Source of the DNA: Pseudomonas fluorescens NCIMB 11764
GTDB lineage: Bacteria > Pseudomonadota > Gammaproteobacteria > Pseudomonadales > Pseudomonadaceae
Assembly: GCF_000293885.2 (NCBI RefSeq)
Contig: NZ_CP010945.1
Location: forward strand, 5,786,001 to 5,850,000
Length of the DNA: 64,000 nucleotides
Direction of reading: 5' to 3'
The position numbers and the translations under genes are program-made. The notes under the pieces were generated by a model that saw only the letters and a program-made list of their open reading frames with translations, made no database searches and was not told the DNA's origin. Positions within the stretch are counted from its first letter, which is position 1. The number at the start of each line of letters is the position of its first letter. Shown in pieces: positions 1 through 64,000 of the stretch.

Positions 1-1163
1 ACTTGCCGCGCCAGGATGAAGTGTTCCCGGACCGCGAGCATTTCGGGCGGATCTTCTTCAACCAGGCCAACATGAGCGCCATGGGCATTCCGCAGATCGC
101 GGTAGTCATGGGCTCGTGCACTGCCGGTGGTGCCTACGTGCCAGCAATGGCCGACGAAGCAATCATGGTTCGCGAGCAAGCGACGATCTTTCTTGCCGGT
201 CCGCCGCTGGTAAAAGCCGCGACCGGTGAAGTGGTCAGCGCCGAGGATCTGGGCGGCGCCGATGTGCATTGCAAGATTTCCGGCGTCGCCGACCACTACG
301 CCGAGAGCGATGAACACGCCCTGGCCATTGCCCGGCGCAGCATCGCCAACCTCAACTGGCGCAAGCTCGGTGAAGTCCAGCAACACACGCCCATCGCCCC
401 GCTCTACAGCAGCGACGAGTTGTACGGCGTCGTGTCGGCGGACGCCAAGCAACCGTTCGACGTGCGCGAAGTGATTGCGCGACTGGTGGACGGCTCGGTG
501 TTCGATGAATTCAAGGCACTGTTCGGGACTACGCTGGTGTGCGGTTTTGCCTACCTGCACGGTTATCCGATCGCGATCCTCGCCAACAACGGCATCCTGT
601 TCGCTGAAGCGGCGCAGAAAGGCGCGCACTTCATCGAACTGGCCTGTCAGCGCGGCATTCCACTGCTGTTCCTGCAAAACATCACCGGCTTCATGGTCGG
701 CCAGAAATACGAGGCCGGCGGCATCGCCAAGCACGGCGCGAAACTGGTGACCGCCGTGGCGTGCGCCAAGGTGCCGAAATTCACCGTGATCATCGGCGGC
801 AGTTTCGGCGCCGGTAACTATGGCATGTGCGGGCGGGCCTACGATCCGCGCTTCCTGTGGATGTGGCCTAACGCACGCATCGGCGTGATGGGTGCCGAGC
901 AAGCGGCGGGCGTTCTGGTGCAGGTCAAACGCGAGCAGGCAGAGCGCAGTGGCCAGGGTTTCAGCGCCGAGCAGGAAGCCGAGATCAAGCAACCGATCCT
1001 CGATCAATACGAGGAACAGGGTCACCCTTACTACTCCAGTGCACGGCTGTGGGATGACGGTGTCATTGACCCGGCACAAACCCGCGACGTGTTGGCCCTG
1101 GCCTTGTCCGCGTCGTTGAACGCGCCAATCGAACCGAGCCGCTTCGGCGTGTTCCGGATGTGA
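1..1163 (+). CDS. liuB: Methylcrotonoyl-CoA carboxylase beta subunit (carboxyltransferase), 5'-truncated by window edge
   Basis: Carboxyltransferase subunit of 3-methylcrotonyl-CoA carboxylase, which carboxylates 3-methylcrotonyl-CoA to 3-methylglutaconyl-CoA in leucine catabolism (cytosol). The frame is open from base 3 and lacks the N-terminal part; family members are about 535 residues and 386 are visible. The visible part shows the acyl-CoA carboxyltransferase landmarks: [14 protein letters not shown] near its start, the glycine-rich [16 protein letters not shown] in the second half, and PNARIGVMG(A)EQAA after it. liuC follows after 13 bp and liuD overlaps liuC, so the three form one operon whose start (normally liuR and the isovaleryl-CoA dehydrogenase gene liuA) lies outside the window. 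The identification is secure; the start cannot be seen. Confidence 0.95.
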
Positions 1164-1176
1164 TCGGGAGAACCTC

Positions 1177-1992
1177 ATGAGCGACTTCAACACCCTCGAG
1201 CTGCAGATCGACCCGCGGGGTTTCGCCACCCTGTGGCTGAGCCGCGAAGAAAAGAACAACGCGTTCAACGCTGAAATGATCCGCGAACTGATCCTCGCCC
1301 TGGACAAGGTCTCGGGCGATGCCAGCCTGCGCTTCTTGCTGGTGCGTGGACGCGGCAAGCATTTCAGCGCTGGCGCCGACCTGGCGTGGATGCAGCAGTC
1401 AGCCGAGCTCGATTACCACACCAATCTCGACGACGCGCGGGAACTGGCGGAGTTGATGTACAACCTCGCCAAGCTGAAAGTCCCGACCCTGGCCGTGGTG
1501 CAAGGTGCGGCGTTCGGCGGCGCGCTGGGCCTGATCAGTTGCTGCGACATGGCGATCGGCGCCGACGACGCGCAATTCTGCCTGTCGGAAGTACGCATCG
1601 GCCTGGCGCCGGCGGTGATCAGCCCATTCGTGGTGCAAGCCATCGGCGAGCGCGCGGCACGCCGTTATGCGCTGACTGCCGAGCGCTTCGGCGGGCAGCG
1701 GGCGCGGGAAATCGGTTTGTTGTCGGAGAGCTATCCGATCAATGAGCTGGAACAGAAAGTCGATCAGTGGATCGACAATCTGCTGCTCAACAGCCCCGCG
1801 GCCATGCGCGTCAGCAAAGACTTGCTGCGTGAAGTCGGCAACGGCGCGCTGACGCCGGCGCTGCGCCGCTACACCGAAAATGCCATCGCGCGAATCCGCG
1901 TCAGCCCCGAAGGCCAGGAAGGTCTGCGGGCCTTTCTGCAAAAGCGTCCGCCGAGCTGGCAGGCCGAAACCACCCCCAAGGAGCCGCGTTGA
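1177..1992 (+). CDS. liuC: Methylglutaconyl-CoA hydratase / gamma-carboxygeranoyl-CoA hydratase (crotonase family)
   Basis: Crotonase-fold hydratase of 271 residues that hydrates 3-methylglutaconyl-CoA to HMG-CoA in the leucine pathway. The two oxyanion-hole segments are visible (SAGADL at residues 64-69 and GAAFGG at 110-115), followed by a glutamate at E138 in the SEVRIGL segment, the usual acid/base position of crotonases. It sits between the two carboxylase subunit genes. Its stop codon TGA shares one base with the ATG of liuD, which indicates translational coupling. Start: the ATG at 1177, 8 bases after GGGAG (1166-1170). Crotonases are hard to tell apart by sequence alone; the operon position is what makes the specific call. 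Confidence 0.92.
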   Translation: MSDFNTLELQIDPRGFATLWLSREEKNNAFNAEMIRELILALDKVSGDASLRFLLVRGRGKHFSAGADLAWMQQSAELDYHTNLDDARELAELMYNLAKLKVPTLAVVQGAAFGGALGLISCCDMAIGADDAQFCLSEVRIGLAPAVISPFVVQAIGERAARRYALTAERFGGQRAREIGLLSESYPINELEQKVDQWIDNLLLNSPAAMRVSKDLLREVGNGALTPALRRYTENAIARIRVSPEGQEGLRAFLQKRPPSWQAETTPKEPR

Positions 1993-3947
1993 TGAGCGCA
2001 CCTGTTATCACCTCTCTGCTGGTGGCCAACCGTGGCGAAATCGCTTGTCGGGTGATGCGCACCGCCAAGGCGTTGGGCCTGACCACCGTCGCCGTGCACA
2101 GCGCCACCGACCGTGAAGCCCGGCATAGCCGCGAAGCGGATATCCGCGTCGACCTCGGCGGCAGCAAGGCCGCCGACAGTTACCTGCAAATCGACAAACT
2201 GATCGCTGTCGCCAAGGCCAGCGGCGCTCAGGCCATTCATCCGGGCTACGGCTTTCTGTCCGAGAACGCCGGGTTCGCCCGTGCGATCGAAGCAGCGGGC
2301 CTGATTTTCCTCGGCCCGCCCGCCTCGGCCATCGATGCGATGGGCAGCAAGTCCGCCGCCAAGGCCTTGATGGAAACCGCTGGCGTGCCACTGGTGCCGG
2401 GTTATCACGGCGAAGCTCAAGACCTCGATACCTTCCGCGACGCCTGCGAACGCATCGGCTACCCGGTGCTGCTCAAGGCAACGGCGGGCGGTGGCGGCAA
2501 AGGCATGAAAGTGGTCGAGGACGTCAGCCAACTGGCCGAAGCCCTGGCCTCGGCCCAGCGTGAGGCGCAATCCTCGTTCGGCGATTCGCGGATGCTGGTC
2601 GAAAAATACCTGCTGAAACCCCGCCACGTGGAAATCCAGATTTTCGCCGACCGGCATGGCAACTGCCTGTACCTCAACGAACGGGATTGCTCGATTCAGC
2701 GTCGACACCAGAAAGTCGTCGAAGAAGCCCCCGCGCCAGGCCTCAGCCCGGAACTGCGTCGCGCCATGGGCGAAGCCGCTGTGCGTTCGGCGCAGGCCAT
2801 CGGTTATGTCGGTGCCGGCACCGTGGAATTCTTGCTGGATGCGCGCGGTGAGTTCTTCTTCATGGAGATGAACACACGCCTGCAAGTGGAGCACCCGGTC
2901 ACCGAAGCCATCACCGGCCTCGATCTGGTGGCCTGGCAGATTCGCGTGGCGCGCGGTGAAGCGCTGCCGATGACCCAGGATCAGGTGCCGTTGATCGGGC
3001 ATGCGATTGAAGTGCGGCTGTATGCCGAAGATCCGGGCAATGATTTCCTGCCCGCCACCGGGCGTCTGGAGTTGTATCGAGAGTCGGCTGAAGGTCCGGG
3101 GCGTCGAGTCGACAGCGGTGTTGAAGAAGGCGATGAGATTTCGCCGTTCTACGACCCGATGCTGGGCAAGCTGATTGCCTGGGGCGAGGATCGTGAGCAG
3201 GCACGCCTGCGCTTGTTGAGCATGCTCGATGAGTTCGCGATTGGTGGGCTCAAGACCAACATCAACTTCCTGCGTCGAATCGTGGGTCATCCGGCGTTTG
3301 CGGCGGCCGAACTGGATACCGGGTTTATTCCGCGTTATCAGGAGCAACTGCTGCCGGAGCCCTCGGAACTCAGCGATGAATTCTGGCAAGCCGCGGCGCA
3401 GGCGTTCGCCCAGAGCCAGCCTCGTTCACCGCGCGTCGATGACCTGAGTTCGCCTTGGGCCAACAGCAACGGTTTTCGGTCCGGCCTGCCGACCGAAATC
3501 ACCTTGCACCTGAGTTGTGAAGGTCAGGACCGCGCATTGACGTTGGGCGACCGCAATGCCCAATGCGCGCAACTCAAGGGCGAGCAACTGCTCACCGAAC
3601 GCAACGGCGTGCGCCGCCAGCATCGGGCAATCCGCCGCGACGGCATTGTGTATCTGCAATGGGAAGGTGAATTGCGCCGCATCGAGGCCTACGACCCGAT
3701 CAGCGCCGTCGAAGCCAGTCACAGCCATCACGGCGGACTGACCGCCCCCATGAACGGCAGCATCGTGCGGGTGCTGGTGGAGGCCGGGCAAACGGTCGAA
3801 GCCGGGGCGCAACTGGTGGTGCTGGAAGCGATGAAGATGGAACACAGCATTCGTGCGCCACACGCCGGGGTGATCAAGGCGTTGTATTGCCAGGAAGGCG
3901 AAATGGTCAGCGAAGGCAGTGCGTTGGTCGAGCTGGAAGAAGCCTGA
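1992..3947 (+). CDS. liuD: Methylcrotonoyl-CoA carboxylase alpha subunit (biotin carboxylase plus BCCP domain)
   Basis: Biotin-carrying subunit, 651 residues, partner of LiuB. Domain order: biotin carboxylase N-terminal domain starting with LVANRGEIACRV, ATP-grasp domain with the GGGGKGMK loop at about residues 163-170, the biotin-carboxylase C-terminal domain, a linker, and a C-terminal biotinyl domain with the EAMKMEH motif; the biotin acceptor is K615. The start is the ATG at 1992, which overlaps the liuC stop by one base. A TTG one codon upstream is also possible. The gene usually placed next, liuE (HMG-CoA lyase), is not here: the operon ends at a strong inverted repeat and a convergent regulator follows. 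Confidence 0.95.
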   Translation: MSAPVITSLLVANRGEIACRVMRTAKALGLTTVAVHSATDREARHSREADIRVDLGGSKAADSYLQIDKLIAVAKASGAQAIHPGYGFLSENAGFARAIEAAGLIFLGPPASAIDAMGSKSAAKALMETAGVPLVPGYHGEAQDLDTFRDACERIGYPVLLKATAGGGGKGMKVVEDVSQLAEALASAQREAQSSFGDSRMLVEKYLLKPRHVEIQIFADRHGNCLYLNERDCSIQRRHQKVVEEAPAPGLSPELRRAMGEAAVRSAQAIGYVGAGTVEFLLDARGEFFFMEMNTRLQVEHPVTEAITGLDLVAWQIRVARGEALPMTQDQVPLIGHAIEVRLYAEDPGNDFLPATGRLELYRESAEGPGRRVDSGVEEGDEISPFYDPMLGKLIAWGEDREQARLRLLSMLDEFAIGGLKTNINFLRRIVGHPAFAAAELDTGFIPRYQEQLLPEPSELSDEFWQAAAQAFAQSQPRSPRVDDLSSPWANSNGFRSGLPTEITLHLSCEGQDRALTLGDRNAQCAQLKGEQLLTERNGVRRQHRAIRRDGIVYLQWEGELRRIEAYDPISAVEASHSHHGGLTAPMNGSIVRVLVEAGQTVEAGAQLVVLEAMKMEHSIRAPHAGVIKALYCQEGEMVSEGSALVELEEA

Positions 3948-3952
3948 CATCA

Positions 3953-3984
3953 AGATCGGTCCTACGCCTCCCGAGGACCGATCT
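3953..3984. terminator. Inverted-repeat terminator between liuD and the convergent repressor gene
   Basis: Perfect 11-bp inverted repeat (AGATCGGTCCT with AGGACCGATCT) around a 10-base loop, between the stop codons of convergent genes. There is no long T-run on the + side, so it may act as a bidirectional or weak terminator. Confidence 0.6.
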
Positions 3985-3986
3985 GA

Positions 3987-4634
3987 TCAGAACCTGGCCG
4001 TTGCCTGAACCACTACGCCGATGATTCGGCAGGCTTCAGTGAAAAGGGCTTTCGGATATGTCGGATTGAGCGGGACCAGGTAACGCTGCCCGCCCTCTTC
4101 GATCAGCTTGCGAAAGGTCGCCTCGGTGCTGTCCGGCCATTGGGCAATCACCAGTTTTCCGGGCTCCGGCACAATGGCCGGGTCCACCAGGATCATCATG
4201 CCCTCGGCGATACTGACGCCAGTCGGTGCGGTCATCGCATCGCCCGTCACCCTCAACCAGAACGCCGCGCCCTGAGCGTGGTAATCGGTCAGCTCGAATC
4301 GCGCCTTGTCATACACCGTCGGCTCGCCGTCGCGCACCTCGCAGGATTCTCGCCAGTCACTGACCGGGTAACGGAAGTACGGGTTGTACTTTCGCACCAG
4401 ATCCTGGCTGTCCTCCTTCGACGTGTCCGGCTCGCGGATAACCAGCGCCACTTCGAGAAATTCCATGCCCAGCGCGTGTAATACCCGGTTCATGTCATCG
4501 ATGCCCGGCTGGCGGCGTTTGTTCAGCCAATGGCCTATGCCGCCCTGGGACATTCCGAGGCGCTCGGCGAGTATCTCTTGAGTGACGTTGAGTTCACTCA
4601 TCTTGGCCTTGACCAATTCAATCCATTTATCCAT
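3987..4634 (-). CDS. XRE-family HTH repressor with C-terminal S24 (LexA/CI-like) peptidase domain, probably cleavage-defective
   Basis: Transcriptional regulator of 215 residues resembling phage CI and the Pseudomonas PrtR repressor. Residues 5-60 form a helix-turn-helix (TQEILAERLGMSQGGIGHWL). Residues about 120-210 form the S24 domain. In active LexA/CI proteins the nucleophile serine lies in a GDSM motif; here it reads GDAM (A133, codon GCG), while the general-base lysine is present at K176 (ATFRKL). RecA-triggered self-cleavage therefore looks lost. Start: ATG at 4634, giving the usual MDKW-type N-terminus. It is divergent from the DUF6124 gene at 4764; the AT-rich 129-bp gap with TTGTAGTATTTAAA is the likely operator region. 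No pyocin genes follow. Confidence 0.85.
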   Translation of the reverse strand: MDKWIELVKAKMSELNVTQEILAERLGMSQGGIGHWLNKRRQPGIDDMNRVLHALGMEFLEVALVIREPDTSKEDSQDLVRKYNPYFRYPVSDWRESCEVRDGEPTVYDKARFELTDYHAQGAAFWLRVTGDAMTAPTGVSIAEGMMILVDPAIVPEPGKLVIAQWPDSTEATFRKLIEEGGQRYLVPLNPTYPKALFTEACRIIGVVVQATARF

Positions 4635-4763
4635 GTGCGGCACGATACGTGGGCGCCTCTCCCCATCAAAACACAAATTGTAGTATTTAAATTCTCGTCA
4701 CAAATACACTTCGTACTAGGATTGGATCACGGATCTGAATCTATCACGGAGCTTGCCATCGCC

Positions 4764-5105
4764 ATGACTATCCCCAGCAACGACCTGCCCGATCTGCAAA
4801 TCGACACCTCCCTCACCTCGCCAAAAGGCTCAGCTGCCGCACAACGGGCACTGGATTATTACTTGAAACCAGCTGTGTCCGAGGAGGTGGAAGAAGAGCG
4901 CTTTTTCGAGGTGAACCGCAACGTCAGCAGCGAGGAAGCGCTGGTGCGTGCTTCAGATCTGCTGTGCTGCGCCGCAGCCACGGCATCCGAATCAGCGAAT
5001 AGTCTGCACGGTGTCCACCGGGCCCTGGCATTTTCGACGGTGCATATGATCGATATGGCCAAGGCGTTGCTGGATCGGTCCCTGGACGAGGATCATCACG
5101 CATAA
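4764..5105 (+). CDS. DUF6124 (formerly DUF3077) family protein
   Basis: Small acidic protein of 113 residues of a family common in Pseudomonas and of unknown function. The family-like features are ALDYYLKP in the first half, then an alanine/serine-rich helical region (SDLLCCAAATASESA) and a C-terminal helix with AFSTVHMIDMAKALLD. No signal peptide or membrane span is seen. It is divergent from the XRE/S24 repressor, so it may be a target of that repressor. A purine-rich GGAG lies 13-16 bases upstream of the ATG. The GAAAGGAGGAG just after the stop codon leads into no gene. The family assignment is from memory of the motif pattern. Confidence 0.75.
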   Translation: MTIPSNDLPDLQIDTSLTSPKGSAAAQRALDYYLKPAVSEEVEEERFFEVNRNVSSEEALVRASDLLCCAAATASESANSLHGVHRALAFSTVHMIDMAKALLDRSLDEDHHA

Positions 5106-5126
5106 GAAAGGAGGAGTAATTCGAGG

Positions 5127-5152
5127 GCGCGAAAAGAATTTTCCAATCGCGC
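5127..5152. other. Short hairpin upstream of prrF
   Basis: Inverted repeat GCGCGA ... TCGCGC with a 14-base loop, 22 bases after the stop of the DUF6124 gene. There is no T-run, so it is at best a weak terminator or processing signal. Confidence 0.3.
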
Positions 5153-5164
5153 AGATAAAATCAT

Positions 5165-5196
5165 TTGACTTGCAAACGAGAATGATTATTATTGCA
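5165..5196 (+). promoter_or_regulatory. prrF promoter with overlapping Fur box
   Basis: A sigma-70 promoter is readable: -35 TTGACT (5165-5170), 16-bp spacer, -10 TATTAT (5187-5192). Bases 5178-5196 match the 19-bp Fur consensus (GATAATGATAATCATTATC) at 13 positions and overlap the spacer and -10. Iron-loaded Fur would occlude RNA polymerase, as expected for an iron-starvation-induced sRNA. Confidence 0.85.
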
Positions 5197-5199
5197 TGC

Positions 5200-5314
5200 A
5201 GCTGGTCGCGAGATCAGTCGATTGTCCAAGTGACCTTAGGTCGGTCTCCTGGACTATCTCCTCATCAGGCTAATCACGGTTTTTGACCCGGCTTTTTGCC
5301 GGGTCTTTTTTTTT
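5200..5314 (+). ncRNA. prrF: PrrF-family iron-responsive small RNA
   Basis: About 115 nt, the length of known PrrF RNAs. The 5' segment GCTGGTCGCGAGATCAG can form the first stem-loop. The conserved antisense core TCTCCTGGACTATCTCCTCA, followed by TCAGGCTAATCACGG, lies at 5243-5279; this is the part that pairs with mRNAs of iron-containing proteins such as sodB and TCA-cycle genes in P. aeruginosa. It ends in a textbook Rho-independent terminator: GACCCGGC / GCCGGGTC with a five-T loop and nine T's (5285-5314). Unlike P. aeruginosa, where prrF1 and prrF2 are in tandem, only one copy is present here, as reported for fluorescent pseudomonads with separate loci. The 5' end is inferred from the promoter. 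Confidence 0.92.
5285..5314 (+). terminator. Rho-independent terminator of prrF
   Basis: Perfect 8-bp GC-rich stem GACCCGGC/GCCGGGTC, loop TTTTT, then nine T's. The U-tail is also the expected Hfq-binding end of the sRNA. Confidence 0.95.
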
Positions 5315-5589
5315 GCCAGTTATTCTGGCTTGACCTTCAGGCTAATGAAGTCTTTATGTGCTGCAAATTCGATGGCGCGGATAATATCAAAAGAATATCT
5401 GTTGGCAAGAGAAGCCCGGCAACATTGGCCCAAACTCGCGAAAAATAGCACTTGAGAATCAATCGCGCAGTCTCTAAGCTGCGTCTGCGTCAAGGAGGAC
5501 GCCCCCCGCTACACCCCGCAATTTCCCCCGGTTTTTCCCTTCCCAGCGTGTAAAGTAGCAGCCATAAAAATCATATTCAGGAATCGACT

Positions 5590-6741
5590 ATGACCGTGGC
5601 TAAATCCTCTTTCAGCATCAGTGCAAACTTCGACAGCGGCAATATTGAAGTGCTGGATATCAGCAATCCGTTGCAAGCGTTGCTGGCCATCAAGCCTGAC
5701 ACCCGCAGCCAGCATTTCCAGTGGTTTCACTTCAAGGCCAGCGGGTTGCACGTCGGTCAGGAGCACTGGTTTCGTCTGAGCAATGCCAGCAAATCCTCAT
5801 ACAACAAAGCCTGGGATGGTTATCAGGCGGTGGCGTCCTATGATCACGTCAACTGGTTCCGGGTGCCGACCATTTTCGAAGGCGACTGCCTGCGTTTTAG
5901 CCTCGAAGCCACGGCGACCCACGCCTGGTTTGCCTACTTCGAACCCTACAGCCGTGGCCGCCATGACTGGTTGATCGAGCAGGCGCTGACCAAGGCCGGC
6001 ACCGAACTGCTGGCCACCGGCAAAAGCGTTGAAGGGCGTGACATTCAGTTGCTGCGCAAAGGCACCGGTGCCGAAGGCCAGCGCAAGGTCTGGATGATTG
6101 CCCAGCAACACCCCGGCGAGCACATGGCCGAATGGTTCATGGAAGGTGTGATCGAACGCCTGGAAAGGCACGACGATCCCGTCCTGAACACACTGCTGGC
6201 CAGCGCCGATTTGTACCTGGTGCCAAACATGAACCCGGATGGCGCCTTCCACGGTCATCTGCGCACCAACGCCATGGGCCAGGACCTCAACCGCGCCTGG
6301 CAGAGCGCCAGCCAGGAAGTCAGCCCGGAAGTCCTGTTCGTTCAGCAGCAGATGGAAAAATATGGTGTCGACCTGTTCCTCGACATCCACGGTGATGAAG
6401 AAATCCCTTACGTGTTCACCGCCGGTTGCGAAGGCAACCCTGGCTACACGCCGCGGATCGAAAAGCTGGAAACTCACTTTCGCGATCACTTGAAACATTT
6501 GACCAAAGACTTCCAGACCAAACACGGCTACACCCGCGACGAGCCGGGCAAAGCCAACATGACGCTGGCGTGCAACAGCATTGGCGAGAAATTCGACTGC
6601 CTGTCGCTGACCCTGGAAATGCCGTTCAAGGACAACGATGACGCACCGAACCCGCTGACGGGCTGGTCGGGCAAGCGGTCGAAGCAGTTGGGCAAGGATG
6701 TGTTGACGACTGTTGCGGATATGGTCGGCACCCTGCGCTAA
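5590..6741 (+). CDS. M14-family cytosolic zinc carboxypeptidase (CCP/Nna1-like)
   Basis: Metallocarboxypeptidase of 383 residues with the N-terminal beta-sandwich domain typical of cytosolic carboxypeptidases (about 1-125) followed by the catalytic domain. Zinc ligands: H174 and E177 in HPGEH, and H267 in DIHGDE. The catalytic glutamate is E343 in TLEMPFK. The substrate-binding Asn-Arg pair is N234-R235 in DLNRAW. There is no signal peptide, so it acts in the cytoplasm. The family includes eukaryotic tubulin deglutamylases; a P. aeruginosa member has been crystallised, but the physiological substrate in bacteria is unclear. It is a single gene, followed by a REP element. Confidence 0.92.
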   Translation: MTVAKSSFSISANFDSGNIEVLDISNPLQALLAIKPDTRSQHFQWFHFKASGLHVGQEHWFRLSNASKSSYNKAWDGYQAVASYDHVNWFRVPTIFEGDCLRFSLEATATHAWFAYFEPYSRGRHDWLIEQALTKAGTELLATGKSVEGRDIQLLRKGTGAEGQRKVWMIAQQHPGEHMAEWFMEGVIERLERHDDPVLNTLLASADLYLVPNMNPDGAFHGHLRTNAMGQDLNRAWQSASQEVSPEVLFVQQQMEKYGVDLFLDIHGDEEIPYVFTAGCEGNPGYTPRIEKLETHFRDHLKHLTKDFQTKHGYTRDEPGKANMTLACNSIGEKFDCLSLTLEMPFKDNDDAPNPLTGWSGKRSKQLGKDVLTTVADMVGTLR

Positions 6742-6750
6742 CCAAGATCT

Positions 6751-6816
6751 AAAGATCGCAGGCTTCGCCAGCTCCTACACGGTTCAATGCAGGAGTGGGC
6801 GAAACCTGCGATCTTT
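6751..6816. repeat. REP palindrome pair
   Basis: Imperfect inverted repeat beginning AAAGATCGCAGGCTTCGCC and ending with its complement TGCGATCTTT, with GCTCCTAC / GCAGGAGT in the middle. This is a widespread fluorescent-Pseudomonas REP form. It lies between convergent genes. Confidence 0.85.
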
Positions 6817-6822
6817 TGGTGT

Positions 6823-7269
6823 TTACTCTGCCGCGACCCGCACGCAATCCTCAGGTCCCAACAAGCGCCCATCCTCGGCGCGCAACTCCAGTGCCCGGAC
6901 AGGTCGACCATTATCCCGGTCAACCACCCGCGAGTGCGCCTCCCCGTCCTCATAAAAGAACGCCTCGCCCCACTGCCGCAAACCAATGATCAGCGGAAAC
7001 AACCCTTTGCCCTTCTCCGTCAACACATATTCCTGATAGGCGCTGCCGTCCGATGCCGGCACCAGATCGAAAATCCCGTGGGTCACCAGCGTGCGCAATC
7101 GCGCCGAGAGAATATTCTTCGCCATGCCCAGACTTCGCTGAAACTCACCGAACCGGCGAATGCCGTCGAATGCATCGCGCACGATCAACAACGACCACCA
7201 ATCGCCAATGGCATCCAGTGAACGGGCGACCGGGCATTCGGCGCTTTGCATGCTTGTGCGTTTGGCCAT
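6823..7269 (-). CDS. HxlR-family winged-helix transcriptional regulator
   Basis: Regulator of 148 residues. The N-terminus has the conserved cysteine of the family (C12 in SAECPVARSLDAIGDWWS), then the winged helix (RFGEFQRSLGMAKNILSARLRTL, wing through GIFDLV) and the LTEKGKGLFPLI segment. Some HxlR proteins use this cysteine to sense thiol-reactive compounds. It is divergent from the MFS transporter at 7364; the shared 94-bp region carries a perfect palindrome that is the likely operator for both genes. The C-terminal 40 residues are less conserved. No other start fits better than the ATG at 7269. Confidence 0.9.
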   Translation of the reverse strand: MAKRTSMQSAECPVARSLDAIGDWWSLLIVRDAFDGIRRFGEFQRSLGMAKNILSARLRTLVTHGIFDLVPASDGSAYQEYVLTEKGKGLFPLIIGLRQWGEAFFYEDGEAHSRVVDRDNGRPVRALELRAEDGRLLGPEDCVRVAAE

Positions 7270-7302
7270 GACTGAGCCCTCGAAAACAAACGTGGTTGCA
7301 AT

Positions 7303-7338
7303 ATAAAACCAGTTTGCTTACCGTACAACTGGTTTTAT
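7303..7338. promoter_or_regulatory. Perfect 12-bp inverted repeat, candidate HxlR operator
   Basis: ATAAAACCAGTT at 7303-7314 and its exact complement AACTGGTTTTAT at 7327-7338, spacer 12 bp. It is centred between the divergent hxlR-type gene and the MFS gene, 26 bp upstream of the MFS start. Spacing and symmetry fit a dimeric winged-helix repressor. Confidence 0.8.
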
Positions 7339-7363
7339 TTTGAAACCACCTTGGGAGCCCGGC

Positions 7364-8593
7364 ATGAAGCCCACTCAAACAACACTCAGCACCGGCGTTG
7401 TACTGCTGTTCGCCGTAGCCTGCGGCCTGGCCGTCAGTAACGTGTATTACGCGCAGCCCTTGCTCGATGCCATGGCCGAGGCATTTGCCATGGACCCGGC
7501 CACCATCGGCATCGTCGTCACGCTCACCCAGGTAGGTTACGGCGTCGGATTGTTGTTGCTGGTGCCGCTTGGCGATCTGCTGAACCGTCGACGTTTGATC
7601 GTCACGCAAACCCTGCTGTCGGCGCTGACCTTGTTGATGATCGCCTTCGCGTCGAACAGTACCTGGTTGTTGATCGGGATGACGTTGACCGGGTTACTGG
7701 CGGTGGTGACACAAGTGTTGGTGGCCTACGCCGCGACATTGGCCATCCCGGCGCAGCGCGGGCGCGTGGTCGGCGTGGTCACCAGCGGCATTGTTGTTGG
7801 CATTCTGCTGGCCCGGACAGTCGCGGGTGGAATGGCTGATCTGGCAGGGTGGCGGTCGATTTATCTGTTGTCGGCGGGGTTGACGCTTGTGATGGCGTTG
7901 CTGCTGTTTCGCGTACTGCCGAAACATGAGAACACGCAACCCGCCAGTTCTTATGCGACGTTGCTCGGTTCGGTGTTCACATTGTTCAAGGAAGAACCGG
8001 TGCTGCGTCAACGGGCGGTTCTCGCGTTGCTGACCTTCGCCAGCGCCATGGTGCTGTGGACACCCATGGTGTTGCCGCTGAGCGCCCCGCCGCTGTCGTT
8101 GTCCCACACGCAAATCGGATTGTTCGGACTGGCCGGTGCCGCCGGTGCATTGGCGGCTGCACGTGCCGGGCATCTGGCCGATCGCGGTTTGGGTCAATGG
8201 ACCAGCGGGTTGTCACTGTTATTGATGCTGGTTTCCTGGTTGCCGATCGCCCTGACCCAATCCTCCTTGTGGGCCTTGTTGCTGGGTGTGATTACCCTGG
8301 ATCTTGGCTTGCAAGCCGTGCACGTGACCAGCCAAAGCATGATCTACAGCGTGCGCCCCGAAGCCCAAAGCCGTCTTACCGCGGGTTACATGCTGTTCTA
8401 TTCGATTGGCAGCGCGTTGGGTTCGATCGGTTCGACGGCGATGTATGCGTGGGGCGGGTGGCTCGGCGTTTGCCTGCTGGGGGCAGGTATCAACGCCGTG
8501 GCATTGGTCTATTGGTGGCGGACGCTGCCCACGAAAGCACACGAAACCTGTGGCGAGGGGATTCATCCCCGTTCGGCTGCGAAGCAGTCGTAA
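7364..8593 (+). CDS. MFS transporter (DHA1-type efflux), C-terminus encoded by a REP element
   Basis: Inner-membrane permease of 409 residues with about 12 hydrophobic segments, beginning LSTGVVLLFAVACGLAVSNVYY. The loop 2-3 motif PLGDLLNRRRLI is the MFS signature and ARAGHLADRGLG is its second-half equivalent. The likely role is drug or metabolite efflux under control of the divergent HxlR regulator. Start: ATG at 7364 preceded by GGGAG; an upstream in-frame TTG lies in the operator and is less likely. The last 14 or so residues (from CGEGIHPRS on) are encoded by the REP palindrome beginning at 8549, so the original stop has been replaced or the C-terminus extended by the repeat. Confidence 0.88.
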   Translation: MKPTQTTLSTGVVLLFAVACGLAVSNVYYAQPLLDAMAEAFAMDPATIGIVVTLTQVGYGVGLLLLVPLGDLLNRRRLIVTQTLLSALTLLMIAFASNSTWLLIGMTLTGLLAVVTQVLVAYAATLAIPAQRGRVVGVVTSGIVVGILLARTVAGGMADLAGWRSIYLLSAGLTLVMALLLFRVLPKHENTQPASSYATLLGSVFTLFKEEPVLRQRAVLALLTFASAMVLWTPMVLPLSAPPLSLSHTQIGLFGLAGAAGALAAARAGHLADRGLGQWTSGLSLLLMLVSWLPIALTQSSLWALLLGVITLDLGLQAVHVTSQSMIYSVRPEAQSRLTAGYMLFYSIGSALGSIGSTAMYAWGGWLGVCLLGAGINAVALVYWWRTLPTKAHETCGEGIHPRSAAKQS

Positions 8594-8671
8594 TTTCATC
8601 CACTGCGGTTTATCTGACAAACCGCATTGGGGCTGCTTCGCAGCCCAACGGGGATGAATCCCCTCGCCACA
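8549..8671. repeat. REP doublet (BIME-like)
   Basis: Begins TGTGGCGAGGGGATTCATCC and ends with the reverse complement GGGGATGAATCCCCTCGCCACA; the inner parts are GGCTGCGAAGCAG and CTGCTTCGCAGCC. A small hairpin GCGGTTT/AAACCGC sits at the centre. The left arm is translated as the tail of the upstream MFS protein. Confidence 0.9.
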
Positions 8672-8691
8672 ATGGATTTCGGCAGATCAAA

Positions 8692-9237
8692 TCAGGTGCG
8701 ATCCTTGCCCCGCAACATGCTGTCCAGCACCTCATCACGCCGCACCCAACCATGAAACAACGCCGCCGCCAGATGCAGCAGCACGGTCAGAAACAGCAGA
8801 TACGCCAGATACCCGTGCGCCTTGCGCAGGAACGCAAACAGCTGCGCATTCGCTGGCACGATCGAGGGCAACTGCAGCGAACTGCTGAGCATCACCGGGT
8901 CGCCCGCCGCCGAAATCATTGCCCAGCCGAGCAGCGGCAGGATAAACATCAAGGCGTACAGCAAGACATGCGAGGCCTTGGCCGCCAGCGCCTGCCAGCC
9001 GGGCAAGTCCGCAGGAAGCGGTGGCTGTCGGGTAGAAAAGCGCACGCCGAGGCGCACGATCACCAGCAGCAGAATCGCAATGCCCAGCGGTTTGTGCAGA
9101 TGGATCAGCCATTCATGACGCTCTGATACAGAAGCGACCATGCCCGCGCCGATGAACAGCATGGCAATGATCATCAACGCCATCAGCCAGTGCAGCAGTC
9201 GCGCCAGTGGCGCGAAGTGGTTCGGTTGGGCGCTCAT
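8692..9237 (-). CDS. Cytochrome b561-family membrane protein
   Basis: Four-helix b-type cytochrome of 181 residues. Candidate haem-ligand histidines lie in helix 1 (LLHWLMALMI), after helix 1 (WLIHLHKPLG), in ASHVLLYALM, and in the last helix (AHGYLAYLLF ... LHLAAALFHGW). It probably takes quinol electrons across the inner membrane. It overlaps the end of the catalase-like gene by 4 bp (ATGA), so the two are one operon. The pairing suggests that it donates electrons to the periplasmic haem peroxidase; this is inference. The operon promoter carries an ECF-type element. Confidence 0.9.
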   Translation of the reverse strand: MSAQPNHFAPLARLLHWLMALMIIAMLFIGAGMVASVSERHEWLIHLHKPLGIAILLLVIVRLGVRFSTRQPPLPADLPGWQALAAKASHVLLYALMFILPLLGWAMISAAGDPVMLSSSLQLPSIVPANAQLFAFLRKAHGYLAYLLFLTVLLHLAAALFHGWVRRDEVLDSMLRGKDRT

Positions 9238-10319
9238 TGTTGAGACTCCTGTTTAGCGGCGGGCAGTTGGCTGACTTCACTGGTGCGGCGCAAGTAGGAA
9301 CTGGCGTAACCGGCAGAACGAGCGGCGAGCAACGGGTCGTCGGAACCTTCGATACCGGATGGCAAGACCAGCGGGTCATAGTTGATGTCCCGGCATTCGC
9401 CATTGAGTTGCGGCTGGGTGCTTTCGAGCACCAGCGTGCCAGCGTTCACCACTTTGCGACCTTCGGGCCAGGTTTTGCTGGCGTCGTTCACCGGATCAGC
9501 GGGGTCGGCCAGTGTGATCTGGAGCTTCCAACGCAACGGTCCTGCGGCGATCCGCTGAACCAGGTCTTTCTCGAGGAAGTCACCGCCCTCTGGGGCCGTG
9601 GCACCTGCTGCGTCCTGTGCCACCGGCACCATGCTCCAGCGCACCGCTTGCCGTTGCCCGGCGGCGTTGACCAGGTAAAACGCATTGACGCTGTTGTAGG
9701 TTTCCGTCACGTAACTGGCGGACGGCTTGGCGGTTTTGATCCAGGCCAGGAACGGCGCGGCTTCCGGGTGTGCACCGAAGAACGCCGGCACCGCTGCCGG
9801 GTTCGGTTTGCCGGTGGCCGGGTCTGGCGACTGGGCCTGCTGCAATTGGTAAAACGCTTCAGGCGTGCCCACCGGGAACACCGGCATGCTGTTCATCCCG
9901 GTACGCCACTGCTGGCCGTTGGCCTGGGTGAAACGCAGTGCGAGACTGCGGATCGGCACGCTGTTGTCCGGTGCGTAAGGATTGCCGGCCGGCAACGCGA
10001 AACGCCCCACAACCGGAGTCCGCGCGTCATTGAACACCTGAGCGCTGGAATAACTGCGCGCTTCACCGCTGCTCTCGAAGTGCCCGATCACGCATACCCC
10101 TTTGGAGTGATTACGCCGGAACCCCGGGTGCACGCCATTGTTGGTTTCCAACACGTTGATCAGTTTTTTCGGCGTCAGGCGCTGTGGGTCAAAGGTGCCG
10201 TTGACGTAGGCAAAAGCCCCGGCCACGACAGCGATCACCACGGCAATGCCGGCCAGGCGCAACGTCAGGCTCGCGGCACTCAACGGTGGCCGGGTGGGCG
10301 GTGATGAGCGATCTACCAT
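9234..10319 (-). CDS. Catalase-family (SrpA-like) haem peroxidase with N-terminal membrane anchor
   Basis: Protein of 361 residues in the catalase-related peroxidase family, about 100-150 residues shorter than a true monofunctional catalase. Residues about 20-42 form one hydrophobic span (LAGIAVVIAVVAGAFAYVNG), so the catalytic domain is probably periplasmic. Family features: NGVHPGFRRNHSKGVC with the distal histidine region, the asparagine-rich NSVPIRSLALRF segment, and the proximal haem side near the C-terminal half. Such short catalases usually show peroxidase rather than catalase activity. Start: ATG at 10319 preceded by GGAG at 7 bp spacing and lying about 37 bp downstream of the predicted start site of the ECF promoter. 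It is the first gene of an operon with cytochrome b561. Confidence 0.88.
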   Translation of the reverse strand: MVDRSSPPTRPPLSAASLTLRLAGIAVVIAVVAGAFAYVNGTFDPQRLTPKKLINVLETNNGVHPGFRRNHSKGVCVIGHFESSGEARSYSSAQVFNDARTPVVGRFALPAGNPYAPDNSVPIRSLALRFTQANGQQWRTGMNSMPVFPVGTPEAFYQLQQAQSPDPATGKPNPAAVPAFFGAHPEAAPFLAWIKTAKPSASYVTETYNSVNAFYLVNAAGQRQAVRWSMVPVAQDAAGATAPEGGDFLEKDLVQRIAAGPLRWKLQITLADPADPVNDASKTWPEGRKVVNAGTLVLESTQPQLNGECRDINYDPLVLPSGIEGSDDPLLAARSAGYASSYLRRTSEVSQLPAAKQESQQ

Positions 10320-10362
10320 GAAAGACTCCAGGGCCATGGGCCACAAGTGAGAAGGATCAAGC

Positions 10363-10388
10363 AGACGAACGCCATGCGGGTTTATTCC
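10363..10388 (-). promoter_or_regulatory. ECF-type promoter of the catalase/cytochrome b561 operon
   Basis: On the minus strand, -35 GGAATAA (10388-10382), spacer of 14 bp, -10 CGTCT (10367-10363). Both elements and the spacing are identical to those of the divergent sigma-factor promoter. Confidence 0.82.
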
Positions 10389-10416
10389 ATCGCGCGGTAT
10401 TTATTTTTTCGAGCGT

Positions 10417-10442
10417 GGAATAACCTCGAGTCCCGGGCGTCT
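10417..10442 (+). promoter_or_regulatory. ECF-type autoregulatory promoter of the sigma/anti-sigma operon
   Basis: -35 GGAATAA (10417-10423), 14-bp spacer, -10 CGTCT (10438-10442). GGAA...CGTC is the usual ECF sigma promoter pattern; the expected start of transcription is about 10449. Confidence 0.82.
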
Positions 10443-10475
10443 CCCTAGTCCAGCGTAGTGACTAGTCAGAATGTG

Positions 10476-10982
10476 ATGAACGATATCGACGAACAACTGA
10501 GTGAAATCATTCCCAGATTGCGCCGGTTTGCCGTGTCGTTGACGCGCAACCCCAGCAGCGCCGACGATCTGGTGCAGTCGTGCCTTGAGCGGGCGCTGTC
10601 GAGCTGGAGCGAAAAGCGTCCCGAGGGCGACTTGCGGGCCTGGCTGTTTTCGATTCTCTATCGGCAGTTTCTCGACGCTCACCGCCGCGCTCGGCGTTAT
10701 GCGCGGATGCTCGAATTCTTTACCGGACGGGACGATTCCCAACCGTCGGTAGAACGCACCGTGATCGCCCAATCGACCTTGCAAGCCTTCGATCAGCTCA
10801 ACACCGAGCAGCGCGCCTTGTTGCTCTGGGTATCGGTCGAAGGCCTGAGTTACAAGGAGGTCGCCGAGATTATCGACGTTCCCGTCGGCACCGTGATGTC
10901 GCGCCTGTCCCGCGCTCGCCAGGCCTTGCGCCAACTCAGCGACGGCGAAATCACCCGCCCTTCTCTGCGGAGACTCAAATGA
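10476..10982 (+). CDS. ECF-subfamily RNA polymerase sigma factor
   Basis: Sigma-70 family protein of about 168 residues. Region 2 is visible as SADDLVQSCLERAL and RAWLFSILYRQFLDAHRR, and region 4 as LSYKEVAEIIDVPVGTVMSRLSRARQAL. It lacks regions 1 and 3, as ECF factors do. The start is uncertain: the ATG at 10476 and a GTG at 10458 are both possible and neither has a clear ribosome-binding site. The next gene, an anti-sigma factor, overlaps by 4 bp. The two divergent promoters in front of it share one ECF motif, so it most likely activates itself and the catalase/cytochrome b561 operon. Confidence 0.93.
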   Translation: MNDIDEQLSEIIPRLRRFAVSLTRNPSSADDLVQSCLERALSSWSEKRPEGDLRAWLFSILYRQFLDAHRRARRYARMLEFFTGRDDSQPSVERTVIAQSTLQAFDQLNTEQRALLLWVSVEGLSYKEVAEIIDVPVGTVMSRLSRARQALRQLSDGEITRPSLRRLK

Positions 10983-11731
10983 TCAGCATGCCCCCGAGCG
11001 AGCGTGACCTGCACGCGTATGTGGACCACCAACTCAATGATGACGACCGACGCCTGGTGGAGACTTTTCTGGCCGGTAACGTGGAAATGTCTGCACAGGT
11101 CCGCGCCTGGCAGCAGGACGCCCAGCAACTGCGCGCGGCCCTCAGCGGCGCATTGCAGCAACCGGCCAACCCGGACCTCGACCCGGCGCTGATTCGCCAA
11201 CGCCTCAAGCGCCAATCACGCCGTCACCTGGCCAGCGCTGCGGTGTTGCTGATCGCTGTGAGCATCGGCGGGATCGGCGGCTGGCAGGCGCGGGAGATGA
11301 CCCTCCTCAGCGCTGCGGCACCGATGGCCGATGCGATGCAGGCTTATCGGCTGTTTGCCCAGCAAGGCATGCTGCCGGCCGATTACAAGGTCAGCGACGA
11401 CGGTGATATGCAGGGCTGGCTCGACCGTTATTTCACCCAGGCCCATCGCTTGCCGGACCTGTCCGGCGCAGGGTTCAAACCGGTCAGCGGGCGCTTGCTC
11501 AGCACCGAACAAGGGCCGGCGGCGATGGTGGTTTACGAGGATCGCAGCGGGCACAAAGTCAGCTTCTACGTGCGCCCGCCGGGACCGAGAAACTTCCTGC
11601 TGCCGAGGGGCAGTCGCAGTGACGGTGAATTACAGGCCGAGTATTGGTCGGGGAGCGGTTACAACTACGCGATGGTCAGCCCGACAGACACGCCTGCGGC
11701 GAAAATGCTCAAGCAAACCGTGCAGTTCTGA
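10979..11731 (+). CDS. Transmembrane anti-sigma factor
   Basis: Protein of 250 residues. The N-terminal cytoplasmic part (1-80) has the anti-sigma pattern ERDLHAYVDHQLNDDDRRLVE, as in other membrane anti-sigma factors, but lacks the HxxxCxxC zinc motif. One transmembrane helix follows at about 83-102 (ASAAVLLIAVSIGGIGG). The C-terminal 145 residues are periplasmic and include AMVVYEDRSGHKVSFYVRPP. It overlaps the sigma gene by 4 bp. It is predicted to hold the ECF factor at the membrane until a periplasmic signal, probably oxidative, releases it. Confidence 0.88.
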   Translation: MISMPPSERDLHAYVDHQLNDDDRRLVETFLAGNVEMSAQVRAWQQDAQQLRAALSGALQQPANPDLDPALIRQRLKRQSRRHLASAAVLLIAVSIGGIGGWQAREMTLLSAAAPMADAMQAYRLFAQQGMLPADYKVSDDGDMQGWLDRYFTQAHRLPDLSGAGFKPVSGRLLSTEQGPAAMVVYEDRSGHKVSFYVRPPGPRNFLLPRGSRSDGELQAEYWSGSGYNYAMVSPTDTPAAKMLKQTVQF

Positions 11732-11770
11732 ATACACCACCGTCCCCTGTGGGAGGATTGTTAACCGTAT

Positions 11771-12607
11771 TCAACCCTGCCCGAAGACTTGAGATGGCCG
11801 GCGCAACAGCGGATCAAACGGATTGATCCGCGGCCCGATCAGCGCCGCTTCGCGCTTGAGCATGTCCACTACCGTGGGCAAACGATCCGGCCCGAGCCGA
11901 TCACTCACGGTGGCAACACTCAACGCCGCCACCGCACGCCCTTCACGATCAAGAATCGGCACCGCCACACCAGCCATGCCCTGCAACACGCCGGTGTTGC
12001 GCCCAGCGTAACCGAGGGCACGCACGTTCTCGACTTCCGAGCGCAGGAACACCTCGTCATACAGGTGAAAATCCTTCAGCCGCGGCAAGTTGTAATGAAT
12101 CACCGTGTCGCGTTCCTCTTCGGGCAGGAATGCCAGGATCGCCAGACTGCCCTGCCCCACACCCAGCGCCACCCGCCCGCCGATGTCGCCGGTAAACGTA
12201 CGGATCGGAAACGGCCCTTCACTGCGGTCCAGGCAGATCGCATCAAACCCGCTGCGCGCCAGCAAAAACAACGAATCCCCCAACGAGGCCGAGAGCCGCA
12301 GCAACGACGGCCGCACCAGCTCGCGCAGGTTTCCGGTGTTGCCGGCACGCGCTGCCAGGGCAAAAAAATCCAGGCTCAGGCGATAGCGTTTACTGCGCAC
12401 GTCCTGCTCGACCATACCCTCGTCCATCAGGCTGCGCAGCAGACGGTGCGTGGTCGGTTGCGACAAACCGATGCGCTGGGCCAGTTGCGTCACACTCTCG
12501 CCGCCCTCGACGGTGTCACCCAACGTGCGCAACACGGCAAACAGTCTTGAGACGGCACCGACGCCGACTTCATTTTTATTTTCATTCCGCTCAGTGGAAT
12601 CAGTCAT
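11771..12607 (-). CDS. IclR-family transcriptional regulator
   Basis: Regulator of 278 residues. The N-terminal winged helix-turn-helix is at about 35-85 (SVTQLAQRIGLSQPTTHRLLRSLMDEGMV), followed by the IclR effector-binding domain (SLFLLARSGFDAICLDR, then GYAGRNTGVLQGMAGVAVPI and AALSVATVSDRLG). It is divergent from the ABC transporter/dehydrogenase operon starting at 12850 and is the obvious candidate regulator of it. It is convergent with the anti-sigma gene. Start: the ATG at 12607; the first 15-20 residues are polar and poorly conserved, so a later start cannot be excluded. Confidence 0.9.
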   Translation of the reverse strand: MTDSTERNENKNEVGVGAVSRLFAVLRTLGDTVEGGESVTQLAQRIGLSQPTTHRLLRSLMDEGMVEQDVRSKRYRLSLDFFALAARAGNTGNLRELVRPSLLRLSASLGDSLFLLARSGFDAICLDRSEGPFPIRTFTGDIGGRVALGVGQGSLAILAFLPEEERDTVIHYNLPRLKDFHLYDEVFLRSEVENVRALGYAGRNTGVLQGMAGVAVPILDREGRAVAALSVATVSDRLGPDRLPTVVDMLKREAALIGPRINPFDPLLRRPSQVFGQG

Positions 12608-12632
12608 GTGATTTCTCGACGATTAATTTACT

Positions 12633-12668
12633 CACTGAATGAAACTAAAAATAACCATCGATTCAGTG
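12633..12668. promoter_or_regulatory. Inverted repeat, candidate IclR operator
   Basis: CACTGAAT at 12633-12640 and its complement ATTCAGTG at 12661-12668, 20-bp spacer, in the 242-bp region between the IclR gene and its divergent target operon. A further ATTCC-N7-GGAAT lies within the first codons of the regulator gene. No binding data. Confidence 0.5.
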
Positions 12669-12849
12669 AAATAGGCCATTGAGCCCATCCTAGTCTTCGT
12701 CCTAATCTGCGTCCACAGGGGCGATTCGAACAACAGCGGCAGCCGACTCAAGTCGAGCGCCAACGCACCCGGCAACACCTTTCGTATCTGCCCATACAAA
12801 AAAAGCGCGACCTCAGGCCGCGCATAACAATCTCAGGTGGAGCGCAGTT

Positions 12850-13869
12850 ATGGCTTTTGTGCAACTTGAAGGACTCGGCAAACGCTACGGTGAGATCGAC
12901 GCCGTCGTCGCCACCCACCTCTCGGTCGAGAAAGGTGAGTTCGTTTCCCTGCTCGGCCCCTCCGGCTGCGGCAAAACCACCACCCTGCAAATGATCGCCG
13001 GCTTCGTCGAAGTCACCAGCGGGCGCATTTTGCTCGACGGTCGCGACATCACCCACGCCAAACCTGCCAGCCGCGGTTTGGGTGTGGTGTTCCAGAGCTA
13101 CGCACTGTTCCCGCACATGACCGTCAAAGACAACGTCGCCTTCGGCCTGCGCATGCGCAAGGTGCCCAACGGCGAGTTGCAGCAGCGTGTGGACCGGGTG
13201 CTGAAACTGGTGCGTCTGGACCAGCACGCCGAGCGTTACCCACGAGAACTGTCAGGCGGTCAGCGCCAGCGTGTTGCCCTGGCCCGAGCGCTGGTGATCG
13301 AGCCGCCGGTGCTGTTGCTGGACGAGCCGTTGTCCAACCTCGACGCCAACCTGCGCGAAGAGATGCAGTTCGAGATCCGCCGCATCCAGCGCGAAGTCGG
13401 AATCACCACGTTGATGGTCACCCACGACCAGTCCGAAGCGCTGTCCATCAGCGACCGCGTGGTGGTGATGCAGGCCGGGCGCATTACCCAGATCGATGCG
13501 CCCTACACCCTTTACGAACACCCGCGCACCGAATTCATTTCCGGCTTCGTCGGCAAGGCCAATCTGCTGCCCGGCGAGCGTGACAGTGCGGGTGTGGTTC
13601 AGGTGCGCAGCGGCGGTGAACTGACCCTCAGCCTGCGCCCGGAAAAAATCGATCTGCGGGAAAAAGATCACGGCCGTCTGCAAGGCCAGATCGTCAGCCG
13701 CTTCTTCCTCGGCAGCCAATGGCTCTACGGCGTCTCCACGCCCCTGGGCGAGCTCTGCGTGGTGCGCCGCAACGATGGCTCGGCGCCGATGAACGAAGGC
13801 ACGGCCGTCGGCCTGGACTGGGACGCGGCGCTCCTGCGGGTGCTGAGTGTCGACGAGGTGTCGGCATGA
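12850..13869 (+). CDS. ABC transporter ATP-binding protein, polyamine/opine (PotA-like) type
   Basis: Nucleotide-binding subunit of 339 residues. Walker A is GPSGCGKTT at 36-44, the signature is LSGGQRQRVALARAL, Walker B is LLLDEPLSNLD, and the H-loop is TLMVTHDQSEA. The C-terminal third is a TOBE-type regulatory domain (LSLRPEKIDL). It is the first gene of an operon; both permeases follow with overlap or near-overlap, while the solute-binding protein gene is the last of the operon. Class: import of polyamines, opines or related cationic compounds. The actual substrate is not shown by sequence. Confidence 0.92.
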   Translation: MAFVQLEGLGKRYGEIDAVVATHLSVEKGEFVSLLGPSGCGKTTTLQMIAGFVEVTSGRILLDGRDITHAKPASRGLGVVFQSYALFPHMTVKDNVAFGLRMRKVPNGELQQRVDRVLKLVRLDQHAERYPRELSGGQRQRVALARALVIEPPVLLLDEPLSNLDANLREEMQFEIRRIQREVGITTLMVTHDQSEALSISDRVVVMQAGRITQIDAPYTLYEHPRTEFISGFVGKANLLPGERDSAGVVQVRSGGELTLSLRPEKIDLREKDHGRLQGQIVSRFFLGSQWLYGVSTPLGELCVVRRNDGSAPMNEGTAVGLDWDAALLRVLSVDEVSA

Positions 13870-14735
13870 GCACGCTCGTCGCCCTTCGCCAGGGACGCCA
13901 GGGTTACCTGTTGTCGGCACCGGCGCTGGCGTTGTACGTCTGCCTGCTGGTGATCCCGCTGCTGCTGACGCTGGTGTTGTCGTTCAACGTCTTCGACTAC
14001 AGCTCGGGCATCAACGGTAACGCCTACACCGTCGACCATTACAGCAGCCTGCTGGGTGACCCGTACTTCTACGAAATTTTCCTGCGCACGTTCTGGATCA
14101 GCGCCCTGACCACCCTGCTGTGCGTGGTGATCGGCGTGCCCGAGGCCTACATCCTCAGCCGCATGGGCGCGCCCTGGCGCTCGATTTTCCTGATTCTGAT
14201 CCTCACGCCGTTGCTGATTTCGGTGGTGGTGCGCGCCTTCGGCTGGAGCCTGTTGCTCGGCGCCGACGGCCTGGTCAACCAGACCCTGCAAGCCTTCGGT
14301 GGCTCACCGGTAAAGCTGCTCTACACACCGTTCGCGGTAGTGATCGCGCTGGTCCACGTCATGCTGCCGTTCATGATCATTCCGGTCTGGACCTCGCTGC
14401 AGAAACTCGACCCCGCCGCCGAACAAGCGGCGTTGTCCCTGGGCGCCAGCCATCTCACGGTGATGCGCAAAGTGGTGCTGCCACAGATCATGCCCGGCGT
14501 GCTCTCCGGCACATTGATCGTGTTCGGCCTCGCCGCCAGCTCCTTCGCCATTCCCGGCCTGCTCGGCGGGCGCCGCATCAAGATGGTCGCCACGCTGATC
14601 TACGACCAGTACCTGTCGGAACTCAACTGGCCGATGGGCGCGGCCATCGCCGTCGCGCTGCTGTTGCTCAACCTGCTGATCATGCTGTCGTGGAACCGGA
14701 TGATCGAAGGCCGCTACAAGAAGTCATTGGGATAA
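13866..14735 (+). CDS. ABC transporter permease (PotB-like)
   Basis: Inner-membrane permease of 289 residues with about six hydrophobic segments, starting ALALYVCLLVIPLLLTLVLS. The cytoplasmic EAA loop, which docks to the ATPase, is readable as EQAALSLGASHLTVMRKVVLPQIMPG. The ATG at 13866 overlaps the ATPase stop by 4 bp. It pairs with the permease at 14742. The family is the spermidine/putrescine and iron(III)-type two-permease importers. Confidence 0.93.
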   Translation: MSTLVALRQGRQGYLLSAPALALYVCLLVIPLLLTLVLSFNVFDYSSGINGNAYTVDHYSSLLGDPYFYEIFLRTFWISALTTLLCVVIGVPEAYILSRMGAPWRSIFLILILTPLLISVVVRAFGWSLLLGADGLVNQTLQAFGGSPVKLLYTPFAVVIALVHVMLPFMIIPVWTSLQKLDPAAEQAALSLGASHLTVMRKVVLPQIMPGVLSGTLIVFGLAASSFAIPGLLGGRRIKMVATLIYDQYLSELNWPMGAAIAVALLLLNLLIMLSWNRMIEGRYKKSLG

Positions 14736-14741
14736 CTCGTC

Positions 14742-15536
14742 ATGTCCAAGAACGGTCCTTTCGCCCTGCTGTTCCATACCCTGGTGGTCGTGTTCATGTT
14801 GGCGCCGCTGGTGGTGGTGTGCCTCGTCGCGTTCACCCCGGAAAACACATTGAGCCTGCCGACCACTGAGTTTTCCTTGCGCTGGTTCCGTGCGGTGTTC
14901 GAGCGCGCCGACTTTGTCGATTCGTTTTACAACAGCCTGATCCTGGCGTTCAGCGCCGCCAGTCTGGCGACGTTGATTGCAGTGCCGGCAGCGTTGGCGA
15001 TCACTCGCTTCGAGTTCCCCGGCCGGGACTTTTTCAACGGCCTGTTCCTGTCGCCGATCATCATTCCGCACCTGGTGCTGGGGGTTGCCCTGCTGCGTCT
15101 GTTCGCGCTGATGGGCGTCAACGGCAGCTTCGCCTGGCTGATCTTTGCTCACGTGCTGGTGATCACACCGTATGTGCTGCGTCTGGTGCTGGCGTCGGCC
15201 ATCGGCCTGGATCGCAGCGCCGAACACGCCGCGCAATCGCTGGGTGCCGGGCGCCTCACGCTGTTCCGCCAGATCACCTTGCCGATGATTTTGCCTGGGG
15301 TCGCCGGTGGCTGGCTGCTGGCGTTCATCAACAGTTTCGACGAGGTCACGCTGTCGATCTTCGTCACTTCGCCAGCCACGCAAACCTTGCCGGTGCGCAT
15401 GTACGTGTACGCCACCGAATCCATCGATCCGATGATGGCGGCGGTATCGGCCCTGGTGATTGCGCTGACCGCGGCGACCATGATTCTGCTCGACCGGGTG
15501 TACGGCCTGGATCGGGTTCTGGTGGGTAAACAATGA
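14742..15536 (+). CDS. ABC transporter permease (PotC-like)
   Basis: Second permease, 264 residues, six hydrophobic segments. The EAA loop reads EHAAQSLGAGRLTLFRQITLPMILPG. A conserved FDEVTLSIFVTSP segment follows, typical of the PotC side of the pair. It starts 6 bp after the first permease and is followed after 7 bp by the 2Fe-2S protein, so transporter and dehydrogenase genes are one transcription unit. Confidence 0.93.
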   Translation: MSKNGPFALLFHTLVVVFMLAPLVVVCLVAFTPENTLSLPTTEFSLRWFRAVFERADFVDSFYNSLILAFSAASLATLIAVPAALAITRFEFPGRDFFNGLFLSPIIIPHLVLGVALLRLFALMGVNGSFAWLIFAHVLVITPYVLRLVLASAIGLDRSAEHAAQSLGAGRLTLFRQITLPMILPGVAGGWLLAFINSFDEVTLSIFVTSPATQTLPVRMYVYATESIDPMMAAVSALVIALTAATMILLDRVYGLDRVLVGKQ

Positions 15537-15543
15537 GGGCGCC

Positions 15544-15834
15544 ATGGCTCTGCTGAAACGACTGGCCGAAGGCGATCGCCCGGCCCTGGACTTTACCCTC
15601 GACGGCCAACCGGCCAGCGGGCTGCTCGGCGACACCGTGCTGACCGCGGTGCTGACGTGCAGCGAGCATTTGCGCGGCAGCGATTTCAGCGCCGAGCCTC
15701 GCGCCGGGTTTTGCTTGATGGGGGCGTGCCAGGACTGCTGGGTTCGGCTGGGCGATGGCCGGCGGGTGCGCGCGTGTTCGACGTTGCTCGAAGCCGGCCA
15801 ACACATCAGCCGCGAACCGGGGCGTGCCCTATGA
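15544..15834 (+). CDS. (2Fe-2S)-binding small subunit of an HcnA/opine-oxidase-type dehydrogenase
   Basis: Protein of 96 residues with a plant-ferredoxin-like fold (Fer2_4 type). Four cysteines fit a 2Fe-2S cluster: C57, C62, C65 and C78 (C-x4-C-x2-C-x12-C); C39 is extra. Such subunits are the gamma part of heteromeric dehydrogenases (hydrogen cyanide synthase HcnA, opine oxidase, D-hydroxyproline dehydrogenase) and pass electrons from the flavin subunits. It lies between the permease and the alpha-like flavoprotein, from which it is separated by a REP element of about 95 bp. Confidence 0.85.
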   Translation: MALLKRLAEGDRPALDFTLDGQPASGLLGDTVLTAVLTCSEHLRGSDFSAEPRAGFCLMGACQDCWVRLGDGRRVRACSTLLEAGQHISREPGRAL

Positions 15835-15863
15835 ACCCACCTTTCAACTGCCTCTCCCCAATC

Positions 15864-15959
15864 CCCTGTGGGAGCGAGCCTGCTGGCGATGGCGGAGCAT
15901 CAGCCTCTCTCATTTTTGAATGTGCCACCGTCATCGCCAGCAGGCTGGCTCCCACAGGG
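15864..15959. repeat. REP pair inside the dehydrogenase operon
   Basis: CCCTGTGGGAGCGAGCCTGC...GGCGAT and its complement ATCGCCAGCAGGCTGGCTCCCACAGGG, about 40 bp apart. It lies in the only large gap of an otherwise tightly packed operon, between the small subunit gene and the first flavoprotein gene. Confidence 0.92.
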
Positions 15960-15991
15960 TTTCAGCGGTGGTCGGCTCAAGGGGGGTGGGT

Positions 15992-17347
15992 ATGAAGTCC
16001 GTGGTGATCATCGGTGCCGGGCCGGCCGGGATTCGTGCGGCGCAGACTTTGGTTGCGCATGGCATACGCCCGATTCTGCTGGACGAAGCCGCACGCGGCG
16101 GCGGGCAGATTTATCGGCGTCAGCCGGCGAATTTCAAACGTTCGGCGGTCAAGCTGTATGGCTTCGAAGCCCGCAAGGCGCAGGCGTTGCATCAAACCAT
16201 TGATGAGTTGCGCGACCAGCTCGATTACCGTCCCGACACCCTGGTGTGGAACGCCGAAGACGGTGCACTCGACACCTTGCACGAGGGCTGCGCGGCACGC
16301 CTGGAATTCTCTCGGGTGATCGTCGCCACCGGCGCCACCGACCGGGTTTTGCCGGTACAGGGCTGGACGCTGCCGGGTGTCTATAGCCTCGGCGCCGCGC
16401 AGATCGCCCTGAAATTCCAGGGCTGCGCCATCGGTGAACGAGTGGTGTTCGCCGGCAGCGGGCCGTTGCTGTATCTGGTGGCGTATCAATATGCCAAGGC
16501 CGGCGCCAAAGTGGTTGCGGTACTCGACAGCTCGCCGTTCAGCGCTCAGGCCCGTGCCCTGCCCGTCCTGCTGTCGCAACCGGGCACATTGGCCAAAGGC
16601 ATCTATTACCGCAGCTGGTTGACCGCCCACGGCATCCCGGTGCATCAGGGCGCAACCTTGAAATGCATCAACGGCGAACAACGGGTGCAGTCGCTGAGCT
16701 GGTCCAACTCAAGCGGCGAGCATTCGCTGGACTGTGATGCCGTGGCCTTCGCCCACGGCCTGCGCAGCGAAACCCAACTGGCGGATCTGCTCGGCTGCGC
16801 ATTCGCCTGGAACCCGCTCAACCGCGCCTGGCTGCCGCAACGCGACAGCGCCGGTCGCAGCAGTGTCGCCGAGGTTTACCTGGCCGGTGACGGCGCCGGC
16901 ATCATGGGCGCCGACGCGGCGGAAATGGCCGGCGAACGCGCCGCCCTCGCCTTGCTCGAAGACAACGACTACCCGATCGCGCCGCAGCGTGGCAGGCAAT
17001 TGGAGCAGGCACTTGGACGGATCGATACCTTCCGTCATGGCCTGGAACGCGCTTTCGTATTCCCCGAAAACTGGGCGGCCGATACCGCTGACGACGTAAT
17101 GATCTGTCGCTGCGAAGAAGTGCGCGCCGGGGACATCCGCGAAGTGGTGCGCGAAGGCCATTGGGAAATCAATCGGGTCAAGGCCCATTGCCGGGTCGGC
17201 ATGGGCCGCTGCCAGGGTCGGATGTGTGGTGCCGCGGCGGCGGAAATCATCGCCTGCGAAAGTCAGCGGGCGGTGTCCGGGATCGGTCGACTGCGAGCGC
17301 AGGCGCCGATCAAACCGTTGCCGTTTGGTCTGGAGATCGAACCATGA
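15992..17347 (+). CDS. FAD/NAD(P)-binding dehydrogenase subunit (HcnB / opine oxidase subunit A type) with C-terminal BFD-like 2Fe-2S domain
   Basis: Flavoprotein of 451 residues. The N-terminal dinucleotide fold starts VVIIGAGPAGIRAA (4-17), a second fold is at about 150 (VVFAGSGPLLYL), and the ATGATDR segment is the usual FAD/NAD motif. The C-terminal part has the BFD-like cysteine pattern (ICRCEEV ... HCRVGMGRCQGRMCG), which binds a second 2Fe-2S cluster. In the family this subunit links the substrate-oxidising flavoprotein to the small iron-sulfur subunit. Start: ATG at 15992, with GGGGGGTGGG just ahead. It overlaps the next gene by 4 bp. Confidence 0.87.
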   Translation: MKSVVIIGAGPAGIRAAQTLVAHGIRPILLDEAARGGGQIYRRQPANFKRSAVKLYGFEARKAQALHQTIDELRDQLDYRPDTLVWNAEDGALDTLHEGCAARLEFSRVIVATGATDRVLPVQGWTLPGVYSLGAAQIALKFQGCAIGERVVFAGSGPLLYLVAYQYAKAGAKVVAVLDSSPFSAQARALPVLLSQPGTLAKGIYYRSWLTAHGIPVHQGATLKCINGEQRVQSLSWSNSSGEHSLDCDAVAFAHGLRSETQLADLLGCAFAWNPLNRAWLPQRDSAGRSSVAEVYLAGDGAGIMGADAAEMAGERAALALLEDNDYPIAPQRGRQLEQALGRIDTFRHGLERAFVFPENWAADTADDVMICRCEEVRAGDIREVVREGHWEINRVKAHCRVGMGRCQGRMCGAAAAEIIACESQRAVSGIGRLRAQAPIKPLPFGLEIEP

Positions 17348-18459
17348 TCGAAGTCGATGCAGTCATCATTGGCGGCGGCATTGTCGGGGCTTCCGCTGCG
17401 CTTTTCCTGAGCCAGGCGGGCCGTCGCGTGGTGCTGCTGGAACGGGATTTTTGCGGCTCGCATTCCAGCGGCGTGAACTACGGTGGCGTGCGCCGCCAGG
17501 GCCGACCGCTGTCGCAACTGCCGCTGTCGCAACGTGCCCACGAGATCTGGAGCCGGTTGCCGCAGTTGATCGGCATCGACGGCGAGTACCAGCGCAGCGG
17601 CCACTTGAAACTGGCGCGCAGCCTCGATGACCTGCGCGCGTTGCAGGACTATGCCGCCAGCAGTCAGGGCTTTGGCCTCGATTTGCAGGTGTTCGATCGC
17701 AGTGAATTGCGCGCGCGCTTTCCGTGGGTCGGCGAGGTGGCGGTCGGTGCCTCGTTTTGTCCGGATGACGGTCACGCCAACCCGCGCCTGGTATCGCCAG
17801 CGTTTGCCCGTGCAGCACGGCGCCACGGCGCGCAGGTCCATGAACAATGCGCGGTGGGCGCGGTGGAGCACGACGGCCAGCGCTTTCGCATCAGCACTCA
17901 AAACGGTCTCGAACTGCGGGCCCCCTGGGTGTTGAACTGCGCCGGCGCGTGGGCGGGAAAACTGGCCGAGCAATTCGGCGAAGCCGTGCCGATGCACGCC
18001 GGCCACCCGGCGATGCTGGTCACCGAGCCGCTGCCGTGGGTGATGAACGCCAGCACCGGTGTCGAGGGCGGCGGCATCTATGCGCGCCAGGTCGCGCGCG
18101 GCAATTGTGTGTTGGGCGGCGGTCAGGGCTTTGCCCTCGACGACGCCCGCGCCCGCCCCGGTCAACACGCGGTGATCGAGATCCTGCGCCAGGCGGTCGA
18201 GCTCTACCCGTTTCTTGAAGGCGCCCAGGCGATTCGTACCTGGAGCGGCACCGAAGGTTACCTGCCCGACCGCCAGCCGGTGATCGGCCACAGTGGCACT
18301 CAACCCGGTCTGTTGCACGCGTTCGGCTTTGCCGGCGCAGGTTTCCAGATCGGTCCTGCGGTGGGCCAGGCGCTCACCGAGATCATCTGCAGCGGCGCTT
18401 CAACCACGTCGCTGGATGCGTTTTCCATCACCCGGTTTCACTCCATCTCCGTTGCTTGA
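17344..18459 (+). CDS. FAD-dependent oxidoreductase, DAO family (HcnC / opine oxidase subunit B type)
   Basis: Substrate-oxidising subunit of 371 residues in the D-amino-acid oxidase/sarcosine oxidase fold. The FAD motif is VIIGGGIVGASAAL (8-21), and the C-terminal FAD contact is GFAGAGFQIGPAVG. This subunit oxidises a C-N bond of an imino or amino acid, opine or glycine-like substrate in its relatives; which one cannot be told here. The ATG overlaps the preceding gene by 4 bp. The solute-binding protein follows 18 bp after it. Together with the two preceding subunits it forms a three-part dehydrogenase. Confidence 0.87.
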   Translation: MIEVDAVIIGGGIVGASAALFLSQAGRRVVLLERDFCGSHSSGVNYGGVRRQGRPLSQLPLSQRAHEIWSRLPQLIGIDGEYQRSGHLKLARSLDDLRALQDYAASSQGFGLDLQVFDRSELRARFPWVGEVAVGASFCPDDGHANPRLVSPAFARAARRHGAQVHEQCAVGAVEHDGQRFRISTQNGLELRAPWVLNCAGAWAGKLAEQFGEAVPMHAGHPAMLVTEPLPWVMNASTGVEGGGIYARQVARGNCVLGGGQGFALDDARARPGQHAVIEILRQAVELYPFLEGAQAIRTWSGTEGYLPDRQPVIGHSGTQPGLLHAFGFAGAGFQIGPAVGQALTEIICSGASTTSLDAFSITRFHSISVA

Positions 18460-18477
18460 TAGAGGAAGGTCGCGCCA

Positions 18478-19524
18478 ATGAATAACGTCAAACGCACTGC
18501 ACTGCTCGGTATGTCCTGCTTGGGCGCCTTGCTCACGGTCACCCAGGCCCAGGCCGAGCCGACGCTTTACCTCGGCATGAACGGCGGGACCATGGAGCGG
18601 CTCTACGCCGACAAGGTGCTGCCGGTGTTCGAGAAAGCCAATAACGTCAAAGTGGTGATTGTGCCCGGCACCTCCGCCGATATCCTGGCCAAGGTCCAGG
18701 CCAGCAAAGGCAACCCGCAGATGCACGTGATGTTCCTCGACGACGGCATCATGTACCGCGCCATCGCCATGGGCCTGTGCGACAAACTCGAGGACAGCCC
18801 GACCCTGGCGCAGATTCCGGCCAAGGGCCGTATCAAGGACCAGGCCGTGGCGGTCAGCCTCGGTGTCACGGGGTTGGCGTACAACACGCGATTGTTCAAG
18901 GAAAAAGGCTGGGCCGCGCCGACCTCGTGGATGGACATGGCCGACCCGCGTTTCAAGGACAAACTGGTATTCCAGTCGATGGCCTCGTCAACCTTCGGCC
19001 TGCACGGTTTCCTGATGTTCAACCGGATTCAGGGTGGCAGCGAAACCGACGTCGAACCCGGCTTCAAGGCGTGGCCGAACACTGTCGGGCGCAACGTGCT
19101 GGAATACATTCCGAGCTCGGCGAAGATTTCCGAAATGCTCCAGACCGACGAAGCGGCGCTGTTCCCGCTGACACCGACGCAAGTCACGGCGCTGAAACTC
19201 AAAGGCATGCCGATCGAGTACGCGCAACCGAAGGAAGGCGCGGTGGTGCTCAACGTTGCCGAATGCGCCATCGCCAACAACACCCAGCCGGAACTGGCAC
19301 AGAAACTCGCCGCGTTTCTGCTGACGCCCGAGGCGCAAGCCGCTGCGCTTGAAGATGGCGATCAGATCCCGTCCAACCCGAATACCCCGACCACCGACAA
19401 GACTCGCGGCCAGGTCGAGGCGATGAAGCAGTACCTGACAACGGCGATTGCCATCGACTGGGATCAGGTCAACGAACAGCGCCCGGCGTGGAATGCGCGG
19501 TGGAATCGCAGTATCGAGCGGTAG
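18478..19524 (+). CDS. Periplasmic solute-binding protein, polyamine/opine ABC importer
   Basis: Binding protein of 348 residues with a clean Sec signal peptide (cleavage after about residue 26, ...VTQAQA). The mature part reads as a two-lobe PotD/SBP_bac_8 protein: LYLGMNGGTMERLY, then VKVVIVPGTSADILAKV, and WNARWNR near the end. It is the last gene of the operon and is preceded by AGAGGAAGG. It gives the transporter its specificity; the ligand is probably the substrate of the co-encoded dehydrogenase. Confidence 0.9.
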   Translation: MNNVKRTALLGMSCLGALLTVTQAQAEPTLYLGMNGGTMERLYADKVLPVFEKANNVKVVIVPGTSADILAKVQASKGNPQMHVMFLDDGIMYRAIAMGLCDKLEDSPTLAQIPAKGRIKDQAVAVSLGVTGLAYNTRLFKEKGWAAPTSWMDMADPRFKDKLVFQSMASSTFGLHGFLMFNRIQGGSETDVEPGFKAWPNTVGRNVLEYIPSSAKISEMLQTDEAALFPLTPTQVTALKLKGMPIEYAQPKEGAVVLNVAECAIANNTQPELAQKLAAFLLTPEAQAAALEDGDQIPSNPNTPTTDKTRGQVEAMKQYLTTAIAIDWDQVNEQRPAWNARWNRSIER

Positions 19525-19561
19525 GCAACTGACGCGGCACTGTCAGTAAAACAATGCAAAA

Positions 19562-19601
19562 CCCTGTGGGAGCGGCGGTGCGACTTGCCCGCTCCCACTG
19601 G
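19562..19601. repeat. Short REP palindrome
   Basis: CCCTGTGGGAGCGGCGG ... CCCGCTCCCACTGG, following the solute-binding protein gene; it may also end transcription of the operon. Confidence 0.7.
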
Positions 19602-19747
19602 TCCGCGCCAAGTAACAAACTTCACCGCCAGCCCCCCCCGTTTTGCACCCCGCACTTGTCTACACAACTGGCAGCCAATTTCCCGTATTGGTTACACTAC
19701 GCCGCCGCAGCTCGGTGAGCCTGCCTGACGATAACGGGGTGATATCA

Positions 19748-20878
19748 GTGGCCGTTCGACCGCCTGACCGTTCGCGATTCACACCACGCTGGCCTGCGCT
19801 GCGCCGCCTCTTCGGCAAGGCATCGACCGCCTCCGCCAGTCATTGCGCGACGGGACGCGCCGTCCATGACTACTTTCGCCACAAGGCTCATTCCCAGGGT
19901 TACACACTCAGCCACAGCCAACAGCGCGTGATCGACTGCATGGCGCAGCACGCCGCGGTACTGCTTGGTACTTCATCGAAACCATTGCCGGGGCTTTACC
20001 TGCATGGCGCCGTCGGTCGCGGAAAGAGCTGGTTGCTCGACGGTTTTTTCCAGGCCCTGCCCATCGCGGAAAAACAGCGCCTGCACTTTCATGAGTTTTT
20101 CGCCCGCCTGCACCAGGGCATGTTCAGTCATCGCGACCACCCTGATGCGCTGGCGACCACGCTGGACGAGCTGCTGAGCGATTGCCGGGTCCTGTGCTTC
20201 GACGAGTTTCACGTCCATGACATCGGCGATGCAATGCTCATTACGCGGTTGTTCAAGGCCCTGTTCCGCCGCGGCATCCTGCTGTTGGTCACGTCGAATT
20301 ACCCACCCGAAGGTTTGCTGCCCAACCCGCTCTACCATGCGCGTTTCAAACCGGTGATCGACTTGATCAACGCCCGCATGCAAGTGATGGAAGTCGGCGG
20401 CCCTCACGATTACCGCAGTCAGGCGAGACATCACGCCCAGCAGCTGTTTACCCAAGGCCACTACATTTGGCCGGCCACCGTGGCACAGCGTCAGGCGTTC
20501 AACCTGCCCGAACCCGACGCGCCGGCCATTGCTCTGCCCGTCGGGGCTCGACATCTTCCAGCCCGGTATTGCGAAGGACGCACCATCGGATTCACCTTCG
20601 CCGACCTGTGCGACCACCCCACCGCGGTCATGGATTACCTGGAACTGTGCCGCCGTTTCGATCACTGGATCATCGACGGGCTGCCCAACCTCGCCGACTG
20701 CCCGATCGCCGCGCAGCAGCGCTTCATCAATCTGGTGGACGTTTTGTATGACCAGGACAAGCATTTGATCCTGCTGGGCCAGCGGTCGTTGCGCGAGAAC
20801 CTGGGCGGCGATGCCATTGATCTGGCACGCACCCGCAGCCGGCTGGGGCAGTTGGTGGAGGTCAGGGAACCGGTCTGA
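19748..20878 (+). CDS. zapE: ZapE/AFG1-like AAA ATPase
   Basis: ATPase of about 376 residues (E. coli ZapE is about 375). Walker A is GAVGRGKS in LYLHGAVGRGKSWLLDGF, Walker B is VLCFDEFHVHDIGDAM, and the family segments HFHEFFARLH and LLVTSNYPPEGLLPNPL are clear. ZapE is reported to act at the division ring under stress and low oxygen; the mitochondrial relative AFG1 helps complex IV quality control. Start: GTG at 19748 after GGGGTG; the frame is open further upstream, so this is a choice. The N-terminal 60 residues differ from the E. coli protein, so it may be a second, divergent paralogue. Confidence 0.82.
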   Translation: MAVRPPDRSRFTPRWPALRRLFGKASTASASHCATGRAVHDYFRHKAHSQGYTLSHSQQRVIDCMAQHAAVLLGTSSKPLPGLYLHGAVGRGKSWLLDGFFQALPIAEKQRLHFHEFFARLHQGMFSHRDHPDALATTLDELLSDCRVLCFDEFHVHDIGDAMLITRLFKALFRRGILLLVTSNYPPEGLLPNPLYHARFKPVIDLINARMQVMEVGGPHDYRSQARHHAQQLFTQGHYIWPATVAQRQAFNLPEPDAPAIALPVGARHLPARYCEGRTIGFTFADLCDHPTAVMDYLELCRRFDHWIIDGLPNLADCPIAAQQRFINLVDVLYDQDKHLILLGQRSLRENLGGDAIDLARTRSRLGQLVEVREPV

Positions 20879-20989
20879 CCACAGGGCTTGCTCGCGCAGA
20901 GTTCCTGACCGTCACCGCATCTTTACCGCTATCATGTCGCCCTTTTTCAGGCCCCCGCGCCCTACCTTCGATCAATAGCGAATCTGTTC

Positions 20990-22294
20990 ATGGATACCCT
21001 TGCGCAACTGCGCGCCGGCCTGCTGGCTGGCTCCACTCGCCTGGACCTGGCCGCCGGCCTGACGGAATTCCCCAGGGAAATCCTCGACCTCGCGGACTCG
21101 CTCGAGGTGCTCAACCTCAGTGGCAACGCCTTGAGCGCCCTGCCGGACGACTTTCACCGCCTGACCCGTTTGCGTGTGTTGTTCTGCGACCGCAACCATT
21201 TCAGCGAGTTGCCCGCCTGCCTTGGCCGGTGCGCCGCGCTGACCATGCTCGGGTTCAAGTCCAACCGCATCGAAACCGTACCGGGCGCTGCGCTGCCACC
21301 GCTGTTGCGCTGGCTGATCCTCACGGACAACCGCATCAGCGAACTGCCCGCCGAACTGGGTGAACGTCCCCACCTGCAAAAGCTGATGCTGGCCGGCAAT
21401 CGATTGCAGCGCTTGCCCGAGAGCCTGAGCAATTGCCATCGCCTCGAGCTGACCCGCATCGCCGCCAACCAGTTGACCGAACTGCCCGAATGGCTGCTGA
21501 CCCTGCCAAGCCTGACCTGGCTGGCTTACGCCGGTAATCCGTTGGAAACAGAGGCGGATGCGGCCGTGCTCGAGGCCACGCCGACGATTCCCTGGTCGCA
21601 GCTCAGTCTGGAACAACAATTGGGAGAAGGCGCCTCCGGGGTCATTCATCAGGCGTTGTGGAAACAGGCAACGCCGGTCGCGGTGAAACTCTACAAGGGT
21701 GAAATGACCAGCGATGGCTCGCCGCTGCACGAAATGAACGCCTGCATGACCGCCGGTCTTCACCCTAACCTGATCCGGGTCGAAGGACGGATCATCGATC
21801 ACCCGCAGGCGCAGGCCGGGCTGGTCATGGAGCTGATCGAACCGAGTTATCGCAACCTCGCCGGGTTGCCGAGCCTGGCGTCCTGCAGCCGCGATGTCTA
21901 CGCCAGCGACACCCGCTTCAGCGCTGGCGTGGCCCTGCGGATCGCCTGCGGCATCGCGTCGGTGGCCGAGCATCTGCACCGTCAGGGCATCACCCACGGC
22001 GACCTCTATGGCCACAACATTATGTGGAACGAACAGGGTGATTGCCTGTTAGGGGACTTTGGCGCAGCGTCTTTCCATTCGACGGAGGACAGCCTTGAAA
22101 GCCGTGCATTGCAACGGATCGAGGTGCGTGCGTTTGGGGTGCTGTTGGGGGAATTGCTGGAGCGGATCGATTCGGGGTTGAGCGATGAGGTGCATGAGCG
22201 GCTGGAAGATTTGCAGCAGCGTTGCAGTCAGCCGGATGTGCTGGCGCGGCCGGGGTTCAGCGAGATTGTGCGGGAGCTGGCCAGGTTGAACTGA
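20990..22294 (+). CDS. Leucine-rich-repeat protein kinase
   Basis: Soluble fusion protein of 434 residues. Residues about 35-185 hold six to seven leucine-rich repeats of the LxxLxLxxNxLxxLP type (LEVLNLSGNALSALP, LRWLILTDNRISELP, LQKLMLAGNRLQRLP). Residues about 205-434 are a Ser/Thr-kinase-like domain: glycine loop GEGASGV (212-218), the ATP-binding lysine K233 in VAVKLYK, catalytic loop HGDLYGHN with D338 and N343, and DFG at 356-358. All catalytic residues of an active kinase are present, although the loop has HGD rather than HRD. There is no signal peptide or membrane span. Neighbours (ZapE, YebC) give no hint of the target. Confidence 0.88.
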   Translation: MDTLAQLRAGLLAGSTRLDLAAGLTEFPREILDLADSLEVLNLSGNALSALPDDFHRLTRLRVLFCDRNHFSELPACLGRCAALTMLGFKSNRIETVPGAALPPLLRWLILTDNRISELPAELGERPHLQKLMLAGNRLQRLPESLSNCHRLELTRIAANQLTELPEWLLTLPSLTWLAYAGNPLETEADAAVLEATPTIPWSQLSLEQQLGEGASGVIHQALWKQATPVAVKLYKGEMTSDGSPLHEMNACMTAGLHPNLIRVEGRIIDHPQAQAGLVMELIEPSYRNLAGLPSLASCSRDVYASDTRFSAGVALRIACGIASVAEHLHRQGITHGDLYGHNIMWNEQGDCLLGDFGAASFHSTEDSLESRALQRIEVRAFGVLLGELLERIDSGLSDEVHERLEDLQQRCSQPDVLARPGFSEIVRELARLN

Positions 22295-22309
22295 AGGTAA
22301 TACAAAACC

Positions 22310-22402
22310 TGTGGAGAGGGAGCTTGCTCCCGCTCGGTTGCGCAGCAGCCGCCGCTTTTGGGACGGCTTCGCCGTCCAGCGGGAGCAAGCTCCCTCGCCA
22401 CA
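22310..22402. repeat. REP pair
   Basis: TGTGGAGAGGGAGCTTGCTCCCG and its complement CGGGAGCAAGCTCCCTCGCCACA, with an inner hairpin GGACGGCTTCGCCGTCC, between convergent genes. Confidence 0.9.
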
Positions 22403-22423
22403 CTTAGATCTCAGCGATGTGGT

Positions 22424-23128
22424 TTAACCGGCCAACCCGACAAACATGTCCTGCACGTCATCGTGGTTATCCAGGCCTTCCAGGAAAGCTTCAACTTCAG
22501 CCATCTGCTCGTCGCTCAAGCCGCTGACCGGGTTCTTCGGCTTGTAACCCAGCTTCGCCGACAACACGGTGAAACCCTGCTCGGGCAAGGCTTTCTGTAC
22601 CGAATCCAGGTCGGTCGCTTCGGTGATGAACAAGGTTGCGCCGTCGTCGGCAGGCTCGAAATCCTGAGCGCCGGCTTCGATGGCAGCCATTTCCGGATCG
22701 GCATCCGGGCTGTCCGGGGACGCCTCGATCATGCCCACATGGTCGAAATCCCAGGCCACGGAACCGGACGCGCCCAATTGCCCCTTGCGGAACGCGACGC
22801 GGATTTCCGCGACGGTGCGGTTGATATTGTCAGTCACGCACTCAACGATCAGCGGCACCTGATGCGGAGCGAACCCTTCATACGTCACGCGATGGTATTG
22901 CACGGTTTCGCCGAGCTGGCCGGAGCCTTTCTTGATCGCACGTTCCAGGGTTTCGCGGGGCATCGAAGCCTTTTTCGCCTGTTCGACCACCAGACGCAGG
23001 TGTGCGTTGGTGGCGGTATCGGCACCGTTGCGCGCAGCGATGGTGATTTCCTTCACCAGTTTGCCGAAGATCTTGCCCTTGGCGTTGGCTGCCGCTTCTT
23101 TGTGTTTAACCTTCCACTGTGCGCCCAT
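22424..23128 (-). CDS. YebC/PmpR-family (TACO1-like) regulatory protein
   Basis: Protein of 234 residues with the YebC start [23 protein letters not shown] (family MAGHSKWANIKHRK equivalent is altered), then [42 protein letters not shown] helices and an acidic C-terminal domain ([21 protein letters not shown]). The altered N-terminus suggests the YeeN-like paralogue rather than the copy beside ruvC. Some members act as DNA-binding regulators (PmpR controls the pqs system in P. aeruginosa); others relieve ribosome stalling at proline runs. Which applies here cannot be read from sequence. Confidence 0.88.
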
Positions 23129-23348
23129 TACTCACTCTCTTATCTGTGGCGCCGAGACATCTATTGGCCGACGCTTTGTGCAAGTTTATACGGCCTAAAG
23201 TTGGCAATCGACCAAAAATTCCATCTCGTCGAATCGACATCTTCACCGCTGGTTGTAGGGCGATTCTGAAAATTCGATTTGCGGTGACTACAAGAGGCCA
23301 CGGTTTCGTACCCTCTGCGCCCGTACTCCCTGGCAGAAGCGCGTTCGA

Positions 23349-24671
23349 ATGCACAACGACAAGGAAAGTCCCTTCACCCTGACACTGCTGAACGATAACT
23401 TGAGTTTGCAGGCGTTGCAGTTCCATGGCCTTGAAACCCTCAACCAGCCTTACCGATTCGACATCGAAGTGATCGGCCTGGCGCCGGCCATGAGCCTGGA
23501 TCGCCTGCTGCAACAACCGGTGTTCTTCAGCCTGGCGGAGGGCCGGGGCATTCACGGCATCATCCACTGCGCCACCCGCGAACATCGCGACCTGCACCGG
23601 GTCGGCTACAGGCTGGCGGTGGTGCCCTGGTTGCAAAACCTCGATCGGCAGCGTTGCCGCCGGGTATTTCATCAACTCGATGTGCCCGCCATCCTGCGCC
23701 AGTTGCTCGAAGAAAACGGCCTGCCTGAAGACAGCTACCGCTTTGAACTGCCGAACGGGCGCTATCCCGCCAGGCCCTTGTGCATTCAGTTCGATGAGAC
23801 GGACCTGGCCTTCCTGCAACGACTCTGCGAAGAAGAAGGCATCCACTATCACTTCGAACATCAGCGGGACGGTCACGTGCTGGTGCTGGCAGACGACAGC
23901 CTGAGTTTCCCTCAAGAACCGTTGCTCCTGCCTTTTCACGGCGATGCGTCTCCTACTGTGAACGTGCCGGTGATCAGTGAATTGTTCCAGTGCCACACCT
24001 CGCACCCCCTCACCGCGCCCCTCGCCCCACATACGCTCGAACGCGACCAGCTCAGCCGCCGGACACTGGAACGCCTGCGCTGCCGGCATGGGCGGATGCA
24101 GGGCCAAAGCAACCAGAGCGCATTGCGCAGCGGACGAATCGTACAAGTGTCGGAACATCCGCTGCCGAACTTCAACGATCAATGGCTGCTGACCGAAATC
24201 CGGCATCAGGGCCGGCAGCCGTCGATTCTTGAGCGCAACGCAACCGACAGGGTGCGGCGTTACAGCAATCAGTTCACCGCCATTCCCTGGTCAACGGTAT
24301 TCCGGCCCGCGCTCACACAGGCCAGACCCACCATTCCGGGTTTCCAGACGGCCCGGGTGCTGGGCCCAGTCGGCCAGCCAGCGGAGCTGGATGATCAAGG
24401 CCGGATAAAGGTCAGGTTATGGCCAACCCCGCAGACCAAGGAGGACGAGTCCAGCGGATTCTGGCTGCCCATGGTCGTCGTTGCGCCGGATGGCCGGATC
24501 GATCCGTCCAGGCTGCCGGTCGCCGGAACCGAGGTGCTCATCAGTTTTCTCGACGGTGATCCGGACCGCCCCGTGTTGTACGCCACCGCAAACAGCCCGC
24601 CTCGCCCCGTCCCGCACCCCAGGGGCGATGACCGCCTGCTGCTTGACTGGCTGGTCAACCGCAAAACCTGA
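23349..24671 (+). CDS. vgrG: Type VI secretion tip protein VgrG (orphan, no effector extension)
   Basis: Spike protein of 440 residues. The N-terminal gp27-like part (LQALQFHGLETLNQPYRFDIEVIG) is followed by AILRQLLEENGLPEDSY and FLQRLCEEEGIHYHFEH, and by the gp5-like OB region (ARVLGPVGQPAELDDQGRIKVRLWP and GTEVLISFLDGDPDRPVLYA). It ends soon after the gp5 part (LLLDWLVNRKT), so no toxin domain is fused. No other T6SS gene, PAAR gene or chaperone is adjacent: upstream is YebC and downstream a convergent oxidase gene that begins one base after its stop. A PAAR set lies 6.5 kb further on. Start ATG at 23349. Confidence 0.9.
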   Translation: MHNDKESPFTLTLLNDNLSLQALQFHGLETLNQPYRFDIEVIGLAPAMSLDRLLQQPVFFSLAEGRGIHGIIHCATREHRDLHRVGYRLAVVPWLQNLDRQRCRRVFHQLDVPAILRQLLEENGLPEDSYRFELPNGRYPARPLCIQFDETDLAFLQRLCEEEGIHYHFEHQRDGHVLVLADDSLSFPQEPLLLPFHGDASPTVNVPVISELFQCHTSHPLTAPLAPHTLERDQLSRRTLERLRCRHGRMQGQSNQSALRSGRIVQVSEHPLPNFNDQWLLTEIRHQGRQPSILERNATDRVRRYSNQFTAIPWSTVFRPALTQARPTIPGFQTARVLGPVGQPAELDDQGRIKVRLWPTPQTKEDESSGFWLPMVVVAPDGRIDPSRLPVAGTEVLISFLDGDPDRPVLYATANSPPRPVPHPRGDDRLLLDWLVNRKT

Positions 24672-26063
24672 TCAGCCCTTGTCTGCCTTGCCGGCCGCCG
24701 CCGCGAATTTCGCCAGGCGCACATCCAGATGCCTTGGCCGGTGCCCGTGATCCTCGGCGCGCTCCTTGCGGCGGATGGCGTTGCGCACCATCAGCGAGCC
24801 CAGGTAGCGAATCGGCTCCGGCGGAAAAAAGCCCAAAGGACCGTTGACCAGCGGTGAACGGGTCCAGGCGTTGTCCAGCCCCTGGACCATCGAAGCGAGA
24901 ATCTGCCCGCCCATATGGCACGGTCCGACTCCGCTGCCGGAATAACCAAAACCGTAAAACACATTGCCGTGGGCACTCATCTGACCGAAGAACGGCAGCC
25001 CTGTGACCGAGCGATCCGAAGGGCCGTTCCAGGTGGCCTCGACCTTGACCTCGGCAAACGCCGGAAAGAATTCGCTCAGGCTGTGCTTCAACACACCGGC
25101 ATAGGGCGACGGCTGATCGAACACCGGCAGCATTCGCCCACCGTAGGCGAACGTGTTGCCGCCCTTGCCAAGCATGATCCGGCCGTCCGGGGTGTTGTGG
25201 TAGTAGTGCACGAAAATTCGCGAATCGAGCACCGTGACACCGCTGGTCAAACCGATTTCGTTGAGCAGATCCGGCCGTGGCTCGGTGATCAGCATGTCAC
25301 TGGAGACAATCGCCACGCTGCGTTCGAACTGCGGGAACGCGCGGGCCATCCACGCGTTCATCGCCAGCACGACCCGGTCCGCGCGGACAGTGCCGTTCTT
25401 TGTTTGAATGCCTGCCGGCTTGCCCTCCTCCAGCCCGGTCATCGCAGTGTTTTCATGAATCCTCACACCCGACTGCAACGCAACCCGGCGCAAACCGCGC
25501 ACGAGCTTGCCTGGCTGCACGCTCGCGGCGGCCGGAGAAAACCAGCCTTCCAGGTGTTTGCTCGACCCGGCCATGCGTTGTACATCCGCGACCGGCCGCT
25601 GAGTGAAGGAGTTGATGCCGTTGCGTTCGAGCGCTGCGATCACCGCGTCGGTCGAACCGCATTGAGCGCGGTTGGTCGCCGTGTAGAGCGTGCCGTCGAG
25701 GCGGTAATCGGCGTCCACGCCGTACTGTTCGCAGAAGGTGCCAATCGCGTAAATGCTGCGCTCGGACTCCTTGACCAGACGTACCGCCTCTTCGACGCCG
25801 AACAACCTTTCCAGGGTGAAATACTTGGCCGACCACGACAGTGCACAACCGCCGTTGCGTCCACTGGCGCCGGCACCGCAGATGTCCGCCTCGATCAGCA
25901 ACACATCCAGTTCCGGGTTCTGCTCCTTGAGCATGATCGCGGTCCACAACCCGGTGTAGCCACCGCCGACGATGCACACATCGGCGCGGGTATCGCCCAC
26001 CAAGGGTTCGCACGGCGCGCAGGACTCGGCCGCCAGCGCCTGTTCCAGCCAGAAAGGTCTCAT
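24672..26063 (-). CDS. FAD-dependent amine oxidoreductase (DAO/PuuB-like)
   Basis: Flavoprotein of 463 residues. The FAD fold is at 29-43 (DVCIVGGGYTGLWTA), followed by the GASGRNGGCALSW segment typical of gamma-glutamylputrescine-oxidase-like enzymes, and FYGFGYSGSGVGPCHMGG near the C-terminus as the second FAD contact. The reaction is probably oxidation of a primary or secondary amine. Start: ATG at 26063 with GAGGAAAT ahead; the gene follows the organophosphate-antiporter-type permease after 10 bp, so the two are co-transcribed and the oxidase substrate is probably what the permease imports. The divergent LysR gene suggests an aminophosphonate or organophosphate compound; this is inference. 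Confidence 0.85.
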   Translation of the reverse strand: MRPFWLEQALAAESCAPCEPLVGDTRADVCIVGGGYTGLWTAIMLKEQNPELDVLLIEADICGAGASGRNGGCALSWSAKYFTLERLFGVEEAVRLVKESERSIYAIGTFCEQYGVDADYRLDGTLYTATNRAQCGSTDAVIAALERNGINSFTQRPVADVQRMAGSSKHLEGWFSPAAASVQPGKLVRGLRRVALQSGVRIHENTAMTGLEEGKPAGIQTKNGTVRADRVVLAMNAWMARAFPQFERSVAIVSSDMLITEPRPDLLNEIGLTSGVTVLDSRIFVHYYHNTPDGRIMLGKGGNTFAYGGRMLPVFDQPSPYAGVLKHSLSEFFPAFAEVKVEATWNGPSDRSVTGLPFFGQMSAHGNVFYGFGYSGSGVGPCHMGGQILASMVQGLDNAWTRSPLVNGPLGFFPPEPIRYLGSLMVRNAIRRKERAEDHGHRPRHLDVRLAKFAAAAGKADKG

Positions 26064-26073
26064 CGGTATTTCC

Positions 26074-27399
26074 TCAGGTACGCAGGGGTTTGACACTCAT
26101 CGGCCGGTTAGGCACGAACGCACTTTTGGCCTGCAGGCCCGCCGGGCGGCTGTTCCAGTAAGGGATCAGCACCAGCGCAGAGAACAACGCGCAACCGGCG
26201 AAGATAATGAACACAGTGACCGAGTCGAAGTAACCCGGCAGCAAGCCGCCCAGAATCGCTCCGACCGAACCGCAACCGTTGACGAAGCCTGCCGACGTTG
26301 CGCCAGCCTTGGCCGTGCCGAAATCGATGGCTGCCGCGCCGCTGATCATCGAGTCCGGCCCGTACAGGGTCAGGCCCATGACGAACAACAACGCCACCAC
26401 CAGCATCACACTGCCGGTGTGCAGTGCCCCCATGAACAACGCCAGGGAAACGGTCAGCGCCAACAGACTGAGCACGCAGGCCGGCATGCGCCGGGCACCG
26501 AACAGCTTGTCCGAAGCCAGCCCCAGCAAGATCGGCCCAAGCAGCCCGGCCAGTTCGAACGCCGTCGGAATGATCGCCGCACCGACTTTACCCACCGTCG
26601 GCATCTGCTCGAAAACGATCACCGGGCCCCACAGCAGAATCGCGTAGCGCGCCGGTTTCAGCAGGAAATACGCGAGACCGAGAATCAGCACCGTGCGATT
26701 GCGCAGGATTTCCTTCAGCGGTTCCAGCACGCTGATCTTGCTTTGAGCATGCGCCTCCTCGGCGGTCAGCTCCGGCTCAGGCTCCACCGCCGGCAAGCCG
26801 ACGTCTTCCGGTTTGTTGCGTTGGAAAATAAAAAACAGCACGGCGACCAGCCCAACCACCGCCGCACTGGAAATGAACGCCGCGTGCCAGCTGCCGATGA
26901 GCGTGTACGCCCACCAACCGGCAAACGGCGAAGCCACGAGCCCGCCAAAGGCGTAGCAGGAACTCCATAGACCGAGCACCCGCCCGCGCTGTTCGGCGGG
27001 AAAGAAACTGCCGATGTTCTTGCACAACCCTGACCATCCGGTGGACTGGGCCAGGCCTTGAATCAGCATGCAGGTGGCGAAAATCGGTAACGTGGCAAAA
27101 CTGCCCATCACCAGCGCGGCGGCGGCGGAAATCAGCAAACCGCCGAGCACCACGACCCTCGGGCCAAAACGGTCGGCAAGGATGCCCCAGGTGAATTGCC
27201 CGATGGCATAAGCGGCGAGGTAGATGGCGTCGAGGTTGGCCATGGCCATTTTGTCGAGGGTGAACGTGGGGTCTTCGGCGATCCCCAGTTTGGCCACGGA
27301 AAACGCTTTGCGGGTGAAGTAGAAAGCGGCGTAGGCGAGCCAGGTGATCGCGAAGATCTGCACGCGCCAACGCTTGATGGTGCCGATGTGCTTGTTCAT
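26074..27399 (-). CDS. MFS permease of the organophosphate:phosphate antiporter (OPA; GlpT/UhpT-like) family
   Basis: Permease of 441 residues with about 12 membrane spans. The N-terminal segment WLAYAAFYFTRKAFSVAK is the OPA-family pattern, in which the arginine binds phosphate. LADRFGPRVVVLGG is the MFS loop and GWSGLCKNIGSFFP is the matching GlpT-like stretch. A second positive patch, FLLKPARYAILLWGP, is in the second half, where GlpT has its other phosphate-binding arginine. The likely substrate is a phosphate- or phosphonate-bearing organic compound. It is first in an operon with the FAD oxidase and divergent from a LysR regulator. Start ATG at 27399. Confidence 0.87.
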   Translation of the reverse strand: MNKHIGTIKRWRVQIFAITWLAYAAFYFTRKAFSVAKLGIAEDPTFTLDKMAMANLDAIYLAAYAIGQFTWGILADRFGPRVVVLGGLLISAAAALVMGSFATLPIFATCMLIQGLAQSTGWSGLCKNIGSFFPAEQRGRVLGLWSSCYAFGGLVASPFAGWWAYTLIGSWHAAFISSAAVVGLVAVLFFIFQRNKPEDVGLPAVEPEPELTAEEAHAQSKISVLEPLKEILRNRTVLILGLAYFLLKPARYAILLWGPVIVFEQMPTVGKVGAAIIPTAFELAGLLGPILLGLASDKLFGARRMPACVLSLLALTVSLALFMGALHTGSVMLVVALLFVMGLTLYGPDSMISGAAAIDFGTAKAGATSAGFVNGCGSVGAILGGLLPGYFDSVTVFIIFAGCALFSALVLIPYWNSRPAGLQAKSAFVPNRPMSVKPLRT

Positions 27400-27618
27400 T
27401 GTGGTTCTGACCTCAGGGTGTGAGTGTGCCGGCAGAATTTGAGAAATAACGCCTGTGTTTTTATTGTTGAGCACTGCGATATCGCTGCGTCCCTGAGGCG
27501 ATACCGGTCAGATGAGTTCTGCAATTACACGCGCAGGCTCATGGTCACGGAGGCTGTTCGACCAACCAGTCACCGCAACTGAGGCCGATAAAAACAATTA
27601 CTGATTAATAAGTGAAAT

Positions 27619-27628
27619 CGATTTATCG
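27619..27628. promoter_or_regulatory. Candidate LysR operator half-palindrome
   Basis: CGAT-TT-ATCG in the AT-rich part of the 268-bp region between the divergent permease and LysR genes, about 40 bp upstream of the LysR start. It is short, so only a weak candidate. Confidence 0.3.
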
Positions 27629-27667
27629 TATTTCCAATATAAGCTCAGCTTGTTACTGGAGGTTTCG

Positions 27668-28540
27668 ATGTCGGTTTCCCACGCCCAGCTCAAAGCCTTC
27701 CACGCCGTGGCTGTTCACGGAAGCTTTACCAAAGCCGCCGAGCGGCTTTTCCTCACGCAACCGGCGATTTCCGACCAGGTGCGCAAACTCGAAGAACGCT
27801 TTGGCGTGTTGCTGTTCCACCGCAACAAACGCTCGGTGCGCCTGACCGATCTGGGCGAACGCTTGCTCGGAATCACCCAGCGACTGTTTGTGATTGAGGC
27901 CGAGGCGCAGGAGTTGCTGCAGGACTCCCAGGCGTTGCAGACCGGCAGCCTGATCCTGGCGGTGGATGCGCCGGTCCACGTCCTGCCGCAGATCGCGCGG
28001 TTCTGCGAGCGCTATCCCGGCATCAGCGTGAAAATCGAAACCGGCAACACCGATGAATCGCTGTTTCGGCTGTTCAACTATCAGGCCGACCTGGCGTTGC
28101 TCGGGCGGGAGGTCAGCGATGAACGATTGATCTCGGTCGCGCTGCGTAACGACCCGATGGTGGCGTTTGTTTCACGCAATCATCCGTGGGCCGACCGCGA
28201 GTCGATCTGCCTGGCCGACCTCGACGACACCCCGCTGGTGCTGCGGGAAATCGGCTCGGTGACGCGTCAGACGCTGGAGGAGGAAATGGCCCGGGCGGGG
28301 TTTCGCATTCGTCCGGCGATTCAGGTCGAAGGTCGGGAAGCGGCGCGTGAGGCAGTGGTCGTGGGGATTGGCGTGGGCGTGGTCTCGGCCGCGGAATTTG
28401 GCGCGGATTCGCGGGTGTGTGCGTTACCCATCACCGATTGCACACGGCGGCTGACGGAGACACTGGTGTGCTTGCGCGAGCAGAGTTCACGGCGGGTGGT
28501 GGCGACGTTTCTGGACATGGTTCGCGAGAGTTTGAAGTGA
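27668..28540 (+). CDS. LysR-family transcriptional regulator, resembles the aminoethylphosphonate-associated group
   Basis: LysR regulator of 290 residues. The HTH is at 5-60 (LKAFHAVAVHGSFTKAAERLFLTQPAISDQVRKLE). The effector domain begins GSLILAVDAPVHVLPQIARF, then VLREIGSVTRQTLEEEMARAG and REAVVVGIGVGVVSAAEFG. This pattern resembles LysR regulators found beside 2-aminoethylphosphonate genes, as far as memory allows. It is divergent from the OPA permease/FAD oxidase operon and probably activates it. Start: ATG at 27668 after GGAGG; the frame opens 18 bp earlier at a TTG. Confidence 0.87.
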   Translation: MSVSHAQLKAFHAVAVHGSFTKAAERLFLTQPAISDQVRKLEERFGVLLFHRNKRSVRLTDLGERLLGITQRLFVIEAEAQELLQDSQALQTGSLILAVDAPVHVLPQIARFCERYPGISVKIETGNTDESLFRLFNYQADLALLGREVSDERLISVALRNDPMVAFVSRNHPWADRESICLADLDDTPLVLREIGSVTRQTLEEEMARAGFRIRPAIQVEGREAAREAVVVGIGVGVVSAAEFGADSRVCALPITDCTRRLTETLVCLREQSSRRVVATFLDMVRESLK

Positions 28541-28553
28541 ACGCACGGCGCCC

Positions 28554-28583
28554 TTGTAGGAGGTGGAAAAGGCTGCGATCTTT
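28554..28583. repeat. Half REP sequence
   Basis: TGTAGGAGGTGGAAAAGGCTGCGATCTTT is a degenerate copy of the common REP half-site (TGTAGGAGCTGCCGAAGGCTGCGATC); the partner arm is missing. Confidence 0.6.
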
Positions 28584-28641
28584 CGCACTTCAAGCGAGGC
28601 GCCAAGAAACGAATCCAATCCCTCATGGAAGCCGGAAAACA

Positions 28642-29427
28642 ATGAAGACGACACAACGCATATCGATGCTTGCCGGGCTGCTCGCCCTCTCGTTTGGCGC
28701 TCAGGCAGAGCCATCGCATCTGGACAACATCATTCAGCAAGGCCAACTGCGCGTTTGCACCACCGGGGACTACAAACCCTATACCTTCAAAGCAGAGAAC
28801 GGCGAATACTCGGGAATAGACATCGCCATGGCCCGCTCGCTGGCCGACAGCCTCGGCGTCAAGGTCGAGTGGGTGCAGACCACCTGGAAAACCCTGATGC
28901 CCGACTTGCTCGCGGGAAAATGCGACATCGGCATGGGCGGGATTTCGGTCACGCTGGAGCGGCAGAAAAAAGCGTTCTTCAGCACCACGCTGGACGTCGA
29001 CGGCAAAATCCCCCTCGTGCGCTGCGAGGATCAGGCGCTGTACCAGACCGTCGAGCAAATCAACCAGCCTTCGGTTCGACTGGTCGAACCGGCCGGTGGC
29101 ACCAATGAAGCCTTCGTTCACGCCTTCCTGCCCAAGGCGCAATTGAGCCTTCACGATAATGTGACCATCTTTCAGGAGCTCCTGGACAAGAAGGCCGACG
29201 TGATGATTACCGATGCGTCGGAAGCGCTGTATCAGCAGAAACTGAAACCTGGATTGTGCGCGGTGAATCCGGGGCAGTTCATGCAGTATGGCGAGAAGGC
29301 TTATTTGCTGCCGCGTGATGACATGACTTGGAAGTTGTATGTGGATCAGTGGTTGCATCTGGCCAAGGTGACGGGGAAGTACCAGAAGGTCTTGGGTGAA
29401 TGGATTGCGACGCCTGAGAGCAAATAG
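28642..29427 (+). CDS. pheC: Periplasmic cyclohexadienyl dehydratase (PheC-like)
   Basis: Protein of 261 residues with a Sec signal (cleavage after ...SFGAQA, about residue 22) and a solute-binding-protein fold. It resembles P. aeruginosa PheC closely: RVCTTGDYKPYTFK, IGMGGISVTLERQKKAFFS, EPAGGTNEAF, and GEKAYLLPRDDMTWKLYVDQWLHLAK. PheC converts prephenate to phenylpyruvate and arogenate to phenylalanine in the periplasm. Because PheC evolved from amino-acid-binding proteins, a pure transport-binding role is a less likely alternative. It is downstream of the LysR gene with a 101-bp gap; co-regulation is uncertain. Confidence 0.8.
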   Translation: MKTTQRISMLAGLLALSFGAQAEPSHLDNIIQQGQLRVCTTGDYKPYTFKAENGEYSGIDIAMARSLADSLGVKVEWVQTTWKTLMPDLLAGKCDIGMGGISVTLERQKKAFFSTTLDVDGKIPLVRCEDQALYQTVEQINQPSVRLVEPAGGTNEAFVHAFLPKAQLSLHDNVTIFQELLDKKADVMITDASEALYQQKLKPGLCAVNPGQFMQYGEKAYLLPRDDMTWKLYVDQWLHLAKVTGKYQKVLGEWIATPESK

Positions 29428-29521
29428 CAGTCCACGCTGGCAACGCCTGCGTTCGACTGCGCAGTAGTGGCCCCCTCGGAGAACACGCAACGGCAGGAAT
29501 ACCGCGCCGTTGCGTCACACT

Positions 29522-29740
29522 CTAGTCGTCGTGCAACAACCCCGAGCTGTACTCGCCGAAGCTGTTACCGAGCGCACTGCCATGGAAATTCAACTGACTG
29601 TGATTATTGGTAGGGCCAGGGCCAAAGCCGGCAGATGGCTGGAGGTCTTCTGAATAATTGCGTTGGGTGCTTACCCCCGAACAGGCGCTCAACAGCAACG
29701 CACCACCGATCAGCAAGGTTTTGGCGAGGTTTGAGATCAT
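29522..29740 (-). CDS. Small lipoprotein of unknown function
   Basis: Protein of 72 residues. The lipoprotein signal has lipobox LLSAC (C21) after a hydrophobic stretch (TLLIGGALLL). The mature part is short and polar (STQRNYSEDLQPSAGFGPGP). Start ATG at 29740 follows an AGGAAA site. Aspartate is absent at +2, so outer-membrane sorting is expected. No homologue is recognised. Confidence 0.75.
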   Translation of the reverse strand: MISNLAKTLLIGGALLLSACSGVSTQRNYSEDLQPSAGFGPGPTNNHSQLNFHGSALGNSFGEYSSGLLHDD

Positions 29741-30342
29741 TTTTCCGTTTCCTGTGGGCTGGGGCGTGGTGATGTGAGCTTTGCTCGTCATCGTAGGCCC
29801 GGAAGCCGCTGCGCATTATGAAACTTTGCAGGGCGACAGCATTGGTTCAGCTGCTGCGGTTTGTTGATGCTAAAAAAGCGCCTCCCCTTAAGAAACTGTC
29901 AAAAGAGCATCACCACGGACTCGGTGATTCTCAGCGACTTCGCAATGCTTTGCTGCATACCGTTGCGTGATGGCTGTGATGTTCTGGATGTCGTTGCGCG
30001 ACGTATGGATGCCGAAAAGTCCTGACGTCACAAAGGGGCGCCCTCCCCGGACGCCCCTTCGAACTCATGGATCACCCGAGCACGCGCTCAGAAACAAGCA
30101 CCGACGATCAGCACGACGTTGATGATCTTCAAGATCAACTTGCAGTTCTTTGCGGGTACATGAGGGAAAACGAACGAAGTCTCGGCCAAACATAATGGCT
30201 TGTGAAATTTCATACGCTGCCGGAAACTCCCCCCGCAACATTGGCCACTGGCCTGCAGCATGCAAAAAACGCGATACCAAGCACACGGAAAGAAAATCTG
30301 GTCGATACCTCGACCGAGCGCCACCCGAAAAAAGGACAGAAC
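29741..30342. other. 602-bp region without a convincing gene
   Basis: No open frame here has both codon bias and recognisable sequence. The minus strand of 29884-30014 reads as a 40-odd-residue open stretch (HTSRNDIQNITAITQRYAAK...) that could be the remnant of a decayed gene. A GC-rich inverted repeat AAGGGGCG/CGCCCCTT with an 11-base loop lies at 30033-30059 and may be a terminator. Confidence 0.5.
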
Positions 30343-30768
30343 ATGAGCAACACGGATGAATTGCAAACCGACAACGCCAGCCCAAAATGGAAAGAGCGTT
30401 TCGCTTTTTTCAATCAGAACGGCAGCCCCAAAAGTCCAAACTTCAGTTCGGCGCTCAAGCAACTACCGACCCGAAAGCGCATGCTGATCAATATAAACTT
30501 CATCGCTATTTTCTTCGGGCCGATTTATCTTTTCGTGCTAGGTCTGTGGAAAAAGAACCTGGCACTCATAGCGATCATCGTTGGCATCTCCTTCGGCCTG
30601 ACGATCATCTTTGCAATCCTCGGCTATGAAATGCCCAAAGCCCTAGGCAGCGGCCTGAACGTCGTCTTTGCACTGATGTATGGGTTGAGCGCCAACTATG
30701 CCTACTACCTGAAACAGGTAAAAGGTTCGCAAGGCTGGAACCCTTTCGAAGGGTTGAAAATCGTCTAA
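30343..30768 (+). CDS. DUF2628-like small membrane protein
   Basis: Protein of 141 residues. The polar N-terminus (1-47) includes WKERFAFFNQNG. Two to three hydrophobic segments follow: FIAIFFGPIYLFVLGLW at about 52-68, LIAIIVGISFGLTIIFAIL at about 74-92, and ALGSGLNVVFALMYGLSANYAYY at the end. The order, with FFGPIYLFVLGLWKK in the first span, matches the DUF2628 family. Function unknown. The ATG at 30343 is preceded by AAAGGA. The base composition is more AT-rich than the flanking core genes, which suggests accessory DNA. Confidence 0.75.
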   Translation: MSNTDELQTDNASPKWKERFAFFNQNGSPKSPNFSSALKQLPTRKRMLININFIAIFFGPIYLFVLGLWKKNLALIAIIVGISFGLTIIFAILGYEMPKALGSGLNVVFALMYGLSANYAYYLKQVKGSQGWNPFEGLKIV

Positions 30769-31160
30769 ACGAACTCTCGGGAGCGAAATGCCCCCTGCAG
30801 AGTTCAGTTGTTCCCTTACCTTGCATCAGCTTTTCGACTGCTCTGGACTAGCACCCCGTTATTGAAATGACGGGGTTTGGTTCTCTTAACCATGCAATCT
30901 CGTCGCCCTATCGTCGAATTCCTCTCATGCCGTTGTTCAGATACCAGCGCTTAGTCGACTTGGACCTATTGCGTCCCTCCTGCACGCTAGCAACTGGCCA
31001 GCGCATCACTATTCGCATGCCACACACAGCTGATCAAGCTTAGTCATACAACTCTGGCTCATCATCTCCCATCGCATGCCCAGACATGACTTCACGAACC
31101 ATTTTTCAGAACAAGTCTGATACAGTCGTCCCCGTTAAATTCGTTGACAGGGAGTCAAGT
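30769..31160. other. 392-bp AT-rich region with a hairpin; no gene seen
   Basis: Contains a hairpin ACCCCGT/ACGGGGT (30853-30876) followed by a few T's, probably the end of the DUF2628 transcript. The rest is the likely promoter region of the PAAR operon. No other structure was recognised. Confidence 0.5.
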
Positions 31161-31706
31161 ATGGCAAAGCCAGCTGCACGTATCACCGACCCAACCAGTT
31201 GTCCCATCCCAGGGCACGGCTCCAAAGCTATCGCCTCCGGTTCTCCTGATGTGTTCTTCGACGGTCTTGCAGCCGCTCGCAAAGATGACACGTGTACCTG
31301 CGGTAGTGCGTTAGCCTCGGAAGTGTCCGGCACAGTGTTTATCAATGGCAAAAATGCCGCACTGGTCGGCACTGTCGGTACCCATGGCGACGTCGTGATC
31401 GGCGGTTCGGGTACAGTCATCATCGGAAGCGCCCATACCCCTGCCCCCTTTATTCCCCCTACGCCCATGGTCATTCACGGGAACTGGATTGGCTTTAAGA
31501 TTCCCGCAGAAGAAAGCTATGAAGGATTTGCTTGCACGGCTCACTTTGACGATGGGTCTTCCATGCCCGGCGTCTTTGACGCAAACAACTCGGTCAAATT
31601 TTCCAACCCGACTGGAAGGGCATGCCATACCTTGGCATTTGCCCAACACGAGAACACCTGCACAACCACAGGTATCGACGGACTGCTGAACGACATTTTG
31701 GGATAA
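31161..31706 (+). CDS. PAAR-domain protein (type VI secretion spike tip)
   Basis: Protein of 181 residues. The first 100 residues are a PAAR domain: AARITDPTSCPIPGHG at the start, FFDGLAAARKDDTCTCG and GGSGTVIIGSAHTPAPF as the repeated PAAR-like segments. This kind of protein caps VgrG and carries effectors. The C-terminal 80 residues (YEGFACTAHFDDGSSMPG ... CTTTGIDGLL) are an extension of unknown role, perhaps an effector docking part. Start ATG at 31161 after GGGAG. The next two genes follow at 10 bp and with overlap. Confidence 0.88.
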   Translation: MAKPAARITDPTSCPIPGHGSKAIASGSPDVFFDGLAAARKDDTCTCGSALASEVSGTVFINGKNAALVGTVGTHGDVVIGGSGTVIIGSAHTPAPFIPPTPMVIHGNWIGFKIPAEESYEGFACTAHFDDGSSMPGVFDANNSVKFSNPTGRACHTLAFAQHENTCTTTGIDGLLNDILG

Positions 31707-31716
31707 GGATATTCTC

Positions 31717-32499
31717 GTGACGGAACCGAACCTGGTAACCGGAAGTTATGTTGTCAAAAGCGAACATACGCTCGACCGGTCTCCCCTTGAGATGGCGGTT
31801 GCAGGCATGGAGGGGGCGGCCAGCCGTTTTTCCATCGATGCCATCAAGGACGAGCGCGTCCGTGCTAGCTACGAGGGAAATATTCGACGAATGTCGCAGC
31901 AGATATTCGCTGAGGTCAGAGCCGGCAATATCAGCGTTGAGGACGCGACAAAATTCAGCAATGAGATGCGCAACAAAATCATGTTCGAACACCGCAAGCT
32001 GACCTCTGCTCAGGGCCTGGCCATCGTGCAAAAAAAGAAGAAAACTGGGAAAACACACAGCGAAATCCTGAACGGAAAATCTCAAACTCAGTTCAACAAA
32101 AATTACGAACAACTTTCTAAGGCTCAACAGAAAGAAGTCTTGTACAAAGCTCTAGAGCGGTCTGGCAGTGCCAATGCCAAGTTCACTTCTGGCACCAAAA
32201 TCATGTCCGTTATGGGCAAGGTTGGCATCATCATGACAGCGGTGCTTGCCACTTACCAAATACTGAACGCAGACGACAAGGCCAAAGAAACGGCCCGTCA
32301 AGCCACCATCCTGGGTGGTGGTGCGGCAGGGGGGGTTCTGGCGGGCTTGGGCATATCCGCTCTTTGTGGTCCTGGAGCTCCGGCCTGTGCCATAGCCGTT
32401 GTTCTCATTGGAAGCATTGCCGGTGGCATTGCTGGCGGGGTCGCGGCTGATACGTTCGACGCAGAGCTAGAGGAGCTGGCCCATTGGGACATATTTTGA
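31717..32499 (+). CDS. Candidate T6SS effector with glycine-zipper membrane domain
   Basis: Protein of 260 residues. The N-terminal 160 residues are polar and helical (RMSQQIFAEVRAGNISVEDA). From about 175 a hydrophobic region starts (IMSVMGKVGIIMTAVLATYQIL), and residues 195-245 are packed with small residues (GGGAAGGVLAGLGISA, then GSIAGGIAGGVAADTF), the pattern of glycine-zipper membrane-inserting or pore-forming proteins. It uses a GTG start with AAGGA upstream. It lies between a PAAR gene and a likely immunity gene, with which it overlaps by 16 bp, so an antibacterial pore-forming effector is the favoured reading. No signal peptide. No direct homologue with known activity is recognised. 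Confidence 0.65.
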   Translation: MTEPNLVTGSYVVKSEHTLDRSPLEMAVAGMEGAASRFSIDAIKDERVRASYEGNIRRMSQQIFAEVRAGNISVEDATKFSNEMRNKIMFEHRKLTSAQGLAIVQKKKKTGKTHSEILNGKSQTQFNKNYEQLSKAQQKEVLYKALERSGSANAKFTSGTKIMSVMGKVGIIMTAVLATYQILNADDKAKETARQATILGGGAAGGVLAGLGISALCGPGAPACAIAVVLIGSIAGGIAGGVAADTFDAELEELAHWDIF

Positions 32500-32855
32500 C
32501 TCCTGCGGAACGAGCGAACATCCAGATTGCGCTGGCAGAGGCCTTTGTAGACAGCGTTGTCGACTACGCCTCTATCGCAGAGCGAATCCGGGGCTATGAC
32601 CCAAAGGTCGTTGAAGACATCTTGTACTCAGAGGTCGCGCCCGTGTGTTTCAGCAACCTTGAAACGCCCGTCCCTCCTGTTTGGACCGGTTTTCAGGATG
32701 AATGGTTACTGGATGAAATAGCCAAAGAACTCAAAGCGCGAGAAAGCAGTTGGCTACGACGTAGCTTCGACCGGTTAAAAGTTACATGGCTACGTTACAG
32801 CTACGGTTACATCTGGAAGGAGATCATGAAATTTCATCATTTTCAGTCATTGTAG
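32484..32855 (+). CDS. Candidate immunity protein (DUF7079-like)
   Basis: Protein of 123 residues. It starts with TTG at 32484 after a strong AGAGGAG site and overlaps the effector gene by 16 bp. The middle segment (YDPKVVEDILYSEVAPVCFSNLETP, then PPVWTGFQDEWLLDEI) resembles the DUF7079 family found beside toxin genes. No clear transmembrane span. Position, tight overlap and family support an immunity role; the family name is from memory. The end of the frame overlaps the integrase remnant on the other strand. Confidence 0.65.
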   Translation: MGHILTPAERANIQIALAEAFVDSVVDYASIAERIRGYDPKVVEDILYSEVAPVCFSNLETPVPPVWTGFQDEWLLDEIAKELKARESSWLRRSFDRLKVTWLRYSYGYIWKEIMKFHHFQSL

Positions 32856-33312
32856 CCCCCATAAGAATAGCCTCAGCCGGCGCAATAGAGCTTCTGAGAT
32901 AGGGATTCGAACCCCGCGCTTGGACACCACCACCCTCCTTGCTCATTCGCCATTGAGCGAACTCCACCAGTTTTTGGCTGGTCAGCGCCGAGTCGCCGAG
33001 CTCGCCCAGCCAGGTGTCCTTGATAGCATTCAGCGTTGCGCTTTTGGTTTTGCCCAACGGACGGATCTTTTCGTACTCGTCCAGGTACTGCTCAATCATC
33101 TTCTTGACCGTCACACCCTTACGGTTAGCGCGTGCAATGGCACCAGGCTCGGCCAACTCCGTCTCGCGGCGCTTGATCCAAGCCTGGGCGACCTGCTTAC
33201 GGTCGAACGTCTGGCTTTCCTGATAAACTGTCTTCCCGTCCCGATTGATCCGTATCTGCGCCGCGTAGGCCGTCGAATTGTCCTTGCGCTTGCGTGATGT
33301 GATCGTGCCCAT
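32824..33312 (-). pseudogene. Truncated tyrosine-recombinase (phage/island integrase), N-terminal part only
   Basis: An open frame of 162 residues, while full integrases of this type have about 350. Residues 1-132 are an integrase N-terminus: MGTITSRKRKDNSTAYAAQI with the AP2-like Arm-binding domain, then TVKKMIEQYLDEYEKIRPLG and ALTSQKLVEFAQWRM of the core-binding domain. After GGGVQA the sequence departs from the family at about 32917, in a stretch containing the tRNA-T-arm-like GGGTTCGAATCCC, and no catalytic domain (R, HxxR, Y) follows. It lies just upstream of dusA, a known target of integrases. It is a deletion scar of a former island. Confidence 0.85.
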
Positions 33313-33413
33313 TTCCAGTTGCTACATTGCCGAATTCGCTTGCTACATTTTAGCAACCGACTTCAGAAACAAGGAAAAATGGGTAAAAACCGCTGTATAA
33401 AAGATCAGTATCA

Positions 33414-34433
33414 ATGAATTTCGAAAATCCTGAAGCCCCCGCAATCACTAGCCCTGCCCGCTCTGAACCGTCCCGTCGCTTCAGCGTTGCCCCGATGATG
33501 GATTGGACTGACAGACATTGCAGGTACTTCCTGCGCCTGCTTTCCAAGCACGCCCTCCTCTACACCGAAATGGTCACCACCGGCGCGCTGCTCAACGGCG
33601 ATCACGACCGCTTCCTGCGTCACAACGAAGCCGAACACCCGCTCGCCCTGCAACTCGGCGGTAGCGTTCCGCTGGACCTGGCCGCTTGCGCGCGCATGGC
33701 GCAGGAACACGGTTACGACGAGGTGAACCTGAATGTCGGCTGCCCGAGTGATCGGGTGCAGAACAATATGATCGGCGCGGTGTTGATGGGGCATCCGCAG
33801 TTGGTGGCGGATTGTGTGAAGGCGATGCGCGATGCGGTGTCGATTCCGGTGACGGTGAAGCATCGGATCGGGATCAACGGACGGGACAGTTACGAGGAGT
33901 TGTGTGATTTCGTCGGCACGGTTCGCGATGCCGGGTGCACGAGTTTTACCGTGCATGCGCGGATTGCGATTCTGGAGGGGTTGTCGCCGAAGGAGAACCG
34001 CGACATTCCGCCTCTGCGGTATGACGTGGCGGCGCAGTTGAAGAAGGATTTTCCGGAACTGGAGATTATTCTCAACGGCGGGATCAAGACGCTGGAGGCC
34101 TGTCACGAGCATTTGCAGACGTTTGATGGCGTGATGCTGGGGCGCGAGGCGTATCACAATCCTTATGTCATGGCCGAGGTGGATCAGCAACTGTTCGGCA
34201 GCACGGCGCCGGTGATCGGCCGGGCCGAGGCGCTGGCGCAATTGCGACCTTATATAGCGGCGCATATTGATGCGGGCGGTTCCATGCACCACATCACCCG
34301 GCATGTGCTGGGGCTGGGCACCGGGTTTCCGGGGGCGCGCAAGTTTCGGCAGTTGTTGTCGGTGGATATTCACAAGGCCAAGGAACCTTTGGTGTTGCTG
34401 GATCAGGCGGCGGAGTTGCTGGAAGGACGCTAA
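33414..34433 (+). CDS. dusA: tRNA-dihydrouridine(20/20a) synthase DusA
   Basis: FMN-dependent enzyme of 339 residues that reduces U20/U20a in the D-loop of tRNA. Landmarks: FSVAPMMDWTDRHCRYF near the N-terminus, QLGGSVPLDLA, the catalytic cysteine segment NLNVGCPSDRVQ, and the FMN-phosphate part LNGGIKTLE. The 5' end, especially around 33480-33535, is the attachment site used by dusA-specific integrases, and an integrase remnant lies 101 bp upstream. In P. aeruginosa the next gene is also tal. Confidence 0.95.
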   Translation: MNFENPEAPAITSPARSEPSRRFSVAPMMDWTDRHCRYFLRLLSKHALLYTEMVTTGALLNGDHDRFLRHNEAEHPLALQLGGSVPLDLAACARMAQEHGYDEVNLNVGCPSDRVQNNMIGAVLMGHPQLVADCVKAMRDAVSIPVTVKHRIGINGRDSYEELCDFVGTVRDAGCTSFTVHARIAILEGLSPKENRDIPPLRYDVAAQLKKDFPELEIILNGGIKTLEACHEHLQTFDGVMLGREAYHNPYVMAEVDQQLFGSTAPVIGRAEALAQLRPYIAAHIDAGGSMHHITRHVLGLGTGFPGARKFRQLLSVDIHKAKEPLVLLDQAAELLEGR

Positions 34434-34611
34434 AGGTCACCCGGGTTGAACCTGCGCCCGGATTTGGCATCGTATTTACGGACACCGCGCCCCGCCATTC
34501 AAACAGCCGTTTTCAGGTTGTTGCCGCTGGGGCCTTCGATACGTACATGCGCCCTTGAGTGGCTGTCAGCGCTCGGGTAATGTCATTAGACCCATAGGAC
34601 AGAGCACGCCC

Positions 34612-35538
34612 ATGACTTCCAAGCTGGAACAACTCAAACAGATGACCACCGTGGTTGCCGACACCGGCGACTTCGAAGCGATTGCTCGCGTTAAACCGGT
34701 GGACGCTACCACCAACCCTTCCCTGCTGCTCAAAGCGGCGGCCATTCCCGCTTATGCCGAGTTGCTGAACGCTTGCGTCAACGACTGCAAGGGCGACGTG
34801 GGCCTGGCCAGCGACCGTTTTGGCGTTGCGGTAGGACAAGAGATTCTGAAGGTGATTCCGGGCCGTATTTCCACTGAGGTGGATGCGCGCCTGTCGTTCG
34901 ACACTGACGCCGTATTGAAGCGTGCGCACCGTCTGATCGAGCTGTACGACAAGGCAGGCATCGGCCGTGACCGCGTGCTGATCAAGATCGCTTCCACCTG
35001 GGAAGGTATCCGCGCTGCCGAGATTCTGGAAAAAGAAGGCATCCAGACCAATCTGACGCTGCTGTTCTCGTTCGCCCAGGCGGCCGCGTGCGCCGATGCG
35101 GGTGTGTTCCTGATTTCGCCGTTCGTGGGCCGGATCTACGACTGGTACAAGAAGGCCAACGGCAACGACTACACCGGTGCGGATGATCCGGGCGTGCAGT
35201 CGGTGACGCGCATTTACAACTACTACAAGGCCAATGACTACAAGACCGTGGTCATGGGCGCGAGCTTCCGTAATCTGAATCAGATCGAGCAGTTGGCCGG
35301 GTGTGACCGTTTGACCATCAGCCCTGACTTGATCGACAAGCTGGCGGCGGACACAGGCAAACTGGAGCGCAAACTCGCTCCGGGTCATGCCGGCGAAGCG
35401 CGCTTGAACCTGAATGAAGCGCAGTTCCGTTGGTTGTCGAACGAAGATGCGATGGCAACCGAGAAACTGGCTGAGGGGATTCGTCAGTTTGCCCGTGATC
35501 AGGAGAAGCTTGAGTCGCTGTTGCAGGCCAAGTTGTGA
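34612..35538 (+). CDS. tal: Transaldolase
   Basis: Enzyme of 308 residues of the non-oxidative pentose phosphate pathway. Signature motifs: [13 protein letters not shown] near the N-terminus, the catalytic lysine segment [20 protein letters not shown], and [16 protein letters not shown] followed by [12 protein letters not shown]. The order dusA-tal-rssC-rssB is the same as in P. aeruginosa. It ends at a strong Rho-independent terminator. Confidence 0.96.
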
Positions 35539-35557
35539 TGTAGTTTCGACGCCATGC

Positions 35558-35592
35558 AAAAAGGGCGAACCCATTGGGTTCGCCCTTTTTTT
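35558..35592 (+). terminator. Rho-independent terminator of tal
   Basis: AAAAAGGGCGAACCC, 4-base loop, GGTTCGCCCTTTTTTT; a textbook stem with A/T tails on both sides. Confidence 0.95.
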
Positions 35593-35619
35593 GTGCGGCT
35601 TTGAGGCAGATCAAGAACG

Positions 35620-35751
35620 GTGGCGAGGGAGCTTGCTCCCGCTCGGCTGCGCAGCAGTCGTAAAGCGATTAACCGGGATCTGGCTGACCCAACGAGGTGG
35701 ATGTTTCAGGGCCGCTTCGCAGCCCTGCGGGAGCAAGCTCCCTCGCCACAG
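35620..35751. repeat. REP pair
   Basis: GTGGCGAGGGAGCTTGCTCCCG and its complement CGGGAGCAAGCTCCCTCGCCAC about 80 bp apart, with inner GCTGCGCAGCAG; between convergent genes tal and rssC. Confidence 0.92.
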
Positions 35752-35754
35752 GGA

Positions 35755-36237
35755 TCAGTGACGCTCTAGGGCATTCACCAGATCATGGAACGCTTCACGA
35801 TTCGAATCGTTCAGCCCCATCAGGATCTTGTGTGCTTCAAGCACCTTGATCCGCACCACTTCCTCGGACTGATCCTGGTCTGGCAGGTCGGTCAGGCATT
35901 CAGGGCACGGGATCGGGCGGTCAACGATGTTGAACACCTGCTCGAAGCCCATGGACTGAAGCAGACGGGTGATGTCTTCGTGGGTGGTGACGACGGTCGG
36001 CAGCAGGCCGACCTTTTGCCGCGACAGGATCGACAGTTTGGCCAGCAGGCCAAGGGTAGTGCTGTCGATGCTGCGGGTTTCGGTCAGGTCGATCACGATC
36101 GCGTTGAAGTTCAACGCCGTGAAGATCCGCTCAATAGTCGCATCCAACGCCGAACACAGGGTCAGGCGAACTTCACCGACGAACTTCAGGACAAAGGTGC
36201 CGTCCTGCTCGGCGAACTGGATTCTACCGGTACTCAT
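35755..36237 (-). CDS. rssC: Anti-sigma factor antagonist, STAS domain (RssC)
   Basis: Protein of 160 residues with an N-terminal STAS domain (1-105). The phosphoacceptor is S59 in SIDSTTLG, at the place of the SpoIIAA serine. The C-terminal 50 residues (CPECLTDLPDQ and a helix EAHKILMGLNDSNREAFHDL) are an extension. It overlaps rssB by 4 bp. RssB's PP2C domain probably dephosphorylates it. In P. aeruginosa the RssB/RssC pair (PA2798/PA2797) controls turnover of RpoS; the same synteny is seen here. Confidence 0.88.
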   Translation of the reverse strand: MSTGRIQFAEQDGTFVLKFVGEVRLTLCSALDATIERIFTALNFNAIVIDLTETRSIDSTTLGLLAKLSILSRQKVGLLPTVVTTHEDITRLLQSMGFEQVFNIVDRPIPCPECLTDLPDQDQSEEVVRIKVLEAHKILMGLNDSNREAFHDLVNALERH

Positions 36238-37418
36238 TGAAGATTCCTGCTCAACACCAACAGGGCGATATCATCCGGCATCTCCCCTAGCGTGGCCAAT
36301 CCAAAAACCTGCCGCAGCCCATCCAGGGTGCCGCCCGCTGCCTTGACCCGCTGGGGCAAAGCCGCTTCTTTTTCTTTGAGTGTAGGCTCTGGCAAAAGGT
36401 CCAGAATGCCATCAGACATCAGCGTCAGGCTGAACGTCGGCGGCAGTTCCAGCACGTGGTCTTCGTAGGTGGCTTCATTGAAGAGGCCCACCGGCAGGCC
36501 ACGCCCTTCCAGATAACGGACACTGTCTGGCGTGTACAACACAGGCAACGGCAAATGACCGCCGATGCTATAGGTCAACAAACCTGTCTCCTCGTCGATG
36601 ACTCCACCGACCATTGTGACGTGTTTACCCAGCTTACAACTGATCAGGCCCCGGTTGATATGACCAAGGACCTCTGAAGGCTTGAATTCCGGCAATGTGC
36701 CGTTGCGCTTGGATTCGAACAGCAAGCGCGTGGTCATGAATTTCAGCAGCACGGTAACGAAGGCTGAAGAGGCGCCATGGCCGGAAACGTCCGCCAGGTA
36801 GAACGCTACCCGACGCTCGTCGACCCGAAAGTAGTCGACGAAATCACCCGACAGGTACAGCGACGGGATGATCTGGTGAGCAAACTGGAACTCGTCGATG
36901 GTCCACGGGCTGACCGGCAGCATGTTCATCTGCACCTGGCGACCGGCGTTCTGGTCTTCCTGGAGCAGGTTCAGGCTGGCTTCGAGCTCGCGATTGGCCT
37001 TTTCCAGCTTCTCGCGATAGCGCTGGTTTTCCAGCAGCAGGCGCGCGCGATCCAGGGCCCGGCGCACGGAGTGCTCGAGCACAGCCAGATCTTCGAGAGG
37101 CTTGATCAGGTAATCCGCTGCGCCCAGGCGCAAGGCCTCGACCGCGTCGTTCATCACGCCGGCACCCGACACCACAATCACAGGGGTTTGCGGTGACCGC
37201 TCGGTGACCTGGCGGATGAGTTCGAGTCCGCCCATCTGCGGCATGCGAAGATCGCAGATGACCAAGTCGGGCTTGTCTTGCTCGAATACCTGAAGACCCT
37301 GCTGGCCATTGCTGGCCTGCAAGACGCTGAAACCACTGTCTTCCAAATAGGCGGCGAGGCTCGCGCGCACTACTTCGTCATCATCGATTATCAGCAGCGT
37401 GGCACTGGTTTTTGGCAT
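36234..37418 (-). CDS. rssB: Response regulator with PP2C-type phosphatase output (RssB)
   Basis: Protein of 394 residues. The receiver domain is at 5-120 with DDDE at 12-15 and the phosphoacceptor D56 in VICDLRMP. A coiled-coil linker follows (YREKLEKANRELEASLNLLQ), then a PP2C/SpoIIE phosphatase domain with FVDYFRVDERRVAFYLADVSGHGASSAFV and LMSDGILDLLPEP. The aspartates of ADVSGHG and SDGI bind metal. It drives partner switching with the STAS protein encoded by the next gene. In P. aeruginosa the orthologue (PA2798) is the adaptor for RpoS degradation. Start ATG at 37418 (MPKTSATLL). Confidence 0.9.
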   Translation of the reverse strand: MPKTSATLLIIDDDEVVRASLAAYLEDSGFSVLQASNGQQGLQVFEQDKPDLVICDLRMPQMGGLELIRQVTERSPQTPVIVVSGAGVMNDAVEALRLGAADYLIKPLEDLAVLEHSVRRALDRARLLLENQRYREKLEKANRELEASLNLLQEDQNAGRQVQMNMLPVSPWTIDEFQFAHQIIPSLYLSGDFVDYFRVDERRVAFYLADVSGHGASSAFVTVLLKFMTTRLLFESKRNGTLPEFKPSEVLGHINRGLISCKLGKHVTMVGGVIDEETGLLTYSIGGHLPLPVLYTPDSVRYLEGRGLPVGLFNEATYEDHVLELPPTFSLTLMSDGILDLLPEPTLKEKEAALPQRVKAAGGTLDGLRQVFGLATLGEMPDDIALLVLSRNLQ

Positions 37419-37694
37419 GTGGGCAAACGGCGCCAGAATTAGGTTGGCGTAGCAGGCTGGGCAATTGACCCCGCGCACACTACTGGATTCGCTTTCTAGC
37501 CTCTCTGTTGCACCGCTTTCGGGCATTCACCCTACTCGCAGGCACACCAGAGGTGCCCTTCTAAGGCGCAGACGGTACTCCCATCCGCGGGGCGTTTCAA
37601 GCTCACGCCGATGGTCGCTTGACGTCTTTACTTGTCAAATCACCGGGAGTTATAAGAACAGGCAAAACCGTAACCCAATGGAAGGACCAAGCCC

Positions 37695-37994
37695 ATGAGT
37701 CAAACCGATCGGGACTACAGCGAAAAGCGTGATTTCATCCGCATGCGGGTGGATGCCGACGTTGCGCTGATTCATGAAGGAGACGAGGTTGCAGGCGTCT
37801 GTATCGACCTTTCCAGCAGTGGCATGCAGGTTGAGGCGCCTCGTTTGTTCAAGGCAGGTGATCGCCTTAGCGTACGGATCGATTCCGATCATGCGGCACT
37901 CAAAGGCCTCGAGGCCGACACCGAAGTGGTGTGGGTCAAAGAACAGGACGGCGGCAGTCAGAAACTCGGCCTTACAATCTTGAAGATGAAATAA
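37695..37994 (+). CDS. PilZ-domain protein (c-di-GMP receptor candidate)
   Basis: Single-domain protein of 99 residues. The c-di-GMP motif is complete: RDFIR (RxxxR) at about 12-16 and DLSSSG (D/NxSxxG) at about 38-43. It is therefore predicted to bind c-di-GMP. It lies between rssB and mlaA as in P. aeruginosa (PA2799 position). The target is unknown. Confidence 0.9.
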   Translation: MSQTDRDYSEKRDFIRMRVDADVALIHEGDEVAGVCIDLSSSGMQVEAPRLFKAGDRLSVRIDSDHAALKGLEADTEVVWVKEQDGGSQKLGLTILKMK

Positions 37995-38010
37995 CCGGGA
38001 TCCAAAACCA

Positions 38011-38045
38011 AAGAAGGCGGCCAACAGGCCGCCTTCTTCGTTTTA
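38011..38045. terminator. Bidirectional terminator between pilZ and mlaA
   Basis: GAAGGCGGCC, loop AACA, GGCCGCCTTC with TTCGTTTT after it and AAACCAAA before it; serves convergent genes. Confidence 0.92.
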
Positions 38046-38055
38046 CCGGTCGTGA

Positions 38056-38745
38056 TCAGAAATCGTCTTCGACCTGACCGTCCTTGACTTTGAATTCGCG
38101 GTTCTGCAAGTACGCATTGCGGATGAAGGTGTACTTGTCGCCAGTGATGAGCTTCTCGGCGGACAGAAGGCTGGCGCGGGTATCGACAATGTTCAGACCG
38201 AAGATCGAGTTACGCACCGGCACATCGTGAATGTACGGGTATGGGCCGGTGTAGCCATCGACGTATTTCGCCGGCGCATCACGCAGAGTGCTTGGGCCGA
38301 GAAACGGCAGCATCACGTACGGACCGCTGCCTACGCCCCAGTAGCCCAACGTCTGACCGAAGTCTTCGTCGCTGCGATTCAGGCCCATTTTGGTGCCCAC
38401 GTCGAAGAAGCCCAGCACGCCAAAGGTGGTGTTGAAGATCAAGCGCGCGGTATCGACCCCGGCGGCGGCCGGTTTGGCCTGCAAGATGTTGTTGGCAAGG
38501 TTGGTGACATCACCGACGTTGCGGAACATGTTGTGGATGCCGTCTTCGAGAAACTGCGGGGTGACGAACTGGTAGCCCTGCGCCAAAGGCTTCAGTGCAT
38601 AGGTGTCGACCACGTCGTTGAATTTGTAGATGGGACGGTTGATGCTTTCCCAAGGGTCATCTTCCGTGGCTGCCTGGGCAACGAACGGAGCCAGTAAGGC
38701 ACTGGCGCATACACAAAGCTGAGCTAGATGATTGCTCCAGCGCAT
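38056..38745 (-). CDS. mlaA: MlaA/VacJ-family phospholipid-transport outer-membrane protein
   Basis: Protein of 229 residues of the Mla pathway, which removes mislocalised phospholipid from the outer leaflet of the outer membrane. Family segments are DDPWESINRPIYKFNDVVDTY, NLANNILQAKP, DEDFGQTLGYWGVGSGPYVMLPFLGPSTLRD. The signal peptide (1-25) ends LAPFVAQA and has no lipobox cysteine at the cleavage site (the two cysteines, C11 and C13, are inside the hydrophobic core), unlike E. coli MlaA, which is a lipoprotein. The protein may thus be anchored by its amphipathic ring only. Start ATG at 38745 after AAGGAG. Confidence 0.92.
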   Translation of the reverse strand: MRWSNHLAQLCVCASALLAPFVAQAATEDDPWESINRPIYKFNDVVDTYALKPLAQGYQFVTPQFLEDGIHNMFRNVGDVTNLANNILQAKPAAAGVDTARLIFNTTFGVLGFFDVGTKMGLNRSDEDFGQTLGYWGVGSGPYVMLPFLGPSTLRDAPAKYVDGYTGPYPYIHDVPVRNSIFGLNIVDTRASLLSAEKLITGDKYTFIRNAYLQNREFKVKDGQVEDDF

Positions 38746-38945
38746 AGAAAACTCCTTGGTTTGTACTGGCGCGGGCGTCTTGGCCCGGGCATTAAGCTGG
38801 CTAGTATAAGATGGAAAAGCCGCTTTAGGCAGTATCGTGCGTGATGGCCTTCGGATGATTCGCCCTGAGTGTAAGTGATTCACATCTATGTCATCCAACT
38901 GTCACCGGCCGCGCATAGCCTTGTCGCTATTTCAAGGACGTTGAC

Positions 38946-39566
38946 ATGCCGCACGCCGAAACCTTGCCCCTCGCCACGCCCAGCCTGACCGCCGTCTTGT
39001 TCGGCCTCAGCGGTTGCCTGGTGGATTTCGGCGCCCGGACGCGTCAGCACGGCGTCCACTGTGCCGAGCACGCTGAGGTCACCCCGGGCGCCCTGGATAG
39101 TTTGCACAGCTTGCAACGTCAGCAGATTCCCTGCGCCTGGCTCGACGAACTCACCCCTGCCCTTAGCCATTCCCTGGCCGCCGCTCTGCCGGAATGGATC
39201 AAACCTTCGCAACACCCCGCAACAATCAATCCCTGGCCCGCGCCGAATGCGTGCTGGCAAGCCTTGATGGCGTTGAATGTCGAGCGCCTGGATGGCTGCG
39301 TGCTGGTCAGCGGCGAACCGCGACTGCTGCAGTCGGGCCTGAATGCCGGGCTGTGGACGATTGGCCTGGCCTCCTGCGGCTCGCTCTGCGGGCTGGCGCC
39401 CAGCGAATGGCAGGCTTTGAGCCAGAAAGAACGCGAACACCTGCGCGGCAAGGCGACAGTGCAGTTGTTCGGTCTGGGCGTGCATTCGGTGATCGATCAC
39501 CTGGGCGAACTCGACACTTGCCTGGCCGATATCAGCCTGCGTCGTCTCAAGGGTGAAAAGCCCTGA
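38946..39566 (+). CDS. HAD-superfamily-like protein lacking the catalytic aspartates (pseudoenzyme candidate)
   Basis: Protein of 206 residues with the N-terminal beta-strand of HAD phosphatases, VLFGLSGCLVDFGARTR, in which the DxDxT motif is replaced by G-L-S-G-C. Both catalytic aspartates are lost, so the usual phosphoaspartate chemistry is not possible. Further landmarks (VTPGALDSLHSLQRQQIPCAWL, VSGEPRLLQSGLNAGLWTIGLASCGSLCGL, LGELDTCLADI) follow phosphonatase-type HADs, including the GEPRLLQSGLNAG segment at the place of motif III/IV. A P. aeruginosa relative sits in the same neighbourhood. A binding or regulatory role is likely. Confidence 0.75.
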   Translation: MPHAETLPLATPSLTAVLFGLSGCLVDFGARTRQHGVHCAEHAEVTPGALDSLHSLQRQQIPCAWLDELTPALSHSLAAALPEWIKPSQHPATINPWPAPNACWQALMALNVERLDGCVLVSGEPRLLQSGLNAGLWTIGLASCGSLCGLAPSEWQALSQKEREHLRGKATVQLFGLGVHSVIDHLGELDTCLADISLRRLKGEKP

Positions 39567-39675
39567 CCGGGATCATGCAGGTTTCGCGCGAGTGGATTAA
39601 TCTAAAGGTCAGCCATAGACCTTTGGCGCACTGCCGCGGTCTATGCCAGTGCCTATCGATAAAAGGAAGAACGCC

Positions 39676-39939
39676 ATGCCTGCCCGCGAACTGCAACAAC
39701 AGCTCAACACTCTGCGCGAGCAACTGGAACAGAATCCACCGCTGACCGAAGCCGAGCGCGAAGACCTGCATGCGCTGATGCAACAGATCGAACTTGAGCT
39801 TGAGCTGGAAACCAAAACCCAGGACACCAACCTCGCCGACAATGTGAATCTGGCCGTAGAACGCTTCGAAATTGAGCACCCTACCTTGGCCGGCACACTG
39901 CGCAACATCGTGCACGCCTTGGGCAGTATGGGGATCTGA
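39676..39939 (+). CDS. DUF4404 family protein
   Basis: Small, highly charged protein of 87 residues. The first half is a heptad-like helical region (LQQQLNTLREQLEQNPPLTEAERED, then LMQQIELELELE) likely to form a coiled coil; the end is PTLAGTLRNIVHALGSMGI. Family of unknown function. Start: ATG at 39676 after AAAAGGAAG. It ends at a terminator. Neighbour of queF as in P. aeruginosa. Confidence 0.85.
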   Translation: MPARELQQQLNTLREQLEQNPPLTEAEREDLHALMQQIELELELETKTQDTNLADNVNLAVERFEIEHPTLAGTLRNIVHALGSMGI

Positions 39940-39952
39940 ACCCGCCGGATAC

Positions 39953-39985
39953 AAAAAAGCCCCGCTATCGCTAGCGGGGCTTTTT
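39953..39985 (+). terminator. Rho-independent terminator after the DUF4404 gene
   Basis: AAAAAGCCCCGCTA, loop TCGC, TAGCGGGGCTTTTT: a perfect 14-bp stem with a T-tail. Confidence 0.95.
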
Positions 39986-40010
39986 CATATCTGCGATTTG
40001 TAACGCAATC

Positions 40011-40098
40011 CCTGTGGGAACGAGCCGGCTCGCGATTGCGGAGTGTCAGTCAACATCAATGCTGAACGAGCTGGACTCATGGCGAGCAAGCTCCCACA
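40011..40098. repeat. REP pair
   Basis: CCTGTGGGAACGAGCCGGCTCGCGAT and GGCGAGCAAGCTCCCACA, about 40 bp apart, between the DUF4404 gene and the convergent queF. Confidence 0.85.
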
Positions 40099-40106
40099 TT
40101 GGTACT

Positions 40107-40937
40107 TTATTGACGGACCAGACGGTGGTTCGGCAATTGGATGTCTTCAGTGCTGCGATACGGATTGATGTCCAACCCGCCACGCCGTACGTAGCGCGCA
40201 TACACCGTCAGCTTCTCCGGCTTCAGCAACCGTTGCAGGTCGAGGAATATCCGCTCCACGCATTGTTCATGAAAGTCCGAGTGCTGGCGAAAACTCACGA
40301 TGTATTCCAGCAAACTCGCATGGTCCAGCGCCGCGCCACGGTATTCCACCGCCACGCTGCCCCAGTCCGGCTGGCTGGTGACCGGGCAATTGGACTTGAG
40401 CAAATGACTGTGCACGCTTTCCTCGACAATGCGCGACTCGTCGCAACGCAGCAGCTCCGGCCGCGGATGCTCGTAGTTGCTGACGCTGATCTCCAGGTCA
40501 TCGATGCACACGCCCGGCAGCGCCACGACGCCTTCGGCTTCAACGTGTTTCAGGCTGCGAATCCGCACGCCAACCGGTTTACCCGCCGCAGCGGACAGGT
40601 CTTTCACCAGCGTCGCTTCAAGGCTCGCGGTGTCGACAAACGGCGTCTGGTTCAGCGAATTGAGGTACAGCTTGAACGACTTCGATTCGATGATGTTCGG
40701 CGAATCCGCCGGGATGCTGAATTCGCCGATCGCCACCACAGGCTTGCCGGACGGCAACAGCCACGACAGCTCGAAGCAGTTCCAGAAATCCACGCCCTTG
40801 TACGGCAGGGTTTCAGCCGTCAGACCCAGCTCTGCCCATTTCGCGGTGCGCGGGATCGGAAACAGCAAGGACGGCGTGTACGTGGCGATGTATTCGCTGG
40901 ATTTGCCCAGCGGCGAGTGTTCGGCTGCGGGATGCAT
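40107..40937 (-). CDS. queF: NADPH-dependent 7-cyano-7-deazaguanine reductase
   Basis: Enzyme of 276 residues of the queuosine pathway that reduces preQ0 to preQ1. It is the long, two-domain (YqcD-like, E. coli) form. Landmarks: the QueF motif [17 protein letters not shown] in the N-terminal half, and the catalytic cysteine in [15 protein letters not shown]. The C-terminal part [18 protein letters not shown] is typical. Start ATG at 40937. Confidence 0.96.
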
Positions 40938-40998
40938 GGCGGAAACCTGACTGAAGAATCAGCGGATTCTACCAGCCTTTGTGCCCGCCTTTGAGTGC

Positions 40999-41523
40999 TT
41001 ACTGACTGACAGTCAACTTGCCGACCATGCCTGCCTGATAATGGCCAGGGATATTGCAGGCAAATTCCAGGCTGGTGGCCTTGGTGAAGGTCCAGGTCAG
41101 CTCCGCGGTTTTGCCAGGTTCAACGAGGACGCTATTCGGGTCGTCGTGTTTCATCATTCCGTGATCCATGCCAGCCATCGAACCGTGGCCCATTTCCTTC
41201 ATGCCTGTAGGCGTGAGCATGCCGCTCTGATGCATCTTCAACATTTCCTGCTGATGTTTTGCATGCATCGCCGCATCGCCGAGGTTGAATTCGTGCAGCA
41301 ACTGGCCTTTATTGACCAGAACAAAGCGAACTGTCTCACCCGCCTTGAAATCGATGGCCTTGGGGGTGAACGACATGTCGCCCATCACCACTTCGACGCT
41401 TCGATCAGCCTTTGCAGCCGGGGCCGGTTGACCGAAGTCGTAGGTTTGCGCCGGCGCTGCCCACGCCGGTGAGCTCAGCGCCAGCAGACACGCGACCAGC
41501 ATCAGAGGTTTGCGCAAAAACAT
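40999..41523 (-). CDS. Periplasmic cupredoxin-like copper-binding protein
   Basis: Protein of 174 residues with a Sec signal peptide (cleavage after about residue 23, ...SSPAWAA). The cupredoxin fold has copper-ligand candidates: the histidine in LLHEFNLGD, the cysteine and histidine in FACNIPGHYQAGM, and the final methionine of that stretch. Between them lies a Met/His-rich insertion (MHAKHQQEMLKMHQSGM, GHGSMAGMDHGMMKHDD) that could bind more copper. It is divergent from copRS, so it belongs to the copper response. P. aeruginosa has an equivalent gene in this spot. Confidence 0.88.
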   Translation of the reverse strand: MFLRKPLMLVACLLALSSPAWAAPAQTYDFGQPAPAAKADRSVEVVMGDMSFTPKAIDFKAGETVRFVLVNKGQLLHEFNLGDAAMHAKHQQEMLKMHQSGMLTPTGMKEMGHGSMAGMDHGMMKHDDPNSVLVEPGKTAELTWTFTKATSLEFACNIPGHYQAGMVGKLTVSQ

Positions 41524-41585
41524 AGTCGTACTCCAACAAGATAAGGTTCAGCCTGTGGAAAACTTTAAACTGCCGCCACTGCCCA

Positions 41586-41620
41586 CAACCTGACAGCCAG
41601 ATTACAACTTTGTCAGGTTG
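41586..41620. promoter_or_regulatory. Candidate CopR operator between the cupredoxin gene and copRS
   Basis: A perfect 10-bp inverted repeat, CAACCTGACA (41586-41595) and TGTCAGGTTG (41611-41620). Inside it, TTACA-N4-TGTCA (41602-41615) matches the cop-box pattern TTACA-N4-TGTAA with one mismatch. It lies in the shared divergent promoter region. Confidence 0.7.
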
Positions 41621-41678
41621 GCCTGTATTGACGCTGCCCACGGTATAAAGCGTTCGTTCCACTTGCCTCGAGTCGCCC

Positions 41679-42359
41679 ATGAAACTGCTGATCGTCGAAG
41701 ACCAACCGAAAACCGGCCACTACCTGCGCCAAGGCCTGGCCGAGGCCGGTTTCAACACGGAGCTGGCGGCTGACGGCAGCACCGGCCAGCAATTGGCGCT
41801 GAGCGGCGATTACGCGCTATTGATCCTCGATGTGATGCTGCCGGGGCGCGATGGCTGGCAGATCCTGCAAGCCGTGCGCAGCGCCGGCCTCGACACGCCG
41901 GTACTTTTTCTGACGGCACGAGATGCGGTGGAGGACCGGGTCCACGGCCTCGAACTCGGCGCCGACGATTACCTGGTCAAGCCGTTCGCCTTCTCCGAAC
42001 TGCTGGCCCGGGTTCGCAGCCTGTTGCGCCGTGGCAGTGCCGCGCCTCAGGAAACCAACCTGCAACTGGCCGATTTGCGCCTGGATCTGATCCGCCGCCG
42101 CGTCGAGCGCAGCGGCCAACGCATCGACCTGACCGCCAAGGAATTCGCCCTGCTGGAAATGCTCCTGCGACGTCAGGGCGAAGTGCTGCCCAAGTCGCTG
42201 ATCGCGTCCCAGGTCTGGGACATGAATTTCGACAGCGACACCAATGTCATCGAAGTCGCCATCCGCCGCTTGCGCCTGAAGATCGATGATGAGTTCCCGA
42301 ACAAGTTGATCCACACCGTGCGCGGCATGGGTTATGTCCTTGAAGAGCGTCCTGCCTGA
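41679..42359 (+). CDS. copR: Copper-responsive OmpR-family response regulator
   Basis: Regulator of 226 residues. The receiver has the acidic pair at E7-D8, the phosphoacceptor D51 in LILDVMLPG, and K in DYLVKPF. The C-terminal winged helix is clear ([15 protein letters not shown], then [15 protein letters not shown] and [13 protein letters not shown]). It matches CopR/CusR heavy-metal regulators in length and order. Its stop shares a base with the ATG of copS. Confidence 0.92.
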
Positions 42360-43708
42360 TGCGCCGACTGTCCTTGAGCAGCCGCCTGGCGCTGCTGTTT
42401 GCCGCCTGCACCGCCGTGGTTTCATTGTTCGCCGGGGTGTTGTTCAGTCGCGCCAGCGAGGCGCACTTCGTTGAGCTGGACCAGCAATTGCTGAGCGGCA
42501 AGTTGATTGGTTTGCGTCGAGCGCTTCACGATCTTCAGTCCAGCGAAAGCGAAGTCAGGCTGGCGGAAGAATTGAACCGTCAGGCGGATCTTTCACTGAG
42601 GATTACCGGCAGCGACGGCCAGCGTTGGTATGACAGTTCGACGCGCTTGCCCGACAAGCTGCCGCACAAACCGGGCTTGTCGACCATCAATGACAACGAC
42701 ACCGACTACCGCGTCCTGAATGCGCCGTTGTTTGTGGACAAGCCTGACTCACCGCAATTGACCCTGCTGCTGGACATCACCCATCACCAGCATTTTCTGC
42801 AGCGCATGCAACACCTGATCTGGCTCACCGTGGGTTTGTCGGCCCTGGCCACGGCGCTGCTCGGTGCCTGGGCGGCGCGCAGCGGTTTGCGTCCATTGCG
42901 CCGCATGAGTGCGGTCGCACGCGGTGTTTCGGCGCAATCGCTCAACGCGCGCCTGCCCGAAGACGACATGCCGCCAGAACTCGCGGAAATGGCCCACCAC
43001 TTCAACGCCATGCTCGGACGCCTCGACGACTCGTTTCAGCGGCTCTCGGCATTTTCTGCCGACATCGCCCATGAGCTGCGCACGCCGCTGTCGAACCTGC
43101 TGACGCACACCCAGGTCACCCTCACTCGCCCGCGCCCCATCGAGGATTACCGCGAAGCGCTGCACAGCAACCTCGAAGAAGTGCAATGGATGGCGCAACT
43201 GGTCAACGACATGTTGTACCTGGCCAAGGCTGACCATGGATTGTTGATGCCAAAACGTGAACAGCTGGAACTGGCGGAAGAAGCGGATGTGTTGCTGGAG
43301 TTTTTTGCACCGCTGGCCGAGGACGCCCAAGTGACGTTGAGCCGCGAAGGCACCGCGCGCCTGGTGGGAGACCGGAGTATGTTGCGCCGGGCGCTTTCGA
43401 ATTTGCTGGATAACGCGCTGCGGTTCACGCCGGCCAAGGGTGAGGTCAGGGTGCGGATTGTTGAGCGACCAGAAGGTTTGAGCCTGACGGTTGAGAACAG
43501 CGGCGATGGGATAGACGGGGTGTTGCTACCGCGACTCTTCGATCGCTTCTACCGGGCGGATCCGGCTCGACAAGAAGGCAGCAGTGAACATGCGGGGTTG
43601 GGATTGGCGATTACCCAGTCGATCGTTCGTGCCCATGGCGGGCAGATTCGTTGCGAATCGGCCGATGGATGGACCAGGTTTGTGATCGAGTTGCCAAAGA
43701 GAGATTGA
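42359..43708 (+). CDS. copS: Copper sensor histidine kinase
   Basis: Membrane kinase of 449 residues. First membrane span at about 9-30, periplasmic sensor part at about 31-152, second span at about 153-172 (IWLTVGLSALATALLGAW), HAMP at about 173-225, phosphoacceptor H238 in FSADIAHELRTPLSN, then the ATPase boxes N (LSNLLDNALRFTP), G1 (NSGDGI) and G2 (HAGLGLAITQSIV). The periplasmic part contains HH at about 142-143 (ITHHQHF), possible copper ligands. Translationally coupled to copR. Confidence 0.92.
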   Translation: MRRLSLSSRLALLFAACTAVVSLFAGVLFSRASEAHFVELDQQLLSGKLIGLRRALHDLQSSESEVRLAEELNRQADLSLRITGSDGQRWYDSSTRLPDKLPHKPGLSTINDNDTDYRVLNAPLFVDKPDSPQLTLLLDITHHQHFLQRMQHLIWLTVGLSALATALLGAWAARSGLRPLRRMSAVARGVSAQSLNARLPEDDMPPELAEMAHHFNAMLGRLDDSFQRLSAFSADIAHELRTPLSNLLTHTQVTLTRPRPIEDYREALHSNLEEVQWMAQLVNDMLYLAKADHGLLMPKREQLELAEEADVLLEFFAPLAEDAQVTLSREGTARLVGDRSMLRRALSNLLDNALRFTPAKGEVRVRIVERPEGLSLTVENSGDGIDGVLLPRLFDRFYRADPARQEGSSEHAGLGLAITQSIVRAHGGQIRCESADGWTRFVIELPKRD

Positions 43709-43723
43709 GGCAAGCAGTCTGGC

Positions 43724-43820
43724 CACATCGCGAGCAGGCTCGCCCCCACAGTAGATCGAGTTCAATCACACCGTAGTGCACGACTCATAACCCTGTGGGA
43801 GCGAGCCTGCTCGCGATGGC
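43724..43820. repeat. REP pair
   Basis: CACATCGCGAGCAGGCTCGCCCCCACAG and CCCTGTGGGAGCGAGCCTGCTCGCGATGG; between the convergent copS and lol operons. Confidence 0.92.
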
Positions 43821-43831
43821 AGTACAACTGA

Positions 43832-45076
43832 TTACGAATACCGCAACGCGTGAGCCGGCTCGATCTTCGCCGCACGCCACGCCGGGTATACCGTGGCAAG
43901 GAAGCTCAACACAAACCCCGCCGAGCAGATCAACAACACATCCCCGCCCTGCAACTCCGAAGGCAGGTTACTGACGAAATACACATCGGAACTGAAGATG
44001 TGTTGCCCGCTCACCCGCTCCATCCAGCCCACCAACTCACTCACGTTCAGTGCGGCGATCACGCCGAGCACGCCGCCGATCAAGGTGCCAACCACCCCGA
44101 TCACCGTGCCCTGGACCATGAAGATCGCCATGATCTGTCGTGGCGTGGCGCCGATGGTGCGCAGGATCGCGATGTCCGCGCCTTTGTCGTTCACCACCAT
44201 GATCAGGGTGGCGATGATGTTGAACGCCGCTACCGCAACGATCATCAGCAACAACAGGCCGATCATGGTTTTTTCCATTTTCATCGCGCTGAACAGGCTG
44301 CCCTGGGTGTGGGTCCAGTCGTCAGCCTTGTAAGCGGCGCCCAAGCCGCCAGCGATGTCGCTGGAAACCTGCGGCGCCGCGTACAAATCTTTCACCGCCA
44401 GGCGCACGCTCTGCACCTGATTCGGCTCCCAATGCTGCATCTGCGCGGCATCGGCGACGTGGATCAGCGCCATCGAGCCGTCCAGCTCGGCACCCACCTT
44501 AAACACGCCAACCACGTTCAGTCGCTGCATGCGCGGGGTAATTCCGCCCGGCGCGTTGCTGACTTCCGGCACGATCAGGGTGATCTTGTCGCCGACATTC
44601 AAGCGGAAGCGTCTTGCCGTAATCTCACCGATCACTACACCGAACTCACCCGGTTTCAAGGCATCGAGACGGCCCTGAACGATGTGCTGGGCAACGATCG
44701 AGACCTTGCCTTCCAGTGCCGGATCGACGCCGCTGACCTGAATCGGCTGCATCGTGCCTTTATAGGAGAGCATGCCTTCCATCTCGGTGAACGGCACGGC
44801 GGCGGTCACTTCCGGGTTTTTCATCGCGGCGGCGGCCACCGGCTGCCAATCGTCGATCGGCTTGACGCCGACGATGGTTGCGTGGGGCACCATGCCGAGG
44901 ATGCGCGAGCTCATTTCGCGCTGGAAGCCGTTCATGACCGACAACACCACGATCATCGCCAGCACGCCGAGGGCGAGGCCGATCATCGAGGTCATCGAGA
45001 TGAACGAAACAAAGCGATTGCGGCGCTTGGCGCGGGTATAGCGCGTGCCGATAAAGATCGATAACGGTCTGAACAT
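43832..45076 (-). CDS. lolE: Lipoprotein-releasing ABC transporter permease (LolC/E family), distal gene
   Basis: Inner-membrane protein of 414 residues of the LolCDE complex, which extracts lipoproteins and hands them to LolA. Four membrane spans: one at about 25-50 ([21 protein letters not shown]), a large periplasmic domain at about 50-265, and three spans in the C-terminal third ([61 protein letters not shown]). It is about half identical in motif to the gene at 45832, from which it probably arose by duplication. LolC and LolE naming of the two permeases is not certain. Start ATG at 45076 (MFRPL as in the paralogue). Confidence 0.88.
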   Translation of the reverse strand: MFRPLSIFIGTRYTRAKRRNRFVSFISMTSMIGLALGVLAMIVVLSVMNGFQREMSSRILGMVPHATIVGVKPIDDWQPVAAAAMKNPEVTAAVPFTEMEGMLSYKGTMQPIQVSGVDPALEGKVSIVAQHIVQGRLDALKPGEFGVVIGEITARRFRLNVGDKITLIVPEVSNAPGGITPRMQRLNVVGVFKVGAELDGSMALIHVADAAQMQHWEPNQVQSVRLAVKDLYAAPQVSSDIAGGLGAAYKADDWTHTQGSLFSAMKMEKTMIGLLLLMIVAVAAFNIIATLIMVVNDKGADIAILRTIGATPRQIMAIFMVQGTVIGVVGTLIGGVLGVIAALNVSELVGWMERVSGQHIFSSDVYFVSNLPSELQGGDVLLICSAGFVLSFLATVYPAWRAAKIEPAHALRYS

Positions 45077-45102
45077 TCGCTGGGGCACCGTATAAAAACA
45101 AA

Positions 45103-45135
45103 AAGACCCGACGTCTTTTCAGACATCGGGTTTCG
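45103..45135 (-). other. Intercistronic hairpin between lolD and the distal permease gene
   Basis: AGACCCGACGTCT and AGACATCGGGT form an 11-bp stem with one mismatch around a short TTTTC loop; on the minus strand it is followed by CTTTTTGTTTTT. This looks like a terminator inside the operon, which could reduce expression of the last permease gene. Confidence 0.7.
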
Positions 45136-45140
45136 ACCAA

Positions 45141-45839
45141 TCAGATAGGCGTCAGGCAACCTTCCTGCAAATGCAGGACGCGATCCATCTGGCGAGCCAG
45201 GTTCATGTCGTGGGTCACCACCAGGAACGCCGTGCGCATCGAGGTGCTGAGTTCCAGCATCAAATCCTGAATACCTTGGGCGGTGTGGGAGTCGAGGTTG
45301 CCGGTCGGCTCGTCGAGCATCACCAGGCCTGGCTTGTTGACCAGGGCGCGGGCGATGGCCACACGCTGACGTTCGCCACCGGACAATTCCGCCGGTTTGT
45401 GCTCGAGGCGATGGCCCAGCCCTACCCGCTCCAGCAACGCCGTCGCACGCTGGCGCGCTTCCGGGATCGCGGTCTTGCCGATCAGCAGCGGCATGCAGAC
45501 GTTTTCCAGTGCGGTGAACTCCGGCAGCAAATGGTGGAACTGGTACACGAACCCGAGGGAACGGTTACGCAGCAGGCCACGATTCTTCTCGCTCAGAGCC
45601 GAAAGTTCTTGGCCGTCGAGCCAGACGCTGCCCTTGGTTGGCGTATCGAGGCCGCCCAGCAGGTTGAGCAAGGTACTTTTGCCCGACCCCGACGTGCCGA
45701 CGATCGCTACGCGCTCACCCGGATGCAGCTCCAGTTGCAGACCGGCCAGAACCTCTACCGACTCCGGGCCTTCCTCGTAGGATTTGCCCAGGTTGCGGCA
45801 GCTCAAGATTGCTTTATCACTCATGCCCGACTCACTCAT
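45141..45839 (-). CDS. lolD: Lipoprotein-releasing system ATP-binding protein
   Basis: ATPase of 232 residues. Walker A is GTSGSGKST (about 51-59), Q-loop [20 protein letters not shown], which is the typical LolD/MacB-like stretch, signature [15 protein letters not shown], Walker [13 protein letters not shown]-loop VVTHD. Start: ATG at 45839 with GGAGG at 8-9 bp, overlapping the end of the upstream permease gene by 8 bp; a second ATG five codons later is possible. Confidence 0.94.
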
Positions 45840-47082
45840 AACGTAGCGCCTCCGCAGGCTGGGTGCGCGCGGCACGCCAGGCTGGATACAGGGTGGCGAG
45901 GAAACTCAGGATCAACGCGGCGGCGCAGACCATCAACACATCCTGGCTCTGCACTTGCGACGGCAGGTAATCGATGAAGTACACGTCGGCGTTGAGGAAC
46001 TTGTGGCCGATCAGGCCTTCGAGGGCCGAGATTGCGGCACTGACGTTCAGCGCGGCGAAGATACCAACCACGGCGCCGATCAGCGTGCCAACCACACCGA
46101 TGACGGTGCCCTGCACCATGAAGATCGCCATGATCGAACCCGGCGTGGCGCCGAGGGTGCGCAGAATGGCGATGTCGCCCTTCTTGTCGTTCACCACCAT
46201 CACCAGCGTGGAAATGATGTTGAACGCAGCCACGGCAACGATCAGCAGCAACAGCAAACCGATCATGGCTTTTTCCATGCGGATCGCCTGATACAGGTTG
46301 CCATGGGTGCGCGTCCAGTCGCGGGCGTAGAAATGGTCTTCACCGAGTTGCTGGGCGATGTTCCATGCGGTACGCGGGGCCTGGAACAGGTCGTCGAACT
46401 TCAGGCGGATGCCCTGCACCTGATCCGGTTTCCAGCGGTGCAGCTTCGCCAGGTCCTGCAGGTTGGTGACGCCCAGGTAACCGTCGATCTCGCCCGCGCC
46501 GACATGGAAGATGCCGACCACGGTGAAGCGTTTCATGCGCGGGAACATGCCGGCCGGGGTCACGGTGACTTCCGGCGCGACGAAGGTCAGCTTGTCGCCA
46601 ATGGCCGCGCCGAGCTTGGCGGCCGCCTTGTCGCCGATGACGATGCCGAAACTGCCCGGTGCGAGGTCATCGAGTTTGCCCTGCAGCATGAACTTGTCGA
46701 TGATCGACACCTGGCGTTCCAGCGCCGGGTCGATGGCATTGAGCAGCACTTTGGAGACTTTGCCGTTGTTGGTCAGCAACCCCTGCATCTGGGTGAACGG
46801 CGCCACGGCCGTCACTTGCGGGTTCTGCTTGACCTTGGCGGCGAGGTCTTGCCAGTCGCTGATCGGCTCGCCGGACTCGATGGTCGCGTGGGGCACCATG
46901 CCCAGCACGCGGGTGCGCATCTCATGATCGAAGCCGTTCATGACCGACAGCACCACGATCATCACGATCACGCCAAGGGCAAGACCGATCATCGAAGTCA
47001 GGGAAATGAACGACACAAAATGATTGCGACGCTTTGCACGGGTATAACGCGTGCCAATAAATACGAAGAGAGGTCTGAACAT
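45832..47082 (-). CDS. lolC: Lipoprotein-releasing ABC transporter permease (LolC/E family), proximal gene
   Basis: First gene of the lol operon, 416 residues, with the same plan as the distal permease: span at about 27-50 ([21 protein letters not shown]), large periplasmic domain, three C-terminal spans. The start [25 protein letters not shown] is almost the same as that of the paralogue ([20 protein letters not shown]), showing the duplication. The P. aeruginosa locus has the same permease-ATPase-permease order. Confidence 0.92.
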
Positions 47083-47176
47083 GTCGGGGCTTGTTCGGAG
47101 GGAAAAGGAACGTCCTTGTGGCGGGGGTCGATAACCAGCTTTACACTCAGACCACCGCCGCTACCATGGGTTCGCC

Positions 47177-47755
47177 ATGTCGACATTAGATGAAGAAGAT
47201 CGCCGCGAATACTACCGTATCGAGGACACGATCGCACTGGAAATTCGGCCCCTGTCCGCTCCCGAAGCCGCAGGCCAGGAAGTGTTGCAGGATGCTTCCC
47301 CACTCTTCAACCTGCTCAGCGAACTGCACCTGAGCGAATTCGAATCGCAACACCTGTTGCGCCAGATCAGCGAGCGCGACCGCAACCTCGCGGCGTTCCT
47401 GAAATCCCAGAACAAACGCATCGATCTGCTCAGCCAGGTGATCGCCATCACCGTGCTCGGACAGATCGGCGAGCCGCAGCCTGTGATCATCTCCGAGGGT
47501 GGCGTCGACTTCCAGCACCCCACACCGATTGCCGCGGGCACGCACCTGTCGGTGAAACTGGTGCTGATGCCGCAAGCCCTCGGCCTGTTGCTGCGGGCGC
47601 GCGTTACCCATTGCGATCGCAAGGGCGACGGCTACGACGTCGGCACCGAGTTCGAACGTCCGACCGATGCCCAGCGCCAACTGCTGGCCCGCTACATTTT
47701 GCAGAAGCAGGCCCAGGAACGACGCCTGGCCCGCGAAAACGAATCAGGCATTTAA
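47177..47755 (+). CDS. PilZ-domain protein, larger form
   Basis: Protein of 192 residues. RREYYRIED near the N-terminus and the middle part (FLKSQNKRIDLLSQVIAI) recall PilZ-type proteins; the C-terminal half reads as the six-stranded barrel (VIISEGGVDFQHPTPIAAGTHL ... DGYDVGTEFERP). The D/NxSxxG part is replaced by ISEGGVDF, so c-di-GMP binding is uncertain. It lies upstream of the GDPD gene at 14 bp and divergent from the lol operon, as in P. aeruginosa. Confidence 0.8.
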   Translation: MSTLDEEDRREYYRIEDTIALEIRPLSAPEAAGQEVLQDASPLFNLLSELHLSEFESQHLLRQISERDRNLAAFLKSQNKRIDLLSQVIAITVLGQIGEPQPVIISEGGVDFQHPTPIAAGTHLSVKLVLMPQALGLLLRARVTHCDRKGDGYDVGTEFERPTDAQRQLLARYILQKQAQERRLARENESGI

Positions 47756-47769
47756 ATTAAGGAAGAACC

Positions 47770-48492
47770 GTGACCCTCATCTACGGCCATCGCGGCGCCA
47801 AGGGCGAAGCACCGGAAAACACCCTGACCGGCTTTCAGGAATGCCTCAAGCACGGCGTGCGCCGCTGCGAACTGGACCTGCACCTGTCCATGGACAACGA
47901 GTTGATGGTCATTCATGACCCGACCCTCAAGCGCACCACCGACCGCCGCGGCAAGGTGGTCGAGCACACCGCTGCCGAGCTGGTGACCTACGACGCACGC
48001 AAGGGTGGCCCGGGCTGGATCAAGCCGTGCCCGATCCCGACGCTGGAAGAACTGTTCGAGAAATGCGACTTCGAGCACTGGCAGCTGGAAGTCAAAAGCG
48101 CTTCACGCACCCGCGCCGCGACCACCGTGTTGGCAATTCGCGAAATGGCCCAGCGTTTTGGCATGCTCGACAAGGTCACCATCACCTCGAGTTCGCGAGA
48201 AGTGCTGAAAGCGGCTTTGGACCTGGTGCCGGACGTGTCCCGCGGACTGGTGGCCGAATACGCCTGGCTCGACCCGCTGAAGGTCGCGGCAAGCTATGGC
48301 TGTGAAATTCTGGCGCTGAACTGGACCCTGTGTACGCCGGAACGCCTGGAGAAGGCGCAGCGTCAGGGGTTGCATGTGTCGGTGTGGACAGTCAACGAGC
48401 CCGCGCTGATGCGCAGACTCGCCGACTTCGGCGTTGACAGCCTGATTACAGACTTTCCCGGTTTGGCCACTGCCACGCTCGAGAATTGCTGA
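47770..48492 (+). CDS. Glycerophosphodiester phosphodiesterase
   Basis: Enzyme of 240 residues that hydrolyses glycerophosphodiesters to glycerol 3-phosphate and an alcohol. Signature residues: YGHRGAKGEAPENTLTGF (catalytic His and Glu/Asn), ELDLHLSMDNELMVIHDPTLKRTT (metal-binding E/D and second catalytic His), and WTVNEP near the C-terminus. There is no signal peptide, so it is cytosolic, like UgpQ. The start is GTG at 47770 preceded by AAGGAAG. Co-transcribed with the PilZ-like gene. Confidence 0.93.
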   Translation: MTLIYGHRGAKGEAPENTLTGFQECLKHGVRRCELDLHLSMDNELMVIHDPTLKRTTDRRGKVVEHTAAELVTYDARKGGPGWIKPCPIPTLEELFEKCDFEHWQLEVKSASRTRAATTVLAIREMAQRFGMLDKVTITSSSREVLKAALDLVPDVSRGLVAEYAWLDPLKVAASYGCEILALNWTLCTPERLEKAQRQGLHVSVWTVNEPALMRRLADFGVDSLITDFPGLATATLENC

Positions 48493-48499
48493 AATCGGT

Positions 48500-48530
48500 C
48501 TCCCCGGCCGGCTCAGGCCACCGGCCGGAG
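48500..48530. terminator. GC-rich hairpin between convergent GDPD and sthA genes
   Basis: CTCCCCGGCCGG ... CCGGCCGGAG with a 9-base loop; a run of A's follows on the + strand, i.e. a T-run for the minus direction is lacking. Probable terminator. Confidence 0.6.
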
Positions 48531-48534
48531 CCAC

Positions 48535-49929
48535 TCAAAAAAGCCGGTTGAGGCCATCGTACGCCGCTACCCGATAGGCTTCGGCCATGGTCGGGTAGTT
48601 GAACGTCGTGTTGACGAAGTACTTCAGCGTGTTCAATTCGCCCGGCTGGCTCATGATCGCCTGACCGATGTGCACGATCTCCGACGCCTGATAACCGAAG
48701 CAGTGAACGCCCAGCACTTCCAGCGTCTCGCGGTGGAACAGGATCTTCAGCATGCCCTGAGGCTCGCCGGCAATCTGCGCACGCGCCATGCTCTTGAAGA
48801 ATGCCTTGCCGACTTCATACGGCACTTTGGCCTGCGTCAGCTCCTGCTCGTTCTTGCCGATCGAGCTGATTTCCGGAATGGTGTAGATGCCGGTCGGCAC
48901 GTCATTCACGAAGCGCCAGCTGTTGTTGTCGACGATGCTGCCAGCGGCCGAACGGCCCTGGTCGTGCGCGGCACTGGCCAGGCTCGGCCAGCCGATCACG
49001 TCACCGGCACCGTAGATGTTCGGTACGCAGGTGCGGTAGGCCTCGTCGACTTCGATCTGGCCACGGCTGTTGACCTTGACGCCGATATTTTCCAGGCCCA
49101 GCTGATCGGTGTTACCGGTTCGGCCGTTGCACCAGAGCAAGGCGTCGGCCTTGATCTTCTTGCCGGACTTGAGGTGCAGGATCACGCCGTTGTCCACACC
49201 TTCGACGCGGTCGTAGTCTTCGTTATGGCGAACCGTGATGTTGTTGTTGCTGAAGTGGTAGCTCAGCGCCTGGGAAATTTCCGAGTCGAGAAAGCTCAGC
49301 AACTGACCACGGTTGTCCACCAGCTCGACCAGCACGCCCAGACCGCTGAAGATCGACGCGTATTCGCAACCGATTACCCCAGCGCCGTAAACGATGAGTT
49401 TGCGCGGGGTGTGGCCGAGGCTGAGGATGGTGTCGCTATCGTAGATACGCGGGTGATGGAAATCGATGTCCGCCGGGCGATAAGGACGCGAGCCGGTGGC
49501 GATGATGATGTGCTTGGCCACCAGTTTTTCGACCACGCCATTGGCGCAGACCACTTCGATGGTTTGCTCGTCGGCAAAGCTGCCGGTGCCGAAGAACACG
49601 TCGACGCGGTTACGGGCGTAGTAGCCAGTGCGCGAAGCGACTTGTTTGGAAATGACTTTCTCGGCGCTTTTCAGTACGTCCGGGAACGAAAACCAGCGCG
49701 GCTCACCAATGGCCCGGAACATCGGGTTGGTGTTGAACTGCATGATCTGCCGGACCGAGTGACGCAGTGCCTTGGACGGGATGGTACCCAGGTGGGTGCA
49801 GTTGCCGCCGACCTGGCGACGGCTGTCGACCATCGCCACCTTGCGCCCTGCTTTGGCGGCGTTCATTGCCGCGCCTTCTCCCGCCGGGCCGGAACCCAGC
49901 ACCACCACGTCGTAGTTGTAGACAGCCAT
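48535..49929 (-). CDS. sthA: Soluble pyridine nucleotide transhydrogenase
   Basis: Flavoprotein of 464 residues that moves reducing equivalents between NADPH and NAD+. FAD motif [18 protein letters not shown](P) motif [15 protein letters not shown], and the C-terminal dimer domain [18 protein letters not shown]. As in other SthA proteins the redox disulfide of the family is lost: [15 protein letters not shown] has T at the position of the second cysteine. The order GDPD-sthA-apbE follows P. aeruginosa. Confidence 0.96.
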
Positions 49930-50136
49930 GCGTACTCCTCAGAACAGGCCGCGGCGCCCTCGGCTCCTGCGGCTAAATCACGCCGATCTGCGGCGTGAAG
50001 GAACAATTTGGGGCCAGTGCAGAACCCGGACACAGTCTATAGAAGCGTCAACGCCGCGCACATTAACCCTTGGTCGCGTCGTAGGCTACTTTTGCCTGCA
50101 CTACAACGCCAGTCTTCAATGCGCGAATCGCCGCAA

Positions 50137-51153
50137 TCATTCGGTTTTACCGCCACTGAGGCGTTCAAAAGCCTGATTGGTTCGTGTGACGAAACCTGTA
50201 TCGGCACGAATCACAAAGAATGCACCGATATTGTGAGTTTCGGCATAGTCCCAACCCCGTTCAGGACCGAGAATCAGCAACAGCGTCGATAAGCCATCGG
50301 CCATCAACGCTGAAGGATGAATCACCGTGACCGACGCCAGGGCGTGTAAGACCGGCGCACCGGTGTGGGCATCAAGGGTGTGGGAATAACGTTTCCCATC
50401 CTGCTGAAAATAATTGCGGTAGTCCCCGGAAGTGGACACGCCATAGCCGTCCACATTGATGATGCGCTGAGCCACTTGCTGGTCATCGCGGGGCTCCTCC
50501 AACGCAATCTTCCAGGGCGAACCGTCGGGTTTCTTGCCCGCTGCCTTGAGTTCGCCAGTGACTTCGGCGAGGTAGTTGTGGATGTCCATGGCTTCGAGCC
50601 TTGCGGCAATGGTGTCGACCGCGTAGCCCGCCGCGATGCTATTGAAATCGACCTCGACGGCCGCGTCCTTGCACAGCTGATCACCCTCGATGCGCAAGTG
50701 GGTGTGGCCGACGCGTTGCTGCATCTCGGCAAGCGCTTCGGCGCTCGGGACTTTTTCTTCACGCGCCTGCGGACCGAATCCCCATAGGTTGAGCAGCGGT
50801 TCCACCGTCAAGTCGAAGGAGCCGTCGCTTTGGGACGACAACTGCTCGCCCACACGGATCAATTCGAGTACAGGGCCGGGCATGACCTGGCAGCGGCCGG
50901 CCGGCAATGCGTTGAAGCGAGCAGTGTCCGAGTCGCTGCGATAGGTCGAGAATTGGCGATCCACTTCAGCGAGGATATTTTCTACTTCGACCTGCACCGC
51001 TTTCGGCCCGGGCGCAGAGGAATGTCTTACGTATTGGATGGAATAACGACTGCCCATGGTCGGGCCGTCGAAGCGTTCCAGGCTGGCGCCGTTGCCACAA
51101 CCGGACAAAACGCCGGCCAGCACCATAAGTCCACCCCACCGTCCAGTTAACAA
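50137..51153 (-). CDS. apbE: FAD:protein FMN transferase (ApbE), lipoprotein
   Basis: Protein of 338 residues that covalently attaches FMN to target flavoproteins such as NqrB/NqrC. The start is taken as TTG at 51153: it has AGGGGAG ahead and gives a compact lipoprotein signal with lipobox VLSGC (C19). Motifs: [53 protein letters not shown] and the Mg-binding [10 protein letters not shown], with [14 protein letters not shown] near the end. In P. aeruginosa nqr genes lie next to it; here the neighbour is an MFS gene, so the target of flavinylation is not obvious. Confidence 0.92.
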
Positions 51154-51245
51154 ATCTTCATCTCCCCTCAAAACCGCGCCCGCCATTATGGGGCTCAGAG
51201 CGCATGAGAGCGAGATCTGCCAGCGCCCGTGAGCCAGACGCAAAA

Positions 51246-51286
51246 CCTGTGGCCGCGAGAGCGACTTGCCGATCTCGTTCCCACAA
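51246..51286. repeat. Short REP-like palindrome
   Basis: CCTGTGGCCGCGAGAGCGAC and GATCTCGTTCCCACAAG form a degraded REP hairpin upstream of the MFS gene. Confidence 0.6.
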
Positions 51287-51329
51287 GCGCAGCGTTTCAA
51301 ACAAGATTTACCAGCGCGAGTACCTACAA

Positions 51330-52628
51330 ATGCCTTCCAATACGAGCAACGGCAAAGCGATTTTTCGCGTCGTCAGCGGAAACTTCCTGGAGATGTTCGA
51401 CTTCATGGTCTACGGCTTTTACGCCACGGCCATTGCGAAAACTTTCTTCCCCACCGACAGTGCTTTCGCCTCCCTGATGTTATCGCTGGCCACGTTTGGC
51501 GCCGGCTTTCTCATGCGTCCGCTGGGTGCGATTTTCCTCGGTGCCTACATCGACCGGCATGGTCGTCGCAAAGGGTTGATCATCACCCTCGCGATGATGG
51601 CCGCGGGCACGGTGTTGATTGCCTGCGTGCCGGGTTACGCCACATTGGGCGTGGCCGCGCCGCTGCTCGTGCTGTTCGGTCGCCTGTTGCAGGGTTTCTC
51701 GGCGGGCGTGGAGCTGGGCGGTGTTTCGGTGTATCTGGCCGAGATTTCCACACCGGGACGCAAAGGCTTCTTCGTCAGTTGGCAGTCCGCCAGTCAGCAA
51801 GCGGCGGTGGTTTTCGCCGGCCTGTTGGGGGTTGTCTTGAACCACTGGCTCAGCCCGGAAGAAATGGGTGACTGGGGCTGGCGCGTGCCGTTCCTGATCG
51901 GCTGCATGATTGTGCCGGTGATCTTCGTGATTCGCCGTTCGCTGGAAGAAACCCCTGAGTTCCAGGCACGAAAACATCGCCCTACCCTGCGGGAAATCGT
52001 CCGCTCGATCGGTCAGAACTTTGGCATTGTCATCGCCGGCATGGCATTGGTGGTCATGACGACCGTGTCGTTTTACCTGATCACCGCCTACACCCCGACC
52101 TTTGGCAAAGCCGAACTGCATTTGTCGGACCTGGATGCGTTGCTGGTGACGGTGTGCATCGGCCTGTCGAACTTTTTCTGGCTGCCGGTGATGGGCGCTG
52201 TGTCCGACAAAATCGGGCGAAAACCGCTACTTCTCGCAGCAACTATTCTGGCGATTCTTACTGCCTACCCGGCCCTGTCGTGGCTGGTTGCAAACCCGAG
52301 CTTTAACCATTTGCTGATTGTCGAGTTGTGGCTGTCGTTCCTGTACGGCTCATACAACGGCGCCATGGTCGTAGCGCTGACCGAGATCATGCCAGTGGAA
52401 GTTCGTACGACCGGTTTCTCTTTGGCCTACAGCTTGGCGACCGCAACCTTCGGTGGGTTTACACCGGCAGCCTGTACGTACCTGATTCATGTGCTGGACA
52501 ACAAGGCTGCGCCGGGGATCTGGCTCAGTGGCGCGGCGGTGCTTGGATTGATTGCGACGCTGGTGTTGTTTAAGGGCAATCGGCATGAACTGCGGACTGC
52601 GCAAGCAGCGGTGGTCGGCCACACCTGA
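51330..52628 (+). CDS. MFS transporter, metabolite:H+ symporter (citrate/tricarballylate-type)
   Basis: Permease of 432 residues with about 12 spans. The start [24 protein letters not shown], the loop [17 protein letters not shown] and [30 protein letters not shown] are the pattern of citrate-proton symporters (CitA/TcuC). [21 protein letters not shown] is in the second half. The substrate is probably a di- or tricarboxylate. Start: ATG at 51330; no strong ribosome site is seen. The IS481 element and split REP lie directly downstream. Confidence 0.87.
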
Positions 52629-52648
52629 TAGATCGCCATCGCTAGCAG

Positions 52649-52654
52649 GCTAGC
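52649..52654. repeat. Target-site duplication, left copy
   Basis: GCTAGC, repeated at 53684-53689 on the other side of the element; fits the NCTAGN target consensus reported for IS481. Confidence 0.85.
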
Positions 52655-53600
52655 TGTGTAAACCCACCACGTTGTTCACGGATGCTATTCGGCTAATTGG
52701 TGGCAAATAACTCAGGCTGGCATGCGGGCGATGCCAGTTGTACTCGTGCAACCACGACGTCAGGTAGGTCGCACGTTGGTCTGAGCTTTCGTAACTTCTG
52801 GCGTAGGCCCATTCGCGCAGAGCGGTTTGGATAAATCGCTCTGCCTTGCCATTCGTTCGTGGTGTGTAAGGTTTGGTATAGATGTGTTTAAGCCCCAGCC
52901 GTCGACATAGACGCTTGAAACGTCCGGACTTGTAGCAAGGGCCGTTATCGGTCATTACCCGCTCGAAGCAAACGCCAAGGCTTGCGTAGTAGCGCAGGGC
53001 CCGGATCAGCGCGAGGCAGGCGCTACGCCCACTTTGGTCTGCGTACAAACCGCTGTGTGCCACTCGACTGTTATCGTCGATGGCAACATGGGCGTATTCC
53101 CAACCGACATGGTAAGAGCGGCCTTTTAGGCGGTCTCGTGTCACTCGATGACCTGGTTTGTTAAAACGCCCCAGCTTCTTGATGTCCAGGTGAAGCAGAC
53201 CTCCGGGCTGAGAATATTCGTAGCGAATCACTGGCGGTGGCGGTTCCAGGTATGCCAAACGGTTGAGGCCGTTACGGCTCAATAACCTGCCCACAGTGCT
53301 GTGTCCCACCTTCAAGTCCTGGCTGATTTGGCGATAGGTTTTTCGCTGGCGACGTAGCTCAAGCACTTGTTCCTGGCGCATCTCAGGAAGCGCGTGCGGA
53401 CAGAACTTGGGGCGGGACGAACGATCCTGCAGTCCTTCCTCGCCTTCAGCACGATAGCGATTAAGCCACTTGTAGGCAGTGCGAACACTGACTCCTTGAG
53501 ACTGAGCTACCTCAACAGGTCTCAGGCCTTCCTTAAGGATTCGTTGAACAAGAAGGGCTCGACCGGAAACGGTTAATCGGGCATTTTTATGAACGTTCAC
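52650..53600 (-). CDS. IS481-family transposase (DDE integrase)
   Basis: Transposase of 316 residues. The N-terminal HTH (VQRILKEGLRPVEVAQSQGVSVRTAYKWLNRYRAEGEEGL) is followed by the second HTH region and an rve integrase core. DDE residues: D in LLHLDIKKLGRF, D in RVMTDNGPCY, and E in NGKAERFIQ. The frame is complete. Start: GTG at 53600 with GGAGG; a TTG further upstream lies nearly in the terminal repeat. The TAG stop (minus-strand 52652-52650) falls inside the target duplication, so the stop codon is supplied by the host target site. Confidence 0.93.
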   Translation of the reverse strand: MNVHKNARLTVSGRALLVQRILKEGLRPVEVAQSQGVSVRTAYKWLNRYRAEGEEGLQDRSSRPKFCPHALPEMRQEQVLELRRQRKTYRQISQDLKVGHSTVGRLLSRNGLNRLAYLEPPPPVIRYEYSQPGGLLHLDIKKLGRFNKPGHRVTRDRLKGRSYHVGWEYAHVAIDDNSRVAHSGLYADQSGRSACLALIRALRYYASLGVCFERVMTDNGPCYKSGRFKRLCRRLGLKHIYTKPYTPRTNGKAERFIQTALREWAYARSYESSDQRATYLTSWLHEYNWHRPHASLSYLPPISRIASVNNVVGLHS

Positions 53601-53683
53601 TCGGGGCCTCCGGGTGCTTGGTTTGGTTCGCACCTCCAATTTCCCGGAAAAGTCCCGAGTGAACAACCTACAGAGAGATCACA
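52655..53683 (-). mobile_element. IS481-family insertion sequence, 1029 bp, intact
   Basis: Ends are 5'-TGTG...CACA-3'. The two ends, each read inward, agree at 16 of the first 25 positions, including TGTG at 1-4 and GTTGTTCAC at 17-25. Flanked by 6-bp GCTAGC duplications. One complete transposase gene. The undisturbed frame and duplication point to a recent insertion. Confidence 0.93.
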
Positions 53684-53689
53684 GCTAGC
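53684..53689. repeat. Target-site duplication, right copy
   Basis: GCTAGC, same as 52649-52654. Confidence 0.85.
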
Positions 53690-53786
53690 TCCCACACTGG
53701 ATCTGTGGCGTTCACAAGCCCCCTGTGGGAGCTAGCCTGCTAGCGATGAGGCCGGTGCCGGCAACAACGATCCAACAGACACACAA

Positions 53787-53820
53787 ACAAAAACGCCCCG
53801 ACCAAAGTCGGGGCGCTTTC
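53787..53820 (-). terminator. Rho-independent terminator of gap
   Basis: CGCCCCGAC, loop CAAA, GTCGGGGCG; on the minus strand followed by TTTTTGTTTG. Ends the GAPDH transcript. Confidence 0.93.
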
Positions 53821-53835
53821 ATTTCCAGCTAAGGC

Positions 53836-55284
53836 TTAGCGCGGGAATGCTGGCGGGTTTACCCCGGCCATGTCTTCCATCACGCGAACCACCTGGCAGC
53901 TGTAACCGAATTCGTTGTCGTACCAAACGTACAGAACAACGCGGTTGTCTTGAGTGATGGTTGCTTCAGCGTCCACAACGCCTGCGTGGCGCGAGCCAAC
54001 GAAGTCGGTGGAGACCACTTCCTGCGAATTGACGAAGTCGATTTGCTTGTGCAGATCGGAGTGCAGCGCCATGTAGCGCAGGTACTCGTTCATCTCTTCA
54101 CGGGTGGCGGCTTTCTCAAGGTTCAGGTTGAGAATGGCCATCGACACGTTCGGCGTCGGAACACGGATCGCGTTACCGGTCAGCTTGCCGGCCAGCTCAG
54201 GCAGAGCCTTGGCAGCAGCGGTGGCAGCACCGGTCTCGGTGATCACCATGTTCAGCGCGGCGCTACGGCCACGGCGATCGCCCTTGTGGAAGTTGTCGAT
54301 CAGGTTCTGGTCGTTGGTGTACGAGTGAACGGTTTCGACGTGACCATTGATGATGCCGAACTTGTCATTCACAGCCTTGAGCACCGGCACGATGGCGTTG
54401 GTGGTGCAGGAAGCGGCGGACACGATCTTGTCTTCAGCGGTGATTTCACTGTGGTTGATGCCGTGAACGATGTTCTTCAGCTTGCCTTTGCCAGGCGCGG
54501 TCAGAACAACGCGGTCGATACCCGGGCACGCCAGGTGTTGACCCAGGCCTTCAGCGTCACGCCATACGCCGGTGTTGTCCACCAGCAGCGCGTCTTTGAT
54601 GCCGTACTGGGTGTAATCCACCTCGGTCGGGTTCTTCGCGTAGATCACCTGGATCAGGTTACCGTTGGCGGTAATGGTGTTGTTTTCTTCGTCGATGACG
54701 ATGGTGCCGTTGAACGGACCGTGTACCGAATCGCGACGCAACAGGCTGGCGCGCTTGACCAGGTCGTTCTCGGCGCCTTTACGCACCACGATGGCACGCA
54801 GGCGCAGGCCGTCGCCGCCACCGGTTTTTTCGATCAGGATGCGCGCCAGCAGACGGCCGATGCGACCGAAGCCGTACAGGACCACGTCGGTGCCTTTGCG
54901 AGCGGTAGCGTTTTGCTGGCCAACCACATCCGCCAGTTCTTCACGGACGAACTGCTCGGCAGTGCGGCCTTTGCCTTCGACGCGGAATTTGAACGCCAAC
55001 TTGCCCAAGTCTACCGAGGCCGCGCCGAGCTTGAGCTCGCTCATGGCTTTAAGCAGAGGGAATGTTTCGTGGACGGAGAGTTCGCTATCGTCGGAAGAAC
55101 GATGGCGAGCAAAGCGGTGAGCTTTGAGAATCGCGATGACAGACTGGTTGATCAGGCTGCGGCCATAGATCGAGCTCACCACGTTGTTATTGCGGTAGAG
55201 CTGACCGATAAGCGGAATCATCGCTTCTGCGAGTGCTTCACGGTCGATCCATTCACCAAGACACTGGTCGGGCTTCTGAGTCAC
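53836..55284 (-). CDS. gap: Glyceraldehyde-3-phosphate dehydrogenase, long form
   Basis: Enzyme of 482 residues, far longer than the usual 330-340, with about 125 extra N-terminal residues (WIDREALAEAMIPLIGQLYRNNN...). The NAD-binding part is VVLYGFGRIGRLLARILI, the catalytic cysteine is in SAASCTTNAIVPVLKAVND, and FVGSRHAGVVDAEAT and WYDNEFGYSCQVVRVMEDM end the enzyme domain. This long type sits next to mfd in P. aeruginosa too. Whether it favours NAD or NADP and the glycolytic or gluconeogenic direction is not shown by motif. Start: GTG at 55284 after GGAAGG; an ATG lies five codons upstream. Confidence 0.94.
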   Translation of the reverse strand: MTQKPDQCLGEWIDREALAEAMIPLIGQLYRNNNVVSSIYGRSLINQSVIAILKAHRFARHRSSDDSELSVHETFPLLKAMSELKLGAASVDLGKLAFKFRVEGKGRTAEQFVREELADVVGQQNATARKGTDVVLYGFGRIGRLLARILIEKTGGGDGLRLRAIVVRKGAENDLVKRASLLRRDSVHGPFNGTIVIDEENNTITANGNLIQVIYAKNPTEVDYTQYGIKDALLVDNTGVWRDAEGLGQHLACPGIDRVVLTAPGKGKLKNIVHGINHSEITAEDKIVSAASCTTNAIVPVLKAVNDKFGIINGHVETVHSYTNDQNLIDNFHKGDRRGRSAALNMVITETGAATAAAKALPELAGKLTGNAIRVPTPNVSMAILNLNLEKAATREEMNEYLRYMALHSDLHKQIDFVNSQEVVSTDFVGSRHAGVVDAEATITQDNRVVLYVWYDNEFGYSCQVVRVMEDMAGVNPPAFPR

Positions 55285-55662
55285 GGGAACCTTCCACATG
55301 TAGGGGCAGAAAAAAGGGGCTACATTATGCCGCCGAGTGCTCCCCGTAGCAATGCGCGCCTGTCGTGCGAGCCGTAACAAATTTCCGTTCAAAAAAATCA
55401 CGCATTGCCGCAGCCCTGTAAAACCGCGGCTTTCAGCGCAGTCAATTTTTTGGAGACACCGCTGTCTTATCCGTAACCCTCCGTAACACTCGACCGTTTT
55501 GCCACTACATAATCCGTGATTTTCAGGAAAAAACGGGCGTTTTTTGTCTTTACCACTACATTTCGCCAAACCTGCGTAATAGACACAGTCAGCAACTGAC
55601 AGGCGGCACCCGAGGCCGCTACAATTACCGACTTTGTCGCAACGCTTGGAGCTCAACCTTCC
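55285..55662. other. 378-bp divergent promoter region of gap and mfd
   Basis: No gene. It contains the promoter of mfd and must hold that of gap. The frame on the minus strand is open for another 120 codons upstream of gap, but codon use is poor and ribosome sites are lacking, so it is taken as non-coding. Confidence 0.7.
55596..55625 (+). promoter_or_regulatory. Candidate sigma-70 promoter of mfd
   Basis: -35 CTGACA (55596-55601), 18-bp spacer, -10 TACAAT (55620-55625); each element matches the consensus at five of six bases. Predicted start near 55632, 31 bases before the GTG. Confidence 0.6.
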
Positions 55663-59112
<3,450 letters not shown>

Positions 59113-59122
59113 AGGACGCCGC

Positions 59123-59689
59123 ATGCGCCTGTTTCGCTCACTGACTTTGCTGATGACCCTGGCCGCCCCCACAGCGTTTGCCGATGACCTGTATCAGATT
59201 GAAATGATTCTGGTCCGGCAGAACGCTGTGCCTGCCATTGTCAGCAAAGCCGCGCCGGAAGACTGGGCTGCCGGTGCCCAACCCGTCAGCAAGGACAGCC
59301 TGCGCACGCCAAGCCTGAATAGCGAAGTGGGAAAACTCACCGCCAGCAAAGAATACACCGTGTTGCTGCACAAGGCCTGGCAGCAGAACCTCGGCGAAGA
59401 AGCCCGCAAAATTGCAATCAGCGATGGCAAGGAACAGTTCGGCCAGTACCCGATCGAGGGCACGCTGAACCTGAAACTGGGACGCTTCACTGATGTTGAC
59501 GCCGACTTCTGGGTCAACCAGATCGACGCCAATGGCCTGGTCACTGCCAGTGAACGCCTGAAAACAGAAAGCCATACCAAAAACGGACAACTGAATTTCC
59601 TCGACGCCGGTCATCTTGGAATGCTGATCAAGATCACCTCACTGACAGCCCCCGCACCTCGGCCAGTCCCCGATGAAATTCCGGACTGA
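59123..59689 (+). CDS. CsiV-family periplasmic protein
   Basis: Protein of 188 residues with a signal peptide (LTLLMTLAAPTAFA, cleavage after about residue 20). The mature part starts DDLYQIEMILVRQNAV and continues with VLLHKAWQQNLGEEARKI and EGTLNLKLGRFTDVDADFWVN, which is the CsiV pattern. CsiV binds peptidoglycan and affects cell shape in Vibrio. It starts 10 bp after mfd and is likely co-transcribed. The C-terminal PxP tail (TAPAPRPVPDEIPD) is variable. Confidence 0.85.
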   Translation: MRLFRSLTLLMTLAAPTAFADDLYQIEMILVRQNAVPAIVSKAAPEDWAAGAQPVSKDSLRTPSLNSEVGKLTASKEYTVLLHKAWQQNLGEEARKIAISDGKEQFGQYPIEGTLNLKLGRFTDVDADFWVNQIDANGLVTASERLKTESHTKNGQLNFLDAGHLGMLIKITSLTAPAPRPVPDEIPD

Positions 59690-59700
59690 TTGAAGTCCTT

Positions 59701-62394
59701 ATGCCCCCGACCCTGAGTAAACCTCTGGCGCCTTCCTGGGTCAGCCGATTCAAGGAACAGAGCCTGGAACGTGGCCGACGCTACGCGCTGGAGAATCGTG
59801 TCAGGATCGTCGAGGTCGGAGACGCAACCATTACCGCCGCCTGCGAAGGCTCTGGCGGCAACGTTTATCGTCAGACCATTCGCCTGCGCGAGTCGGCTAA
59901 AGCCACCTTGCTGATGGTCGACGCCACTTGCACGTGCCCGGTTCGCAGCAACTGCAAACATTGCGCCGCGGTGCTGCTGAAGGTGCAGGAAACCCTCGCC
60001 TACCCCGCCGCCGCGCAAGACGCCGAACTGCTGGAAAAACTTCAGGCCGTACTGGAAAACCGCAGCCCGAAAGCGCCGCCGCAAGTGCTGGTGGACAACG
60101 TGCAACCGGTGCCACGCCTGTGGCTGGCGAGCATCGAGTTCAGCGCCTTCGAACCGCGCAACGGCAAGATGCAGCGCTACATTCAGCATCGTGCAGCGCT
60201 GTCCTTCAATTACCTGGATGAATACGTCAGCGGACAGAAAAACGCCGATGTCCTGATTCGCCAGGAAACGCAGACGCTGCGGATAAAACGCCACCCGGAA
60301 GTCGAACAGACCTACAGGGAACAACTGCGAATCCTCGGCTTCAAGGTCGCCACCCGTCAAAGCAAAGCCCTGCCGGAAAGCGCCGGCGAACTCTACGAGA
60401 TGGTCAACGACAGCGCCTGGCTGACCTTCACCCTCAATGAGCTGCCGAAGCTGCGCACTCAAGGCTGGGAGTTGCAGATCGACGAGGATTTCGGTTTCGA
60501 CCTGACCGCCGTGGACGACTGGTACGCCACCGTCGAACAGGCACCGGAGCGTGACTGGTTCGATCTTGAGCTGGGGATCATCGTCAATGGCGAGCGCCTG
60601 AGCTTGCTGCCCATCCTGCTGAACCTGATGCGCTCCCACACCGAAATCCTCAACCCGGAACGTCTCGCCCGACGTCGCGATGACGAGTTGATTTTGGTGA
60701 ACATCCCCAATCGCCCGAATTCCGAACACGGGCCGCTGCAAGTCGCCCTGCCCTTTGGCCGCTTGAAACCGGTACTGGCGACCCTCGGCGAGTTCTACCT
60801 GCAAGAACCCGGCGAGACCACGCTGCGCTTGAGCAAGGCCGACGCCACGCGCCTGAATCCTTTGGAAGACTTGCCGCTGCTCTGGGAAGGTGGCGAGCAG
60901 ATCCGCACGTTTGCCCAGCGCCTGCGGGACATCAAGGATTACACCGCGACTGCACCGGAAGGCTTGAACGCAACATTGCGCCCGTATCAGCTGGAAGGCT
61001 TGAGCTGGATGCAATCGCTGCGGCAACTGGAAGTCGGCGGGATTCTCGCGGACGACATGGGACTGGGTAAAACCCTGCAGACCCTGGCGCACGTTCTCAG
61101 CGAGAAAAACGCTGGACGCCTCGATCGACCCTGCATGGTGGTGATGCCCACCAGCCTGATCCCGAACTGGCTCGACGAAGCCGCACACTTCACGCCGCAA
61201 CTCAAAGTGCTGGCGCTGTACGGCGCCAGTCGCAAGAAGCATTTCGACACGCTGGCCGATTACGACCTGATCCTGACCACCTATGCACTGCTGCCCAAAG
61301 ACGTCGAACGCCTGGCCGCGCAGCCGTTGCACGTCCTGGTGCTGGACGAAGCACAGTACATCAAGAACCCCAACAGCAAGGCCGCCCAGGCTGCGCGCGA
61401 ACTGAATGCGCGCCAGCGCCTGTGCCTGAGTGGCACGCCGCTGGAAAACCACCTGGGTGAACTGTGGTCGCTGTTTCATTTCTTGCTGCCCGGCTGGCTT
61501 GGCGATGTGAAAAGCTTCAACCGCGATTACCGCGTGCCGATTGAAAAGCGCGCCAGCGAGGTCAGGCTTCAGCACCTCAATGGCCGGATCAAACCGTTTC
61601 TGTTGCGCAGGACCAAAGAGCAAGTGGCGACGGAGTTGCCGCCGAAGACCGAGATCGTCCACTGGGTCGAACTCAACGAAGCGCAACGCGATGTCTACGA
61701 AACCATGCGCCTGGCCATGGACAAGAAAGTCCGCGACGAAATCACCCGCAAGGGCGTGGCGCGCAGCCAGATCATCATTCTTGAGGCGCTGCTGAAGCTG
61801 CGTCAGGTGTGCTGCGATTTGCGCCTGGTCAACGACGCTGCGCTGCCGGCTCGCGGAAGTACCTCGGGCAAACTCGATAGCCTCATGGAAATGCTGGAAG
61901 AATTGTTCGAGGAAGGTCGACGGATTCTGCTGTTTTCGCAGTTCACTTCGATGCTCGCGTTAATCGAGATCGAGTTGAAAAAACGCGGTGTTGAATATGC
62001 GTTGTTGACCGGGCAGACCCGTGACCGACGTTCTCCGGTGAAAGAATTCCAGAGCGGCAAGCGTCAGATCTTTCTGATCAGCTTGAAGGCAGGTGGTGTT
62101 GGCCTGAACCTGACCGAAGCGGACACGGTGATTCACTACGACCCGTGGTGGAACCCGGCGACGGAAAACCAGGCGACTGACCGTGCGTACCGCATTGGCC
62201 AGGAGAAACCGGTATTCGTCTACAAGATGATTGCCCGAGGCACGGTGGAAGAGAAGATTCAGCACCTGCAGAAAGAAAAATCCGACCTGGCGGCAGGCGT
62301 GCTGGATGGGCGCAAGACCGGGGACTGGAAGTTGCAGAGCGATGATATTGAGGCCTTGTTTGCGCCGTTGCCGGAAAAGCTGGAGAAACGCTGA
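59701..62394 (+). CDS. SWIM zinc-finger SNF2-family DEAD/DEAH helicase
   Basis: Protein of 897 residues. An N-terminal SWIM zinc finger (CTCPVRSNCKHCAAVLL at about 79-95, pattern CxCxnCxH), a central region of unknown role, then a SNF2/RapA-like motor in the last 480 residues: LEGLSWMQSLRQLEVGGILADDMGLGKTLQTLAH (Walker A DMGLGKT), DEAQ box in VLVLDEAQYIKN, LSGTPLENHLGELWSLFHFLLPG, and motif VI ATDRAYRIGQEKPVFVYKMI. It is the commonly found bacterial SWIM-SNF2 type, whose cellular role is not settled. 11 bp after csiV; probably one operon. Confidence 0.92.
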   Translation: MPPTLSKPLAPSWVSRFKEQSLERGRRYALENRVRIVEVGDATITAACEGSGGNVYRQTIRLRESAKATLLMVDATCTCPVRSNCKHCAAVLLKVQETLAYPAAAQDAELLEKLQAVLENRSPKAPPQVLVDNVQPVPRLWLASIEFSAFEPRNGKMQRYIQHRAALSFNYLDEYVSGQKNADVLIRQETQTLRIKRHPEVEQTYREQLRILGFKVATRQSKALPESAGELYEMVNDSAWLTFTLNELPKLRTQGWELQIDEDFGFDLTAVDDWYATVEQAPERDWFDLELGIIVNGERLSLLPILLNLMRSHTEILNPERLARRRDDELILVNIPNRPNSEHGPLQVALPFGRLKPVLATLGEFYLQEPGETTLRLSKADATRLNPLEDLPLLWEGGEQIRTFAQRLRDIKDYTATAPEGLNATLRPYQLEGLSWMQSLRQLEVGGILADDMGLGKTLQTLAHVLSEKNAGRLDRPCMVVMPTSLIPNWLDEAAHFTPQLKVLALYGASRKKHFDTLADYDLILTTYALLPKDVERLAAQPLHVLVLDEAQYIKNPNSKAAQAARELNARQRLCLSGTPLENHLGELWSLFHFLLPGWLGDVKSFNRDYRVPIEKRASEVRLQHLNGRIKPFLLRRTKEQVATELPPKTEIVHWVELNEAQRDVYETMRLAMDKKVRDEITRKGVARSQIIILEALLKLRQVCCDLRLVNDAALPARGSTSGKLDSLMEMLEELFEEGRRILLFSQFTSMLALIEIELKKRGVEYALLTGQTRDRRSPVKEFQSGKRQIFLISLKAGGVGLNLTEADTVIHYDPWWNPATENQATDRAYRIGQEKPVFVYKMIARGTVEEKIQHLQKEKSDLAAGVLDGRKTGDWKLQSDDIEALFAPLPEKLEKR

Positions 62395-62417
62395 GATGGG
62401 CGGCGCCTGGTGGATCG

Positions 62418-62463
62418 CCTTCCTCGGAACGCCGCCCGGACCAAGCCGGTGTTCCGAGGAAGG
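62418..62463. terminator. Perfect 13-bp inverted repeat between convergent genes
   Basis: CCTTCCTCGGAAC (62418-62430) and GTTCCGAGGAAGG (62451-62463), with a 20-base loop that can itself pair (CCGG ... CCGG). There is no T-run, so it may be a bidirectional terminator or another kind of element. Confidence 0.55.
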
Positions 62464-62483
62464 GGCCGACACAGCCGGAATGA

Positions 62484-63302
62484 TCAGCTTCGGGCAAACT
62501 CCACCGCCTTCTGGAACTGCTCCTCCGTCGGGCGCACCCCGGTATAAAGCACAAACTGCTCCAGCGCCTGGATCGCGATCACTTCCAGCCCGGTAATCAC
62601 TCGCTTGCCTTCGGCGCGACCGCGCACGATCAGCGGCGTTTCCGAGGGGATCGCCACCACGTCGAAGACAGTCTGCGCAGCCGCAATGACCTCCCCGTCA
62701 AAGGCCAGTTGATCGGCCTCAGGCCCGCCCGTCATACCGATCGGCGTCACGTTGATCAGCATCTGCGGGCGTCGGGTGCCCAACTCGGCTTGCCACTCAT
62801 AACCCAGTGACTCAGCCAGGGCACGCCCGGTGCGTTCGTTACGGGCGACGATCAGGCCGTTCTTGTAACCGCCATCGCGCAAGGCACTGGCCACCGCCTT
62901 GGCCATGCCGCCGCTGCCGCGCAGGGCAAAGGTCGATTCCTTGGGCACCTGATGGGTGTCCAGCAATTGAGCGATGGCGATGTAATCGGTGTTGTAAGCC
63001 TTGAGGTGGCCATCGGTGTTGACGATGGTGTTGATCGACTGGATGGCGGCGGCGGACGTGTCCAGCTCATCGACCAGCGCAATACACGCTTCCTTGAACG
63101 GCATCGATACGCCACAACCGCGAATGCCCAGGGCGCGAATACCCGCGACGGCACCGGTCAGGTCCTGGCTGCGAAAGGCCTTGTAGTAGAAATTCAGACC
63201 CAGCTGTTCATACAAGTGATTGTGAAATCGCAGGCCAAAGTTCCCCGGGCGCCCCGACAGGGACATGCACAGCTGAGTGTCTTTGTTGGGGTTCATCTGC
63301 AT
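62484..63302 (-). CDS. Shikimate 5-dehydrogenase-like protein (AroE paralogue)
   Basis: Protein of 272 residues in the shikimate/quinate dehydrogenase fold. The substrate part has MSLSGRPGNFGLRFHNHLYEQLGL (the usual GxPVxHSxSPxxHN is altered), catalytic lysine in VSMPFKEACIAL and NTDYIAI with the conserved aspartate. The NADP domain has ALRGSGGMAKAVASAL. The altered shikimate-binding start puts it with the SDH-like (HI0607-type) group, which has low activity on shikimate in studied members. The ATG at 63302 has AAGGAG at 8 bp. A single gene. Confidence 0.88.
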   Translation of the reverse strand: MQMNPNKDTQLCMSLSGRPGNFGLRFHNHLYEQLGLNFYYKAFRSQDLTGAVAGIRALGIRGCGVSMPFKEACIALVDELDTSAAAIQSINTIVNTDGHLKAYNTDYIAIAQLLDTHQVPKESTFALRGSGGMAKAVASALRDGGYKNGLIVARNERTGRALAESLGYEWQAELGTRRPQMLINVTPIGMTGGPEADQLAFDGEVIAAAQTVFDVVAIPSETPLIVRGRAEGKRVITGLEVIAIQALEQFVLYTGVRPTEEQFQKAVEFARS

Positions 63303-63548
63303 GAAGAATCTCCTTCGGTAGCACTTTCAGATGGACGGGATTAGCCATTCCATCGAGATCTGATCGATCATATCGGCGTGCCTGCTCGTGGCAGCGCACG
63401 TGGGTAAGGAAGCCGGTACAGACCTTACACAAAATTTACCCAACGGCTGTGCTGATTTTCAAAAAAACGCTGTCTTAGAAGTATCCCCGCGACAATCCTT
63501 GGGTCTATTGCAGACGCAAGCGCCGGGTTGAAGAACCGAGGAATGATC

Positions 63549-63917
63549 ATGATCCGTAAAATTCCCACAGTGGCCTTGCTGATCGGTGCTCTTGCTATCG
63601 CAGGGCAGGCAGAGGCTGGCGGCGGTCACGGTTGGCAAGGTCCAGCGGTATTTGGCGCGATCGTTGGCTCGGCCATCGTCGGTTCGGCCATCATCAACAG
63701 CAACCGGCCCGTTTATGTCCAGCAGCAACCGGTTTACTACCAGCCGCAACCGGTGTACGTGCAGCAACCGCCACCGGTTTACTACCAGCCGGCGCCGGTC
63801 TACGTGCAACAACCGGTCTATTACGCCCCGCCACCGGTCTACTACGGTCCGCCCCGTGGCTATTACGGCCCGCCACGCGGTTATTACGGCCATCCCCATG
63901 GTTACGGCCGCTGGTAA
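63549..63917 (+). CDS. Small secreted Pro/Tyr/Gln/Val-repeat protein
   Basis: Protein of 122 residues. Signal peptide 1-23 (IRKIPTVALLIGALAIAGQAEA). Then a glycine/alanine hydrophobic piece (VFGAIVGSAIVGSAIIN) that may insert in a membrane, then repeats of the kind PVYVQQ / PVYYQP (about eight copies) and a C-terminal RGYYGPPRGYYG repeat. Such low-complexity YYxP proteins occur widely in pseudomonads as envelope proteins of unknown function. Start: ATG at 63549 with GAGGA at 6 bp; an ATG two codons earlier is too close to that site. Confidence 0.8.
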   Translation: MIRKIPTVALLIGALAIAGQAEAGGGHGWQGPAVFGAIVGSAIVGSAIINSNRPVYVQQQPVYYQPQPVYVQQPPPVYYQPAPVYVQQPVYYAPPPVYYGPPRGYYGPPRGYYGHPHGYGRW

Positions 63918-63987
63918 CAGGCGCACAAGGCCCCGCTTTTATAGCGCAATGTCGTTCACTTAAGAGTGTCTTGAATCAAAGGAAACT

Positions 63988-64000
63988 TGTGGCGAGGGAG
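63988..64000. repeat. Start of a REP sequence cut by the window edge
   Basis: TTGTGGCGAGGGAG matches the arm of the other REP pairs (for example 35620 and 8549); the rest is outside. Confidence 0.6.

What the first reader, a model, noticed from the sequence alone, without database searches (positions are those of the whole stretch)
12633..19524. Operon joining a polyamine-type ABC importer with a three-subunit FAD/2Fe-2S dehydrogenase under an IclR regulator
Seven co-oriented genes, most overlapping by 4 bp, encode a complete importer (ATPase, two permeases, binding protein) and all three subunits of an HcnABC/opine-oxidase/hydroxyproline-dehydrogenase-like enzyme. A divergent IclR gene and an inverted repeat (12633-12668) provide control. 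Known relatives use AraC or other regulators and known substrates (opines, D-hydroxyproline, glycine for HCN). Importer plus oxidase encoded together imply one dedicated imino or amino compound that cannot be named from sequence. This is the best candidate for a new catabolic pathway here.
Basis: partly seen in the sequence, partly recalled or inferred. Interest (0 to 1): 0.75.

Follow-up and report, generated by a model that had tools for sequence, protein, structure and literature searches.

The report
Probable pipecolate import and oxidation operon
This Pseudomonas operon makes its own importer and a three-part dehydrogenase, and related operons in other bacteria sit beside the genes that break down pipecolate (a lysine product), so it most likely feeds the cell on pipecolate or a very similar compound.

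Summary
In detail: seven co-oriented genes (12850-19524) encode an ABC importer and the gamma, alpha and beta subunits of an OdhABC/D-HypDH-type dehydrogenase, with a divergent IclR gene. The same eight genes in the same order occur in 75 of 80 Pseudomonas loci (the other five are cut by contig ends) and in 45 of 56 loci from Burkholderiales-type bacteria, Azospirillum and Ensifer. That is a palindrome, ATTCC-N7-GGAAT at 12584-12600, in 73 of 75 Pseudomonas loci. In several Burkholderiales-type genera the operon is joined to amaB (piperideine-6-carboxylate dehydrogenase), an aminotransferase and hglS, the lower pipecolate pathway: AmaB neighbours it in 11 of 56 loci (one record seen twice), in 10 of these on the same strand 50-293 bp away. 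The best-matching solved relative of beta is archaeal L-proline dehydrogenase. Best reading: import and oxidation of L-pipecolate, or a close lysine-derived imino acid, to piperideine-6-carboxylate. Against: no such linkage in 87 Pseudomonas loci, Pseudomonas already has AmaA, and nothing was assayed.

The parts
11771..12607 (-). IclR-family regulator, divergent
   Evidence: PF09339 and PF01614 over cut-off; in the same place in 75 of 80 Pseudomonas loci
12584..12600 (.). Conserved palindrome ATTCCGCTCAGTGGAAT, proposed IclR operator (inside the first codons of the annotated iclR ORF)
   Evidence: ATTCC-N7-GGAAT in 73 of 75 Pseudomonas regions (26 of them aligned); core TTCC-N7-GGAA in 37 of the 46 non-Pseudomonas regions that could be cut out, 0.24 expected from mononucleotide shuffles; the only exact match of the 17-base pattern in the genome
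12632..12669 (.).
   Evidence: left arm in 21 of 75
12850..13869 (+). ABC importer ATPase (polyamine/2-AEP type, TOBE_2)
13866..14735 (+). ABC permease, PotB-like
   Evidence: overlaps the ATPase gene by 4 bp
14742..15536 (+). ABC permease, PotC-like
15544..15834 (+). gamma subunit, 2Fe-2S protein (C-X4-C-X2-C-X12-C)
   Evidence: PF13510; motif at residue 57
15864..15959 (.). REP-like inverted pair inside the operon
   Evidence: 32-nt arms, 94% complementary; similar copies elsewhere in the window
15992..17347 (+). alpha subunit: Pyr_redox_2 FAD domain plus BFD-like 2Fe-2S domain
17344..18459 (+). beta (catalytic) subunit, DAO family; R-x-W motif at residues 298-300
   Evidence: PF01266 252 bits; best PDB match 1y56_B; motif
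18478..19524 (+). Periplasmic solute-binding protein of the importer
   Evidence: PF13416; orthologs E<=1e-100 in 98 of 249 and 7 of 150 genomes of two related families

Best explanation
The operon is a self-contained scavenging unit for a cyclic imino acid derived from lysine, most likely L-pipecolate. The binding protein and PotABC-like importer bring it in. The alpha-beta-gamma flavoenzyme (by analogy with OdhABC: FAD in beta and alpha, FMN between them, 2Fe-2S in gamma and in the BFD domain of alpha) oxidises the ring C-N bond to give delta1-piperideine-6-carboxylate / aminoadipate semialdehyde, passing electrons to the respiratory chain. AmaB, a 2-aminoadipate aminotransferase, HglS and D-2-hydroxyglutarate dehydrogenase then carry the carbon to 2-oxoglutarate. 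In Pseudomonas AmaB is encoded elsewhere (amaBA). IclR controls the operon through the ATTCC-N7-GGAAT palindrome. Shown here: gene content, conservation, palindrome, and linkage to amaB, hglS and an aminotransferase in some Burkholderiales-type genomes. Inferred: substrate, stereochemistry, cofactor placement, electron acceptor and regulation.
For: (1) AmaB-like proteins beside the operon pass NCBI's L-piperidine-6-carboxylate dehydrogenase equivalog (822 and 798 bits, cut-off 730). HglS near G278's operon passes its equivalog (716 vs 550); PF07063 matches the shorter Caballeronia neighbour. (2) AmaB is the commonest flanking family: 11 of 56 loci, the aminotransferase in 9. In 10 of the 11, AmaB is on the same strand 50-293 bp from the operon. 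G782, not among the 11, has hglS-aminotransferase-amaB beyond iclR, AmaB about 10 kb from the binding-protein gene. (3) Arrangements differ: hglS-AT-amaB upstream on the operon's strand with no IclR gene labelled nearby (L145/L213); amaB directly after the binding-protein gene (L173, L210, L214, L215, L224, L225); amaB inverted nearby (L205). By coordinates, AmaB lies within 12 kb of the binding-protein ortholog in 16 of 98 genomes of one family, all 13 of genus g249 among them, and in 3 of 7 of another. (4) AmaB is over cut-off in 119 of 120 genomes carrying the beta or binding-protein ortholog (miss G801) against 9 of 18 without it. (5) In the beta tree the Pseudomonas clade falls in a supported set (97/96) with 8 AmaB-linked rows and 10 others. 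(6) The best PDB relative of beta is 1y56_B, recalled to be L-proline dehydrogenase, whose substrate is the five-ring homologue.
Against: 45 of 56 loci show no AmaB nearby, and 0 of 87 Pseudomonas loci have a relative of AmaB, the aminotransferase or HglS in the stretch held. Pseudomonas genomes already hold AmaA: 26 of 26 tested, 14 with and 12 without the operon, so there the operon is not needed for pipecolate formed inside the cell. AmaA is over its cut-off in none of the other carriers (0 of 16, 0 of 77, 0 of 13), but this does not single out the operon: 18 genomes without it, 9 of them with AmaB, lack AmaA too, and 24 of the 77 carriers hold a half-scoring AmaA relative (301-430 bits), as do several of the 16, that might do the step. 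G801 has the operon but no AmaB. Carriers were chosen by the binding-protein ortholog; at least G612 has that relative without the operon in the stretch read (L231). A clade with a peptide-type importer and SSADH/GABA-transaminase/tartrate-dehydrogenase-like neighbours nests inside the family, so specificity has probably shifted. L versus D cannot be told.
Confidence: 0.52

Rival explanations
1. The substrate is an open-chain lysine derivative whose oxidation also gives aminoadipate semialdehyde, such as saccharopine or an N-epsilon-substituted lysine (methyl-, carboxymethyl-): the lysine-type opine reading.
For: The same AmaB/aminotransferase/HglS linkage; the enzyme family includes opine dehydrogenases (PMC4575208, Results read).
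Against: The best solved relative acts on proline, a cyclic imino acid (recalled); the Ti-plasmid NoxB is only 25.5% identical and falls far away in the tree, on a long and uncertain branch.
Confidence: 0.15
2. The linkage is a recruitment in some Burkholderiales-type lineages, and the Pseudomonas operon oxidises another amine or imino acid that cannot yet be named.
For: No lysine-branch genes beside the operon in 87 Pseudomonas loci; AmaA already present; a nested clade with other neighbours suggests that specificity can shift.
Against: Same gene order, regulator and palindrome core; AmaB-linked rows are among the nearest non-Pseudomonas relatives; AmaB present in all 14 Pseudomonas carriers tested.
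Confidence: 0.25
3. It is a hydroxyproline, opine (octopine/nopaline) or HCN-type enzyme as in the named relatives.
For: Same three-subunit architecture; order gamma-alpha-beta as reported for Burkholderia thailandensis OdhC-A-B (PMC4575208).
Against: Relatives of the arginase, ornithine cyclodeaminase and octopine/nopaline dehydrogenase genes of Ti plasmids are beside the operon in 0 of 87 Pseudomonas and 0 of 56 other loci. HcnC, D-HypDH and BjOdhB2/BtOdhB sequences were not compared.
Confidence: 0.05

Closest known systems
Flavin-containing opine dehydrogenase OdhABC (P. putida PP_4456/4457; B. japonicum OdhB2), PMC4575208
   Same: alpha, beta and gamma subunits, gamma 2Fe-2S motif, R-x-W motif in beta, linked ABC importer genes; the B. 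thailandensis cluster shares the C-A-B gene order
   Different: Predicted lysine-branch substrate; PotABC-type importer; IclR as a member of the conserved unit. Direct comparison was possible only with a nopaline Ti-plasmid beta subunit (taken to be NoxB from its place, 25.5% identity).
Archaeal L-proline dehydrogenase PDH (PDB 1y56; identity recalled, the PDB name is sarcosine oxidase)
   Same: beta is the best PDB match, 115 bits; alpha's best PDB match is 1y56_A; similar ring C-N chemistry expected
   Different: Gamma-type domain fused to alpha in the archaeal enzyme (PMC4575208); five-membered substrate
AmaA, monomeric L-pipecolate oxidase of Pseudomonas (NF050086)
   Same: Proposed to catalyse the same step; DAO-type flavoprotein
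   Different: Single subunit; the beta subunit scores 68 bits against a cut-off of 600
LysR-type cousin operon (L133, L134, L181 and others)
   Same: PotABC-type importer plus gamma-alpha-beta genes
   Different: Binding-protein gene first, extra DAO gene, RidA-like small protein and LysR-like regulator (labels by eye); beta 34-37% identical

Membership tests
Heteromeric FAD/FMN/2Fe-2S amine dehydrogenases (OdhABC, D-HypDH, HcnABC type) | Adjacent genes for alpha, beta and gamma subunits | tested here: met
Heteromeric FAD/FMN/2Fe-2S amine dehydrogenases (OdhABC, D-HypDH, HcnABC type) | gamma C-X4-C-X2-C-X11/12-C | tested here: met
Heteromeric FAD/FMN/2Fe-2S amine dehydrogenases (OdhABC, D-HypDH, HcnABC type) | ADP-binding GxGxxG in alpha and beta; R-x-W in beta | tested here: met
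Heteromeric FAD/FMN/2Fe-2S amine dehydrogenases (OdhABC, D-HypDH, HcnABC type) | alpha C-X-C-X15~20-C-X4-C as printed in PMC4575208 | tested here: inconclusive
   BFD domain over the Pfam cut-off, but the spacing is C-X-C-X25-C-X6-C-X4-C
Heteromeric FAD/FMN/2Fe-2S amine dehydrogenases (OdhABC, D-HypDH, HcnABC type) | Dye-linked dehydrogenase activity, FAD and FMN content | not testable with these tools
   needs purified enzyme
Opine dehydrogenase type 1 (Nox/Oox) | beta clusters with NoxB; gene order B-C-A | tested here: not met
   order is C-A-B; 25.5% identity to the Ti-plasmid beta and separate placement, though that row is a long branch
Opine dehydrogenase type 2 (BjOdhB2/BtOdhB) | beta clusters with BjOdhB2 | not tested
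   sequence not at hand; only the C-A-B order agrees
L-pipecolate oxidase AmaA | NF050086 equivalog cut-off 600 bits | tested here: not met
   67.8 bits
Pipecolate to 2-oxoglutarate pathway (functional, not sequence, membership) | Linked to amaB, aminotransferase and hglS | tested here: inconclusive
   met in a minority of loci: AmaB in 11 of 56, plus G782; met in 0 of 87 Pseudomonas loci
PotABCD or 2-aminoethylphosphonate importer | Curated equivalog/subfamily cut-offs | tested here: not met
   ATPase 341 vs 355.6 (TIGR01187) and 357 vs 457.7 (TIGR03265); binding protein 71 vs 395 (PhnS)
IclR regulators | IclR HTH and C-terminal domains | tested here: met

The most novel reading that the evidence does not exclude
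A three-subunit respiratory L-pipecolate dehydrogenase with its own pipecolate importer and an ATTCC-N7-GGAAT/IclR switch, spread across Alpha-, Beta- and Gammaproteobacteria. It would be a second, independent solution to the AmaA step, used to eat pipecolate released by plants (a plant immune signal by recalled knowledge), so that plant-associated bacteria may draw down that signal.
Probability: 0.4. Interest if true: 0.62.

Novelty: new member of a known kind. Interest (0 to 1): 0.5.

Why it matters
If true, it gives a substrate to a conserved operon whose catalytic gene carries only generic names in the sources listed (FAD-dependent oxidoreductase, sarcosine oxidase subunit beta), supplies a dedicated importer for pipecolate, and adds a substrate to the HCN synthase / opine / hydroxyproline dehydrogenase family. 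It makes directly testable whether soil and plant-associated bacteria consume a plant immune metabolite.

Tried and rejected
HCN synthase, opine and hydroxyproline readings were put low: the opine partner genes of Ti plasmids are beside the operon in 0 of 143 loci; HCN and hydroxyproline enzymes were not compared by sequence. The neighbouring sigma-factor, anti-sigma, catalase-like, AFG1-like, LRR-kinase-like and YebC genes (labels by eye) were rejected as partners, since loci such as L105-L107, L109-L113, L116 and L117 have the operon without them. Clusters resembling fimbriae between the binding-protein gene and AFG1 in some relatives were read as unrelated. A predicted structure of the beta subunit had mean pLDDT 64, with an alignment of 34 sequences all 74% or more identical to the first; it was not used and no fold search was made. 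Literature: ten full-text searches listed no paper that by title or abstract start reports this operon or a multi-subunit pipecolate dehydrogenase; most subscription journals are not held. PMC4575208 was read for abstract, Introduction and all of Results and Discussion; PMC5979394 and PMC8305402 as passages only, nothing on this operon seen; others only as search listings. AmaA absence was tested as support and weakened by its control. Rfam on 11000-20500 and a tRNA scan of the window were empty.
Full report
Observation. The window lies in a 6,998,154-base single-contig genome, and the nearest named relatives are Pseudomonas (beta 97% identical in P. migulae). Seven co-oriented ORFs run from 12850 to 19524, with an IclR gene divergent at 11771-12607. 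Pfam gives ABC_tran plus TOBE_2, two BPD_transp_1 permeases, Fer2_4, Pyr_redox_2 with Fer2_BFD, DAO and SBP_bac_8. Junction gaps are -4, +6, +7, +157, -4 and +18 bp, so the statement that most genes overlap by 4 bp is wrong. The 157-bp gap contains a REP-like inverted pair; in the 75 complete Pseudomonas loci this gap varies from -1 to 1510 bp, measured from BLAST ends.

Conservation. One search kept the best 80 of 231 relatives, all Pseudomonas; 75 have all eight genes in the same order and strands, and the other five are cut by contig ends. Eleven Pseudomonas loci with other neighbours, four of them among the 80, keep the order with nothing consistently added. Annotated or called genes show the same eight-gene order in Paraburkholderia and Azospirillum and on Ensifer, Azospirillum, Burkholderia and Paraburkholderia plasmids. 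In one search, 45 of 56 non-Pseudomonas loci show it complete. The other 11 are L145, L172, L212 and L213 (Caballeronia type, no IclR labelled), L147 and L223 (IclR not labelled, perhaps missed by my gene caller), L144 and L238 (genes not labelled), and L231, L233 and L235 (only a binding-protein relative in the stretch read). Binding-protein orthologs (E<=1e-100) are in 98 of 249 genomes of the family of G302 and 7 of 150 of the family of G278.

The enzyme. The gamma subunit has C-X4-C-X2-C-X12-C, alpha and beta have GxGxxG, and beta has R-T-W. These are the motifs listed for this enzyme family in PMC4575208. The alpha cysteine spacing differs from the one printed there. The best solved match of beta is 1y56_B, 115 bits, ahead of glycine oxidase at 94; that 1y56 is L-proline dehydrogenase is recalled, the PDB name being sarcosine oxidase. 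In that paper P. putida OdhABC is a dye-linked nopaline dehydrogenase with FAD, FMN and a 2Fe-2S cluster, which is the basis for the mechanism proposed here.

The substrate clue. In one search the commonest neighbouring family was AmaB, in 11 of 56 loci, and an aminotransferase was in 9. L145 and L213 are probably one record seen twice, so 10 of 55 are distinct. AmaB neighbours score 822 and 798 bits against the L-piperidine-6-carboxylate dehydrogenase equivalog (cut-off 730). HglS near G278's operon scores 716 against 550, and the Caballeronia neighbour is PF07063; pieces of HglS relatives also appear at the edges of L214 and L224. The aminotransferase is only placed as class I/II; the name 2-aminoadipate aminotransferase is inferred. 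In four loci a GlcD-like oxidase also lies beside it; D-2-hydroxyglutarate dehydrogenase is a guess for it. In L145 hglS, aminotransferase, amaB and the seven importer, dehydrogenase and binding-protein genes follow one another on one strand. In L173, L210, L214, L215, L224 and L225 amaB follows the binding-protein gene after 50-100 bp. In G782 hglS-aminotransferase-amaB lies beyond a LysR-like gene next to iclR.

How often. From printed coordinates, AmaB is within 12 kb of the binding-protein ortholog in 16 of 98 genomes of the G302 family: all 13 of genus g249, and G302, G474 and G685 of g75. In the G278 family it is so in 3 of 7 (G278, G748, and G782 at about 10 kb), with G771 at about 17 kb. 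One gene in several thousand would rarely fall there by chance, but the genomes are related and the independent events are few, perhaps four to six (my judgement). In 87 Pseudomonas loci no relative of AmaB, the aminotransferase or HglS lies in the stretch held. AmaB is over its cut-off in 42 of 43 genomes with the beta or binding-protein ortholog and 77 of 77, the miss being G801, and in 9 of 18 genomes without it. The 77 were chosen by the binding-protein ortholog alone, and G612 among them shows it without the operon (L231). For the non-Pseudomonas genomes, 28 of 29 against 9 of 18 gives Fisher p = 0.0003, without correction for kinship.

A test that cut both ways. AmaA, the one-subunit pipecolate oxidase, is over its cut-off in 26 of 26 Pseudomonas, with or without the operon, and in 0 of 16 others, 0 of 77 and 0 of 13 further carriers. 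But the 18 genomes without the operon, 9 of them with AmaB, also have none, and 24 of the 77 hold a relative scoring about half to two thirds of the cut-off. So the operon is not shown to be the missing AmaA, and in Pseudomonas the two would be redundant for L-pipecolate made inside the cell. Uptake of outside pipecolate would be the distinct role.

Tree. In a 78-row tree of beta subunits the 11 Pseudomonas rows form one clade (100/100) inside a supported set of 29 rows (97/96) with AmaB-linked L204, L205, L210, L173, L214, L215, L224 and L225. Three Caballeronia-type AmaB-linked rows lie in another clade. The label count in that output covers only two groups and says little. A clade with a peptide-type importer, beside SSADH-, GABA-transaminase- and tartrate-dehydrogenase-like genes, nests inside the set, so specificity has probably changed at least once. 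The Ti-plasmid NoxB, AmaA and 1y56_B rows are long branches of unsure place.

Control region. The core TTCC-N7-GGAA is in 37 of the 46 non-Pseudomonas regions that could be cut out of the 56 loci, 0.24 expected from shuffles. With R and Y required at the inner positions it occurs once in each AmaB-linked stretch that keeps IclR, between iclR and the ATPase gene; L145 and L213 have one copy inside amaB instead, L172 and L212 none. In this genome the 17-base pattern has one exact match; five other places have two mismatches, against two for the backwards control, so no clear second target is indicated. In the window the site falls in the first codons of the annotated iclR ORF, while in the non-Pseudomonas loci it mostly lies before the called iclR start; the true start may be downstream.

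Verdict. The operon is real, widely conserved and built of known parts, and its substrate class can be proposed. I put 0.52 on pipecolate or a close cyclic lysine product, 0.15 on open-chain lysine derivatives giving the same product, 0.25 on a different Pseudomonas substrate, and 0.05 on the named HCN, opine or hydroxyproline functions.

Noticed in passing
window 15864-15959; also 40014, 43722, 43795, 53725: REP-like elements; two look like paired doublets, one inside the operon between the gamma and alpha genes, a gap that varies from -1 to 1510 bp among 75 Pseudomonas loci.
   Followed up: partly
L046, L062, L089, L097, L099, L102: A cluster resembling chaperone-usher fimbriae genes (label by eye) lies between the binding-protein gene and the AFG1-like gene, or follows the binding-protein gene, in these relatives.
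   Followed up: no
L126-L130, L132 and L136: Related three-subunit dehydrogenase (beta about 45-47% identical) with a peptide-type ABC importer and SSADH-, GABA-transaminase- and tartrate-dehydrogenase-like genes; nests inside the family in the tree.
   Followed up: partly
L133, L134, L181, L182, L184-L187: Cousin operon with a LysR-like regulator, binding-protein gene first, an extra DAO gene and a RidA-like protein, in Pseudomonas and other Proteobacteria.
   Followed up: no
L144:1-4573: In Microvirga the operon lies beside relatives of genes that flank the peptide-importer clade, a second possible functional link.
   Followed up: partly
window 12566-12607: The annotated iclR start puts the conserved palindrome inside the coding region; a start near codon 14 would put it upstream.
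   Followed up: no
L138:6777-14175: Rhizobium sp. BG4 gamma-alpha-beta genes (beta about 43% identical) with an amino-acid-type importer, an IclR gene and an MmgE/PrpD gene.
   Followed up: no
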